Shown: positions 1 to 50,168 of the stretch, piece by piece
Numbering within the stretch: position 1 is the stretch's first letter
Layout of the letters: the number at the start of each line of letters is the position of its first letter
From: Symbiobacterium thermophilum
GTDB lineage: Bacteria > Bacillota > Sulfobacillia > UBA995
Reading direction: 5' to 3'
Length of the DNA stretch: 50,168 bases
NCBI GenBank assembly: GCA_020725145.1
Contig: DYFO01000003.1
Span: 65,324-115,491, forward strand
Translations under genes and position numbers: made by a program
Notes under the pieces: generated by a model
Databases searched by the model: none
Told to the model about the DNA's origin: nothing
What the model saw: the letters and a program-made list of their open reading frames with translations, nothing else

Positions 1-222
1 ACACACGCTGACCACCCGGACCGAAGGGCACGCATCGAGCAGCGCCTCGTCCACCGTGTCGGTAAGCAGGCAAAGCAGCCCTTCAGCGCCGGCCAGGCCG
101 CGTACCAGCTCCTCGCGCGGTGGCGGTGTGGCGGCAGGCCACACCGTGAGTTGCACCCGCGCCTTCAGGCGGCTTTGTGCCTCGCCCGGCAGGTGGCGCG
201 TGAGGTAGACGCGAGCTTTCAC
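1..222 (-). CDS. D-glycerate dehydrogenase / glyoxylate (hydroxypyruvate) reductase, N-terminal part; gene runs off the window edge
   Basis: Reverse translation from GTG at 222: VKARVYLTRHLPGEAQSRLKARVQLTVWPAATPPPREELVRGLAGAEGLLCLLTDTVDEALLDACPSVRVVSV, typical D-2-hydroxyacid dehydrogenase N-terminus; start overlaps the stop of the glycerate kinase gene. Confidence 0.75.
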   Translation of the reverse strand, partial: MKARVYLTRHLPGEAQSRLKARVQLTVWPAATPPPREELVRGLAGAEGLLCLLTDTVDEALLDACPSVRVVSVC

Positions 223-1391
223 GGTCGGTCGCCTCCCGACCGGCGGGGCAGCGGACGCAGCCGGCTGCCGACCAGCAGCAGGCGGGCGAGCCGGGCGGCG
301 GCGGCCGTCAGGAGTTCTTCCGCCTGAACCACCGCGGTATCGAGGTCCACGGGACCGGGAACCAGCGGCAGGATCGCGTCCGGCCCCTCGGCATAGATCG
401 CCTCCTCATCGGAACCGATGCCGCCCACCAGTGCCACCACCGGCACCCGGCGGCGGCGGGCGACGCGGGCAACCGCCAGCGGAGCCTTGCCCCGCAGCGT
501 CTGGCCGTCCATGCGGCCCTCGCCGGTGATCGCAAGGTCTGCTCCCTCCAGGCGCCTCTCCAGCCGGGTGGCCTCCAGCACCACCTCGGCGCCGGGCCGG
601 ATCACGGCCCCCAGAAAGGCCGTCAGCCCCGCCCCCAGACCTCCCGCCGCCCCGGCGCCGGGAAGGTGCTCCACGTCCACGCCGAGCCGGCGGCGGATGA
701 GCAGGGCCCAGTGCCCCAGCGCCGCGTCGAGCTGGGCGACGGCGGCCGGGGATGCTCCTTTCTGCGGCGCGTAGACGGCCGCCGCCCCCGCCGGGCCGCA
801 CAGGGGATTGTCCACATCGGCGGCGAGCACGATCGTGGTCTCCCGCAGGCGCGGATCCAGGCCATCGACGTCGATATGGCGCAGGCGCAGAAGCTCCTGA
901 CCCCCGTAGCCGATCGGGCGTCCGTGCTCGTCTTGCAGACGGGCGCCCAGGGCCTGGACGGCGCCTGCCCCGCCGTCGACGGTAGCGCTGCCACCCAATC
1001 CTACTATGAGGTAGCGGCAACCCGCGTCAAGTGCCGACCGGATGAGTTCCCCGGTGCCGAAGGTGGTGGTTCGCAGGGGATCGCGTCTTGCGGGCGGAAC
1101 CAGCGTTAGCCCCGAGGCGGCCGCCATCTCGAGCACCGCGCTCCGGCCGTCGGGTAAAATGCCGAAGCGGGCGGTCACCGGTTCACCAAGCGGACCGGTG
1201 ACCGCCACCTCGCGCAGCTCCCCGCCCGAGGCGAGGATGGCCTCCACGGTACCCTCTCCCCCGTCCGCCACCGGTACGAGTTCCGGCTCCAGCGATGTCA
1301 GCACCCGGCCCAGTCCCTCGGCGATGCAGCGCGCGGCCTGCATAGCGCTCAGGCTACCCTTGAAGGAGTCCGGGCAGATGATCACTTTCAC
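219..1391 (-). CDS. Glycerate kinase (GlxK/GarK type)
   Basis: MKVIICPDSFKGSLSAMQAARCIAEGLGR... GLGGSATVDGGAGAVQALGARL ... TGEGRMDGQTLRGKAP are hallmark glycerate kinase motifs. Confidence 0.95.
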   Translation of the reverse strand: MKVIICPDSFKGSLSAMQAARCIAEGLGRVLTSLEPELVPVADGGEGTVEAILASGGELREVAVTGPLGEPVTARFGILPDGRSAVLEMAAASGLTLVPPARRDPLRTTTFGTGELIRSALDAGCRYLIVGLGGSATVDGGAGAVQALGARLQDEHGRPIGYGGQELLRLRHIDVDGLDPRLRETTIVLAADVDNPLCGPAGAAAVYAPQKGASPAAVAQLDAALGHWALLIRRRLGVDVEHLPGAGAAGGLGAGLTAFLGAVIRPGAEVVLEATRLERRLEGADLAITGEGRMDGQTLRGKAPLAVARVARRRRVPVVALVGGIGSDEEAIYAEGPDAILPLVPGPVDLDTAVVQAEELLTAAAARLARLLLVGSRLRPLPRRSGGDRP

Positions 1392-1855
1392 TTGCCGCTT
1401 CTCCCCCCGACCGCCCAGACGAGCGCTCTTTGCAGTTCCTGCGATGGGTAAAAGCTGACCGCCGCCGGGCCGCGGTCCCCCCGGTAGACCAGGACCCAGC
1501 GCTGGCCGCGGGCGTAGCTGGGCACGGCGACCACGTGCCCTTTGACTCCGACCTCCCGTAGGCGACGCTGCAAGGCCGCCCGGCCGGGAGCGGGCTCGCA
1601 GAACATAAGCCTCCGAAGGGGAACCACGAGGTCAGGTTCGTCCCGGCGCCCCAACCGCAGCGCCTCGCCGTCCAGCCGGTAGGCGACGCCCTGCGCCTCG
1701 GCAAGGTAGTGGTAGTTGATGTAGAGGTTGATCGCTACCACCAGCAGCCACGGCCAGCCCCTGCTCCCACCGGCTACCAGGACGACGCCCAGTGCCACCC
1801 AGAGCACGAGAAGACCACGGAAAGCGGGGCTCGGCTCGGGTTTTTCCTCGCGCAT
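1388..1855 (-). CDS. Small membrane-associated hypothetical protein (PH-like domain possible)
   Basis: ATG at 1855 gives MREEKPEPSPAFRGLLVLWVALGVVLVAGG...; hydrophobic N-terminal segment then soluble domain; overlaps the start of the glycerate kinase gene. Confidence 0.6.
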   Translation of the reverse strand: MREEKPEPSPAFRGLLVLWVALGVVLVAGGSRGWPWLLVVAINLYINYHYLAEAQGVAYRLDGEALRLGRRDEPDLVVPLRRLMFCEPAPGRAALQRRLREVGVKGHVVAVPSYARGQRWVLVYRGDRGPAAVSFYPSQELQRALVWAVGGRSGK

Positions 1856-1875
1856 CGCCAAGGGGTTTCCCCTCC

Positions 1876-2904
1876 TCAGTAGTCGCCCAGCACCAGGGCA
1901 CCGGCACCGATCACGCCCGCCATGGCCCCGAGCTCTCCGGTTACCACGTCGACCATGGCCCGAGGAACCGACATCGTCCGCCGCGCGATCTCGCACCGCG
2001 CCGGTCCAAGCAGCAGCTCGCCGGCCTCCGCCACCCCTCCGCCGACCACCACCAGCCGGGGGTTGATGAGGTTGCAGCAGCCGGCAAGGGCGATTCCCAG
2101 CCACGTGCCCGCCCGAGCGAGGATCTCGCGGGCGGCCTGGTCTCCCGCGGCGGCGGCCGCGGACACCGCCGCGGCGGTGACCGCCGCGGGGTCGTCTTCA
2201 CATAGCGACCGCAGCGGTCCAGGCCTGTCTTCCTGGACGGCGCGGGCGAGGGCGGCCCGGCCGGCGGCGGCGATCGCCGGTCCGGCGACCAGCGTTTCCA
2301 GGCAGCCCCGGTTGCCACACCGGCATGCAGGGCCGTCGAGGTCCAAGGTCAGGTGCCCGATCTCGCCGGCAGTCCCGCCCGGCCCTCGAAACAACCGACC
2401 GTCGAGGATGATGCCGCCGCCGATGCCGGTGCCTATGATCACGCCCAACACGTCCGAACAGCCTCGGGCGGCGCCGAACAAGGCCTCGGCCAGGGTCGCC
2501 AGACGCGCGTCGTTGTCGGCGACCACCGCGAGTCCCGTCAGCCCGGCGAGGCGGTCGGCGGCCGGGTAGTCGGTCCAGCGCAGGTTGGGCGCGAACACCA
2601 GCCGGCCGCCGGTGACCTCCACCATTCCCGGCAGGCCCATCCCCACCCCCACTACCTGGGAAGCCTGCTCCGGATGGGCGGCAAGCACCTCGTCGAGCAG
2701 AGCGGCCGCCGTTTCCATCGCCCGGTCGGGATGGCACGCCGCGTCAAGTGCCCGCCGTCGCCAGCCGTGGACGCGGCCGCTGGCGTCCACCAATCCGGCC
2801 GCCATGTGCGACCCCCCGATGTCGAGCCCCAGCGCCAGGCGCCCGGCGGCGGGTGGGCGCAGCCCCGCTGCGTTCGCCGTCGGGCGTCTGGCAGAGGCCC
2901 TCAC
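1876..2904 (-). CDS. ROK family sugar kinase (glucokinase-like)
   Basis: LALGLDIGGSHMAAGLVD, GVGMGLPGMVE, VIIGTGIGGGIILDGRLFRGPGGTAGEIGHLTLD, CRCGNRGCLETLVAG: ROK signature and Cys-rich zinc motif. Confidence 0.93.
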   Translation of the reverse strand: MRASARRPTANAAGLRPPAAGRLALGLDIGGSHMAAGLVDASGRVHGWRRRALDAACHPDRAMETAAALLDEVLAAHPEQASQVVGVGMGLPGMVEVTGGRLVFAPNLRWTDYPAADRLAGLTGLAVVADNDARLATLAEALFGAARGCSDVLGVIIGTGIGGGIILDGRLFRGPGGTAGEIGHLTLDLDGPACRCGNRGCLETLVAGPAIAAAGRAALARAVQEDRPGPLRSLCEDDPAAVTAAAVSAAAAAGDQAAREILARAGTWLGIALAGCCNLINPRLVVVGGGVAEAGELLLGPARCEIARRTMSVPRAMVDVVTGELGAMAGVIGAGALVLGDY

Positions 2905-3086
2905 GGGGCGGACTCCTCGGGCACGATGAGCCAGGCGAGGAAGTAGGCCAAAAGACCCCAGCCGGTGAAGGCCAGGATCGCCCAGATCAGCCGGACCACG
3001 GTGGGGTCGACCTCCAGGAACTCGCCCACCCCGCCGCAGATGCCGCCGATCACCCGCGATTTGCGAGACCGGTGCAGCTTCTTCAT
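2901..3086 (-). CDS. PspC domain protein (short)
   Basis: MKKLHRSRKSRVIGGICGGVGEFLEVDPTVVRLIWAILAFTGWGLLAYFLAWLIVPEE: canonical PspC domain. Confidence 0.93.
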   Translation of the reverse strand: MKKLHRSRKSRVIGGICGGVGEFLEVDPTVVRLIWAILAFTGWGLLAYFLAWLIVPEESAP

Positions 3087-3189
3087 GCCAGGATCCTCCC
3101 GTGCGGTAGCTTCGTTCCCGTTCCGAATACTTCCTTCCGTGCAGGAGGGCGTGCCCCGAAGGGGAACATATGGCGGGGAGGTGACCTAG

Positions 3190-3951
3190 GTGAACATCGG
3201 CCGGGCAGCCGGCCTGCCCATCCACCTGGAAGGCCTGCGACTTGGCTTCGACGGAGGACTGGAAGCGGTGACCCCTCAGGCGCGGACCCTCGACGAGCTG
3301 CGCCCGGTGCTGTACAACCAGACCGCGGTGGGGCCCGACGCGGTCTACCTGATGTACCGCGGGGTAGGGTGGCCCGAAGACCGCGAGCGGGCAGCCCGCC
3401 GCGGTCTTCGCTTCGACCTCACCGTCGTGACCGGGGAGCTCCTCGGAGGTGAGTACGCCCGGACCTTCGGGCACTACCATCCGCCGATGCCGGGTTCGGA
3501 CCGCACCTATCCTGAGCTTTACCAGGTGATCCACGGCACCGCCCACTGCCTGCTGCAACGGCTGCGACCCGATGGTGAGGCCGCCGAGGTAGTGGTGGTG
3601 ATGGCCGGTCCCGGAGAGCTGGTGCTGATCCCGCCGGGTTATGGGCACCTGACCATCAATCCCGGCCCCGGCCCCCTGGTGATGGCCAACTGGGTGGCGG
3701 CCGGCTTCCGGTCGGACTACGAGGCGGTGAGGTCGCGACGGGGGTTTGCCTACTACGAGGTGGAGCACGACGGACGCGGCTATTTCGTCCCCAACGATCA
3801 CTACACAGCCTTGCCGCCTCCGCGCATCGGCGCCGTCCTTCCTCCCGGCAGGCTGATGCTACAACCCGGCGATCCGGTCTACCGCTGCCAGGCGGATCGC
3901 CTTGCCTTCCTGGTTGACCCCGCGGCCGAACTACCCGTGGACGGGGACTGA
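3190..3951 (+). CDS. Cupin-type (archaeal-like) glucose-6-phosphate isomerase
   Basis: GEYARTFGHYHPPMPGSDRTYPELYQVIHGTAHCLLQR...PGYGHLTINPGPGPLVMANW...YYEVEHDG: matches the cupin PGI family (His/Glu metal ligands). Confidence 0.85.
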   Translation: MNIGRAAGLPIHLEGLRLGFDGGLEAVTPQARTLDELRPVLYNQTAVGPDAVYLMYRGVGWPEDRERAARRGLRFDLTVVTGELLGGEYARTFGHYHPPMPGSDRTYPELYQVIHGTAHCLLQRLRPDGEAAEVVVVMAGPGELVLIPPGYGHLTINPGPGPLVMANWVAAGFRSDYEAVRSRRGFAYYEVEHDGRGYFVPNDHYTALPPPRIGAVLPPGRLMLQPGDPVYRCQADRLAFLVDPAAELPVDGD

Positions 3952-5117
3952 AATCGGCGACGCCGTGTGGCCGCCAGTTCGGCCATTGCCCGGGCGGCCA
4001 GCGCCGTCTCCTCCTCGGTGTTGAAGAAGGCGGTTGCGAACCGCACCGCGCCAAGCTCTCGCACCGGGCGGCACACCAGCCGGTGGCGTCGCCGTAGCCA
4101 CAGGCATGCCTGTTCGGGCCAGTCCGGGCCGGGCGGGGGAACGGGGCGCGCCGATACCATGCCGGATCCTCCCGATCCGAGCACCTCGATGTCGGGCACC
4201 TGCTCCAGGGCCTTGCGGAGGGCCGCGGCAAGCCGACGCGTGCGCTCAAGCACCGACTCCCATCCCAACGCTTCCAGGTAGTCCACGGCGGCCGCCAGCC
4301 CTTGCCAAAGGGGCCAGTTGCGCGTCCCGAACTCGTGCCGTCGCGCCGAGGGGTGAAAACACAGCTCGGCCCGGTTCGAGTTATGCTTGTCGACGGCGCC
4401 GTCCCCCGTCCAGCTCGGTTCGAGCGTCCCGAGCCGATGCGGGGCGATGTAAAGAGCGCCGGTGCCCACCGGTCCCAGCAGCCACTTGTGACCGTTCAGC
4501 GCATAGAAGTCGGGCTCGAGCGAGCCCAGGTCCACCGGCACCTGACCGACGGCCTGGGCACCGTCGAGCAGCACCGGCACTCCCGCCTCACGGCCCAGGC
4601 GGCAGATGGCCGCCACCGGCAGCACCTCGCCGGTCTGGCAGCTTACGTGACTGACGGAGATCAGCCGCGTTCGCGGGCCCAGCCAGCGGGCGATGGCGGC
4701 GGCGGCGTCCGGAGCGGCGGCCGCCACCCGCACCACGATGCCGCGGCGGCGCGCCAGGTTGAGCCAGACCGCGAGGTTGGCCAGGTGCTCCTGGTCGGTG
4801 ACCACCACCTCGTCCCCCGGCGACCAGTCGAAGCCGTGTGCCACGAGGTTTATGCCGTCGGTGCTGTTGGCGCTCAGGGCAAGGCAGGACGCGGGCACTC
4901 CCAGCAGCCGCGCCAGCCGCTCGCGGCAGGGCTCCACCGCCTGGCGGGCCGCGCGGTAACGTTGGGGGTCGCCGGGCCCACTGCGTTGCCAGGCCCGATA
5001 GGCACGCACGTAGGCCTCGGTGACCGGCCGGGGAGAAGGCCCCAGCGTGCCGGTGTTCAGGTACACGGCGCGGGCGGTGATCGGCAGCTCGCCACGCACG
5101 CGTTCAAGCGGGATCAC
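3879..5117 (-). CDS. PLP-dependent class V aminotransferase (cysteine desulfurase / isopenicillin-N epimerase-like)
   Basis: AVYLNTGTLGPSPRPV, GDEVVVTDQEHLANLAVW, VSHVSCQTGEVLPV, LLDGAQAVGQVPVDLGSLEPDFYALNGHKWLLGPVGTGALYI (PLP lysine context GHKW). Confidence 0.92.
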   Translation of the reverse strand: MIPLERVRGELPITARAVYLNTGTLGPSPRPVTEAYVRAYRAWQRSGPGDPQRYRAARQAVEPCRERLARLLGVPASCLALSANSTDGINLVAHGFDWSPGDEVVVTDQEHLANLAVWLNLARRRGIVVRVAAAAPDAAAAIARWLGPRTRLISVSHVSCQTGEVLPVAAICRLGREAGVPVLLDGAQAVGQVPVDLGSLEPDFYALNGHKWLLGPVGTGALYIAPHRLGTLEPSWTGDGAVDKHNSNRAELCFHPSARRHEFGTRNWPLWQGLAAAVDYLEALGWESVLERTRRLAAALRKALEQVPDIEVLGSGGSGMVSARPVPPPGPDWPEQACLWLRRRHRLVCRPVRELGAVRFATAFFNTEEETALAARAMAELAATRRRRFQSPSTGSSAAGSTRKARRSAWQR

Positions 5118-5932
5118 GCCGTCTGCCCTCCCGCCGCCGTGGCCCACAGCTCGCGCAGGGCGGGGAGCATCGCGAGGGTGGCCTCTCTGCCGGCCTCGGC
5201 CAGCCCATCGACCGCGGAAAGGTCTACCAGGCTGAACTCCTCGGTACGGGGGGCGATCACCAGGTCCGCCCCGGTGAGTTCGTCCAGTTCCCGTGCCCGC
5301 TGCATGATGGACAGCGCGGCCATGACCGTGGCCACCACCGTCTGCGGTTCGCGTCCCCTAAAGGGCATCCCCGCGACCTGCACGGCCACCACCAGGTCGG
5401 CACCCAGGATGCGGGCGCCCCGCACCGGAACCGTGCCGAAGAGCCCGCCGTCGACCAGCAGGCGGCCGCCCAGGCGCACCGGTGGGAAGATGCCGGGGAT
5501 GGCGCAGCTTGCCCGCACGGCCTGACTGACCCGCAGGTCGGGCCGGTGCAGCCAGACCTCCTCGCCCGTGAGGATGTCGGCCGTCCCGCAGGCAAAAGGC
5601 AGTTGCAGCTGGTCAAACGTCTTTCCCTGAAGGACGTCGTCGAGGAAAGCCTGCAATCGCTTGGTGCCCAGGAGACTGCGGCGTGGCAGCACGGGTTCGC
5701 TCAGGTCGGCCCAGCGAACCCGCCGCGCGCGATCGCGCATCTGCCGCGGGTGCATGCCCGCGGCGTAGGCCGCGCCGATCACCGCGCCCGCGCTGGTGCC
5801 GGCCACCACGTGGGGCCTGAGACCGTGCTCCTCAAGCACCTCGAGCACTCCGATGTGGGCCAGGCCCCTGGCGGCCCCGCCACCCAGGGCCAGCCCGATC
5901 TTCCGTGGGGATGAGGCACCACCCGGACACAT
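5114..5932 (-). CDS. Patatin-like phospholipase family protein
   Basis: IGLALGGGAARGLAHIGVLEVLEEHG, VVAGTSAGAVIGAAYAAG (GxSxG), LLVDGGLFGTVPV (DG). Confidence 0.95.
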   Translation of the reverse strand: MCPGGASSPRKIGLALGGGAARGLAHIGVLEVLEEHGLRPHVVAGTSAGAVIGAAYAAGMHPRQMRDRARRVRWADLSEPVLPRRSLLGTKRLQAFLDDVLQGKTFDQLQLPFACGTADILTGEEVWLHRPDLRVSQAVRASCAIPGIFPPVRLGGRLLVDGGLFGTVPVRGARILGADLVVAVQVAGMPFRGREPQTVVATVMAALSIMQRARELDELTGADLVIAPRTEEFSLVDLSAVDGLAEAGREATLAMLPALRELWATAAGGQTA

Positions 5933-6033
5933 CTCGCGCGATCACCTCCCGGCAAGGGATTCGCAACGCCCGCCGTGCTCTCCTTCCGCGGAAGGGGCCT
6001 GAGAACGGGCGCCCACAACTGCCAAGACTTTTA

Positions 6034-6062
6034 TAGACAGATGACCTAACACATGGTACACT
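6034..6062 (+). promoter_or_regulatory. Sigma70-type promoter of the IS607-type recombinase
   Basis: TAGACA - 17 bp - TACACT; -10 ends 6 bp before the ATG at 6069, implying a leaderless or nearly leaderless mRNA. Confidence 0.5.
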
Positions 6063-6068
6063 ACACTC

Positions 6069-6632
6069 ATGAAGCTATCGGACTGGGCGCGGGCCAACGG
6101 CATCTCATACAAGACCGCCTGGCTGTGGTGGAAGCGGGGCAAGCTGCCTGTGCCCGCCCATCAGACGCCGACGGGCACGATCCTGGTGGAGGTGCCCGAG
6201 CGGAAGGAAGCCGGGGCCGTGCTGTATGCCAGGGTGTCCTCGGCGGATCAAAGGGCCGATCTCGACCGCCAGGTGGCGCGGCTCGCCGCCTTTGCCGCTG
6301 ACAACGGAATCCGGGTAGCGAAGGTGGTCACCGAGGTGGGAAGCGGGCTGAACGGCTACCGCAAAGGCCTGCTCTCGGTGCTGCGCTCGCCGGAGTACGG
6401 GGCCATCGTGGTCGAGCACCGGGACAGGCTTGCGCGGTTGGGGTCGGAGTACATCGAGGCGGCCCTGGCCGCGTCCGGGAGGCGGCTGATCGTGATGGAG
6501 CCGGACGAGGCGAAGGACGATCTCGTGCAAGACATGATCGACGTTCTGACGAGCTTTTGCGCCCGGCTCTACGGCCGCCGTTCCGCCAGGCGGCGGGCGG
6601 AGAGAGCGATGAAGGCGGCGGCTGAGTCATGA
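6069..6632 (+). CDS. tnpA: IS607-type serine recombinase (TnpA)
   Basis: N-terminal HTH MKLSDWARANGISYKTAWLWWKRGKLP; catalytic VLYARVSSADQRADLDRQVARL; VVEHRDRLARLGSEYIEAAL; ILTSFCARLYGRRSARRR-like C-terminus. Confidence 0.95.
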   Translation: MKLSDWARANGISYKTAWLWWKRGKLPVPAHQTPTGTILVEVPERKEAGAVLYARVSSADQRADLDRQVARLAAFAADNGIRVAKVVTEVGSGLNGYRKGLLSVLRSPEYGAIVVEHRDRLARLGSEYIEAALAASGRRLIVMEPDEAKDDLVQDMIDVLTSFCARLYGRRSARRRAERAMKAAAES

Positions 6633-7110
6633 GAGTGCATCAGGCTTTCAGGTTTGCCCTGGACCCCTCTCCCCGCGCCGAGCGGGCCATTGCCTCCCAC
6701 GTGGGGGCGCGGCGATTTGCCTTCAACTGGGGACTGGCTCGCGTCAAGGAGCGTCTTGAGGCCCGCAAGCCTTTCCCCGCTTCAGCGAAGAAGGGGCGGT
6801 GCCGGGAGTCGGTCTGCTTCACCACCGGCGCGATCCGGGTGGACGGCAAAAGCCACGTCGTCCTGCCCCGGATCGGTCGGGTGCGGTGGCGCGCATCCGT
6901 GTGGCCTCCTCCTGGATCGGGACCAGAACGCGGCGAGGAAGCTTGCGGTCCTTGCCGCCGCCGTCGCCGGGAGTGCACCGGAGACGCAAAACGCCCGTGG
7001 ACGGGACATAAGACCCGCCGCAAGGTGGGCGGTCCCGGAGGAAACGGGAAGTCGGCTGCGCGAAAGCGCGTAAGACCGACGCCTCCGCCCGGCAACGGGT
7101 GGATGTCGGG
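6629..7110 (+). pseudogene. tnpB: TnpB (IS607-associated), internally deleted and frameshifted
   Basis: N-terminus MRVHQAFRFALDPSPRAERAIASHVGARRFAFNWGLARVKERLEA; middle piece GRCRESVCFTTGAIRVDGKSHVVLPRIGRVR; C-terminal piece in another frame HPCGLLLDRDQNAARKLAVLAAAVAGSAPETQNARG. Much of the RuvC core is missing. Confidence 0.85.
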
Positions 7111-7170
7111 AATGGTTTTCTATGTTCTCGGCAACGGTCGAACTGGGCAGGCAACGGAGGTGTTCGGAAG

Positions 7171-7617
7171 GTGGAGCAGGAGAGAAGCCGGGCTCTTGGC
7201 TTCTTCGAACGCGGATTCAACTGCGCCGAGTCCGTGCTGATGGCGGCGGAAGCGGAGCTTGCCCTGGTGCCCGGCTCGCTTGGCCCCGCGGGGTCCTTAT
7301 TCGGAGCGGGCATCGTCCGGACGGGTTCGGTGTGCGGGGCGCTGACGGGGGCGCTCATGGCGATGGGCATGGCGGCCGGCCCCCGCGATGTCCGCGACCG
7401 GCAAGGATACCAGAGGCTCATGTCCCGGGGGAAGGAGCTACTGGATAGCTTCCGCGCCGAATTCGGCCACCTGGCCTGCGCCGAGCTGACCGGGCTTGAC
7501 CCGGCCGTCGACTTCGAAGCTTTCGTACGGGATCGCGAGCGCCGCGAGCGATGCCGTCGTTTCGTGGACTTCGTCGGCCGCCGGTTGGCGGAGTTTTTGG
7601 AGAACCAGGGGTGCTGA
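7171..7617 (+). CDS. C_GCAxxG_C_C family putative redox protein
   Basis: RGFNCAESVLMAAEAEL...FGAGIVRTGSVCGALTGALMAMGM...FGHLACAELTG: cysteine pattern of the C_GCxxG_C_C family. Confidence 0.85.
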   Translation: MEQERSRALGFFERGFNCAESVLMAAEAELALVPGSLGPAGSLFGAGIVRTGSVCGALTGALMAMGMAAGPRDVRDRQGYQRLMSRGKELLDSFRAEFGHLACAELTGLDPAVDFEAFVRDRERRERCRRFVDFVGRRLAEFLENQGC

Positions 7618-7632
7618 CCTTCCGGGGGTCCA

Positions 7633-8486
7633 TGCCCAGTTACTGCGAAGATCGCGCCGGTTACCTGCCCGGGCGCGTTCCCCGCCTGCATTACCGCGTA
7701 TGGTTGCCCCGCGATCGGCGGCCCAGGGCGGCGGTGGTGCTGGTGCACGGGCTGGGCGACCACTCCGGTCGCTGGCGGCAGACGGCCCTCCGGTTGGCTG
7801 CCGAGGGCATGCAGACTTACGCGCTGGACCTTCGGGGCTTCGGGCTTTCGGAAGGCAGGCGGGGCCACGTCGACCGCTTCGAGGCGTTCACCGCCGACCT
7901 GGCCGCCTTCGTCCGCTGGGTTGCGGACGACATGCGTCTTGCCGCCCCGCTCTTTTTGCTGGGGCACAGCCTGGGCGGGCTGGTGGTGCTCGACCTGGTG
8001 CTGTCCGGCGGGCCGACCGTGCAAGGGGTGGCGCTTAGCTCACCCTGCCTCAGGATACGGTTCCGGGTGCCCCGCTGGCGGCGGGCGCTTGCCCTGCACG
8101 CGGGCCGCCGACTGCCGTGGCTGGCGTTACCCAGCGGCATACCGCCTGCGTTCCGCACGCAAAACCCCGAGGCAGTGTTGGAGTTCCTGCGCGACCCGCT
8201 CACGCACGACCTGGTTTCCGCGGGGCTGTACCGCGAGTGGCTGGCGGCCATGGAGCGCGTGCGGGAGCGGGCAGACCGGCTGCGGGTGCCTTGCCTGTTC
8301 CTGCAGGCCGGCGGCGATCTGCTGGTAGACCCGGTCGCGGTGGCCGAGTTCTACGAGCGGGCGGGGGCCACCCACAAGGTGTTCGTCCTCTACACCGACT
8401 GGTACCATGAGGTGTTCTCAGAACCGGGAAGGGAGCGGGCCCACGACGACCTTTTACGCTGGTTGCGGACCTGTCTTGCGGGCTGA
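7633..8486 (+). CDS. Alpha/beta hydrolase (monoacylglycerol lipase-like)
   Basis: VVLVHGLGDHSGRW, YALDLRGFGLSEGRRGH, FLLGHSLGGLVVLD (GxSxG), DWYHEVFSEPGRE. Confidence 0.93.
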
Positions 8487-9420
8487 GAAGACGCCCGTCC
8501 TGGTATACCACCCGCGCCGCACCGCCGAGTACGAGCGCCGGTTGCGCCCGCGCTCTGACCTCACGGTGCTGGCCTGCTACAGCGAGGCCGAGGTGCGCGA
8601 GCGGGCGGCCGGTGCCGAAGTGGTCTTTGCCTGGAAGCTGCCGCCGGGCAGCCTGGCAGCGGCCCGCCGCCTGCGCTTCGTGCAGTTGATGGGGGCGGGG
8701 GCCGACGACCTGCTCGGTGACCCGGACTTCGACCGATCGGTGCCGGTGGCCACCGCCCGCGGACGCTTCGGACCCTGGCTGGCCGAATACGTGCTGGGCA
8801 TGCTCGCCCTGGTGGAAAAGGATTTTCGCCGGTCGCTGCGCCAGCAGGCGGCAGGGCGGTGGGAACCGTACCCCGTCGGCAGGCTCCACGGCAAGCTGCT
8901 GGGCGTGGCCGGGCTGGGCAGCGGGCTGGCGGTTGCCAGGGCGGCGGCCGCGCTGGGGATGAGGGTTCGGGGCTATCGCCGCCACCCCGCCCCCGTCGAG
9001 GGGATCGAGCAGGTCCGGGGTCCGGACGGGCTCGGCGACTTCCTCTGCGAGCTCGACTACCTGGCGCTGGTGCTGCCGTTGACCCCTGCAACCCGCGGTC
9101 TTATCGGCAGGCGGGAACTCGAGCGCATGAAACGCACGGCGTGGCTGGTCAACGTGGGCAGGGGTGGGGTGTTGCGGGAGCGCGAGCTGGTGGAGGCCTT
9201 GCGGGACGGGGTCATCGCCGGCGCCGTGCTGGACGTCTTCGAGGAGGAACCCCTGGCCCCTTCAAGCCCGCTGTGGCGGATGGACAACGTGGTGCTGACC
9301 CCGCACATCGCGGCTCCCAGCGAACCCGAGATCATGGTCGAGCTTCTCTTGCGCAACCTGGCCAACCACCGCGAGGGCCGCCCGCTTGAGGGAACGGCCG
9401 ACCCCGAGAGGGGATATTGA
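8476..9420 (+). CDS. D-isomer specific 2-hydroxyacid dehydrogenase
   Basis: [101 protein letters not shown]. Confidence 0.93.
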   Translation: MRAEKTPVLVYHPRRTAEYERRLRPRSDLTVLACYSEAEVRERAAGAEVVFAWKLPPGSLAAARRLRFVQLMGAGADDLLGDPDFDRSVPVATARGRFGPWLAEYVLGMLALVEKDFRRSLRQQAAGRWEPYPVGRLHGKLLGVAGLGSGLAVARAAAALGMRVRGYRRHPAPVEGIEQVRGPDGLGDFLCELDYLALVLPLTPATRGLIGRRELERMKRTAWLVNVGRGGVLRERELVEALRDGVIAGAVLDVFEEEPLAPSSPLWRMDNVVLTPHIAAPSEPEIMVELLLRNLANHREGRPLEGTADPERGY

Positions 9421-9492
9421 CCGAGGAGTGGCCGCCGCAAGCCCCCGGCTTCGGCCATGGGGATAAGGCGGCTGGTTTAATCAAACAACAAC

Positions 9493-9830
9493 GTGGTCTA
9501 TTCCTGCAAGTACCACGGGATATGGTGTCCCAAGTACCGCCGCCCCGTCCTGGTCCCGAGGTCGCCGAGCGGCCAAAGCCGAAGTGCCGTAGCTGAAGAA
9601 TACGGTGCGGAAGTCGTCGAGCTTGAGGTCATGCCCGACCACGTGCACCTTGTGGTGGAAGTCGATCGGCAGTTCGGCGTCCACCAGCTGGTTCGGAAGG
9701 TCAAGGGCCGGTCGTCCCGGCTGCTGCGGGACGAGTTCCGATGGCTGCGCAGCCGTCTGCCGACCCTCTGGACCAACCGCTACTTTGTCGCCACCGTGGG
9801 GGGTGCGCCGCCTGGGCGAGGAGCGGTCCG
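9493..9830 (+). pseudogene. tnpA: TnpA Y1 (HUH) transposase, truncated
   Basis: VVYSCKYHGIWCPKYRRPVLV...VAEEYGAEVVELEVMPDHVHLVVEVDRQFGVHQLVRKVKGRSSRLLRDEFRWLRSRLPTLWTNRYFVATVGGAP; HUH motif present, but the C-terminal helix expected to carry the catalytic Tyr is absent. Confidence 0.88.
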
Positions 9831-10334
9831 CCGCGTTCGACGCCGCCCGCCGGTCGGTGGAGTTCACCGACGCCGCCTTGCAGCGATACGCGGTACGCCT
9901 TCGGCAACGGGCGTTCCGCGATCACCTGGACGTGCACACCGTGCAGATCAAGACGGAGAAGCTCTCCTGCCGTGCGTTCCAGCGGCAATACGGCAGAGCG
10001 GTCGGTGTGCGGGCACCGGGGGTGTTTGTCTCGATCCTCCGTCGCAAGGCTGAGAGTGCCGGCGGCAGGGTGATTGCTCCACGCGGGCCTGGCGCGAATG
10101 CGCTGGCCGGGTGCGGAACCGCTCTTGCGGGCGGCGTGGAGCGAAGCCACCCAACCTGCGAATGGACGGCTCGGGCCGTCCTCCTTCGGGGTCTTACCCT
10201 GGAGTCGGAGCGGGTCGCCCGCGGAAGAGGGGATAGCCAAGGCCGAGGCCCCGGATGCCCTAGCGGAGGCGCAAGTCTCCGGCGAGAGCCGGGGAGAGGC
10301 GGCGGTGGTTCCCATCAGCATCCCCCGGCTTTAG
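9808..10334 (+). pseudogene. tnpB: TnpB (IS605-type) remnant, internally deleted and frameshifted
   Basis: ERSAAFDAARRSVEFTDAALQRYAVRLRQRAFRDHLDVHTVQ then TEKLSCRAFQRQYGRAVGVRAPGVFVSILRRKAESAGGRVI then, in another frame, WPGAEPLLRAAWSEATQPANGRLGPSSFG...IPRL* ending in the right-end hairpin. Confidence 0.85.
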
Positions 10335-10353
10335 CCGTGGGGGGAGGTTCAGG

Positions 10354-12096
10354 ATGCCGGTACGACCGGAGACCGTACGGCAGATGTTCCGCGATTTGCT
10401 CGACGACGAGTGCGACGCAAAGACCGCCCGAGAAACGGCGCGCCGCCTGGACACGCTGCTGGGCTGGCTGCGCAGCCTGGACGAAGACCGCCTGCAGGGG
10501 CTGGAGCCGGCGGCCACCTTCGACCCCGCGGCGGTGACGGCGCCCGGCCCCGCCGATCCGTGCGAGGTCTGGCCGCAGGCGCGGCCGCCGGCCGGAGGCA
10601 GCGGCTACGGCCTGCCCCCACGGCGCGGTGGCGAGACGGCGGCCCGGCGCGACCTCCCACCCCGCGGCCTGCCTCCAGCGGACGGCCTGGAAGCCCTGTC
10701 GCTGGTCGGGGTGGCCGAGAGGATCATGACCGGGCAGGTATCGCCCGTGGAAGTCGTGGAACGGGCACTTGCCCGCATCGAGGAACTCGACGGCGAACTG
10801 GGGGCCTTCATCACCGTGACCGCCGACGTGGCCCGCGAGGCGGCACGCCGCGCCGAGCGCCGCCTGCTGGCGGGAGAGCCCCCGGGCCGCCTGCCCGGCA
10901 TTCCGGTTGCGGTCAAGGACATCATCGACGTGGCCGGGATCCGGACCACCTGCGGTTCGCGCATCCTGGCCGACCACGTGCCTTCGGCACACGCGGAGGT
11001 GGCATCGCGGTTACTGGAGGCAGGAGCGGCGCTGGTGGGCAAAACCAACACCCATGAGTTCGCCTTCGGACCCACCACCGTCAACCCGCACTGGGGAACC
11101 TGCCGCAATCCCTGGAACCCCGCCTGCATCGCCGGAGGGTCAAGCGGCGGGTCGGCGGTGGCGGTGGCCACCGGAATGGCCTACCTGGCACTGGGTACCG
11201 ACACCGCAGGGTCGGTGCGCATCCCTGCCGCCTGCTGCGGGCTGGTAGGGCTGAAACCGACTTACGGGTCGCTCGGCCGCCAGGGCATCTTCCCCCTCAG
11301 CTGGTCGCTGGACCACCCCGGCCCGCTGGCCCGCAGCGTGGAGGATGTCGCCCTGGCGATGGAAGTGCTCGTGGGGGAGGGAGAGGGGTCCGGTTACCTG
11401 AAAGCCGCCCGGCAGGGAGCGCAGGAGGCCCCCCGTGCGGTGGTGGGCGTCCCGGCGGGGTGGACCGAAGATCGCGTGTGGCCGCCGGTGGCGGGGGCCG
11501 TCCGGCACGCACTGACCCTCCTTGAGGCCATGGGGGCGGACGTACGCGAGGTGCTGTTGCCGCCCGTCGCGGCTTTTGTGCTCGCCAACCGTCTGCTGGT
11601 GCTGGCGGAGGCCGCCGCCGTACACCGCCCGTGGATGCGTCGGCGGGCCGAGGAGTACGGGGCAGACGTCAGGGTCCGCTTGCAGCTGGGCCAGGCCCTG
11701 CCGGCGGTGGACTACCTGTCGGGCCAGCGGCTGCGACGCGCGCTGGCCCATGCCGTGGCCCGGGCGATGGCAGGCATCGACATCATGGTCACCCCGACCC
11801 TGCCCGTGCCGGCTCCCTACCTCGGCCAGGACTGGCTGCAATGGCCAGACGGCGAAGAGACGGTACCCGACGCGCTCGTGCGTCTGACCGCCCCTTTCAA
11901 CGTGACCGGTCAGCCGGCACTCAGCCTGCCCTGTGGCACAAGCGGTGGCAGGCCGCTGGGGTTGCAGCTTATCGGGCATGCGTTTCAGGAGGGCTCCCTG
12001 CTGCGGGTGGCGGCGGCGCTGGAGGGCGCGCTCCGCCGCCGCCCGGTGCCGGACCTGGACGAGGAGCGCCGGTGCGCGCCTGACCCGGCTTCTTAG
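10354..12096 (+). CDS. Amidase-signature enzyme with N-terminal GatC/AtzG-like (DUF4089-like) extension
   Basis: IPVAVKDIIDVAGIRTTCGSRIL, GKTNTHEFAFGPTTVNPHWGTCRNPWNPACIAGGSSGGSAVAVATGMAYLALGTDTAGSVRIPAACCGLVGLKPTYG; N-terminus ETVRQMFRDLLDDECDAKTARETARRLDTLLGWLRSLDEDRLQGLEPAATFDP. Confidence 0.9.
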   Translation: MPVRPETVRQMFRDLLDDECDAKTARETARRLDTLLGWLRSLDEDRLQGLEPAATFDPAAVTAPGPADPCEVWPQARPPAGGSGYGLPPRRGGETAARRDLPPRGLPPADGLEALSLVGVAERIMTGQVSPVEVVERALARIEELDGELGAFITVTADVAREAARRAERRLLAGEPPGRLPGIPVAVKDIIDVAGIRTTCGSRILADHVPSAHAEVASRLLEAGAALVGKTNTHEFAFGPTTVNPHWGTCRNPWNPACIAGGSSGGSAVAVATGMAYLALGTDTAGSVRIPAACCGLVGLKPTYGSLGRQGIFPLSWSLDHPGPLARSVEDVALAMEVLVGEGEGSGYLKAARQGAQEAPRAVVGVPAGWTEDRVWPPVAGAVRHALTLLEAMGADVREVLLPPVAAFVLANRLLVLAEAAAVHRPWMRRRAEEYGADVRVRLQLGQALPAVDYLSGQRLRRALAHAVARAMAGIDIMVTPTLPVPAPYLGQDWLQWPDGEETVPDALVRLTAPFNVTGQPALSLPCGTSGGRPLGLQLIGHAFQEGSLLRVAAALEGALRRRPVPDLDEERRCAPDPAS

Positions 12097-13109
12097 GACG
12101 ACGGCGGCTCCAGCGTACCGCCGGGCACCACGTGCAAACCCCGGCGTGCAAGACAAAAGCGCAGCGGGGCCGCGCCCTCGGCTTGGAGCCCGGCTTCCAC
12201 CGCGCGGCGGCGCTCGGGAGGGGTCACCGCCACCAGGCAGCCACCACCGCCGGCGCCGCAGAGCTTGGCTCCCAGCGCCCCGGCAGTCAGGGCACCTCGG
12301 AGCATGCGGTCGATCTCGGGCGTGCTAACGCCCGGTGCCAGACGCCGCCGTTCCCGCCACTCCGCGTTGACCAGGATACCCACCGCCTGCAGGTCACGTG
12401 CCAGCAGGGCCTCCCGCATTGTCCGCGCGATCTGGCCGATGCGGGCGATCGCCTTCCGGGTGGAGGCACGTCCGTCCATGTAGGCCCGAAACATGCGCCA
12501 GTTGGTGACGGCCGACGCCCGCGACACGCCGGTGAAGGCGAGCACCAGCCCCTCCTCTAGCCAGGTCAGGTCGCACTGGTCAAGCAGCCTTTCCACCCTG
12601 TCGGGGCCGGGGCCAAACCAGCAGGCGTTCACCCCTCCGCTCACGGCCGCGTGGTAGTCCTGGCGGCCCGTCGGGACCTTCACCGTCTGGGTTTCGAGGT
12701 CCTGGGCCATCCGCACCAGCTCGTCCGGGGCCAGCTCGATTCCCCCCGTCACGGCCAGCGCGTGAAGAAGGGCAACCAGCAGCGAGGAAGATGCTCCCAG
12801 TCCCGAGCCCCGCGGCGCGCGGTTGCGCGTCCGTACGCGCAATCCGCCGCGGCCCAACACGCGCACCGCCCGCACCAGCAGCTCGGCCTCGCCTGCCGGC
12901 TCGAGTTCCTCGATCGCTGGGGCCCGAAGCGCCACCCCCGTGTCCAGCGAGATGATGCGCACCCCTCGAGGCTCGGGCACCACCTCGGCCTCGCTCCAGA
13001 GGTCCACGGCCGCATTCAGCGTCAGCCCCTCCCCTTCGAAGAGGTAGAGGGGGTAGATGTCCAGCGTGCCGCCGGCCAGATCCACCCGGCAGGGAGCCCT
13101 CACCAGCAC
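12093..13109 (-). CDS. GHMP-family sugar kinase
   Basis: VLVRAPCRVDLAGGTLDIYPLYLF, RAPRGSGLGASSSLLVALLHAL (ATP motif), GALGAKLCGAGGGGCLVAVTP. Confidence 0.9.
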   Translation of the reverse strand: MLVRAPCRVDLAGGTLDIYPLYLFEGEGLTLNAAVDLWSEAEVVPEPRGVRIISLDTGVALRAPAIEELEPAGEAELLVRAVRVLGRGGLRVRTRNRAPRGSGLGASSSLLVALLHALAVTGGIELAPDELVRMAQDLETQTVKVPTGRQDYHAAVSGGVNACWFGPGPDRVERLLDQCDLTWLEEGLVLAFTGVSRASAVTNWRMFRAYMDGRASTRKAIARIGQIARTMREALLARDLQAVGILVNAEWRERRRLAPGVSTPEIDRMLRGALTAGALGAKLCGAGGGGCLVAVTPPERRRAVEAGLQAEGAAPLRFCLARRGLHVVPGGTLEPPSS

Positions 13110-13242
13110 CCCGGCATCCCTCCGCGCGCTGCTTCGACGGTCGGCGGTCGGGGTCCTCTTGTGAAAGGAAAGCCGCGGCTGCCGGCGAAGCACCTGCTAT
13201 CGCAGGGCGAATCCAGCAATCCTAGCGTCGGGGGACCCCAAC

Positions 13243-13986
13243 ATGTTGAAAGCAACGATCATCGGCCTGCTGGCCGGAGTGGTGGGAACGGGGATGGGCG
13301 GCCTGCTGATCGCGCTGGTCGGGCGCCCTCGCAACCAGGTCTACAGCGTCGCCCTGGGTTTCTCCGGAGGCATCATGCTCGCGGTGGTCTTCCTGGAGCT
13401 TCTGCCCGAGGCCCTCACGGCGACGGAAGGGATCGCGCCGGCGACCGGCGGACTTGTCGCGGGGGCCGTGCTGATCTCCTTTCTCGACCGCTTCCTGCCT
13501 CACCGCGAGCTCGGGGCACATGATCCAGGGGCCGGTCGCTTCATGCGGGTGGGACTGCTCATCGGCCTTGGGATCGCCACCCACAATTTCCCTGAAGGTC
13601 TCGCCATCGGCGCCGGCATGCGGGCCTCGCCCGCGGTGGGTCTGACGGTGGCACTGATGATGATCCTGCACAACGTTCCCGAGGGCATGGCGATGGGTTC
13701 GCCCATGTTGCTTTCGGGCGTGCGCCCCGGCCGCATGGTAGGGCTGGTAGCCCTGGCCGGAATACCCATGGGTCTGGGTGCCGCGCTGGGCTTTGCGTTC
13801 GGCAACCTGTCACCGTCCTTCCTGGCGCTGTCGCTGGGCGTTGCCAGCGGCGCCATGCTCTTCATCGTCCTGCACGACCTGGTACCGGTAGCACAGGAAC
13901 TGGCGTCCGCCCACCACGCCGCCTTCGGAGGGCTGGCGGGCGTCGTGGTGGGGCTTTTGGCCCACGTGATCCTGTCGGCTGTCTGA
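13243..13986 (+). CDS. ZIP family metal transporter
   Basis: ALGFSGGIMLAVVFLELLPEAL, GLGIATHNFPEGLAIGAGM, MMILHNVPEGMAMGSPML, GVASGAMLFIVLHDLVP. Confidence 0.95.
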   Translation: MLKATIIGLLAGVVGTGMGGLLIALVGRPRNQVYSVALGFSGGIMLAVVFLELLPEALTATEGIAPATGGLVAGAVLISFLDRFLPHRELGAHDPGAGRFMRVGLLIGLGIATHNFPEGLAIGAGMRASPAVGLTVALMMILHNVPEGMAMGSPMLLSGVRPGRMVGLVALAGIPMGLGAALGFAFGNLSPSFLALSLGVASGAMLFIVLHDLVPVAQELASAHHAAFGGLAGVVVGLLAHVILSAV

Positions 13987-14095
13987 CCGTTGCGCATTTC
14001 CTCCGGTCCGATCTCCTATCTTGTCTTGTAGCACGGCGTGCCCGGGCACTTGACGCCCCGGCGGCTAACGCGCTATCATTGGGTGTGGCGATACT

Positions 14096-14114
14096 GATAT
14101 TCATTCTCATTATT
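14096..14114. promoter_or_regulatory. Putative Fur-like box upstream of feoAB
   Basis: GATATTCATTCTCATTATT matches 14 of 19 positions of the classical GATAATGATAATCATTATC consensus, 18 bp before the feoA start, AT-rich island in a GC-rich context. Confidence 0.6.
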
Positions 14115-14131
14115 GGGCCATCAGCGGGGAC

Positions 14132-14380
14132 GTGATCCTCTTGACGCTGAACCAGTGCAGACCGGGTGACAGGGTGGTCATCCGATCCATCGAGGACGGT
14201 GAGGTACGGGTGCAGGCCCTCAGGCTCGGGATCGACGCGGGGGTGGAGGTGTGCTGCCGTGGTGTCCTGCCGGGCGGGCCCGTGATCCTCGGTCGTGGCC
14301 AGCACGAGATCGCGGTGGGCAACGCGATCGCCCGTCGCATCCGGGTGCGCCTGCTGCCGGCAACCGGAGGGCGGGCATGA
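14132..14380 (+). CDS. feoA: FeoA family protein
   Basis: LLTLNQCRPGDRVVIRSIEDGEVRVQALRLGIDAGVEVCCRGVLPGGPVILGRGQHEIAVGNAIARRIRV; immediately before feoB. Confidence 0.9.
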   Translation: MILLTLNQCRPGDRVVIRSIEDGEVRVQALRLGIDAGVEVCCRGVLPGGPVILGRGQHEIAVGNAIARRIRVRLLPATGGRA

Positions 14381-16257
14381 GCATGCGCGGCCGGCGAGGG
14401 CAGGGGAGGCACCGACACCGGCACGGCCGCTCAGGCGGCGCCCTCCGTCCGGCCGGCGGCAAGCTGGTGGCCCTGGTGGGCAATCCCAACACCGGCAAAT
14501 CGGTCATCTTCAACTACCTGACGGGGCTGTACGCGGAAGTCTCCAACTACCCCGGCACCACCGTGGACGTGGCCACCGGGCGCATGGGCCCCCATCTTCT
14601 GGTTGACACACCGGGAGTCTACGGCATCTCGGCCTTCACCGACGAGGAGCGGGTCACCCGCGACATCGTGCGCGAGGCGGACATGGTGATCAACGTGGTG
14701 GACGCCGGCCGCCTGGATCGTGACCTCTTTCTTACCTTGCAGCTGGTGGACATGGGAGTACCGCTGGTGGTCGTGCTCAACCTGATTGATGAGGCGGCCG
14801 CCCGCGGGCTGATCGTGGACGCCGAAGCACTGGCCGGGTTGCTGGGGGTGCCGGTCATCCCCACCGTGGCGGTCACGGGTGAGGGCCTCGAGGAGATCAC
14901 GCGTCGGCTGGGCGATGCGCGTGCGGGTTGTCCAAACCCTGAGCTCGTTCCGCGGATCGAGGAGCTCTGCCGCCGGGGGATGTCACGCCGTGAGGCGCTT
15001 TTGGCGCTGGAAGAGGACGCGGACGTGGGACCTCGCGGGGGAAACTGCGGGCCGGGGCGCGAACAGGTCTACCGTTTGCGCCGGCAGCGGGCAAGCTCGA
15101 CGGCGGAACTGGTTACCGCACGCCGACCCCGACGCGAGGCCACGGGGGCCGTGCTGGGCAGGCTGCTCATGCAACCCGCGGTCGGTCTGCCTTTCCTCGC
15201 CGGCGTGGTGGCGCTGCTTTACCTGTTGGTGGGGGTAGTGGTGGCGCAGCACGTCGTGGAGTTCACCGAGGAGGTGGTGATGCGGGGCTACTACGAGCCG
15301 GCGGTGCGCCGGTTGCTGGGCGGCTTGTTTCCGCCGGATAGCGCAGCCGCTCAGGTCTTTCTGGGGGAGTTCGGCGTGCTCACCATGACTCCCACCTACC
15401 TGCTGGGGTTGCTGCTTCCCCTGGTAGTTGCGTTCTACCTCGTCATGGCGATCATGGAGGACACGGGATACCTGCCGCGACTGGCGGTCCTCCTGGACCG
15501 CTTCTTCGTCGGCCTCGGCCTCAACGGCCGGGCCGTCATCCCCGTAGTGCTGGGGTTCGGGTGCGTGACCATGGCCTCACTGGCCACACGGGTGCTGGCC
15601 ACCACGCGCGAGCGCCGCATTGCCCTGTTCCTGCTGGCGCTGACCATCCCGTGCTCTGCTCAGCTGGCGGTGATCGCCGGACTGCTTGTGCCGCTGGGAC
15701 CGCGCTACATGCTCACCTACGTTCTGACGGTGCTCGTGGTCTTCGTGCTTGCGGGAACGCTGCTTGACCGGCTGCTGCCCGGGAACTCGAGCGCGTTGCT
15801 CATCGACCTGCCGCCGCTCAGGTGGCCCTTGCCTCGCAACGTGTTGCGAAAGACGCTCGTTCGCGCCGGAGGCTTCCTCGCCGAGGCGACTCCCCTCTTC
15901 ATCTACGGGTCGCTGGCGGTCGGCCTCTTGCATCTGAGCGGAGCGCTGGAGGCCCTCCAGGCCGCGGCTGCCCCGGTGGTGTCGGGCTGGCTGCATCTTC
16001 CCTCCGAAGCGGCCCGGGCCTTCATCATGGGGTTCGTGCGCCGCGATTTCGGGGCCGCCGGGCTTTACGCCCTCGACCTGACGCCACGTCAGGCACTGGG
16101 AGCGATGGTCACCATCACCCTGTTCGTGCCGTGTCTGGCCTCGGTGATGGTCATCGGCAAGGAGCGGGGGTGGCTCGAGGGAGCGGCCATGTGGCTCGCC
16201 ACGTTTTTCATCGCCCTGGTGGTGGGCGGCATCGCCGTCAGGCTACCCGGGCTGTAG
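14377..16257 (+). CDS. feoB: Ferrous iron transport protein B
   Basis: VALVGNPNTGKSVIFNYLTGLYAEVSNYPGTTVDVATG, LVDTPGVYGI, membrane domain with GFGCVTMASLATRVLATTRERRIALFLLALTIPCSAQLAV; ATGA overlap with feoA. Confidence 0.96.
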   Translation: MSMRGRRGQGRHRHRHGRSGGALRPAGGKLVALVGNPNTGKSVIFNYLTGLYAEVSNYPGTTVDVATGRMGPHLLVDTPGVYGISAFTDEERVTRDIVREADMVINVVDAGRLDRDLFLTLQLVDMGVPLVVVLNLIDEAAARGLIVDAEALAGLLGVPVIPTVAVTGEGLEEITRRLGDARAGCPNPELVPRIEELCRRGMSRREALLALEEDADVGPRGGNCGPGREQVYRLRRQRASSTAELVTARRPRREATGAVLGRLLMQPAVGLPFLAGVVALLYLLVGVVVAQHVVEFTEEVVMRGYYEPAVRRLLGGLFPPDSAAAQVFLGEFGVLTMTPTYLLGLLLPLVVAFYLVMAIMEDTGYLPRLAVLLDRFFVGLGLNGRAVIPVVLGFGCVTMASLATRVLATTRERRIALFLLALTIPCSAQLAVIAGLLVPLGPRYMLTYVLTVLVVFVLAGTLLDRLLPGNSSALLIDLPPLRWPLPRNVLRKTLVRAGGFLAEATPLFIYGSLAVGLLHLSGALEALQAAAAPVVSGWLHLPSEAARAFIMGFVRRDFGAAGLYALDLTPRQALGAMVTITLFVPCLASVMVIGKERGWLEGAAMWLATFFIALVVGGIAVRLPGL

Positions 16258-16306
16258 CGGCGACGGCAGGGAGCGACGCTTCCGCGGAGAAGCTAGTGCC
16301 GCGGAG

Positions 16307-17194
16307 GTGAGGGCAGCGTTGGCCGATGTGAGCTTCATCATCGTCACCGGGTTGTCGGGCGCGGGCAAGACCCAGGCCCTGCGCGCGTTGGAGGACCTGG
16401 GGTACTTCTGCGTGGACAACCTGCCCCCGGATCTCCTGACCAAGTTCGCCGAGCTGGTGGCCCAGCCCGGAGGCACCATCCGCCGTGTGGCCCTGGGCAT
16501 GGACATCCGCGGCGGCGAGTTCTTCCAGGGACTGCAGCAGTCCCTGGACGATCTCCAGGGGCTGGGCTTCCCCTACCGCATCCTGTTTCTCGAGGCCAAC
16601 GACGAGACCCTGGTCCGACGGTTCAAGGAGACGCGCCGCCTGCACCCACTGGCCCCGCACGGCCGGGTGCTCGAGGGTATCCGGGCCGAGCGCGAACGCC
16701 TCCAGGGGCTGCGCGAACGCGCCACCCGGGTGATCGACACCTCGGGCCTGCATCCGCGCAGTCTTCGCCAGGAAATCTTCGCCCTTGAAGGGGAGCTCCG
16801 CAGGTTGATCATCAGCGTGGTCTCCTTCGGCTTCAAGCACGGGCTGCCGCTGGACGCCGACCTGGTGCTGGACCTGCGCTTTTTGCCCAACCCGGTGTAC
16901 GTTGAACATCTGCGGGCCTACGACGGCAACCATCCGGAAGTAGAGCGCTACGTCATGGGCAGTCCCGTCGCCCGGAAGTTCTTCCGGCGCATCTGTGACC
17001 TCCTGCACTTCCTGCTGCCGCATTACCTTGAGGAGGGCCGGACACAGCTTTCGGTTGCCCTCGGGTGCACGGGAGGCAGGCAACGGTCGGTGGTGCTGGC
17101 GAACCGGCTGGCGGCGTGGCTGCGGCGCCAGGATCACGCGGTCATCCTGGAGCACCGCGACGTTACCCGCGAAGGCCAGGTGGAGGGAACTTGA
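16307..17194 (+). CDS. RapZ/YvcJ family nucleotide-binding protein
   Basis: FIIVTGLSGAGKTQALRALEDLGYFCVDNLPPDLL, SFGFKHGLPLDADLVLDLRFLPNPVY, VALGCTGGRQRSVVLANRLAAWL. Confidence 0.96.
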   Translation: MRAALADVSFIIVTGLSGAGKTQALRALEDLGYFCVDNLPPDLLTKFAELVAQPGGTIRRVALGMDIRGGEFFQGLQQSLDDLQGLGFPYRILFLEANDETLVRRFKETRRLHPLAPHGRVLEGIRAERERLQGLRERATRVIDTSGLHPRSLRQEIFALEGELRRLIISVVSFGFKHGLPLDADLVLDLRFLPNPVYVEHLRAYDGNHPEVERYVMGSPVARKFFRRICDLLHFLLPHYLEEGRTQLSVALGCTGGRQRSVVLANRLAAWLRRQDHAVILEHRDVTREGQVEGT

Positions 17195-18162
17195 CGGGGA
17201 CCGAAACGTCGCTCGAGGCAGAGCTGGCCGAGGTCGAGCAGATACTGCACAAGGCGGTCGACTGCGACGACCCTCTGGTGGGCGAGGTGTCGCGCTACCT
17301 CTTGCGAGCGGGGGGCAAGCGGCTCCGGCCCCGGCTCCTTCTGCTGGCGGCCTGGTTCGGTCGGCGGCGGCCCAAACGGCGCACGCTGCATCTGGCCGCG
17401 GCGGTCGAGCTTTTACACATGGCCACCCTGCTTCACGACGATGTGGTGGACGAATCTCCCCAGCGTCGCGGGCGACCGACGGTTCAGGTCAGGTGGGACA
17501 CGCGCACCGCCGTGCTCGGTGGTGACTATCTCGTTGCCGCCGCCTTTGAACTGCTGGCAGCCTGGGGCGGTGCGGAGGCCTGGCGCGGAGTGGCGACGGT
17601 GATCCGGGCCATGGCGGAAGGAGAGATGCAGGAACAGGCCTGTTGCGGGCGGGCGGACGTGACGGAGCAGGACTACTTCGAGCGCATCGAGAAGAAAACG
17701 GCGTTGTTCATCGCCGAGTGTTGCCGCCTGGGCGCCGTGGCCGCGGCGGCCGACGCGGGTGCGCAGGACGCGCTGCGCCGGTACGGCTATCATCTAGGCA
17801 TGGCCTACCAGGTGATCGACGATGTACTCGACCTCGTCGGCGACCGTCTGGCCATGGGCAAGCCGACGGGCGTCGATCTGGGTCGGCGCCTGGCCACGCT
17901 GCCGCTGATCCATTGCCTGCGGGTGCATGGGGGCGACGCGCAGCGACGGGTGCGCGAGGTGCTGGCCAACGCGACGGTGGCCGATGCGGAAGTCGCCCAG
18001 GTGGTGGCGATCCTCCAGGACCTCGGCTGCATCGACTACGCGCTTGAGGCTGCCCGGCACTTCGCCGCTGGTGCCCGTGCCGCCCTGCGCGCGCTTCCCG
18101 ACCTGCCCGCTCGTGCCGGTCTGGAGGAGATCGTCGGCTACGTGGTGACCCGTGATCGCTAA
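17191..18162 (+). CDS. Polyprenyl synthetase family protein
   Basis: LRAGGKRLRPRLLLLAAW, AAAVELLHMATLLHDDVVDESPQRRGRPT, AYQVIDDVLDLVGD (DDxxD motifs). Confidence 0.94.
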   Translation: MTGTETSLEAELAEVEQILHKAVDCDDPLVGEVSRYLLRAGGKRLRPRLLLLAAWFGRRRPKRRTLHLAAAVELLHMATLLHDDVVDESPQRRGRPTVQVRWDTRTAVLGGDYLVAAAFELLAAWGGAEAWRGVATVIRAMAEGEMQEQACCGRADVTEQDYFERIEKKTALFIAECCRLGAVAAAADAGAQDALRRYGYHLGMAYQVIDDVLDLVGDRLAMGKPTGVDLGRRLATLPLIHCLRVHGGDAQRRVREVLANATVADAEVAQVVAILQDLGCIDYALEAARHFAAGARAALRALPDLPARAGLEEIVGYVVTRDR

Positions 18163-18177
18163 AGCGGGCGTGGGCAC

Positions 18178-18738
18178 GTGGGACACAGGGCGCGGCACCT
18201 TCTGCTGACCGGGCGACCGGGGTCGGGCAAGACCACCCTGCTCCGCAAGCTTGCTGCCCGGTTACCGGGGCCGCCGGTGGGTTTTTGGACCGAAGAGGTG
18301 AGGGTCGGCGGCGTGCGCCGGGGTTTCAGGGTGGTCACCACCTGGGGCGCGAGCGGACGACTGGCGGCCGTCGGTCTTGACTCGCCCCTGCGCGTGGGAC
18401 GCTATGGGGTGGACCTGACCTTCCTGGAGGATGAGGCGATCCCCGGGACGCTGCGGGCAGTGGGGGCCGGGGAGGCAGCTTTCGTGCTCATCGACGAGAT
18501 CGGCAAGATGGAACTGCATTCCGCCGCCTTCCGCCAGGCCGTGGAGACGGTCGTCGAGAGCGGCCGACCGCTCCTGGCCACCGTGGGGCAGGTGTCCGAC
18601 CCGTTGCTCGACCGGCTAGCCTCGCGGCCGGATGTCCGGGTGGTGACGGTGGCACCGGCATCCCGGGACCGGCTGGCGCGGATCTTGGCCTGGCAGGATG
18701 GGTGGCAGGAGCTCGGCGGGAGTGGGGACCTTGCCTGA
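18178..18738 (+). CDS. THEP1-like nucleoside-triphosphatase
   Basis: HLLLTGRPGSGKTTLLRKLAARL...VGFWTEEVRVGGVRRGFRVVT...AFVLIDEIGKMELHSAAFRQAV. Confidence 0.88.
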   Translation: MGHRARHLLLTGRPGSGKTTLLRKLAARLPGPPVGFWTEEVRVGGVRRGFRVVTTWGASGRLAAVGLDSPLRVGRYGVDLTFLEDEAIPGTLRAVGAGEAAFVLIDEIGKMELHSAAFRQAVETVVESGRPLLATVGQVSDPLLDRLASRPDVRVVTVAPASRDRLARILAWQDGWQELGGSGDLA

Positions 18739-19738
18739 CCTTTTCTCTCCGCTGGATACCGGGAAATTGCGCCTGGCCAATCGCATCGCCATGCCTCCCA
18801 TGGCGCTCGAGGCCGCGGGTGCGGACGGCGCGCCCGTCTCCCGCCACCTTGACCACTACCTCGCGCGGGCTTCGCGTGGGGTGGGGCTGGTGGTGGTCGA
18901 ACACGCTTTCGTGGACCTATCGGGACGGTTGTCCCCAGGTCAGCTGGGCGTTCACCACGATGGCCTGGTGCCGGCGTACCGCCGGCTGGTGAAAGCGCTG
19001 CGTCCCACAGGCGCCCGAGTAGCCCTGCAGATCAGTCATGCCGGAGCGGCGGCACGGTCGGCGGTCACCGGGGCGCCTCCCGTTGGACCCTCACCGGTGG
19101 CGCTGCCCCGTGAGGGAGCCGAGCCGCCCTGTGAGCTCGGCGAAGCCGCCCTTGAGGAGCTTGTGCACAAGTTCGCCCGTGCGGCCGCCCGGGCCCGTGA
19201 AGCCGGCTTTTGCGCGGTGGAGATTCACGGCGCGCATGGTTTTCTGCTCAGCCAGTTCCTGTCGCCGCTGACCAACCACCGCCGCGACGCATTCGGCGGC
19301 ACCCTGCAAGGACGGGCCCGCCTGCCCCGCGAGGTGGTGAAGGCCGTCCGCGAGGCGGTGGGGCAGGACTACCCGGTCCTGTACCGGCTGGGCCTCGCCG
19401 ACTACCTCGCAGCCGAGCGCGGAGGGCTCACGCCGGAGGAGGGGCTGACGGTGGCCGGCTGGCTGGTGCAAGCGGGCGTGGACATGCTCGACATCTCTGG
19501 CGGTCTGGGAGGTGCCCGTCCGGCGGGTGCCGCCGCGGGGTACTTTTTGCCCTGGGCCCAGCGTGTGCGGGCTCGAGTACGGGTACCGGTGATGGTGGCC
19601 GGCGGCATCACCGATCCCCTGCTTGCCGACCAGGCCATCCGTGAGGGGCGCGCAGACGTTGTGGGCATAGGTCGGGCGCTGCTGGCCGATCCCGCCTGGG
19701 CCCTCAAGGCCCGCCGGGTGTTGCTGGGTGCGGGCTGA
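18722..19738 (+). CDS. NADH:flavin oxidoreductase (old yellow enzyme family)
   Basis: LFSPLDTGKLRLANRIAMPPM, ALQISHAGAAA, FCAVEIHGAHGFLLSQFLSPLTNHRRDAFGG, VMVAGGITDPLLADQAIREGRADVVGIGRALLADP. Confidence 0.94.
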   Translation: MGTLPDLFSPLDTGKLRLANRIAMPPMALEAAGADGAPVSRHLDHYLARASRGVGLVVVEHAFVDLSGRLSPGQLGVHHDGLVPAYRRLVKALRPTGARVALQISHAGAAARSAVTGAPPVGPSPVALPREGAEPPCELGEAALEELVHKFARAAARAREAGFCAVEIHGAHGFLLSQFLSPLTNHRRDAFGGTLQGRARLPREVVKAVREAVGQDYPVLYRLGLADYLAAERGGLTPEEGLTVAGWLVQAGVDMLDISGGLGGARPAGAAAGYFLPWAQRVRARVRVPVMVAGGITDPLLADQAIREGRADVVGIGRALLADPAWALKARRVLLGAG

Positions 19739-19742
19739 CGGC

Positions 19743-20327
19743 GTGAGGGGATTCAGCGGAGCGGTGCTGGCCGGGGGCAGGGGACGCCGTTTTGGACGCC
19801 CCAAGGCCGATCTCCCCTGGGGAGAAGGAACGCTGGGGGACAACGCGGCCGCCGTGCTGGGCGGGTTGTTCGACGAGGTGCTGGTCGTCGGCGGTCAGGC
19901 CCGCCACGCGCGGCGGGTGGAGGACGTCCATCCGCGACGCGGCCCCCTGGGGGGCCTGTACGCCGCCCTGCTGGCGGCGGGCAACCCGTATGTCTTCGTG
20001 ACCGGGTGCGATCTGCCGTTCCTGAACGCAACGCTGATCCGGCGCCTGTGCGAGGAAGCAGACGGCTTCGAGGTGGTGGTGCCCGAAAGCTCCCCCGGGT
20101 ACCTTGAGCCGTTGCATGCGGTGTACGCGCGCTCTTGCCTGCCGCTCATCGCCCGGCAGCTCGAACAGGGGGAACTGCGGCTCAGCTGCTTCTTCGGGCG
20201 CACGCGCCTCAAGGTGGTCGGCCCGGCGGCGCTCGCGGCCATGGGGAAGGGGGCACGTGACTTCTTCAACATCAACACCCCCGAGGACTACGAGCTTGCC
20301 CTGAGACTTCGCGGAGGCGGACCGTGA
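19743..20327 (+). CDS. mobA: Molybdenum cofactor guanylyltransferase
   Basis: AVLAGGRGRRFGRPKADLPWG, PLGGLYAALLAA, VFVTGCDLPFL, FFNINTPEDYELA. Confidence 0.92.
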   Translation: MRGFSGAVLAGGRGRRFGRPKADLPWGEGTLGDNAAAVLGGLFDEVLVVGGQARHARRVEDVHPRRGPLGGLYAALLAAGNPYVFVTGCDLPFLNATLIRRLCEEADGFEVVVPESSPGYLEPLHAVYARSCLPLIARQLEQGELRLSCFFGRTRLKVVGPAALAAMGKGARDFFNINTPEDYELALRLRGGGP

Positions 20328-20830
20328 GCAGTCCACCGGTGATAGCGGTGGTGGGCCCCTCCGGCAGCGGTAAGACCACGCTGCTTGAGCGACTCATGGG
20401 CGAGCTGGTGGCCAGGGGGTACCGGGTGGCGGCGGTGAAGAGCACGCACCGCGCGGCCCACCTCGATGTGGAGGGCAAGGACAGCTGGCGCCTGCGGCGT
20501 GCCGGTGCCCGCGCGGTGGCCATCGCCGGGTCCGAGGGGTGCGAGCTGCTGGTCGGCCTGCCCCGGCTGCCGCTTGTCGAATTGGCCGGTCTGCTGGCGG
20601 CGGTCACTCCCCTTGACCTCGTGCTGGCGGAAGGGTTCAAGGCGGAGAAGGTGCCCAAGATCCTGGTGGTCGCGCAAGGGGCCGCCACGCCGCCCGTCGG
20701 CGAGTTGCTGGCGGTGTGGGGCGAAGGACCGGCGCCGCCGGGGGTCAGGCGCTTCACACCTGGAGGCGAGCGCGAGCTGGTCGACCTCGTGGTCCGGAGG
20801 TATCTTGAAGGTGGCGCGACGCCGGATTAG
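20324..20830 (+). CDS. mobB: Molybdopterin-guanine dinucleotide biosynthesis protein B
   Basis: VIAVVGPSGSGKTTLLERLMGELVARGYRVAAVKSTHRAAHLDVEGKDSWRLRRAGARAVAI, DLVLAEGFKAEKVPKI. Confidence 0.94.
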   Translation: MSSPPVIAVVGPSGSGKTTLLERLMGELVARGYRVAAVKSTHRAAHLDVEGKDSWRLRRAGARAVAIAGSEGCELLVGLPRLPLVELAGLLAAVTPLDLVLAEGFKAEKVPKILVVAQGAATPPVGELLAVWGEGPAPPGVRRFTPGGERELVDLVVRRYLEGGATPD

Positions 20831-22547
20831 GGCACGTCCGCGAGCCCTGGTTATCTTCCCGATCGTCATGCTCGCACTGGCCGCTGCGGGAGTGGCGGTA
20901 GCCGCCGAGGCCGAACGCATCCGCCGCGACCCCCGGGAGCTCGTGGTGGCGCTGGCCGGGGAGCCGGGCGAGGGTGCGCTCCGGCTGCTTGAGGCGTTTG
21001 TGGGCGATCACACCCTGTCTTTGCGTGCGGTGTCCGCCGACCCGGTGTTGTTGGGACGACTGCTGCGGCGCGGCGAGGTGGACCTCGTGCTGCTTGCCGG
21101 GACCTGGGGTGCGCCGGACCGACTGCCGGCGGCGCTCGGGCGATGGCAGGCCCCGGGGCCCGAGCTTTTCGAAAGCCTGGTTCCCGCCGTCCGGTTCCTG
21201 CATCCCCTGCGGGAGTTGACCGCCGCCGAGGCCCTCGATCTCCTGGAGGGCAAGCCACCCGCCCGGAGCGGCGACGCTGCCTGCTTTCCGCTCGAACTCG
21301 AGCCGGCGGAGGCGTTCCTGGCCGATCCGTCGTGGCGGGCCGTTTCCCTGCTCGCCCCCTGGGAGCTGGAGGCCAGGGTGCAGGCGCTTACGGTGGAGGG
21401 AGTGGAGCCGACCTGGGGAAACCTCGCCAAAGGTGCCTACCCGCTGTCGCGCAGGCTCCACGTGTTGACCCGTCTGCCGGGGCGCCCGCTGGGACTGGAC
21501 CTCGCCTGGCCCGAGACCATCCGGCGGCGTTACGACCCCAACGCCGACCTGCTGGCCGCCTTCCTGGGTTTCCTGAACACACCGGCTGCCGTCGCCGCGC
21601 TCGCCGGTGAGGGACCGCCGGTCACGGTGGCGGCGGTGGGCGACATCATGCTCGGCCGTGGAGTCGGCAGGTTGATCGCGGAGCGAGGGGTGGACTACCC
21701 GTTCGAAGCCATAAGCGGCCGTGTGCGTGCGGCGGATGTGGGATTCGCCAACCTGGAGTCTCCGTTCGGCACCACCGGCCGGGCACTGCCGGGCAAGATG
21801 ATCTGGTTCCGCGCCGATCCTGCCGCCGCGTCGGGATTGCGGGACGCGGGCTTCAACGTGCTCACGCTGGCGAACAACCACATCCTCGACTACGATACCG
21901 AGTGCCTGCTTGAGACGCTGGCGGTGTTGGACGCACACGGCATACGCTGGGCGGGAGCCGGCCGACACCTCGAGGAGGCGATGGCCCCCGCGCTGGTGAC
22001 GGTGAACGGTGTCACGCTGGCCTTCCTCGGCTTCAGCGACTTCGCCCACATCTACTGGTCCGAGAGCTACCCGCGGACGTTCGCCGCCACCGCCGACCGT
22101 CCCGGAGTGGCTCCTGCCGACCGGTCGGTGGTGGCCCGGGCCATAGCGGAGGCGCGCAAGGTTGCCGACTTCGTGATCGTCGCCTTTCACTGGGGAGACG
22201 AGTACGTCAACTACCCCAATGCCACCCAGCTTGAAACGGGCCGGCACGCCATAGCCGCGGGGGCCGATCTGGTGCTGGGGTCGCACCCGCATGCCGTCCA
22301 GGGGTTTGAGTTCCACCGCGGCGGCTTCATCGCCTACAGCCTGGGCAACTTCATAATGGACCAGCGCCGGCCCATCCAGTGCGAGACGATGATCCTCGAG
22401 ATCGAGTTCCTCCCCTCGCGCGTCCGACAGATCCGGGTGGTTCCCGCTTACATCGAGGACGCGCGTCCCGCGGTGCTGGGAGGAGAGGAAGCGGCGGCCG
22501 CGCTTGACAAACTCCGGCTGCTTTCCCTGCCTTTCCTGGGAGACTGA
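20811..22547 (+). CDS. CapA family metallophosphatase-like protein with an additional N-terminal domain
   Basis: C-terminal half: VTVAAVGDIMLGRGVGRLI, GFANLESPFGTTG, GFNVLTLANNHILDY, VIVAFHWGDEYVNYP, ADLVLGSHPHAVQGFE. N-terminal ~250 aa: signal anchor plus solute-binding-protein-like segment. Confidence 0.9.
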   Translation: MARRRIRARPRALVIFPIVMLALAAAGVAVAAEAERIRRDPRELVVALAGEPGEGALRLLEAFVGDHTLSLRAVSADPVLLGRLLRRGEVDLVLLAGTWGAPDRLPAALGRWQAPGPELFESLVPAVRFLHPLRELTAAEALDLLEGKPPARSGDAACFPLELEPAEAFLADPSWRAVSLLAPWELEARVQALTVEGVEPTWGNLAKGAYPLSRRLHVLTRLPGRPLGLDLAWPETIRRRYDPNADLLAAFLGFLNTPAAVAALAGEGPPVTVAAVGDIMLGRGVGRLIAERGVDYPFEAISGRVRAADVGFANLESPFGTTGRALPGKMIWFRADPAAASGLRDAGFNVLTLANNHILDYDTECLLETLAVLDAHGIRWAGAGRHLEEAMAPALVTVNGVTLAFLGFSDFAHIYWSESYPRTFAATADRPGVAPADRSVVARAIAEARKVADFVIVAFHWGDEYVNYPNATQLETGRHAIAAGADLVLGSHPHAVQGFEFHRGGFIAYSLGNFIMDQRRPIQCETMILEIEFLPSRVRQIRVVPAYIEDARPAVLGGEEAAAALDKLRLLSLPFLGD

Positions 22548-22602
22548 CCTGCCGGGTAGCGGGCAAGCTATCGGCAAATCCGAAGGCAGGAGGTATTTCC
22601 CC

Positions 22603-22782
22603 ATGGATCAGCCCGGCGGTCGCGGATCCGACCGGCGCCCGAAGACCCCGCTTAACCTGAGCCGCTTCGAACAGGAGGTTGCCGACGAGATCACCGTGGC
22701 CCTGCGTAAGGACCGCAGGCAGGGAGGAAGGCGCAGGCGACCGTCTCCCGAAGGTCCCGGTCAGACTCCCCGGCCGCGTTAG
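22603..22782 (+). CDS. Small hypothetical protein (59 aa)
   Basis: Good SD (AGGAGG) before ATG; MDQPGGRGSDRRPKTPLNLSRFEQEVADEITVALRKDRRQGGRRRRPSPEGPGQTPRPR; weak resemblance to the first motif of alpha/beta SASPs. Confidence 0.5.
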   Translation: MDQPGGRGSDRRPKTPLNLSRFEQEVADEITVALRKDRRQGGRRRRPSPEGPGQTPRPR

Positions 22783-22865
22783 GGGTATCGGCGGCAGCCG
22801 GGCCCAGACCCGCCGCTGCTCGGGTAGAGGAACCTGCGGCCGGGTGGAGAAACACCCTCGCTGGG

Positions 22866-23711
22866 GTGAGCCGGGTGGAGACCTATGCCCTGGTGGGGGC
22901 AAGCGGTACGGGCAAGAGCCACCGCGCCTCGCTGGTGGCTTACGAGCTCTCCATCGATGCGGTGGTGGACGACGGCCTGCTGGTCGTCGACGGCCGCATC
23001 GTGGCCGGCCGGTCTTCCAAGCGCGAGGAAACCCGGGTGGGGGCCATCAAACGCGCGCTGTTCAGCGACCCCGAGCATGCCGCGGAGGTGGCGGAAGCCA
23101 TCGCGCGCCTCCGGCCCGCCCGGCTACTGCTGATCGGCACCTCGCGCCGCATGGTGGACCGCATCGCCGAGCGCCTCGGCCTTCCGGCACCCCGGCAGTA
23201 CGTCGCCATCGAGGACATCTCCAGCCCCTCGGAGATCCGCAAGGCCCGGCGGATTCGCGCCGAACACGGCAAGCACGTGATCCCCGCGCCCACGCTTGAG
23301 GTGAAGCGCAGCTTCTCCGGCTACCTGGTCGACCCCCTGCGCTTTCTCCTCCGCCCGCGACGTGGCATGGGCCGCTACGTGGAGAAATCGGTCGTGCGTC
23401 CCACCTTCAGTTCCCTGGGACGCTTCGTGATCCGGGACACGGTGGTGGCCGCCATCTCCGCCCGTGCCGCCCGCTCGGTGGACGGGCTGCGCAGGGTGGC
23501 ACGCGTGTGGGTGGAGCCCAAGCGGGACGGGGTGATCGTCAACCTGGAGGTAGTGGTGACCTACGGATACAATCTCGAGGCGGTGCTGACCGCCGCCCAG
23601 CGGGCGATCAAGGAGGTCGTCGAGCACATGACGGCGCTGAACGTGCTGGCGGTTAACCTCACCGCCCGTGCCCTTCACCTGGAGATACCGGAGACGGGGG
23701 AGACGACGTGA
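22866..23711 (+). CDS. P-loop NTPase fused to a C-terminal Asp23/Gls24-like domain
   Basis: N-terminus YALVGASGTGKSHRASLVA; C-terminus GRFVIRDTVVAAISARAARSVDGLRRVARVWVEPKRDGVIVNLEVVVTYGYNLEAVLTAAQRAIKEVVEHMTALNVLAVNL. Confidence 0.75.
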   Translation: MSRVETYALVGASGTGKSHRASLVAYELSIDAVVDDGLLVVDGRIVAGRSSKREETRVGAIKRALFSDPEHAAEVAEAIARLRPARLLLIGTSRRMVDRIAERLGLPAPRQYVAIEDISSPSEIRKARRIRAEHGKHVIPAPTLEVKRSFSGYLVDPLRFLLRPRRGMGRYVEKSVVRPTFSSLGRFVIRDTVVAAISARAARSVDGLRRVARVWVEPKRDGVIVNLEVVVTYGYNLEAVLTAAQRAIKEVVEHMTALNVLAVNLTARALHLEIPETGETT

Positions 23712-25309
23712 CCGCGATGGTTCTGGGACTGCTGGGCGGCCTGGCCGTCTTCGTCTACGGCATGCACACGATGGGAGAGGGTCTGCAGAAGGTGGCCGGC
23801 GACCGCCTTCGCCGCCTGCTGGAGGTAGTCACCAGCAATCGCGTGCTGGCGGTGGTAGTCGGCGCGCTGGTCACCAGCATCATCCAGTCCTCTAGCGCCA
23901 CCACCGTGATGGTGGTAGGCTTCGTCAACGCGAGGCTGCTATCGCTGACGCAGGCTGCTGGGGTGATCATGGGGGCCAACATCGGCACGACGGTCACCGC
24001 GCAGATGGTGGCCTTCAAGCTTACCGACCTGGCCTTGCCCAGCATCACGCTCGGAGTGAGTTTGAGGCTATTTGCCCGGCGACGCTGGTACCGTCACCTG
24101 GGTGACGTCTTCCTGGGCTTCGGCTTCTTGTTCATGGGGCTGGGGCTCATGACCACCAGCATGCGACCCCTGCGGGACATGGAATGGTTCGTCCGCGCAA
24201 AGCTGGCACTCGTGGCAAACCCGCTGCTCGGCGTGTTAACCGGGTTCGTGCTCACCAGCCTGGTGCAATCCTCCAGCGCCACCATCGGTCTTCTGCAGGC
24301 GTTGGCGATGCAGGGGCTCGTCGGCATCGACGTGGCCTTGCCGCTGCTTTTCGGGGACAACATCGGCACCACGGTCACCGCGCTGCTGTCGAGCATCGGG
24401 GCTTCACGCAACGCACGGCGTGCCGCGCTCGTCCACCTCTTGTTCAACACCGTGGGCACCGTGATCTTCCTGCTCATGCTGCCCTTGGTGACCTGGGCGG
24501 TGGTTCGGACCTCGGCCGACCCCGCACGCCAGATCGCCAACGCGCACACCATGTTCAACCTCGTCAACACCTGCATCCAGCTTCCGTTCATCGGTGCACT
24601 GGTGGCCCTGGCCCACCGGCTGGTGCCGGGGATGGACGAAGGCATCGAGCGCGGTCTCAAGCACGTCGACCGCCGGCTGCTGGAGACGCCGGCGGTGGCG
24701 GTCGGCCAGGCGGGCAAGGAGATCGCCCGCATGGGCGCGCTTGCCGCCGAGACCCTGTCCGACGCCATGGAAGGCTTCTTCCGCAACGACAGCCGCCTGA
24801 TCAAGAAGGCCTACGAGAAGGAAGAGGTGGTCAACGAGCTGGAGCGGGATCTCACCGACTTCCTGGCCGAGCTGGCGCGCCGCGCGCTGACCGACGAGCA
24901 GGCGGCCCGGGTTACCCAGTTTCTCAACACCATCAACGATGTGGAGCGCGTGGGTGACCACGCCGAGAACGTCGCGGAACTGGCGGAGTACAAGATCGAG
25001 CACGATCTGCCTTTCTCGCCGATGGCCATCGGTGAGCTCCGCTACATGTTCGGGGAAGTGCACTCCGCCTTCGTACGCGCGCTTGAGGCACTGGAACGCG
25101 GCGACACCCGGCTGGCGCGGGAGGTGGTCCGACAGGAAGACGTCATCGACCGCATCGAGAAGGAACTGCGGGCCAACCACATCCGGCGGCTCAACGAGGG
25201 GACCTGCTTCCCGGCTTCGGGCATCATCTTCCTGGACATCATCAGCAACCTCGAGCGGGTCGGCGACCACGCCGCCCAGATGGCCGACTCGGTGCTCGAG
25301 GAAACCTGA
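23708..25309 (+). CDS. Na/Pi cotransporter family protein with C-terminal PhoU-like domain
   Basis: GLLGGLAVFVYGMHTMGEGLQKVAG, SIIQSSSATTVMVVGFVNA, SLVQSSSATIGLLQALA, two-repeat QSSSA motifs; C-terminal PhoU-like helices. Confidence 0.95.
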   Translation: MTAMVLGLLGGLAVFVYGMHTMGEGLQKVAGDRLRRLLEVVTSNRVLAVVVGALVTSIIQSSSATTVMVVGFVNARLLSLTQAAGVIMGANIGTTVTAQMVAFKLTDLALPSITLGVSLRLFARRRWYRHLGDVFLGFGFLFMGLGLMTTSMRPLRDMEWFVRAKLALVANPLLGVLTGFVLTSLVQSSSATIGLLQALAMQGLVGIDVALPLLFGDNIGTTVTALLSSIGASRNARRAALVHLLFNTVGTVIFLLMLPLVTWAVVRTSADPARQIANAHTMFNLVNTCIQLPFIGALVALAHRLVPGMDEGIERGLKHVDRRLLETPAVAVGQAGKEIARMGALAAETLSDAMEGFFRNDSRLIKKAYEKEEVVNELERDLTDFLAELARRALTDEQAARVTQFLNTINDVERVGDHAENVAELAEYKIEHDLPFSPMAIGELRYMFGEVHSAFVRALEALERGDTRLAREVVRQEDVIDRIEKELRANHIRRLNEGTCFPASGIIFLDIISNLERVGDHAAQMADSVLEET

Positions 25310-25385
25310 GGAAGGGATCGCGGGCGGCGAAGGGGAAACTGGCATCAGTACGCCATCAGCACGCCGGCGAAAGGCAGTTCTTACC

Positions 25386-26393
25386 ATGTCACCATTCACT
25401 CCGGACCCCCGGTGGCGGGAGCTTTTGCGGACGCTGTCCGACAAGGACTGGAAGACGCTCTCCTTCTTGCTGTGCTATGCGGGGGAAGGAGAGTACGCGG
25501 CCGTTGACCTCGCGGAACTGGCACGCGACCTGGGCGTCGACCCGGCCGCGGCGGCCGTGCGCCTGGAGGCGCTGCTCGGCCTGTCCTGGCAGGGTGAACC
25601 GCTGGTCAGCATGGTTTCGCAACCGGGCACGGCCGACCCTCTGGTCCTTCGGCTCTGCCTGGAGGCGGCATTGGGTCGCCCCGCCGAAACCGCCACCGAC
25701 CTTTCTCCCGCCTTCCAGTACGCCGAGAGCGTGCTGGCCCGCCCGCTCGGCAATGCCGAGATCCTGGCCATCCGCCGCTGGCACGAGGAGTACGGTTTCG
25801 ACGCCCGGGTGATCGTGGCCCTCCTGGAGGACTGCTACCGGCGCGACCGCAAGGGGCTTGCCTACCTGGAGAAGGTGGCGGCGAGCTGGTACGACCAGGG
25901 CGTTCGCGATCTCGCCGATGTCGAGCGTCTGACCCTGCTCCACCGCGAGCGGCTGGGACTGGGGCAGCGGGTTGCGCGTTACCTTGGCCTGTCACGCAAG
26001 CTCACCGAGGCGGAGCAGGCCCTCATCGACAAGTGGACCACGGAGTGGGGGTTTGCGCTTGAGGTGATCTTGAAGGCCTGCTCCACCACGGTCAACATCG
26101 ATCGCCCCAGCTTCGCCTACATTGACCGCGTGCTGGACAACTGGCGGACGGCCGGGGTGCGCACCCCGGAGGATGCCGACCGACTCCTGACCGAGGAGCG
26201 TGCGGGCAAGCGGTCTCGCCGTACCCGGCGGCCGCGGGCGGCGAACTTCAACGTTCACTACGCGGGCAAGGATGATGCGTTCTATGAGCAGTTCGAGGAG
26301 AGCGCGGCTAAGCACCGAGCTCGCGGAAAGACGGGCCAGGCGGCGGGCCCAGCTACTGGCGGAGAGGGACCAAAGAGAGGCAAAGCTCTTTGA
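25386..26393 (+). CDS. DnaD domain primosomal protein
   Basis: Two DnaD-like repeats: LGNAEILAIRRWHEEYGFDARVIVALLEDCYRRD..GLAYLEKVAASWYDQGV and LTEAEQALIDKWTTEWGFALEVILKAC..TVNIDRPSFAYIDRVLDNWRTAGV. Confidence 0.92.
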   Translation: MSPFTPDPRWRELLRTLSDKDWKTLSFLLCYAGEGEYAAVDLAELARDLGVDPAAAAVRLEALLGLSWQGEPLVSMVSQPGTADPLVLRLCLEAALGRPAETATDLSPAFQYAESVLARPLGNAEILAIRRWHEEYGFDARVIVALLEDCYRRDRKGLAYLEKVAASWYDQGVRDLADVERLTLLHRERLGLGQRVARYLGLSRKLTEAEQALIDKWTTEWGFALEVILKACSTTVNIDRPSFAYIDRVLDNWRTAGVRTPEDADRLLTEERAGKRSRRTRRPRAANFNVHYAGKDDAFYEQFEESAAKHRARGKTGQAAGPATGGEGPKRGKAL

Positions 26394-27261
26394 GGCCTTC
26401 CCGCGCCTTGCCGCCATCCAGCGGGAAAGAGCCCAGGTGGCCCTGGATATGGCCCGGCTGGCCGCCGGGTTGCCTTCACGCTCGAGGTTGACCGGCAGGG
26501 CACTGGAGGAGCGAGCCGCCGCACTCGAGCAGGAATGGAACGCGCGTTTCCGGGAGTACCAGGTGCCCCCGGACTACCTGGAGGTGTGGTGGGACTGCCC
26601 CCGCTGCCGTGATACGGGGTGGCTGGGACCGGACGAGAAATGCAGCTGTCTTCGGCAGGAGGAGATCGACGCGGCGTACCACCTCTCGGGGCTGGCTCCG
26701 GAGATGCTGCAGCAGACCTTTGAAGCTTTCCGCGTGGATCTGTATCCCGAGGAAGCCCGTCCCTTCATGGAGCAGGTACTCCGGGAGTGCAAGGAGTTCG
26801 CCCTCCGCGTGGCCCGGGGATTACCGGTTGACAACCTCGTCTTCCGCGGGGGAGTAGGCCTGGGGAAGACCTTCCTGTCGAGCGCCATAGCCAACACCGT
26901 GCTGCAGGCGGGTCGTACGGTCATCTACGTCACGTTGGCCGACCTGCTCGACCTCATCCGCCGCTACAAGTTCGACACGGATGATGAGGACGCCCTGGCC
27001 ATGCTGCGCGAGGCCGATCTGCTCATCCTGGACGACCTTGGGGGAGAGAAGGTCAGCGAGTTCTCCCTGCAGGAGCTGTTCGCGCTGGTCAACCACCGCA
27101 TCGTGCACCGCCTGCCCATGGTCGTCTCCACCAACCTCTCCTGGAGCGCGCTCGAGGAGGTCTACACCGCCCGTATCGCCTCGCGCCTGATGGGTTCGGC
27201 CCGTCTGGTCAAGCTGGACGGCGAGGATATCCGCCTTGTGCTCAAACGCGCTCGCGGTTAA
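26275..27261 (+). CDS. DnaI/DnaC-like helicase loader ATPase
   Basis: WDCPRCRDTGWLGPDEKCSCLRQEEID (Cys cluster), LVFRGGVGLGKTFLSSAIANTVLQAG, LLILDDLGGEKVSEFSLQELFALVNHRI; directly follows the DnaD gene. Confidence 0.93.
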   Translation: MRSMSSSRRARLSTELAERRARRRAQLLAERDQREAKLFEAFPRLAAIQRERAQVALDMARLAAGLPSRSRLTGRALEERAAALEQEWNARFREYQVPPDYLEVWWDCPRCRDTGWLGPDEKCSCLRQEEIDAAYHLSGLAPEMLQQTFEAFRVDLYPEEARPFMEQVLRECKEFALRVARGLPVDNLVFRGGVGLGKTFLSSAIANTVLQAGRTVIYVTLADLLDLIRRYKFDTDDEDALAMLREADLLILDDLGGEKVSEFSLQELFALVNHRIVHRLPMVVSTNLSWSALEEVYTARIASRLMGSARLVKLDGEDIRLVLKRARG

Positions 27262-28526
27262 GCACCGAGGCGCTCCCGGCCTGCAAGGTAGGGCCGGAGC
27301 ACCGGGGGAATGCGCACGCTGCCGTCGGCTTGCTGGTGCACCTCAAGGAGCGGGATCAGGATGCGCGGGCTGGCCAGGGCGGTGTTGTTGAGGGTGTGCA
27401 CGTATCGGATCGTGCCCTCCCGGTCCCGATAGCGCATCTTGAGCCGCCTGGCCTGGAAATCGTGGAACATGGAGGCCGAGTGGGTCTCACAGTAGGCCTG
27501 ACGGCTGGGCATCCACGTTTCGATGTCGTACTTCTTCACCTGTCCCTGTCCCATCTCCCCGGTGCACACGGCGACCACGCGGTAGGGCAACTCCAGTCCT
27601 TGCAGAAGCTCCTCGGCGTTGGCGGTGATGAACTCAAGGTGCCGTGCCGACTCCTCGGCGTCGGCGCGACCCAGCACCACCTGCTCAACCTTGTAGAACT
27701 GGTGCACGCGGTACACTCCGGCGGTGTCGCGTCCCGCCGCTCCTGCCTCACGCCGGAAGCAGCCCGAGAACCCCGCGTAGTACAGGGGCAGGTCGTCCTC
27801 GGCAAGGATCTCACCGGCGTGGTAGGCGGTAACCGGCACCTCGGCGGTGCCGATCAGGTATAGCCCGTCCCGGGGGACCGCATAGGCCTGCTCCTCGCCT
27901 CCGGGAAAGTAACCCGTTCCCCGCATCGCTTCCTCGCGCACCAGCATCGGCACCGACAAGGGGACGAAACCCTTGCGCACAAGGAGGTCCATGGCATAGC
28001 ACAGCACCGCCCGCTCCAGCAGGGCGCCGTCGCCGCGCAACACGTAGTACCGTGAACCCGCGAGGCGCACCCCCCGCGGCAGGTCGACCAGCCCCAGGCG
28101 TTCGCCCAGCGTGGCGTGATCCAGGGCCGGAAAGTCGAAGCGGGGAGGCTCACCCCAGCGCCGCACCTCGCGGTTGTCCGCGTCACTTTCGCCCACGGGC
28201 ACCTCGGGTGCCGGCGGATTGGGAACCAGCAGCATGAGCGACTCCAGCTCCCGCTCGACCGACTCCAGGACGGGCTCGAGCTCCTCCAACTGGTTGCCGA
28301 GCTCCCGGAGCTCGCGGACGGCCTGCTCACGCTCTTGCCCCTGCAGCCGCGGCACCTCCGGAGACCGCCGGTTGCGCTCGGCCCTGAGACCCTCGATGCG
28401 TGCGACCAGCCGCCTTCTTTCGGCGTCGAGATCAAGCAAGCGATCGAGGTCAAGCGCGATGCCCTTGACCTTCGCCGCGTGCCTCACCAGCTCGGGGTGT
28501 TCCCTGATGAAGGCGATGTCCAGCAA
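27258..28526 (-). CDS. serS: Seryl-tRNA synthetase
   Basis: LLDIAFIREHPELVRHAAKVKG...; class II motifs GCFRREAGAAGRDTAGVYRVHQFYKVEQVV, DIETWMPSRQAYCETHSASMFHDFQARRLKMRYR, VHTLNNTALASPRILIPLLE. Confidence 0.97.
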   Translation of the reverse strand: MLDIAFIREHPELVRHAAKVKGIALDLDRLLDLDAERRRLVARIEGLRAERNRRSPEVPRLQGQEREQAVRELRELGNQLEELEPVLESVERELESLMLLVPNPPAPEVPVGESDADNREVRRWGEPPRFDFPALDHATLGERLGLVDLPRGVRLAGSRYYVLRGDGALLERAVLCYAMDLLVRKGFVPLSVPMLVREEAMRGTGYFPGGEEQAYAVPRDGLYLIGTAEVPVTAYHAGEILAEDDLPLYYAGFSGCFRREAGAAGRDTAGVYRVHQFYKVEQVVLGRADAEESARHLEFITANAEELLQGLELPYRVVAVCTGEMGQGQVKKYDIETWMPSRQAYCETHSASMFHDFQARRLKMRYRDREGTIRYVHTLNNTALASPRILIPLLEVHQQADGSVRIPPVLRPYLAGRERLGA

Positions 28527-28529
28527 GCT

Positions 28530-28815
28530 TCCGCACCTCCCTGCCCCGGAAGCGAACAGGGCTTTCGCTCCCGGCATGTTGCCGGGGACGAAAGCCCTTG
28601 CTTCCGCGGTGCCACCCCGGTTGACGGCCATGGGCCGTCCCCTCGTAGACGAGCGCTAACGGGCTCCCCCGCCCGGCTTCGGCCCAAGGCACGCCTCGCC
28701 GGGGTCCTCGCGGCTGGAAGGGATCGCTTCCCGGCCTCTCACCGTCCGCCGGGTCGCTGGAGGCGCAATCCCCATGGTCCGGTCATCGGAGGAAGGATGT
28801 TTCTCTACATCTTAG
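28530..28815 (-). ncRNA. T-box leader (tRNA-sensing riboswitch) of serS
   Basis: Reverse strand contains GGGGTGGCACCGCGG (consensus AGGGTGGNACCGCG; 28604-28618 region) followed by a strong hairpin AGGGCTTTCG..CCCGGC..GCCGGG..CGAAAGCCCT (28558-28598) and the serS RBS. Confidence 0.9.
28558..28598 (-). terminator. Terminator/sequestering hairpin of the serS T-box
   Basis: AGGGCUUUCGUCCCCGGCAACAUGCCGGGAGCGAAAGCCCU, near-perfect inverted repeat after the T-box sequence; U-tract is weak (GUUCGCUUCC). Confidence 0.75.
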
Positions 28816-29071
28816 CACTTCAGGCCCGGCCTGGCAAGGGCACATTCGCAAGCCCGACCCAATCAAAGGCTCTTGGCCGTCCTGGAGGGCCGGTTAAGCG
28901 ACGAGAACGCGCTGGTATACGGATCGCGGTGATTGCGTACCGCGCGCGGCGAGGGGCGGAGGCATTGGCGGGGGTCCCCGAGGACTGAGGTGGAGCCCAG
29001 AGCCGCTTGCGATTTCTCTGTCCAGTTTCGTCACAGTTCCAACACAGTTTTCCACTACAATTGGAGGCATC

Positions 29072-30379
29072 ATGTGGTTAGGGAGGGGTTGCGTGAGAAA
29101 CCTTTACCGCGGCCTTCGCAATGTATGGCGCAATCGCAGCCGCACGGTGATCGTGCTGGGCATCCTGTCGCTGGCTGCCTGCCTGGGACTGGTCATGCTG
29201 GCGGTGGAAGAGGGAATCGGCTCCCAGGTCAGAAGGCTGGAGCAACAGGTGGGGACCATCATCGAGGTGAGGCCGGCCGGGGCCTACGGGATGATGGCGG
29301 TCACCGACACGCTGCTGCCGCCATCCATGGTGGAAGAGATAGCCGCCATGGATGGCGTGGCTCAGGTATCCCCCTACGTGGTTGGCCGCATGTCGCCCCT
29401 GACGGGATTGCGGCCGGGCGAGCGCGGCGGCCGGCGCCTGGTCTTCGGCGTGGCCCCCGGCGGGGAGTTGACGGTGATGGGCGGCGGGCAGGTGGAGGTG
29501 ACCGCCGGCCGCAACCTCGAGCCGGAGGACGCGGGCCGGGCGGTGGCGGTCATCGGCAGCCGAATCGCGGAGCTGGAGGAGCTCGATCTCGGCGACGAGA
29601 TCCTGATCGAGAACCGGCCCTTCTCCGTGGTGGGCATCCACGAATCGGGACTGCGGCTGGCGGCGATGACGGTGTTCATACCCTACGACGTGGCCCTTGA
29701 TGTGTTCGGGCTGGACGGGCTGTCCCAGATCTACGTCCGCGCCGACAGCATCGGGTATGTCGATCCGTTGCGCGAGGCCTTGATCGCGCGGTACGGCGAC
29801 ACGGTGGACGTGATCGCCCAGAAAGACAACCTGATGGCCCGACTGGAGGACAGCCTGGCCAGCCTGACCTCCGCCAGCCGGCTGGGGCTCGTACTGTCAC
29901 TGCTGGCCGCGGGCGTCGTGGTCTTCGGCACCATGTTCCTGGTCGTGAGGGAACGTGCCCGCGAGATCGGCATCCTGAAAGCTATCGGGGCCGGTCGACG
30001 CGACATCCTGCTGCAGTTCGGCTCGGAGGCGGTCTTCCTGTCGCTGCTGGGAGCCATCGTGGGTCTGGGGCTCTTCGCGGTGATGGGGCCGGCCCTTGCC
30101 TCGACGGTGCAGCAGGTCACCGCCGTCCAGGCGCCGACCGCGCTACCCCGCGGCATAGGAGAGTTCGGGGCCTTGCCCCGTCCCGGTGCGGTGCCCGGCG
30201 GTACCCAGATCTTCCGGGCGGGGATGGCTATGGCCATCGGCACGGTGGAGGTCACCCTGACCTGGGCGCTGGCCGCGAGGGCCATCCTTGGCGGCGTCGC
30301 CCTCGGGCTGGCGGGTGGCCTTTTCCCGAGCCTCATGGCGGCCCGGCTCAAGCCAGCGGAGGTGATCCGGCGTGACTGA
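29072..30379 (+). CDS. ABC transporter permease (FtsX/MacB-like)
   Basis: NVWRNRSRTVIVLGILSLAACLGLVML; VRERAREIGILKAIGAGRRDILLQFGSEAVFLSLLGAIVGL; ALGLAGGLFPSLMAARLKPAEVIRRD. Confidence 0.93.
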   Translation: MWLGRGCVRNLYRGLRNVWRNRSRTVIVLGILSLAACLGLVMLAVEEGIGSQVRRLEQQVGTIIEVRPAGAYGMMAVTDTLLPPSMVEEIAAMDGVAQVSPYVVGRMSPLTGLRPGERGGRRLVFGVAPGGELTVMGGGQVEVTAGRNLEPEDAGRAVAVIGSRIAELEELDLGDEILIENRPFSVVGIHESGLRLAAMTVFIPYDVALDVFGLDGLSQIYVRADSIGYVDPLREALIARYGDTVDVIAQKDNLMARLEDSLASLTSASRLGLVLSLLAAGVVVFGTMFLVVRERAREIGILKAIGAGRRDILLQFGSEAVFLSLLGAIVGLGLFAVMGPALASTVQQVTAVQAPTALPRGIGEFGALPRPGAVPGGTQIFRAGMAMAIGTVEVTLTWALAARAILGGVALGLAGGLFPSLMAARLKPAEVIRRD

Positions 30380-31091
30380 CAAGGTGATAACCGCCGACCG
30401 CCTGACGAAGTCCTTCCGCTTCGCCGGACAGACGGTACAGGCGTTGCGCGAGGTGTCGTTCCACGTGGACCGCGGCAGCCTGACCGCCATCGTCGGGCCA
30501 AGCGGCAGCGGTAAGACCACGCTGGTCAACCTGATCGGCGGTCTGGACAACCCCACCTCCGGCGAACTCTGGGTCGACGGGGTGCCGGTTCACGAGCTCC
30601 CCGAGTCCCGCCTCACCGACTTCCGCCGGCGGAAAGTGGGGTTCGTCTTCCAGTTCTACAACCTCATCCCGAACCTGTCGGCCATCGAGAACGTGGCCCT
30701 GCCCCTGGAGTTCCAGGGCGTCCCGCGGACCCGCCGCGAGGAGCGGGCGGCCGAGTGCCTGGCCATGGCGGGGCTTCCCGCCGAGCGCTACCGTCATCCG
30801 CCGGGGAGACTGAGCGGGGGCGAGCAGCAGCGTGTGGCCGTTGCACGCGCCCTGGTCCACGGCCCGGCAATCGTGCTGGCCGACGAGCCCACCGGCAACC
30901 TCGATTCGGCCATGTCCGCCACCATCATGGATCTCCTGCGTGCGCTGGCCCGCGACCACGGGACGACGGTGGTGGTGGTCACCCACGACCACCAGCTGGC
31001 GAGGCGGGCGGACCGCACGTTGAACATCGAGGACGGAAAGGTAAGGGGAGTCCACGAGCGGCGGACCGAGGGAAGCACCGACTGCGGCTAG
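30372..31091 (+). CDS. ABC transporter ATP-binding protein (LolD/MacB-like)
   Basis: IVGPSGSGKTTLVNLIGGLDNPTSGELWVDG, LSGGEQQRVAVARALVHGPAIVLADEPTGNLDS, VVVVTHDHQLA. Confidence 0.97.
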   Translation: MTDKVITADRLTKSFRFAGQTVQALREVSFHVDRGSLTAIVGPSGSGKTTLVNLIGGLDNPTSGELWVDGVPVHELPESRLTDFRRRKVGFVFQFYNLIPNLSAIENVALPLEFQGVPRTRREERAAECLAMAGLPAERYRHPPGRLSGGEQQRVAVARALVHGPAIVLADEPTGNLDSAMSATIMDLLRALARDHGTTVVVVTHDHQLARRADRTLNIEDGKVRGVHERRTEGSTDCG

Positions 31092-31900
31092 ATCTTCACC
31101 CAGCAGGGGCGCCGCTCGCGGAAGGTGGTGATCGCGCGGAACCCGGCGGCCTGGGCCAGTTCCAGCGCCGCCGCGGTTCCCGTTCCCACTTCCGAGGCGT
31201 GGTGGCTGTCGGCCCCGATGGTGAGCACCTCTCCGCCCAGCTGTCGGAAACGGCGCAGGGTCTCAAGGGCCGGCAGCGTCTCTCCCAGCGGTCCGCGCAG
31301 CCCCGAGGTGTTGATCTCCAGTCCGATACCACCCTCCGCGGCCAACCGCAGCACTTGCTCGGCCAGGTCGCGGCAGTCGTCCAGGCGGAAAGGACCCAAG
31401 CAGGCCGGGAGGTAGCGTTTCACGAAGTCGAAGTGTCCGATCACGTCGAAGAGCCGTTCCTCAACGGCAGCCCTGACCGCGGCCTCCAATTCCTTGAAGT
31501 AAGCCAGGTAAGCAGAGCGGCGATCGCGCGTGTGGAAGAACGGAACGTCGATCATCTCGCCATCCGCCAGGTGCACCGATCCAAGGAGGAAATCCCAGGG
31601 CAGAACGTGGGTCTCCAGGTACCGGCGGATGGCGGGATGGTACTCGCGGTCAAAGCCGATCTCCAGGCCCATGAGCACCGTAAGCGGCTGCGTGTCCCTC
31701 ACGCGTCCGACGGCCTCCGCGTAGCCGGCAGGGTCCAGCCAGCCGTTGACGGGGATGGCGGGGTTGAGGTCAAGGTGCTCGGTGAAACAGATCTCCGTCA
31801 GCCCCTGCCTTGCCGCCGCGGCACAGCACTCCTCGAGCGTGGAGGTGCCGTCGGCGCTGAAGCGGGAGTGCACGTGGTAGTCGACGCGGATCGGGCCCAC
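31088..31900 (-). CDS. PHP domain histidinol-phosphatase family protein
   Basis: VDYHVHSRFSADGTSTLEECCAAAARQGLTEICFTEHLDL, LLGSVHLADG, DVIGHFDFVKRY, GLEINTSGLR, LTIGADSHHASEVG. Confidence 0.92.
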   Translation of the reverse strand: MGPIRVDYHVHSRFSADGTSTLEECCAAAARQGLTEICFTEHLDLNPAIPVNGWLDPAGYAEAVGRVRDTQPLTVLMGLEIGFDREYHPAIRRYLETHVLPWDFLLGSVHLADGEMIDVPFFHTRDRRSAYLAYFKELEAAVRAAVEERLFDVIGHFDFVKRYLPACLGPFRLDDCRDLAEQVLRLAAEGGIGLEINTSGLRGPLGETLPALETLRRFRQLGGEVLTIGADSHHASEVGTGTAAALELAQAAGFRAITTFRERRPCWVKI

Positions 31901-32040
31901 CTCCCACGGTTGCCATTGTAACAGCACCGACCGGACGGGATCAAGGAGAACCGGCAAAGGGCGCCCTCGGGGCAAAGAGGGAAACTTCCCCCGCGGGCAG
32001 AAGACCCAAGACGTCCCCAGCCATGGAGGGAGCACACTCG

Positions 32041-33360
32041 ATGCGGCTCTCCCAGGAACTGATCACTCGCCCGGTCCAGCGCCTGGTGGTGACTCCCGAG
32101 CTGCGCCAGGCGCTTGAGGCCTTGCAGCTCGGCGTTCTGGAGCTGTCCGCTTACCTGCGGCCCCACCTGGAGGCCAACCCCTTTTTGGAGACGGCGGACG
32201 ACGAAGAGCCGCGGGAACCCGAGCCCCAGGGGTTCGACGCTGCCGGCGACGACGACCCGTGGGAGCCGCCGGAGCCGTCCTGTCCTCCTCCCGAACCTGC
32301 CGAGCGGTTGTGGGAGGAATTCCGGCTCGAGGTGGCCGACCCCGTGCTCCGGCGTGCCGCCCGCTACCTGACCGGCAGTCTCGATGCGAACGGCTACCTC
32401 CGGGTCTCAACCCGGGAGGCTGCCGAGGACCTGGGGATCGCCGAGGACCGGGTATCGGAGGCCCTGCGTCAACTTCAGGCGCTGGAACCCGGGATCGCCG
32501 CGACGGATCTGCGGGAGTGCCTTTTGCTGCAGATCGGCGACCGCGATCCCCTGCTCAGAGTGCTGGTCGAAGAACACCTGGCCGACGTGGTAGCCGGGCA
32601 CAGCAGGGCGGTAGCCGAACGGCTCGGACTGGAGGTCGCCGAGGTGTGCCGCGCGCTCGAACGCCTCCGGGAACTTGAGCCGAAGCCCGGACGGGCCTGG
32701 GCCTCGCCGGACGCGGGCCACGTGGTGGTCCCCGACCTGACCTTCCGGCGGGTGGAGGACGCGTTCGTGGTGCTGGTGGAAGAGCCGACACCCCGGATAA
32801 GGCTGAACCCCCTGTACCGCCGCTGGCTGTCGGAAGGACAGGCGGCGAAAGACGCCGAACTGCGAAGATACCTGGAAGGCCGGCTTCACGCGGCGATGTG
32901 GGTGCTGCGCTGCCTGGAGCAGCGAAGGATGACCCTGTACCGCCTGGGTGAGGCTCTCCTGGAGTGCCAGCGGGAATTTTTCCGCCGTGGCCCAAGACAC
33001 CTGCGTTCGCTGACCATGCGGGAGGTGGCCGACATGATGGGCGTTCACGAGTCCACGGTAAGTCGGGCGGCCGCCCGCAAGCACGCGGCGACCCCTCACG
33101 GAGCTTTCCCCTTGCGTGCCTTTTTCTCAAGCGGGGTGGAGTGCCGGGGCGCCGAGGCCTTGTCGGCCGAAAGCATCAAGCGGCGCATCAGGGATCTTGT
33201 GGCCGCTGAGGAGCCGGAACGGCCGCTGAGCGACCAGGAGCTCGCCATCGCCCTGCAACGGGCGGGGATCCTGATCGCCAGGCGTACCGTGAGCAAGTAT
33301 CGACAGGAGCTGGGACTGGCCCCGTCCGCGGTGCGGAGGCGGCACCGGAGGGAAGCCTAG
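32041..33360 (+). CDS. rpoN: RNA polymerase sigma-54 factor
   Basis: LSQELITRPVQRLVVTPELRQALEALQLGVLELSAYL (region I); LTMREVADMMGVHESTVSRAAARKHAATPHGAFPLRAFFSSGV; RpoN box IARRTVSKYRQELGLAPSAVRRR. Confidence 0.97.
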   Translation: MRLSQELITRPVQRLVVTPELRQALEALQLGVLELSAYLRPHLEANPFLETADDEEPREPEPQGFDAAGDDDPWEPPEPSCPPPEPAERLWEEFRLEVADPVLRRAARYLTGSLDANGYLRVSTREAAEDLGIAEDRVSEALRQLQALEPGIAATDLRECLLLQIGDRDPLLRVLVEEHLADVVAGHSRAVAERLGLEVAEVCRALERLRELEPKPGRAWASPDAGHVVVPDLTFRRVEDAFVVLVEEPTPRIRLNPLYRRWLSEGQAAKDAELRRYLEGRLHAAMWVLRCLEQRRMTLYRLGEALLECQREFFRRGPRHLRSLTMREVADMMGVHESTVSRAAARKHAATPHGAFPLRAFFSSGVECRGAEALSAESIKRRIRDLVAAEEPERPLSDQELAIALQRAGILIARRTVSKYRQELGLAPSAVRRRHRREA

Positions 33361-33390
33361 AGAGCCACAGTACTGGTGGAGGGATGGACG

Positions 33391-34401
33391 ATGACCCGCG
33401 TGGGCATCAACGGTTTCGGGCGCATCGGCCGGCAGTTCTACCGCGCGGCCCGCGAGTTCGCCGACGTCGAGGTGGTGGCGGTCAACGACCTGACCGACCC
33501 CGCCACCCTGGCACACCTGCTGGTGTATGACTCGAACTACGGGATGCTGGAGGCCGACGTGCGCTCGGGAACCGATGCGTTCGTGGTCGACGGCAAGCCG
33601 GTCAGGGTACTGGCGGAGCGCGACCCCGGCCGTCTTCCCTGGCGTGAACTCGGGGTCAGCGTGGTGATCGAGTCCACCGGACGCTTCACCACCGCCGAAC
33701 ACGCCTCCAAGCACCGGACGGCGGGCGGAGCGGCCAAGGTCATCATCGCCGCGCCCGCACGGGGCGAGGACGTCACGTTAGTGCTGGGCGTCAACACCGA
33801 CGCCTACGATCCCGTCCACCATCACCTGATCTCCATGGCCTCGTGCACCACCAACTGCCTGGCTCCGGTGGCCAAGGTGCTGGACGACAGCTTCGGGGTG
33901 GTGAGGGGGCTGATGACCACCGTTCACGCCTATACATCGGACCAGATGCTGCTCGACGGGCCCCACCGCGACCTCCGCCGTGCCCGGGCGGCCGGGCTCA
34001 GCATCGTGCCCACCAGCACCGGCGCCGCCGCGGCTATCGGCGTGGTGCTGCCGCGCCTGGCGGGGAAGCTCAACGGGTACGCGATGCGGGTGCCGACCTC
34101 GACGGTGTCCGTGCTCGACCTGGTCGTCGAGCTCGAGCGGAGAGCCTCGGCCGACGAGATAAACCAGGCCTTCCGGCGGGCGGCAGAAGGGCACCTGGAT
34201 CCTTATCTCAAGGTATGTGACGTGCCGCTGGTGTCGGTGGACTTCAAGGGCAACACCGCCTCGGCGGTGGTGGACACCCTGTCCACGCTGGTGGTCGATT
34301 CCATGGCCAAGGTGGTAGCCTGGTATGACAACGAGGCGGCCTACGCGCGGCGCCTTGTAGACCTGGTGCGTTTCCTGGCCGAGAGGGGACTGGGCGCGTG
34401 A
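33391..34401 (+). CDS. gap: Glyceraldehyde-3-phosphate dehydrogenase
   Basis: TRVGINGFGRIGRQFYRAA, SMASCTTNCLAPVAKVLDDSFGVVRGLMTTVHAYTSDQ, AWYDNEAAYARRLVDLV. Confidence 0.97.
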   Translation: MTRVGINGFGRIGRQFYRAAREFADVEVVAVNDLTDPATLAHLLVYDSNYGMLEADVRSGTDAFVVDGKPVRVLAERDPGRLPWRELGVSVVIESTGRFTTAEHASKHRTAGGAAKVIIAAPARGEDVTLVLGVNTDAYDPVHHHLISMASCTTNCLAPVAKVLDDSFGVVRGLMTTVHAYTSDQMLLDGPHRDLRRARAAGLSIVPTSTGAAAAIGVVLPRLAGKLNGYAMRVPTSTVSVLDLVVELERRASADEINQAFRRAAEGHLDPYLKVCDVPLVSVDFKGNTASAVVDTLSTLVVDSMAKVVAWYDNEAAYARRLVDLVRFLAERGLGA

Positions 34402-35594
34402 GACTGCTGGACCTGTCGGAATACCCGGTCACCGAAAGGCGGGTGCTGGTCCGGGTCGATTTCAACGTTCCTCTTTCCCCGGAGGGGGACATCCTGGACG
34501 ACACCCGGATTCGCGCCTGCCTTCCCACCATCGAGCACCTGTTGGATCGCAGGGCCGGCGTGGTCCTGTGCTCGCACCTGGGTCGGCCCCGCGGTAGACC
34601 CGACCCCCGGCTGCGTCTGGACGGGGTGGCCCGCCGCCTTGCCGCTCTGTTAGGCCGGGAGGTTCGGAAGCTGGACGGGGTGTCGGAGCCCGAGGTGGCA
34701 GAGGCGGTCGCCGGGCTCGGGCCCGGAGACGTGGCCCTCCTCGAGAACCTGCGCTTTTACCCCGGCGAAGAGGCCAACGATCTCGACTTCGCCCGGGCCC
34801 TCGCCGCGCTGGGCGAGGTGTTCGTCAACGATGCCTTCGGAACCGCCCACCGCGCCCACGCTTCCACCGCGGGAGTTGCCCGCTACCTGCCGGCGGTGGC
34901 GGGACTGCTCATGGCCCGTGAGCTCCGGGCCCTGCAGAGGCTGCTGGAAGACCCCGAACGCCCCTACGTGGCGGTGCTCGGCGGGAGCAAGGTGGCCGAC
35001 AAGCTGCCGGTGCTCGAAAACTTGCTTCCCCGGGTCGACGGGCTGCTGGTGGGCGGAGGCATGGCGAATGCCTTCCTCGCGGCCGACGGTCACGCGGTAG
35101 GCGCCTCGCAGGTGGAGGCGGCGGCCGTGCGTGAGGCGGGGCGCTTCTTGGCCAAGGCGTCGAGGTGCGGCAAGCCGGTCGGGCTCCCGGTAGACGTGGT
35201 GGTGGCCGAGGCCATAGCGCCGGACGCGGCCTTCCGCGTCGTGGGGGTGGATGGGGTGCCAGAGGGCTGGGTGGTGGTCGATATCGGGCCCGAAACCGCC
35301 AGGCGCTTCGCCGAGACCATCGCCACCGCGGCCACCGTGTTCTGGAACGGCCCGCTGGGTGTGGCCGAGATCGAGCCCTTCGCCCGCGGCACCGAGGCGG
35401 TGGCCCGCGCGGTGGGAAGCTGCCGCGGGCACACCGTGGTAGGAGGAGGAGACTCCCTGGCGGCGCTGGAGAAGCTGGGACTGACGGCAGCCATCGGCCA
35501 TGTGTCCACCGGCGGTGGGGCTACCTTGGAGTTTCTGGAAGGTAAGGAGCTGCCGGGAGTGGCCTGCCTTTTGCGAAAGGGAGAGAAGACATGA
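34398..35594 (+). CDS. pgk: Phosphoglycerate kinase
   Basis: RRVLVRVDFNVPLSPEGDILDDTRIRACLPTIEHLLDRRAGVVLCSHLGRPRG, VAVLGGSKVADKLPVLENLL, FWNGPLGVAEIEPFARGT, VVGGGDSLAALEKLG. Confidence 0.98.
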   Translation: MRLLDLSEYPVTERRVLVRVDFNVPLSPEGDILDDTRIRACLPTIEHLLDRRAGVVLCSHLGRPRGRPDPRLRLDGVARRLAALLGREVRKLDGVSEPEVAEAVAGLGPGDVALLENLRFYPGEEANDLDFARALAALGEVFVNDAFGTAHRAHASTAGVARYLPAVAGLLMARELRALQRLLEDPERPYVAVLGGSKVADKLPVLENLLPRVDGLLVGGGMANAFLAADGHAVGASQVEAAAVREAGRFLAKASRCGKPVGLPVDVVVAEAIAPDAAFRVVGVDGVPEGWVVVDIGPETARRFAETIATAATVFWNGPLGVAEIEPFARGTEAVARAVGSCRGHTVVGGGDSLAALEKLGLTAAIGHVSTGGGATLEFLEGKELPGVACLLRKGEKT

Positions 35595-36358
35595 AGCGGC
35601 GACCGCTGATCGTCGGCAACTGGAAGCTCCACAACACCGTCGGCGAAGCCATTGCCCTGGTCGAGGGGCTCAAGCGCGCCCTCGGCGACGTGGCAGGGTG
35701 CGAGGTGGCGGTTTGCCCGCCCTTCACCGCGCTGTACGCGGTACGGGGAGCGCTGTGCGGCACGGCCATCGCGCTCGGCGCGCAGGACTGTCACTGGGCG
35801 GAACGCGGACCGTTCACCGGCGAGGTCTCACCGGGCATGCTCCGCGACGTGGGTTGCCGGTTCGTCATCGTGGGGCATTCAGAGCGGCGCCAGCACTTCG
35901 GCGAGACCGACGCCGTCGTCAACCAGAAACTGCTCGCCGCGCTCGCGGCGGGCCTGAACCCCATCCTCTGCGTGGGCGAGCGGGCTCGGGACCGCGAGGC
36001 GGGAAGGACCCAAGAGGTGGTCGCGGCACAGCTGGAAGGAGGGCTTGCCGGGGTCTCGGCCGCGCGGCTGCCGGAGGTGGTGGTGGCCTACGAGCCGGTG
36101 TGGGCCATCGGTACCGGCACGCCCGCGCGGCCGGAGGATGCCGCGGCGGTCGCCGTCGGGATGCGCCAGTGCTTGCGCGCGGGCTGGGGGGAAAGCTCGG
36201 AGGCGGTGCGGCTTCTGTACGGGGGGAGCGTTAGCGGCGCCAACGTCCGGGGTTTCCTCGGGCAAGCGGTGATCGACGGCGCGCTGGTCGGCGGCCTGAG
36301 CCTCGACCCGGTTGAGTTCGCCCGCATCGTGGAGGCGGCGCGCTCCCTTGAAACCTGA
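35591..36358 (+). CDS. tpiA: Triosephosphate isomerase
   Basis: RPLIVGNWKLHNT, FVIVGHSERRQHFGETD, VVVAYEPVWAIGTGTPARPEDA, LYGGSVSGANVRGFLGQAVIDGALVGGLSL. Confidence 0.98.
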   Translation: MKRRPLIVGNWKLHNTVGEAIALVEGLKRALGDVAGCEVAVCPPFTALYAVRGALCGTAIALGAQDCHWAERGPFTGEVSPGMLRDVGCRFVIVGHSERRQHFGETDAVVNQKLLAALAAGLNPILCVGERARDREAGRTQEVVAAQLEGGLAGVSAARLPEVVVAYEPVWAIGTGTPARPEDAAAVAVGMRQCLRAGWGESSEAVRLLYGGSVSGANVRGFLGQAVIDGALVGGLSLDPVEFARIVEAARSLET

Positions 36359-37847
36359 ACGGCGGCCCGTCGGCCTGGTGATCCTCGACGGCCTGGGCCT
36401 TTCCGACCGGCGAGAGGGGAACGCCTGGGCCCTGGCCGAACCTCCCAACCTCGACCGCTGGTGGGGGTCCTGCCCCCATGCCCGGCTGGCGGCCTCCGGC
36501 GAGGCGGTGGGCCTCGCTCCCGGGCAGATGGGTGATTCCAACGTCGGACATCTCAACCTCGGCGCCGGCCGCGTGGTCTGCCAGGACGTGCTCCGGATCT
36601 CCCGCGCGGTGCGATCCGGGGAGTTCTTCGAAAACCCCGTGCTCAACGCGGCCTGCCCGCCGGGCGGCACCGTGCACCTGGTGGGGCTGGTCTCCGACGG
36701 CGGGGTCCACAGTCACCAGGATCATCTCCACGCTCTGGTGGAGCTGGCCCGGCGCCGGCGGGTTAGAAGACTGCTGGTGCATGCGGTGCTGGACGGGCGT
36801 GACGTGCCACCCTGCAGCGCACCGGTCTACCTCGAGCGCCTCGAGGCGGCGCTCGAAGGGACGGGGAGCATCGCCACGGTGATGGGACGCTACTGGGCGA
36901 TGGACCGCGACGGCCGCTGGGATCGCGTGGAGCTGGCCTACCGGGCGATGGCACAGGGCCGGGGACAACCGGCGGCCAGCGCCGCGGCGGCGGTGACCGC
37001 CGGCTACGCCAGAGGCGAGACCGACGAGTTCCTGACCCCCGCGGTGGTCGCCGATGACGGCATGGCTCCGGAGGATTCGGTGATCCTCTTCAACTTCCGG
37101 GCCGACCGTAGCCGCCAGCTCGCGCGGGCGCTGGCCGACCCGGACTTTCGAGCCTTCGATCGGCCGGGCGGCCCCCTCCGTGTGACGACCATGACGCTTT
37201 ACGATGAGGCTTTCCCGCTGCCGCACGCGTTCGGCCCGCTGCCGCGACCGATCAACGGCCTGGGGCAGTGGGTGGCCCGGCTGGGACTTCGCCAGCTGCG
37301 CATCGCCGAGACCGAGAAGTATGCCCACGTCACCTACTTCTTCAGCGGGGGGGAAGAGCGCCCCTATCCGGGGGAGAAGCGCATCCTTGTCCCGTCTCCC
37401 CGCGTCGGCACCTACGACCTCAAGCCGGAGATGAGTGCCTTCGAGGTGACGGCGGCGGTGCTGCAAGCGCTCGGCGAGGACCCCCCCGACCTCGTGGTTT
37501 TGAACTACGCCAATCCCGACATGGTGGGGCATACCGGCGTGCTTGCCGCCGCCGTCCGTGCGCTTTTGGCGGTGGACCGCTGCCTCGGAGAGGTGATCCC
37601 CGCCTTCGGGGCGGCACTCATCGTGTCGGACCACGGCAACGCCGAACAGATGGTCGACTACGAGACGGGGCAGCCGCACACCGCGCACACCGCCAACCCC
37701 GTTCCGGCCATCGTGGTGGCGCCCGGGTACCCGCGCATGCGGATGGCGGACGGCCTGCTGGCCGACGTGGCCCCCACCGTCCTGGAGCTGCTCGGGTTAC
37801 CCGCTCCGCCGGAGATGACCGGCCGATCGCTGCTGAGGGAGGGCTGA
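36348..37847 (+). CDS. gpmI: 2,3-bisphosphoglycerate-independent phosphoglycerate mutase
   Basis: GLVILDGLGLSDRREGNAWALA, GQMGDSNVGHLNLGAGRVVCQD, HVTYFFSGGEERPYPGEKRILVPSP, IVSDHGNAEQMVDYETGQPHTAHTANPVP. Confidence 0.97.
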   Translation: MKPERRPVGLVILDGLGLSDRREGNAWALAEPPNLDRWWGSCPHARLAASGEAVGLAPGQMGDSNVGHLNLGAGRVVCQDVLRISRAVRSGEFFENPVLNAACPPGGTVHLVGLVSDGGVHSHQDHLHALVELARRRRVRRLLVHAVLDGRDVPPCSAPVYLERLEAALEGTGSIATVMGRYWAMDRDGRWDRVELAYRAMAQGRGQPAASAAAAVTAGYARGETDEFLTPAVVADDGMAPEDSVILFNFRADRSRQLARALADPDFRAFDRPGGPLRVTTMTLYDEAFPLPHAFGPLPRPINGLGQWVARLGLRQLRIAETEKYAHVTYFFSGGEERPYPGEKRILVPSPRVGTYDLKPEMSAFEVTAAVLQALGEDPPDLVVLNYANPDMVGHTGVLAAAVRALLAVDRCLGEVIPAFGAALIVSDHGNAEQMVDYETGQPHTAHTANPVPAIVVAPGYPRMRMADGLLADVAPTVLELLGLPAPPEMTGRSLLREG

Positions 37848-37850
37848 GAG

Positions 37851-39152
37851 TTGAAGACTGCCATCGTGCAGGCCCGCGCCAGGGAGATCCTGGATTCGAG
37901 GGGACAGCCCACGCTGGAAGTCGACGTGACGCTCGAAGGAGGGTGGGTGGGCACGGCGGCCGTGCCGGCGGGAGCTTCCACCGGACGGCACGAAGCCCGC
38001 GAGCTGCGGGACGGTGACCCGCGGCGTTACCGTGGCCGGGGCGTGACCCGGGCGGTGATGGCGGTCAACACCGAGCTGGCGGCGGCGGTGCGGGGGATGG
38101 ACGCGATGGACCAGGTGGAAGTGGACGGCGTGCTGTGCGAGACCGACGGCACCGCGCACAAGGAGAGGCTGGGGGCAAACGCCGTGCTGGGCGTGTCGCT
38201 CGCCGTCGCACGGGCGGCGGCGCAGGCCCGTGGGGTGCCTCTTTACCGGCACCTTGCATGCCTGGCAGGCCGTGAGGACGCCGAGGAGGTGCGCTTGCCC
38301 GTTCCTTTCCTTAACGTGATCAACGGCGGGCGCCATGCCGACAACCGGCTCGAGATACAGGAGTTCATGATCGTACCCCGTGGTGCCCCGTCGTTCGCCG
38401 AGGCCCTGCGGTGGGCGGCCGAGGTGTACCAGGTGCTGCGCGAGCTCTTGCGCGAGGACGGCCACACCGTCAACGTGGGCGACGAGGGAGGGTTCGCCCC
38501 GGGTCTGGCAGGCGATGAGGAGGCGCTGGCCGTGCTGACGCGGGCCATCCGGGCGGCGGGCTACCGGCCGGGAGAAGACGTCGCGCTGGCCTTGGACGCG
38601 GCGGCCACCGAGTTCTACCGCGAGGGGCGCTACCGGCCTACCGGGCGCGGCGATGGCCTTGAGACCGGGGAGATGGTGGAGCTTTACCGTGCCTGGGCCG
38701 ACGCCTACCCCGTGGTGTCGTTGGAGGACGGGCTGGCGGAGGACGACTGGGAGGGCTGGGAGCGGCTGACCGCCGCCCTGGGCGATCGCCTGCAGTTGGT
38801 GGGGGACGATCTGTTCGTGACCCAGGCGTCGCGGTTAGCCGAGGGGATCCGCCGCAAGGCGGCCAACGCCGTGCTCATCAAGCCCAACCAGGTGGGCACG
38901 CTCACCGAGACCTTGCAGACGATCGCCAAGGCCCGCTCCCACGGGTACGCAGTGGTGGTCTCCCACCGGTCGGGTGAGACGGAGGACACCTTCATCGCCG
39001 ACCTGGCGGTGGGCACGGGGGCGGGTCAGATCAAGACGGGAGCCCCTTGCCGGAGCGAAAGGGTGGCGAAGTACAACCGTCTTATGCGCATCGAGGCGGA
39101 GGCGGGGCCGCGGGCCCGCTATGCGTTGCCCGGGCAAGGAACGCTGTGGTAA
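37851..39152 (+). CDS. eno: Enolase
   Basis: [93 protein letters not shown]. Confidence 0.98.
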
Positions 39153-39191
39153 AATGAACGCATGGCCCGGGAGCGGGCCGCGAAGGGAAGG

Positions 39192-39428
39192 ATGACCTTG
39201 TTGCGCGTTATCCTCACCGTCTTCCACATCGTGTCGGCGGTGGGCCTGATCGCCGCCGTGCTGCTCATGTCGGGCCGCAGCGCCGGCCTTTCGGGTGCGG
39301 TTGCCGGCGGGGCGGAGCGGCTCTTCGGCAAGAAGCGGGGCTTGGACGAGATCCTGGGTCGCTACGCGGCCCTCTTCGCCGGAGGCTTCCTGGTCACCGC
39401 CTTCATGTTGGCCGTACTGCACGGCTGA
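39192..39428 (+). CDS. secG: Preprotein translocase subunit SecG
   Basis: [78 protein letters not shown]; location after eno. Confidence 0.88.
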
Positions 39429-39489
39429 GCGGGACCCGCATGTCGTGATGCTTGTCATACCACCAGATGTCGCGGGAGGCGAGACCGAT

Positions 39490-41511
39490 TTGGACACCCT
39501 GATGCTGTCGGGACCGCTGGCGGGCCTGGCCGCCCTGCTGTTCGCCGTTTACCTGACCTGGCGGGTCACCCGGTGGTCACCGGGTACCGAGCGCATGCGG
39601 GAGCTGGCGGCGGCCATCCAGGAGGGTGCGCGGGCCTTCCTGCTCGCCGAGTACCGGGTACTGGTGTTCTTCGTGCTGGGACTTGCCGCCCTGATGCTGG
39701 CGGCGGGGTGGCTGACCCCCGCCGAGGGCATGCGCCCGGAGACCGCCTGGGCCTTCGTGCTGGGTGCGCTGGCGTCGGTGCTGGCGGGGTACCTGGGGAT
39801 GACCGTGGCCACCCGTGCCAACGTGCGGACCGCCAACGCCGCGCGCGAGGGCGGCCAGCGGCAGGCGCTGTCGGTGGCGTTCTCCGGCGGCGCGGTGATG
39901 GGCATGGCGGTGGCCGGGCTCGGCCTGGCCGGCCTGGGTCTGGTCTACTTCCTGTTCGGAGATCCCGGCGACATCGGAAGCTTCAAGATCGTCAACGGCT
40001 TCGCCCTGGGAGCCAGCTCCATCGCCCTGTTCGCCCGCGTGGGTGGAGGGATCTACACCAAGGGCGCCGACGTCGGCGCCGACCTCGTCGGCAAGGTTGA
40101 GGCGGGCATCCCCGAGGACGACCCGCGTAACCCCGCGGTCATCGCCGACAACGTGGGGGACAACGTGGGCGACGTGGCCGGCATGGGCGCCGACCTCTTC
40201 GAGTCCTTCGTGGGGTCGTTGATCGCGGCCATGGTCGTAGGGGCGGCCACCGCCGTCGCGGCCGGCATCCCGCCCCGGAACCTCGTCGCCCTGCCCCTGC
40301 TGGTGGCGGGGGCGGGGACGGTGGCGGCCATTCTGGGTGCCTTTGCCGTCCAGCTGGCGGAGAAGGGTAACCCCGCGGCCGCCCTGCGTACCGGCACCTT
40401 TGCCAGCGCCGGCGTGGTGCTCGTGGCCGCGTTCTTCCTGGTCCGCCAGCTGGTCGGCGAGATCGGACCCTTCTGGGCGGTGGCCGCCGGCCTGCTGGCC
40501 GGCCTGGTCATCGGTCTTCTGACCGAGTACTTCACCTCGGCGGGACGCCCGCCGGTGGACGGCATCGCCGAGGCCTCCCAGACCGGCGCCGCCACCAACA
40601 TCATCGCCGGCCTGGCGGTAGGCATGCAGAGCACGCTTTTGCCGGTGCTGGTGGTGGCCGGGGCCATCCTGGTCGCCTACCACTTCGCCGGGCTGTACGG
40701 GATCGCGCTGGCGGCGGTGGGCATGCTGTCCACCACGGGGATGACGGTGGCGGTGGACGCCTACGGCCCCATCGCCGACAACGCCGGCGGCATCGCCGAG
40801 ATGGCGGGGCTCGACCGCTCGGTGCGGAGCATCACCGACACCCTCGATGCGCTGGGCAATACCACCGCCGCCATCGGCAAGGGTTTCGCCATCGGGTCGG
40901 CCGCCCTGACGGCACTGGCCCTGCTCTCGGCCTACGCCACCGCCGCGCGGTTGGAGCTGGTCAATCTGCTCACTCCCCAGGTCGTGGCCGGCCTGTTCAT
41001 CGGCGGCATGCTGCCTTACTTCTTCTCCGCGTTGACCATGCGCGCGGTGGGGCGCACCGCCTTCGAGATGATCGGCGAGGTCAGGCGCCAGTGGCGCGAG
41101 ATCCCCGGACTCATGGAGGGCCACGCGCGACCCGACTACGCCAGGGGGGTGGACATCGCCGCCCGCGCCGCGCTGCGCGAGATGTTGCTGCCCGGACTGA
41201 TCGCCGTGCTCTCGCCGCTGGCGGTGGGACTGACGCTCGGTCGCGAGGCCCTGGGCGGGTTGCTGGCGGGTACGCTGGTGTCGGGCTTCCTGCTGGCGGT
41301 GATGATGGCCAACGCCGGCGGAGCCTGGGACAATGCCAAGAAATCGATCGAGGCCGGGCGCTTCGGGGGCAAGGGAACGGCCACCCACGCAGCGGCGGTG
41401 GTGGGAGACACGGTCGGCGATCCCTTCAAGGATACCGCCGGGCCGTCCCTGAACATCCTGATCAAGCTGATGACCATCGTCGCCCTGGTGTTCGCCCCCC
41501 TGTTCCTCTGA
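39490..41511 (+). CDS. hppA: Membrane-bound ion-translocating pyrophosphatase
   Basis: [120 protein letters not shown]. Confidence 0.98.
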
Positions 41512-41930
41512 TGCAAGGAGGGCGGGACCGGCCCGAGATGTGCTTCGCCTGCGGGCGTGACAACCCGGTGGGCCTGGGGATGAGCTTTGAGCCCGACGGC
41601 GAGGAGATGCTGGGACGTTTCACTCCCGGCCAAGTGCATCAGGGATTCCCAGGCCTCCTGCACGGGGGCATCATGGCCACCTTGCTCGACGAGACGATGG
41701 CCCACTGGCTGGGGGAGCGCGGTATCGTCGGCACCACCGCCCGGCTGGAGGTCAGGTACCGCGCCGGTGCTCCCCTGGGCCGGGAGATCACCTGCCGCGC
41801 GCGGGCCGTCCGGCGCCGCCGGGACTTTTGTGAGCTTACCGCCGAGGCGACGGAGGGCGGCCGGGTGCTTGCCGAGGCCCGGGCGGTCTTCGCCTGTCGT
41901 CACCGGGGAAAGGAGGTCTTGGAGCCATGA
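41511..41930 (+). CDS. PaaI/hotdog-fold thioesterase family protein
   Basis: [56 protein letters not shown]. Confidence 0.9.
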
Positions 41931-42481
41931 ACCGTGACGAGGCACTGCGACTGGTCAGGGACCACCTCAAGAACCAAAACCTGTTCAAGCACACGCTGGC
42001 CGTGGAGGCGGTGATGCGGCGGCTTGCCCGCCACTTCGGCGAGGACGAGGAAGCCTGGGGACTTGCCGGTCTGCTCCACGACATCGATTACGACACGACC
42101 CGGGACGACCCCGACCGGCACAGCCAGGTGGGGGCAGATCTGTTGGCCTCCCACGGTCTGCCCGCGGAGCTGGTCGACGCGGTGCGGGCCCACAACGAAC
42201 GCCACGGGCTGCCCCGGACCACCCGCATGGCCCGCGCCCTGTACACCGCCGACCCGCTGACCGGCCTGATCGTGGCGGCGGCCTTGATCAGTCCGTCGCG
42301 CCGCCTGGCCGGCATCGACACCGCTTTCGTGCTCAACCGCTTCGGCGAGAAAGCCTTCGCCCGCGGCGCCAACCGCGAGATCATCCGGGCCTGCGAAACC
42401 GAGCTTGGCCTCGGCCTGGAGGAGTTCGTGGCCATGGGGCTGGAGGCGATGCAGGGGATCGCCGGCGAGATCGGACTTTGA
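41927..42481 (+). CDS. HD/HDIG domain hydrolase
   Basis: [64 protein letters not shown]. Confidence 0.93.
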
Positions 42482-42525
42482 CGGTATGAACCGGTTGCCC
42501 GCAGGCCTACTGGAGGCGGGCTGAT

Positions 42526-44658
42526 TTGAACGACCCGGATGCCCGCATTCTCGAAGCTCTCGGCCGCCGTCCCGGGCGGCCGCTGACCTTCGAGGAACTC
42601 GCTACGCGGTTGCCGGAGATGGGAGATCTGGCCGGCCGTCTGGGGAAGCTGGAGGCCCGGGGCCGGGTGATCCGGACCCGCACCGGCCGCTACGGGCTGC
42701 CGGAGAACATGAACCTGGCGGTCGGCCGCCTGGAGATCACCCGGGGAGGCCACGGTTTCGTGATCGGCGACGGTCCCGACGTGCACGTGGCCCCCGGCGA
42801 TCTCGGAGGAGCCCTGCAGGGCGACCGCGTCATCGTCCGCCTGCTGCCGCCGGCCCGGCGGCGCCGCAACCGTGCCCCGGGACCCTCGGGTGAGGTCATC
42901 CGCCTCCTGGAACGTGCTCCCCACCCGGTGGTGGGCACCCTTGAGATCCGGGCCGGCGTCGGACTGGTGGTCCCCGACGATCCCCGGCGAGGCCCGACGC
43001 TGCTCATCCCCGCCACCGCGCTCGGTGGGGCACGGTCGGGCCACACGGTGGCCGCCGAGGTGGTGGACTGGGGTGACCGCCACCGTCTGGCCGAGGGGCG
43101 GGTAGTGGAGGATCTGGGGCCGGCAGGCGACCCGCGCACCGACATCCCCGCCGTCATCCACCGCCACGGGCTGCCGTCACGGTTCCCGGCGCCGGTGCTG
43201 GCGGCCGCCGACGCCCTGCCCCGGGAGGTTCGTCCCGCGGACCGCGAAGGCCGGGAGGACCTGAGGGCCCTGCCCACGGTGACCATCGACGGCGAGGACG
43301 CCCGCGACCACGACGACGCCGTCTCCATCCGCCGGCTGCCCGGCGGCGGCTACCGCCTGTGGGTGCACGTGGCCGATGTCGCCCACTACGTGCCGGCCGG
43401 TGGCGTGCTGGACCGTGAGGCCTTGGAGCGGGGGACGAGCGTCTATCTGGTAGACCGCGTGCTGCCCATGTTCCCACCCCCGCTGTCGGAAGGCATCGCC
43501 AGCCTCAACCCCGCGGTGGACCGCCTGGCGGTTACGGCCATCCTGGACTTCGGCGCGGGCGGCGAGCTTCGGCGCAAGGAGTTCTGCCGCAGCCTGATCC
43601 GCGTGGACGAGCGTATGACCTACCCGCAGGTGCGGGCCATCCTGGAAGGCGACCGCCACCTGCGGCAGCGCTATGCCCCCCTGGTGGACGACTTCGAAGC
43701 CATGCGCGAGTTGGCCCTTGCCCTGCTGGAGACACGTCGCAGGCGGGGTAGCCTGGACTTCGATCTGCCGGAGGCCAGGGTGGAAGTGGACGCGGAAGGC
43801 AATCCCACCTTCCTGGGACGGGCCGAGCGCTCGGTGGCCGACCGCATCATCGAGGAGTTCATGCTGCAGGCCAACCAGGCCGTCGCCTCTTTCCTGGAAG
43901 ACCGAGGCTTTCCGCTCATCTACCGCGTGCACGAGGAGCCCGACTCCTCGCGCCTGGAGGAACTGGCCGCGTTCCTGGCCGCCCTGGGTTTCGTGCTCGC
44001 TCCCCGCGGCCGGCCCGCGCGCCGCCTGCAGGCGGTCGTGGACCGCGCCCGCGGCGGTCCCCTGGAGGGCGTGGTGGGCATGGCCGTCCTGCGGTCGCTG
44101 AAGCTCGCCCGCTACAGCCGGGAGGACCTCGGCCACTTCGGGTTGGCCACACGTGCCTACACCCACTTCACCTCGCCCATCCGGCGCTACCCCGACCTGG
44201 TGGTTCACCGCCAGCTGGTCCGGGCGCTGTCCGGAGCGAGCCCCGGCGACCCCGGGCTGCTGGACGAGGTGGCCGACCTGGCCTCGGCCCGGGAGCGGCG
44301 GGCGGCGGAGGCCGAGATGGAAGGGGTGCTCGTCAAGAAGGTGCGCTACATGGCGGACAGGCGGGGTGAGATATACCCGGGGATCGTCACCGGCGTGGCC
44401 CCCTTCGGCTTCTTCGTGGGGCTGGAGAACACGGTCGAGGGTCTGGTGCACGTATCCACCCTGGGCGACGACTACTACCGCTTCGATCCCGGCCGCCAGG
44501 CGCTGGTGGGCAGGAGGGCGGGGCGTCTTTACCGGCCGGGCCAGGCGGTCGAGGTGCAGGTGGCCCGGGCGTCGGTCGCTACCTGCCAGGTCGAGTTCGT
44601 GTTGGTGGGCGGAGGAACCGAGCGCAGCGGGAGGCAGCGGGGCAGGCGAGGCGGTTGA
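42526..44658 (+). CDS. rnr: Ribonuclease R
   Basis: LPTVTIDGEDARDHDDAVSIRRLPGGGYRLWVHVADVAHYV, VDRVLPMFPPPLSEGIASLNP, YTHFTSPIRRYPDLVVHRQL, S1 domain GEIYPGIVTGVAPFGFFVGLENTVEGLVHVSTL. Confidence 0.97.
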   Translation: MNDPDARILEALGRRPGRPLTFEELATRLPEMGDLAGRLGKLEARGRVIRTRTGRYGLPENMNLAVGRLEITRGGHGFVIGDGPDVHVAPGDLGGALQGDRVIVRLLPPARRRRNRAPGPSGEVIRLLERAPHPVVGTLEIRAGVGLVVPDDPRRGPTLLIPATALGGARSGHTVAAEVVDWGDRHRLAEGRVVEDLGPAGDPRTDIPAVIHRHGLPSRFPAPVLAAADALPREVRPADREGREDLRALPTVTIDGEDARDHDDAVSIRRLPGGGYRLWVHVADVAHYVPAGGVLDREALERGTSVYLVDRVLPMFPPPLSEGIASLNPAVDRLAVTAILDFGAGGELRRKEFCRSLIRVDERMTYPQVRAILEGDRHLRQRYAPLVDDFEAMRELALALLETRRRRGSLDFDLPEARVEVDAEGNPTFLGRAERSVADRIIEEFMLQANQAVASFLEDRGFPLIYRVHEEPDSSRLEELAAFLAALGFVLAPRGRPARRLQAVVDRARGGPLEGVVGMAVLRSLKLARYSREDLGHFGLATRAYTHFTSPIRRYPDLVVHRQLVRALSGASPGDPGLLDEVADLASARERRAAEAEMEGVLVKKVRYMADRRGEIYPGIVTGVAPFGFFVGLENTVEGLVHVSTLGDDYYRFDPGRQALVGRRAGRLYRPGQAVEVQVARASVATCQVEFVLVGGGTERSGRQRGRRGG

Positions 44659-44795
44659 CGCCTGCCCAGGTGGCCCTGAACCGATCAATCCGACAAGGAC
44701 GCAGACCATGGCTGTTGTGAGCCAAGGGTGCGAGGAAAGGGTTGTCAGCTACCTTGTAGAACTAACAGAGTATCGTGGGAAGGAGCGTCTGTCAG

Positions 44796-45398
44796 GTGGC
44801 CGGAATAACCAGCAAGGACCTGTTGATGCTACTGCTGTATGTTCCCGGTGCCACAGGCAAGCGCGGGGAACCTATCTACGGAAGGACTCTTCTCCAGAAG
44901 ATTGTCTTCCTTTTCAGCCAGGAGGTCTTCCCGAAGTTCAAGAAGGACGCGATGATGGCTGAAGAGGACATACCCTTGTTTGACCCGGACAGATTCGGCC
45001 CCTTTTCGAAGCGAGTTCTTGACGACATTGAATTCCTTGTCAACCTGGGGTTTGTTGAGCGGCAGACTGTCTCATCAGAGGCCGCTACAGCGGAGGAGGC
45101 ATCGGAGTACGAAGCTTGGTCGGTGGATTCTCGCGCAGCCGGCTACGCCGAGGGTGCCGGCTTCGAGGAGTACCGTAAGGAGAGCCTTGCCCTGTCGGAG
45201 TTGGGCTGCCGGTTTGTCGAAGAACGGCTCCTGAAAAAGGTGAGTGACAACCAGTTGCGCGCCCTGGAAATGCTTAAGCGCAACTGCACTCGAGTGTCGC
45301 TACAAGAGGTGTTGCACTACGTCTACTCCAAGTACCCTAATTACACATCGCGATCGGAGATCAGGGACAAGATCCTGTCACGTAGACGTCGAGTATGA
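44796..45398 (+). CDS. Uncharacterised YwgA/SocA(DUF4065)-like protein, first gene of the accessory cassette
   Basis: GITSKDLLMLLLYVPGATGKRGEPIYGRTLLQKIVFLFSQEVFPKF...FDPDRFGPFSKRVLDDIEFLVNLGFVERQ: pattern of YwgA/Panacea-type proteins; start uncertain (44775 possible). Confidence 0.6.
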   Translation: MAGITSKDLLMLLLYVPGATGKRGEPIYGRTLLQKIVFLFSQEVFPKFKKDAMMAEEDIPLFDPDRFGPFSKRVLDDIEFLVNLGFVERQTVSSEAATAEEASEYEAWSVDSRAAGYAEGAGFEEYRKESLALSELGCRFVEERLLKKVSDNQLRALEMLKRNCTRVSLQEVLHYVYSKYPNYTSRSEIRDKILSRRRRV

Positions 45399-45807
45399 AT
45401 CAGAACTGGATTTTGTCCGCCGTGTCTTCGATAGTCTGGCTCGGAGTGGCAAGATGGGCTACACCGAGGTGCCGTGTCTGTCACACTCGGTGGACTTGGT
45501 GCTTGAGGTAAGCGAGGCCCTGATTGCTGTCGAATTCAAGCTCAGTGATTGGCGCAGGGGCCTATCCCAAGCCGAGCACCATCTCATCGCCTTCGACTAC
45601 TGCTACGTATGTCTTCCTAAGCGAACTATCACCGCTTCGATCCGCGAGGCGTTTTCGAAATCTGGTATCGGCCTTCTTCTCGTCGAAGAAGCGGTCGGCC
45701 GGATCGCTCTGACGGAGGTAATCAGTCCCAGGCTCTCGACCAGGAAATGGCACGTTGCCGAGCGGTGGGTCCGAGACGCCTTCGGAGGGAGGAGGTTGCA
45801 GCCATGA
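45244..45807 (+). CDS. PD-(D/E)XK nuclease-like protein (start uncertain; conserved part begins near 45390)
   Basis: ESELDFVRRVFDSLARSGKMGYTEVPCLSHSVDLVLEVSEALIAVEFKLSDWRRGLSQAEHHLIAFDYCYVCLP: D...ExK core and following QA motif. Confidence 0.65.
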   Translation: MTTSCAPWKCLSATALECRYKRCCTTSTPSTLITHRDRRSGTRSCHVDVEYESELDFVRRVFDSLARSGKMGYTEVPCLSHSVDLVLEVSEALIAVEFKLSDWRRGLSQAEHHLIAFDYCYVCLPKRTITASIREAFSKSGIGLLLVEEAVGRIALTEVISPRLSTRKWHVAERWVRDAFGGRRLQP

Positions 45808-47165
45808 TTGCTCGCGACCGGTCGGCCCCCGTTCACATGGTTCGCTACGGCATCCACCGGGAGGCCCACTACTTCTGCGGTGAGTTTGCGGACTCCTACG
45901 ACTGGGTAGTGTTCAACGGGGCGATGGTAGCCGACGCTGCGTCTGGTTTGGCGGCTTTTGCCTCATCGAAAGCAACTGGCAAGCCTTTCATCATTGATCC
46001 CCAAACGCACGCGTTTCAACACGGTCTGGCGAGCGTTGAGTCAAGCAAGACCGGAGGGATCAAGCGTTCTATCTTGAAACTGGCCGATTACCTGGGTGAA
46101 CCCGTGAAGTCGCGTCTGAGTAGTTGGCGCCCGGTTACACCAGAGGACTTCAGCGGTAGCTTGGTGGAAGCATTTGTGGCCAGAGTGGCCGACTTCCAAC
46201 TGAATACGCTGCGAACTCAAGCGGCGGCCAGGGGTGAACTGGAGTACTACCAGTTTGCGGGAATAGCGGCGCCGCTTGAGCCCGAGTCAGTCGTGGCCCC
46301 CTACTTCCTCATGGATGAAACCACCGTCGACGATTGGCTGCCGCTCAACGTCCGGTTTGTGGAGTGCTCAAAACAACTTCATCCCGGACGTTCAGTTACA
46401 TTGCAGCTAGTTGTCGATCAGGGTCTGCTCCTCAGCGATCAAATCAACAACGTCATTGACCTCGTTGTCTCCTCAAGAGCTGACCAGGTTGCCGTGTGGG
46501 TTGACAGGCTGGATGAAGTGCAAGCTCCGGCTTTCGTGTTGAAGAAGTACTTGGGGCTGCTTAAAGCGATAGGCAAGAGCAAGCCAGTCTCCGTCCTGTA
46601 CGGGTCATATCTGCCCGTGATCCTGGCGAAGGTGAGACCCGGCTATAACATTGCCGGTGTTTGCCATGGATTGGAGTACGGCGAGCACCGACCTGTCGTA
46701 CCAGTTGGCGGGGGCATACCGATTTCCAAGTTCTACTACCCAAGGGTCCATGCCCGCTTGGATTACTTCGATGCCTACAAGTTGGCCAGTCGGCACCTTG
46801 GTTCAGCCAGTGACTACATGGCCAACGTGTGCGATTGTCCCGTGTGCACTGAGCTCATTGGAGGTGCCACCAGACCCGATGAGGGGTTCGCGCTGTATGG
46901 TGAACCCAAGTCAATCAGGGTGGAGACTCGACACAGGGGAGTGTCCTATCGCAACATACCTACCCCAGAGGCAAGGGATCGCTGTGTTCGACACTATCTC
47001 CATGTGAAGTCCAGGGAGTTCAGGGAGCCAAGACGCGAGCCTGCAGTTGTGTCCAAGGAGCTGAGGGACGCCAGGGAAGAGGCTATGGCTCTCCTCGGAA
47101 GCTCAGCAGTTGGACACTTGAAGGTGTGGGCCGACCTGATCGAGAAGGAGGGCGACGGTTTCTAG
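45804..47165 (+). CDS. Uncharacterised protein, putative TIM-barrel related to tRNA-guanine transglycosylase/DpdA with CxCxxC motif
   Basis: Alternating strand/helix pattern; GVCHGLEYGEHRPVVPVGGGIPISKFYYPRVHARLDYFDAYKLAS...ANVCDCPVCTELI near the C-terminus; ATGA overlap with the preceding ORF. Confidence 0.5.
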   Translation: MIARDRSAPVHMVRYGIHREAHYFCGEFADSYDWVVFNGAMVADAASGLAAFASSKATGKPFIIDPQTHAFQHGLASVESSKTGGIKRSILKLADYLGEPVKSRLSSWRPVTPEDFSGSLVEAFVARVADFQLNTLRTQAAARGELEYYQFAGIAAPLEPESVVAPYFLMDETTVDDWLPLNVRFVECSKQLHPGRSVTLQLVVDQGLLLSDQINNVIDLVVSSRADQVAVWVDRLDEVQAPAFVLKKYLGLLKAIGKSKPVSVLYGSYLPVILAKVRPGYNIAGVCHGLEYGEHRPVVPVGGGIPISKFYYPRVHARLDYFDAYKLASRHLGSASDYMANVCDCPVCTELIGGATRPDEGFALYGEPKSIRVETRHRGVSYRNIPTPEARDRCVRHYLHVKSREFREPRREPAVVSKELRDAREEAMALLGSSAVGHLKVWADLIEKEGDGF

Positions 47166-48290
47166 GTGTCAGCCCGTACGAGCGCCGTGCTTGTTTTGGG
47201 GGCAGGGTTCTCAACTCCTGCAGGCGTCCCTTCTCAAAGAGAACTCCTCAGCCACATCCACGAACTGACTCCCATGCTGGGAGAGAGTGAGGAAGTGATA
47301 AGGTTTCAGAAAGCGAAGCAGGTGGTGGAAGACTTCCTGCAAGCAGTCTTCAGTGAGTGTGACCGTTCGGTGGGCGAGCGACCGTGGTGGGAGATTGAGC
47401 TGGAGGATGTCTACTCCGTTCTCGACCGAGCATTGTCAGAGGACGATGTGCTGCTACGTGGCAGTCGACGCCGTGACGCCGGAGGATGCGGGCTCGAGCG
47501 AACACTGTCAGAGGACGAGCCCTACGACCATGAGAGGCTGTACTTGGTCAGAAACAGCCTTGACACCTGCATAGCCTATGCTATCAGCCATGCTACTCCC
47601 GCTGATCTCTCGCTTTACCACGCAGTGTATAATGAGCTGTGTGCCCGATACGATGACTGGGCAACGATTAGCACCAACTGGGATCTACTCTGGGACAACA
47701 CTCTGCAGCAGTGTTCCTCTCGGTGTGGACAGACCGTGGATTACGGCGTTCCGGCCAGAGCAATGGAAGACGGCTCCCTGCTCCCTCGTGGAGGCCCATT
47801 GCTCTACAAGCTTCATGGCTCCCTGAACTGGGGTTCATGCCCCTGTTGTCACGGCATGTTTGCCCGCACGGACGGGCGGTTGTGGGTTCCGCAGATCATG
47901 CCGGCTCCCTGTCCACGGTGCGGCTCGAACGAAGAGACTCCATCGCTCAGAACGTTTATCATCACGCCTACCGCGCTGAAGACCATCAGGAACCCGATTG
48001 TCCAGATGGTATACGATGAGGCTTTCGCCTTACTCAGGCGGGCCACCACCGTTATCTTCGTCGGATACTCGCTGCCAGCGGCCGATCACAACCTCAGATA
48101 CTTGTTCCGCAGGGGGATTTCCACGGAAGCGTCGGTCAAGGTGATCCTGCGCGACCCCGGAGCCACGGACGTGTTCAGGCGGTACCAGAGCCTTCTCGGC
48201 TTGCCCAACGACTCTCTATGCACCGAAGGCTTTGAGTCCTTCTTCAATCTTCGGGGACGGTGTGACCGGGGTAGCTGGAACCTCAGCTAG
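47166..48290 (+). CDS. SIR2-like domain protein with Cys-rich zinc ribbon
   Basis: AVLVLGAGFSTPAGVPSQRELL, DDWATISTNWDLLWDNTL, LLYKLHGSLNWGSCPCCHG...CPRCGSNEETPSLRTFIITPT, VIFVGYSLPAADHNLRYLFRRG; starts immediately after the preceding stop. Confidence 0.88.
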   Translation: MSARTSAVLVLGAGFSTPAGVPSQRELLSHIHELTPMLGESEEVIRFQKAKQVVEDFLQAVFSECDRSVGERPWWEIELEDVYSVLDRALSEDDVLLRGSRRRDAGGCGLERTLSEDEPYDHERLYLVRNSLDTCIAYAISHATPADLSLYHAVYNELCARYDDWATISTNWDLLWDNTLQQCSSRCGQTVDYGVPARAMEDGSLLPRGGPLLYKLHGSLNWGSCPCCHGMFARTDGRLWVPQIMPAPCPRCGSNEETPSLRTFIITPTALKTIRNPIVQMVYDEAFALLRRATTVIFVGYSLPAADHNLRYLFRRGISTEASVKVILRDPGATDVFRRYQSLLGLPNDSLCTEGFESFFNLRGRCDRGSWNLS

Positions 48291-49160
48291 TTCTTACCTG
48301 TGTCCCACCCGGTCTCATATGCTGTTCCCGGCGGCCAACACCCCCTGCTCCCTGACCTCTTCCGCCCAGCGAACGCGCCGGTCCGGTAGGCGGCGGAACT
48401 TTGTCTACAGTGTAGCTCCTGGGCTCGATACCCCCGGTGACGGGGGGAAACGCAATGCCGGTCCAGGACCCGGGCCTGGCGAAGCCGAACAGGGTGGTCT
48501 TGGACTGCTCCAGTTGCTCGGCCAGCCGCAACACCGAATGGCCCGCGCCGCAGTCTCCAGCCCCTCAGGAGCTCCTTCAGGGCGCACTCGGTGCTCTGCT
48601 GAACCTCTTGAAGCACGCCCAGACATGAGCGCTGGCCTCGAGTCCCGGCCGGCGGATGCCGGGGTGTGGCGTGCGGGCGGGCGGGGAGTCCGCTACCCGG
48701 TGTCGTCCTTAATTCCGCCGGGAAGCCAGCGGTGCCAGCTAGCGGTGAACTGCTCCACCGACTGCCCAGTGAGCTCTTCCAGCGCGGCCTTCCTGTCCAG
48801 GCCGTCGCACAGGAGATCCACCAGCCGCCTGAGGGCGTCCAAGCCCCACCTCGCCGTGAGGTACTCGGCCAAGGAGAAGGCGTACTCGCAGCGGCCGCGC
48901 ACCGGGTTGGTGGCGAAGCCCTCGACCAGAGCGTCGAGCGCGGGAAGGGATGCTCCGACCAGCCAGGAAAGGAAGCCCTCGCGGCGGTGCCCCTGGAGCT
49001 GGCCGGCGGCCAAGCCTGCCATCCCTTCCGACAGCCACGCGATCGGCGGTACGACCACCCCCCGGGCCATCACGTAGCGGCCCAACAGCAGGTGGTTCAG
49101 CTCGTGGACGAAGATCTCGTGGAACTCCTGGATCCCTCTACTACGAAAATGGACTCCCGA

Positions 49161-49382
49161 TCAGGCCGCCTCCTGCGTCGGGATCACCAGGATGGTGTGG
49201 GCCACTGCCACCGCCGCGCTCTTGGAACCTCTTCTTGCGGCTATGCGATGATACTGAGCTGACAAGTAGGTATACCTGGTCCGGGCCGCCGCTCGGGCCG
49301 CCTCCACCACCGTGGTGCTTCTGACCGCCGGGGTCAGTCTCAGTATCGGGCTCCAGGCACCAAGGAGATCCGACCTCATCAC
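49161..49382 (-). pseudogene. IS110-family transposase C-terminal fragment
   Basis: VRSTTVVEAARAAARTRYTYLSAQYHRIAARRGSKSAAVAVAHTILVI: characteristic of the IS110/IS116 transposase C-terminal region, then a premature end. Confidence 0.75.
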
Positions 49383-49389
49383 CAGCCGC

Positions 49390-49420
49390 GCACCCGATTG
49401 TCCACCGTCAGCACCCGATT
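49390..49420. repeat. Direct repeat GCACCCGATT x2 beside the IS110-like fragment
   Basis: GCACCCGATT at 49390-49399 and 49411-49420. Confidence 0.6.
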
Positions 49421-50168
49421 TTCATGCTTCGTGGTGCCCCCATGGGGGGCATGGCGGTCTCTTCAGGGCCGAGGAGGAGAGCATGAGCACGCCAGCCGGC
49501 GTTACCATACCCTGCATCCAGTCCCGAACAGGCATGGCTGTTGCTTGGCGAAGGTGTTTGACGGACGGGAAGACGTAGGCGGTGACCGGTTCGAGCGCCC
49601 AGTCCGGCGGTTCCTCGCCCGGAAGGAGCAAGGGTGCCAGGGCGCGGTCGAAGCCGTCCTCGCTGGCCAGCTCGAGGTGTTGGAGATCGCGGCCGTGCCC
49701 GGGCCAGACATGCAAATCGAGCCGCGCCGTCCTGGCGGTCTCCCAGGCGACCTTGCCGAGCGACGGACCATCCGTATGGACGCGAACCGCCAGCCCGCGG
49801 GTTCCGGAAAGAGCTCCACCTCGAGATCCAGGCGGCCCAGCCGGGCGAACCGGCAATGCACCGACACCACTGCGGGCTCGCTGTCGGCGACGGCCACGAT
49901 GGTCCATCGGCGGATGGCGCCGGCCATCCGGAGGCCCTGGGCGAGGTGGTCGGCCAGGGCGGAAGGGTCCCCGCGGTAGGCGGCGATGGCGAGATCGGCG
50001 GCTTCCCAGTAATCTCCCCGGGCCAGGGCGTCGAACAACCGAGCTACCGTCTCGCCGGGGCTACCGGGCTCTGGGATCAAGCCCTCCGGCCAGGGTGCTA
50101 GCCCATGTTTGACAGAAATGACGGGTTACCGGGGTCGCGGTAAGCGTTGAGGCTTGAGAAACACCAGG

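What the first reader, a model, noticed from the sequence alone, without database searches (positions are those of the whole stretch)
44796..48290. Candidate undescribed defence cassette: YwgA/SocA-like + PD-(D/E)XK + TGT/DpdA-like + SIR2-like
Seen: four co-directional ORFs packed tightly (ATGA overlap between ORFs 2 and 3; ORF 4 starts on the base after the stop of ORF 3), in DNA visibly less GC-rich than the flanks, bounded by rnr on one side and decayed/IS DNA on the other. Established: SIR2-like proteins act as NAD-depleting effectors in several anti-phage systems; PD-(D/E)XK proteins are common nucleases; TGT-like DpdA inserts 7-deazaguanine into DNA. Inference: the combination could couple a nucleic-acid base-exchange or sensing activity to a nuclease and an NADase effector. 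I do not recognise this four-gene set as a named system.
Basis: partly seen in the sequence, partly recalled or inferred. Interest (0 to 1): 0.88.

Follow-up and report, generated by a model that had tools for sequence, protein, structure and literature searches.

The report
Candidate defence cassette with swappable toxins
A four-gene cassette, foreign to its genome, belongs to a widespread but rare family in which the same three-gene core is paired with an NAD-degrading-type protein, a small membrane protein or an RNA-cutting-type toxin, the pattern of a modular cell-suicide defence, although nobody has yet shown that it blocks phages.

Summary
In detail: four packed, co-directional ORFs, 57% GC against 69.5% in the left flank, directly after rnr. 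The set recurs. A search seeded with ORF3 alone found relatives in many bacterial phyla and archaea, on two plasmids and in two prophage-like contigs. ORF1 and ORF2 were present in all 27 loci where the contig allowed it. The core is ORF1 (SocA/Panacea-like antitoxin domain; nearest fold DarG), ORF2 (PD-(D/E)XK, active site invariant) and ORF3 (TGT-superfamily fold with a rebuilt active site). A fourth gene fills an effector slot: SIR2 (10 loci, one clade), a small membrane protein between ORF1 and ORF2 (16) or a PIN protein there (1).

Best explanation: a modular toxin-antitoxin-like, abortive-infection-type system in which ORF1 restrains the effector and ORF2/ORF3 sense or process nucleic acid. 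Defence, trigger and ORF1-effector contact are inferred, not shown.

The DpdA-like base-insertion idea is weak: ORF3 matches no TGT or DpdA profile, apparently lacks the TGT nucleophile Asp, and 14 of 24 host genomes, this one included, show no full-length QueC. No named system in PADLOC 2023 or the open-access library matches. Preprints and current DefenseFinder were not available.

The parts
44796..45398 (+). ORF1, 200 aa, SocA/Panacea (YwgA)-like antitoxin-type domain; proposed effector restraint or adaptor
   Evidence: PADLOC PDC-M19A E 2e-10, 22/22 aligned sequences match it; Pfam SocA_Panacea in 11/22, best 1.2e-7; AF2 pLDDT 85, Foldseek best DarG chain of DarTG, prob 0.99
45244..45807 (+). 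ORF2, PD-(D/E)XK nuclease-like protein; conserved domain begins about 45403; start codon uncertain (only standard start is GTG 45244)
   Evidence: E54, D84, E97, K99, Q109 invariant in 22 sequences; profile matches SPO1766 (3dnx) and NucS weakly
45804..47165 (+). ORF3, 453 aa, TGT-superfamily fold (barrel plus CxCxxC...H zinc motif) with altered active site; core of the system
   Evidence: AF2 pLDDT 90.3, pTM 0.90; Foldseek best 7ovo_C QTRT2, E 2.7e-4; no Pfam/PADLOC/NCBIfam/PHROG hit
47166..48290 (+). ORF4, 374 aa, SIR2-like protein with zinc ribbon; proposed NAD-consuming effector
   Evidence: Pfam SIR2_2 E 7e-6, PADLOC SIR2 models; GAGFS, N171, H217 and CxxC..CxxC present in the window protein; H217 10/10, N171 9/10
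47421..47518 (+). In-frame duplication in ORF4 (copies 47421-47446 and 47493-47518, spacing 72) adding about 24 aa absent from relatives
42526..44658 (+). rnr (RNase R), left flank, not part of the system
   Evidence: E 9.6e-171 to solved RNase R

Best explanation
This is a horizontally acquired, modular toxin-antitoxin-like immune cassette of the abortive-infection type. Shown here by sequence: a three-gene core (SocA/Panacea-like ORF1, PD-(D/E)XK ORF2, TGT-fold ORF3) that travels together across bacteria and archaea with an exchangeable fourth gene (SIR2, small membrane protein, or PIN domain). Inferred: the fourth gene is the toxic effector. ORF1 holds it inactive, as Panacea antitoxins do. 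ORF2 and ORF3 act together on nucleic acid, ORF3 recognising a base or RNA/DNA feature in its TGT-like pocket and ORF2 cutting or binding. Infection changes the state of this complex, ORF1 lets go, and the SIR2 protein of this copy depletes NAD so that the infected cell stops before phage are released.
For: Core co-occurrence: relatives were found with ORF3 only, yet ORF1 and ORF2 lie beside it in all 27 loci where the contig permits. Effector exchange: 10 SIR2 loci, 16 membrane-protein loci, 1 PIN locus (Pfam PIN E 6e-8), never two together within the cassette. The membrane proteins fall into groups with no detectable sequence similarity to each other but one general shape. In the ORF3 tree SIR2 forms one clade (100/99) holding the window copy and spanning four phyla, so the core has changed effector type. 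ORF1 belongs with antitoxin domains; Panacea antitoxins are shown to neutralise unrelated toxins, including membrane-targeting ones (PMC8832971). Mobility: foreign composition, plasmids, two prophage-like contigs with the cassette between a repressor-like gene and an integrase/recombinase, rare patchy occurrence and decayed copies. Several flanking genes match restriction-modification, MADS or HerA defence models. Catalytic motifs of ORF2 and SIR2 are conserved.
Against: No phage-challenge or toxicity data exist for any member. Flanking defence genes were counted without a control. Pfam gives no SocA hit for the window's own ORF1. The Haloarcula copy (L007) has no recognisable effector. The prophage-like copy L066 has ORF1-ORF2 and ORF3-SIR2 on opposite strands, so tight co-transcription is not obligatory. 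SIR2 homology alone does not prove NADase activity. Only two changes of effector type are needed on the tree, and the place of the PIN row is uncertain (long branch).
Confidence: 0.6

Rival explanations
1. A plain addiction or stabilisation module: ORF1 is antitoxin, the variable gene toxin, and ORF2/ORF3 accessory genes; it keeps mobile elements in place and has no dedicated infection sensor.
For: ORF1 is in the Panacea/SocA group; toxin-like partners vary; copies on plasmids and prophage-like contigs. PMC8832971 reports accessory third genes beside Panacea pairs.
Against: In that paper each third gene occurs only in a small fraction of genomes with the pair, whereas here two further genes are kept in every testable locus, with invariant nuclease residues and across several phyla; many copies are chromosomal.
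Confidence: 0.2
2. A restriction-modification-like system: ORF3 exchanges a guanine in host DNA for a 7-deazaguanine (as DpdA does), ORF2 cuts unmarked DNA, and SIR2 or the membrane protein is a back-up suicide effector.
For: TGT-superfamily fold of ORF3; ORF2 nuclease-like; a canonical tRNA TGT in 22 of 24 host genomes shows that a deazaguanine could be salvaged.
Against: No match to TGT, DpdA or other Dpd profiles. By strand order the TGT nucleophile Asp position is His288 (20/22), while Asp65 and Glu294 are invariant; this mapping is inferred, not superposed. 14 of 24 host genomes, including this one and the isolates of Moorella, Mycolicibacterium and Conexibacter, have no full-length QueC match. 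Dpd partner genes were not among the listed flanking PADLOC matches, though only 25 of 150 families were shown.
Confidence: 0.1
3. A metabolic or RNA-repair operon unrelated to conflict: ORF3 edits or checks tRNA, ORF2 degrades faulty RNA, SIR2 is a regulatory deacylase.
For: TGT enzymes act on tRNA; sirtuin-like zinc ribbon in ORF4.
Against: Rare and patchy (5 of 154 genomes in the class, 6 of 398 in a phylum sample, 2 of 22 in the Moorella class), decayed copies, prophage and plasmid carriage, and replacement of the SIR2 by membrane or PIN proteins, none of which fits housekeeping.
Confidence: 0.06

Closest known systems
Panacea (PanA/SocA) hyperpromiscuous toxin-antitoxin network (PMC8832971, PMC10440598)
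   Same: SocA/Panacea-type antitoxin domain paired with unrelated toxins, including membrane-acting proteins; found also on phages
   Different: Here two further genes (PD-(D/E)XK and TGT-fold) are obligatory partners, and SIR2 is a partner; neither SIR2 nor transglycosylase occurs in the main text of the two papers
DarTG
   Same: ORF1's closest solved fold is the DarG chain of the M. tuberculosis DarTG complex; five relatives match the PADLOC DarG model
   Different: No DarT ADP-ribosyltransferase and no macrodomain recognised in the cassette
Dpd (DpdA) 7-deazaguanine DNA modification-restriction system
   Same: A TGT-superfamily protein together with nuclease-type genes
   Different: No DpdA profile match, altered active-site residues, most hosts without full-length QueC
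SIR2-effector defence systems (Thoeris, Nezha SIR2-HerA, Kongming, DSR)
   Same: SIR2 protein with the NAD-binding motif and catalytic Asn/His as likely effector; weak sequence matches to a Nezha-type SIR2 and KomC
   Different: None has a SocA-like, PD-(D/E)XK and TGT-fold core; no HerA, TIR or HAM1-like partner in the cassette
CBASS, Pycsar and Avs (modular sensor-effector systems)
   Same: Works like these in having one conserved sensing core and interchangeable SIR2, membrane or nuclease effectors (from general knowledge of these systems)
   Different: No cyclase or STAND ATPase gene; not a member of any of them
PADLOC candidate PDC-M19
   Same: ORF1 family matches subunit model PDC-M19A in 22 of 22 aligned sequences
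   Different: Short partial matches (38.5 bits, profile positions 80-133 of 294 for the best stretch) and no PDC-M19 match for ORF2, ORF3, ORF4 or the membrane proteins tested

Membership tests
Panacea/SocA toxin-antitoxin | Antitoxin carries the SocA_Panacea domain | tested here: inconclusive
   Pfam PF13274 in 11 of 22 aligned sequences, best 1.2e-7, not in the window protein itself at E<=1
Panacea/SocA toxin-antitoxin | Adjacent variable toxin gene | tested here: met
   SIR2, membrane protein or PIN gene in 27 of 28 loci that can be judged; toxicity itself untested
Panacea/SocA toxin-antitoxin | Antitoxin neutralises the toxin | not testable with these tools
   needs expression
Panacea/SocA toxin-antitoxin | Two-gene locus, third genes only occasional | tested here: not met
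   ORF2 and ORF3 conserved in all 27 testable loci, against the pattern reported in PMC8832971
TGT family (PF01702) | Match to the family profile | tested here: not met
   No hit for 22 members; profile-profile alignment finds only the CxCxxC stretch
TGT superfamily fold | TGT barrel with zinc subdomain | tested here: met
   Whole-length Foldseek hit to QTRT2, E 2.7e-4, TM 0.48/0.54, a moderate score; C343, C345, C348 in 19 of 22 and H397 in 22 of 22
TGT superfamily fold | Catalytic nucleophile Asp | tested here: inconclusive
   By strand order the position is His288; no superposition was possible
Dpd system | DpdA profile match, preQ0 supply | tested here: not met
   No DpdA match; no full-length QueC in 14 of 24 hosts. 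Whether PADLOC 2.0.0 or this Pfam copy holds a DpdA model was not verified
PD-(D/E)XK nucleases | Conserved D...ExK catalytic residues | tested here: met
   D84, E97, K99 plus E54 and Q109 invariant in 22 of 22
SIR2-like NADase effectors | Rossmann GAG motif, catalytic Asn and His | tested here: met
   Window has GAGFS, N171, H217; H217 10/10, N171 9/10
SIR2-like NADase effectors | NAD hydrolysis on infection | not testable with these tools
   needs biochemistry
PDC-M19 | All subunit models matched | tested here: not met
   Only the ORF1 family matches, partially

The most novel reading that the evidence does not exclude
A previously undescribed immune system of bacteria and archaea in which a repurposed tRNA-guanine-transglycosylase-fold protein, paired with a PD-(D/E)XK nuclease, serves as the infection sensor that makes a Panacea-type antitoxin release any of several unrelated suicide effectors (SIR2, membrane protein, PIN).
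Probability: 0.4. Interest if true: 0.87.

Novelty: new variant of a known kind. Interest (0 to 1): 0.72.

Why it matters
If true, it adds a modular immune system shared by bacteria, archaea, plasmids and prophages, gives the TGT fold a role outside base exchange, and shows a Panacea-type domain controlled by a dedicated nucleic-acid module. It makes a direct test possible of how a promiscuous antitoxin could be wired to an infection sensor: the same core can be tried with three kinds of effector.

Tried and rejected
Direct profile hits for ORF3: none in Pfam, PADLOC, NCBIfam or PHROGs, nor convincing ones in PDB sequences. ORF3 in phages and plasmids: only the Arthrobacter plasmid matched, weakly. 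Viral-contig scans with the query alone and with the actinobacterial subgroup found nothing. SocA-like hits in a Listeria record and Halobiforma lack the cassette and were dropped. TGT-versus-ORF3 profile alignment matched only the zinc motif. BFVD search of ORF3 returned mostly other barrels, with phage queuine transferases far down. The PIN protein has no PDB sequence relative at E<=0.01. Membrane-protein groups could not be linked by profile comparison. DpdA-type base insertion was considered and rejected as main explanation (see rivals). Literature searches for the gene combination found no description; PMC12839542 describes a TGT gene in a BREX-related HerA system of different composition. 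Weak relatives L060/L061 show a PD-(D/E)XK, kinase and TGT-like set behind a large ATPase: a possible sister system, not followed. Genomes outside the window's phylum could not be sampled evenly because the search centre must be a G handle, so prevalence outside it is unknown.
Full report
1. Observation. The start of ORF2 is unclear: there is no standard start codon between 45244 and its conserved domain. The cassette has 57.0% GC against a mean of 69.5% (sd 1.6%) for windows of the same size to its left, and GC3 of 0.65-0.68 against 0.87-0.90 in neighbouring genes. It follows rnr. The window, and its contig, end about 1.9 kb after it.

2. The genes. ORF4 is SIR2-like (Pfam SIR2_2 E 7e-6; PADLOC SIR2 models) and keeps GAGFS, N171, H217 and a zinc ribbon. 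It carries an in-frame duplication of about 24 aa absent from relatives. ORF2 has the full PD-(D/E)XK set, invariant in 22 sequences, and matches SPO1766 and NucS weakly. ORF1 matches PADLOC candidate model PDC-M19A, and so do all 22 aligned sequences; 11 of 22 match Pfam SocA_Panacea. Its AlphaFold2 model (pLDDT 85) has DarG of DarTG as best solved match (prob 0.99, E 2e-3, TM about 0.4). ORF3 has no profile match in four libraries. Its model is confident (pLDDT 90.3, pTM 0.90) and its best solved match, over the whole length, is QTRT2 of the mouse tRNA-guanine transglycosylase (E 2.7e-4, TM 0.48/0.54). A profile comparison with canonical TGTs aligns only the CxCxxC stretch.

3. Active site of ORF3. 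Y32, D65, P66, F71, Q72, P166, Y167, E294, G304, Y311, H397, E405 and W442 are invariant in 22 sequences. By the order of strands in the model, D65 (in DPQ..FQ) falls where TGTs have the DSGGFQ aspartate, and H288 where they have the nucleophile aspartate; the TGT glutamine and second aspartate have no conserved counterpart. This mapping is inference from strand order, because no superposition could be run. It suggests a base-binding fold with different chemistry, or binding alone.

4. Recurrence. A first protein search found two relatives in the phylum with all four genes in order. A scan of GTDB genome contigs seeded with ORF3 returned 23 loci. With loci from plasmids, viral contigs and genome sampling, 29 distinct loci including the window hold an ORF3 of more than fragment size. 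Two contigs begin inside or just at ORF3 (L020, L026). In all the other 27, ORF1 and ORF2 lie beside ORF3. The query contained neither gene, so this is not built in.

5. The effector slot. In ten loci (window, L009-L013, L015, L018, L020, L066) a SIR2 gene follows ORF3. In sixteen (L004, L005, L014, L016, L017, L019, L021-L025, L027-L030, L059) the SIR2 is missing and a protein of roughly 160-210 aa, as a rule with an N-terminal hydrophobic segment and two more near the C-terminus, sits between ORF1 and ORF2. In L031 (Methanosarcinales) a PIN-domain protein sits there (Pfam E 6e-8). L007 (Haloarcula plasmid) shows no recognisable effector and L026 cannot be judged. The membrane proteins fall into several groups with no detectable similarity to each other. 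A careful tree of ORF3 puts the SIR2 loci in one clade (100/99) of Bacillota, Planctomycetota, Patescibacteria and Acidobacteriota, with the window next to Moorella and Thermanaeromonas; two changes of effector type suffice. So effector type has changed rarely, but the classes are mechanistically unrelated.

6. Mobility and context. Two viral contigs carry the cassette between a repressor-like gene and an integrase or serine recombinase, as read by eye from the ORFs (L005; L066). In L066 the genes form two convergent pairs, ORF3-SIR2 and ORF1-ORF2. Occurrence is patchy: 5 of 154 genomes in the class, 6 of 398 in a phylum sample (some weak or fragmentary), 2 of 22 in the Moorella class, with decayed copies (L062, L063). 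Among 138 flanking proteins some match type I specificity, HNH, MADS, HerA and methyltransferase models, integrases and resolvases. No control set was run, so this is supporting colour only.

7. Mechanism. A fixed core with interchangeable unrelated toxic-type partners is the signature of modular abortive-infection and toxin-antitoxin systems. Panacea antitoxins are shown to neutralise unrelated toxins directly, and some of those toxins hit the membrane (PMC8832971). I therefore propose that ORF1 restrains the fourth protein, and that ORF2/ORF3, nearly always adjacent, form the nucleic-acid-facing module that responds to infection. Restraint by ORF1, the trigger, and protection are all inferred. 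The DpdA-like reading was tested indirectly: only 10 of 24 host genomes have a convincing full-length QueC, although 22 of 24 have a canonical TGT, so de novo preQ0 cannot be a general requirement; salvage is not excluded, and several of these genomes are incomplete MAGs.

8. Known or new. No PADLOC 2023 system, Pfam or NCBIfam family, or paper in the open library covers the set. PDC-M19 shares only the ORF1 family. The kind of system (modular effector, antitoxin-like control) is known; the core is not. Because preprints and current DefenseFinder releases could not be consulted, prior naming remains possible. I file it as a new variant of a known kind rather than categorically new.

Noticed in passing
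L060:3462-6239 and L061:1272-4052: Distant relatives: a PD-(D/E)XK protein (about 250 aa), a Ser/Thr kinase-like protein and a TGT-like ORF3 relative (E 6e-6 and 1e-4), in L060 behind a 1131-aa ATPase-like protein; may be a sister system.
   Followed up: partly
L009:2458-4953: Moorella locus also carries an 831-aa TPR protein with a C-terminal SIR2 domain upstream of the cassette.
   Followed up: no
L009:10799-12758: HD-domain protein overlapping a second SocA-like gene downstream of the Moorella cassette, resembling the Bacillus ywfO-ywgA pairing (resemblance from memory).
   Followed up: no
L066:5977-9759: Prophage-like copy with ORF3-SIR2 and ORF1-ORF2 as two convergent pairs between a repressor-like gene and a serine recombinase.
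   Followed up: yes
window 47421-47518: 72-nt-spaced direct repeat (26 nt, 88%) inside the SIR2 gene gives about 24 extra residues not seen in relatives.
   Followed up: partly
window 48693-49130 (minus strand): Apparent remnant of a peptidase-like gene (HELNH motif read by eye) broken near 49140.
   Followed up: no
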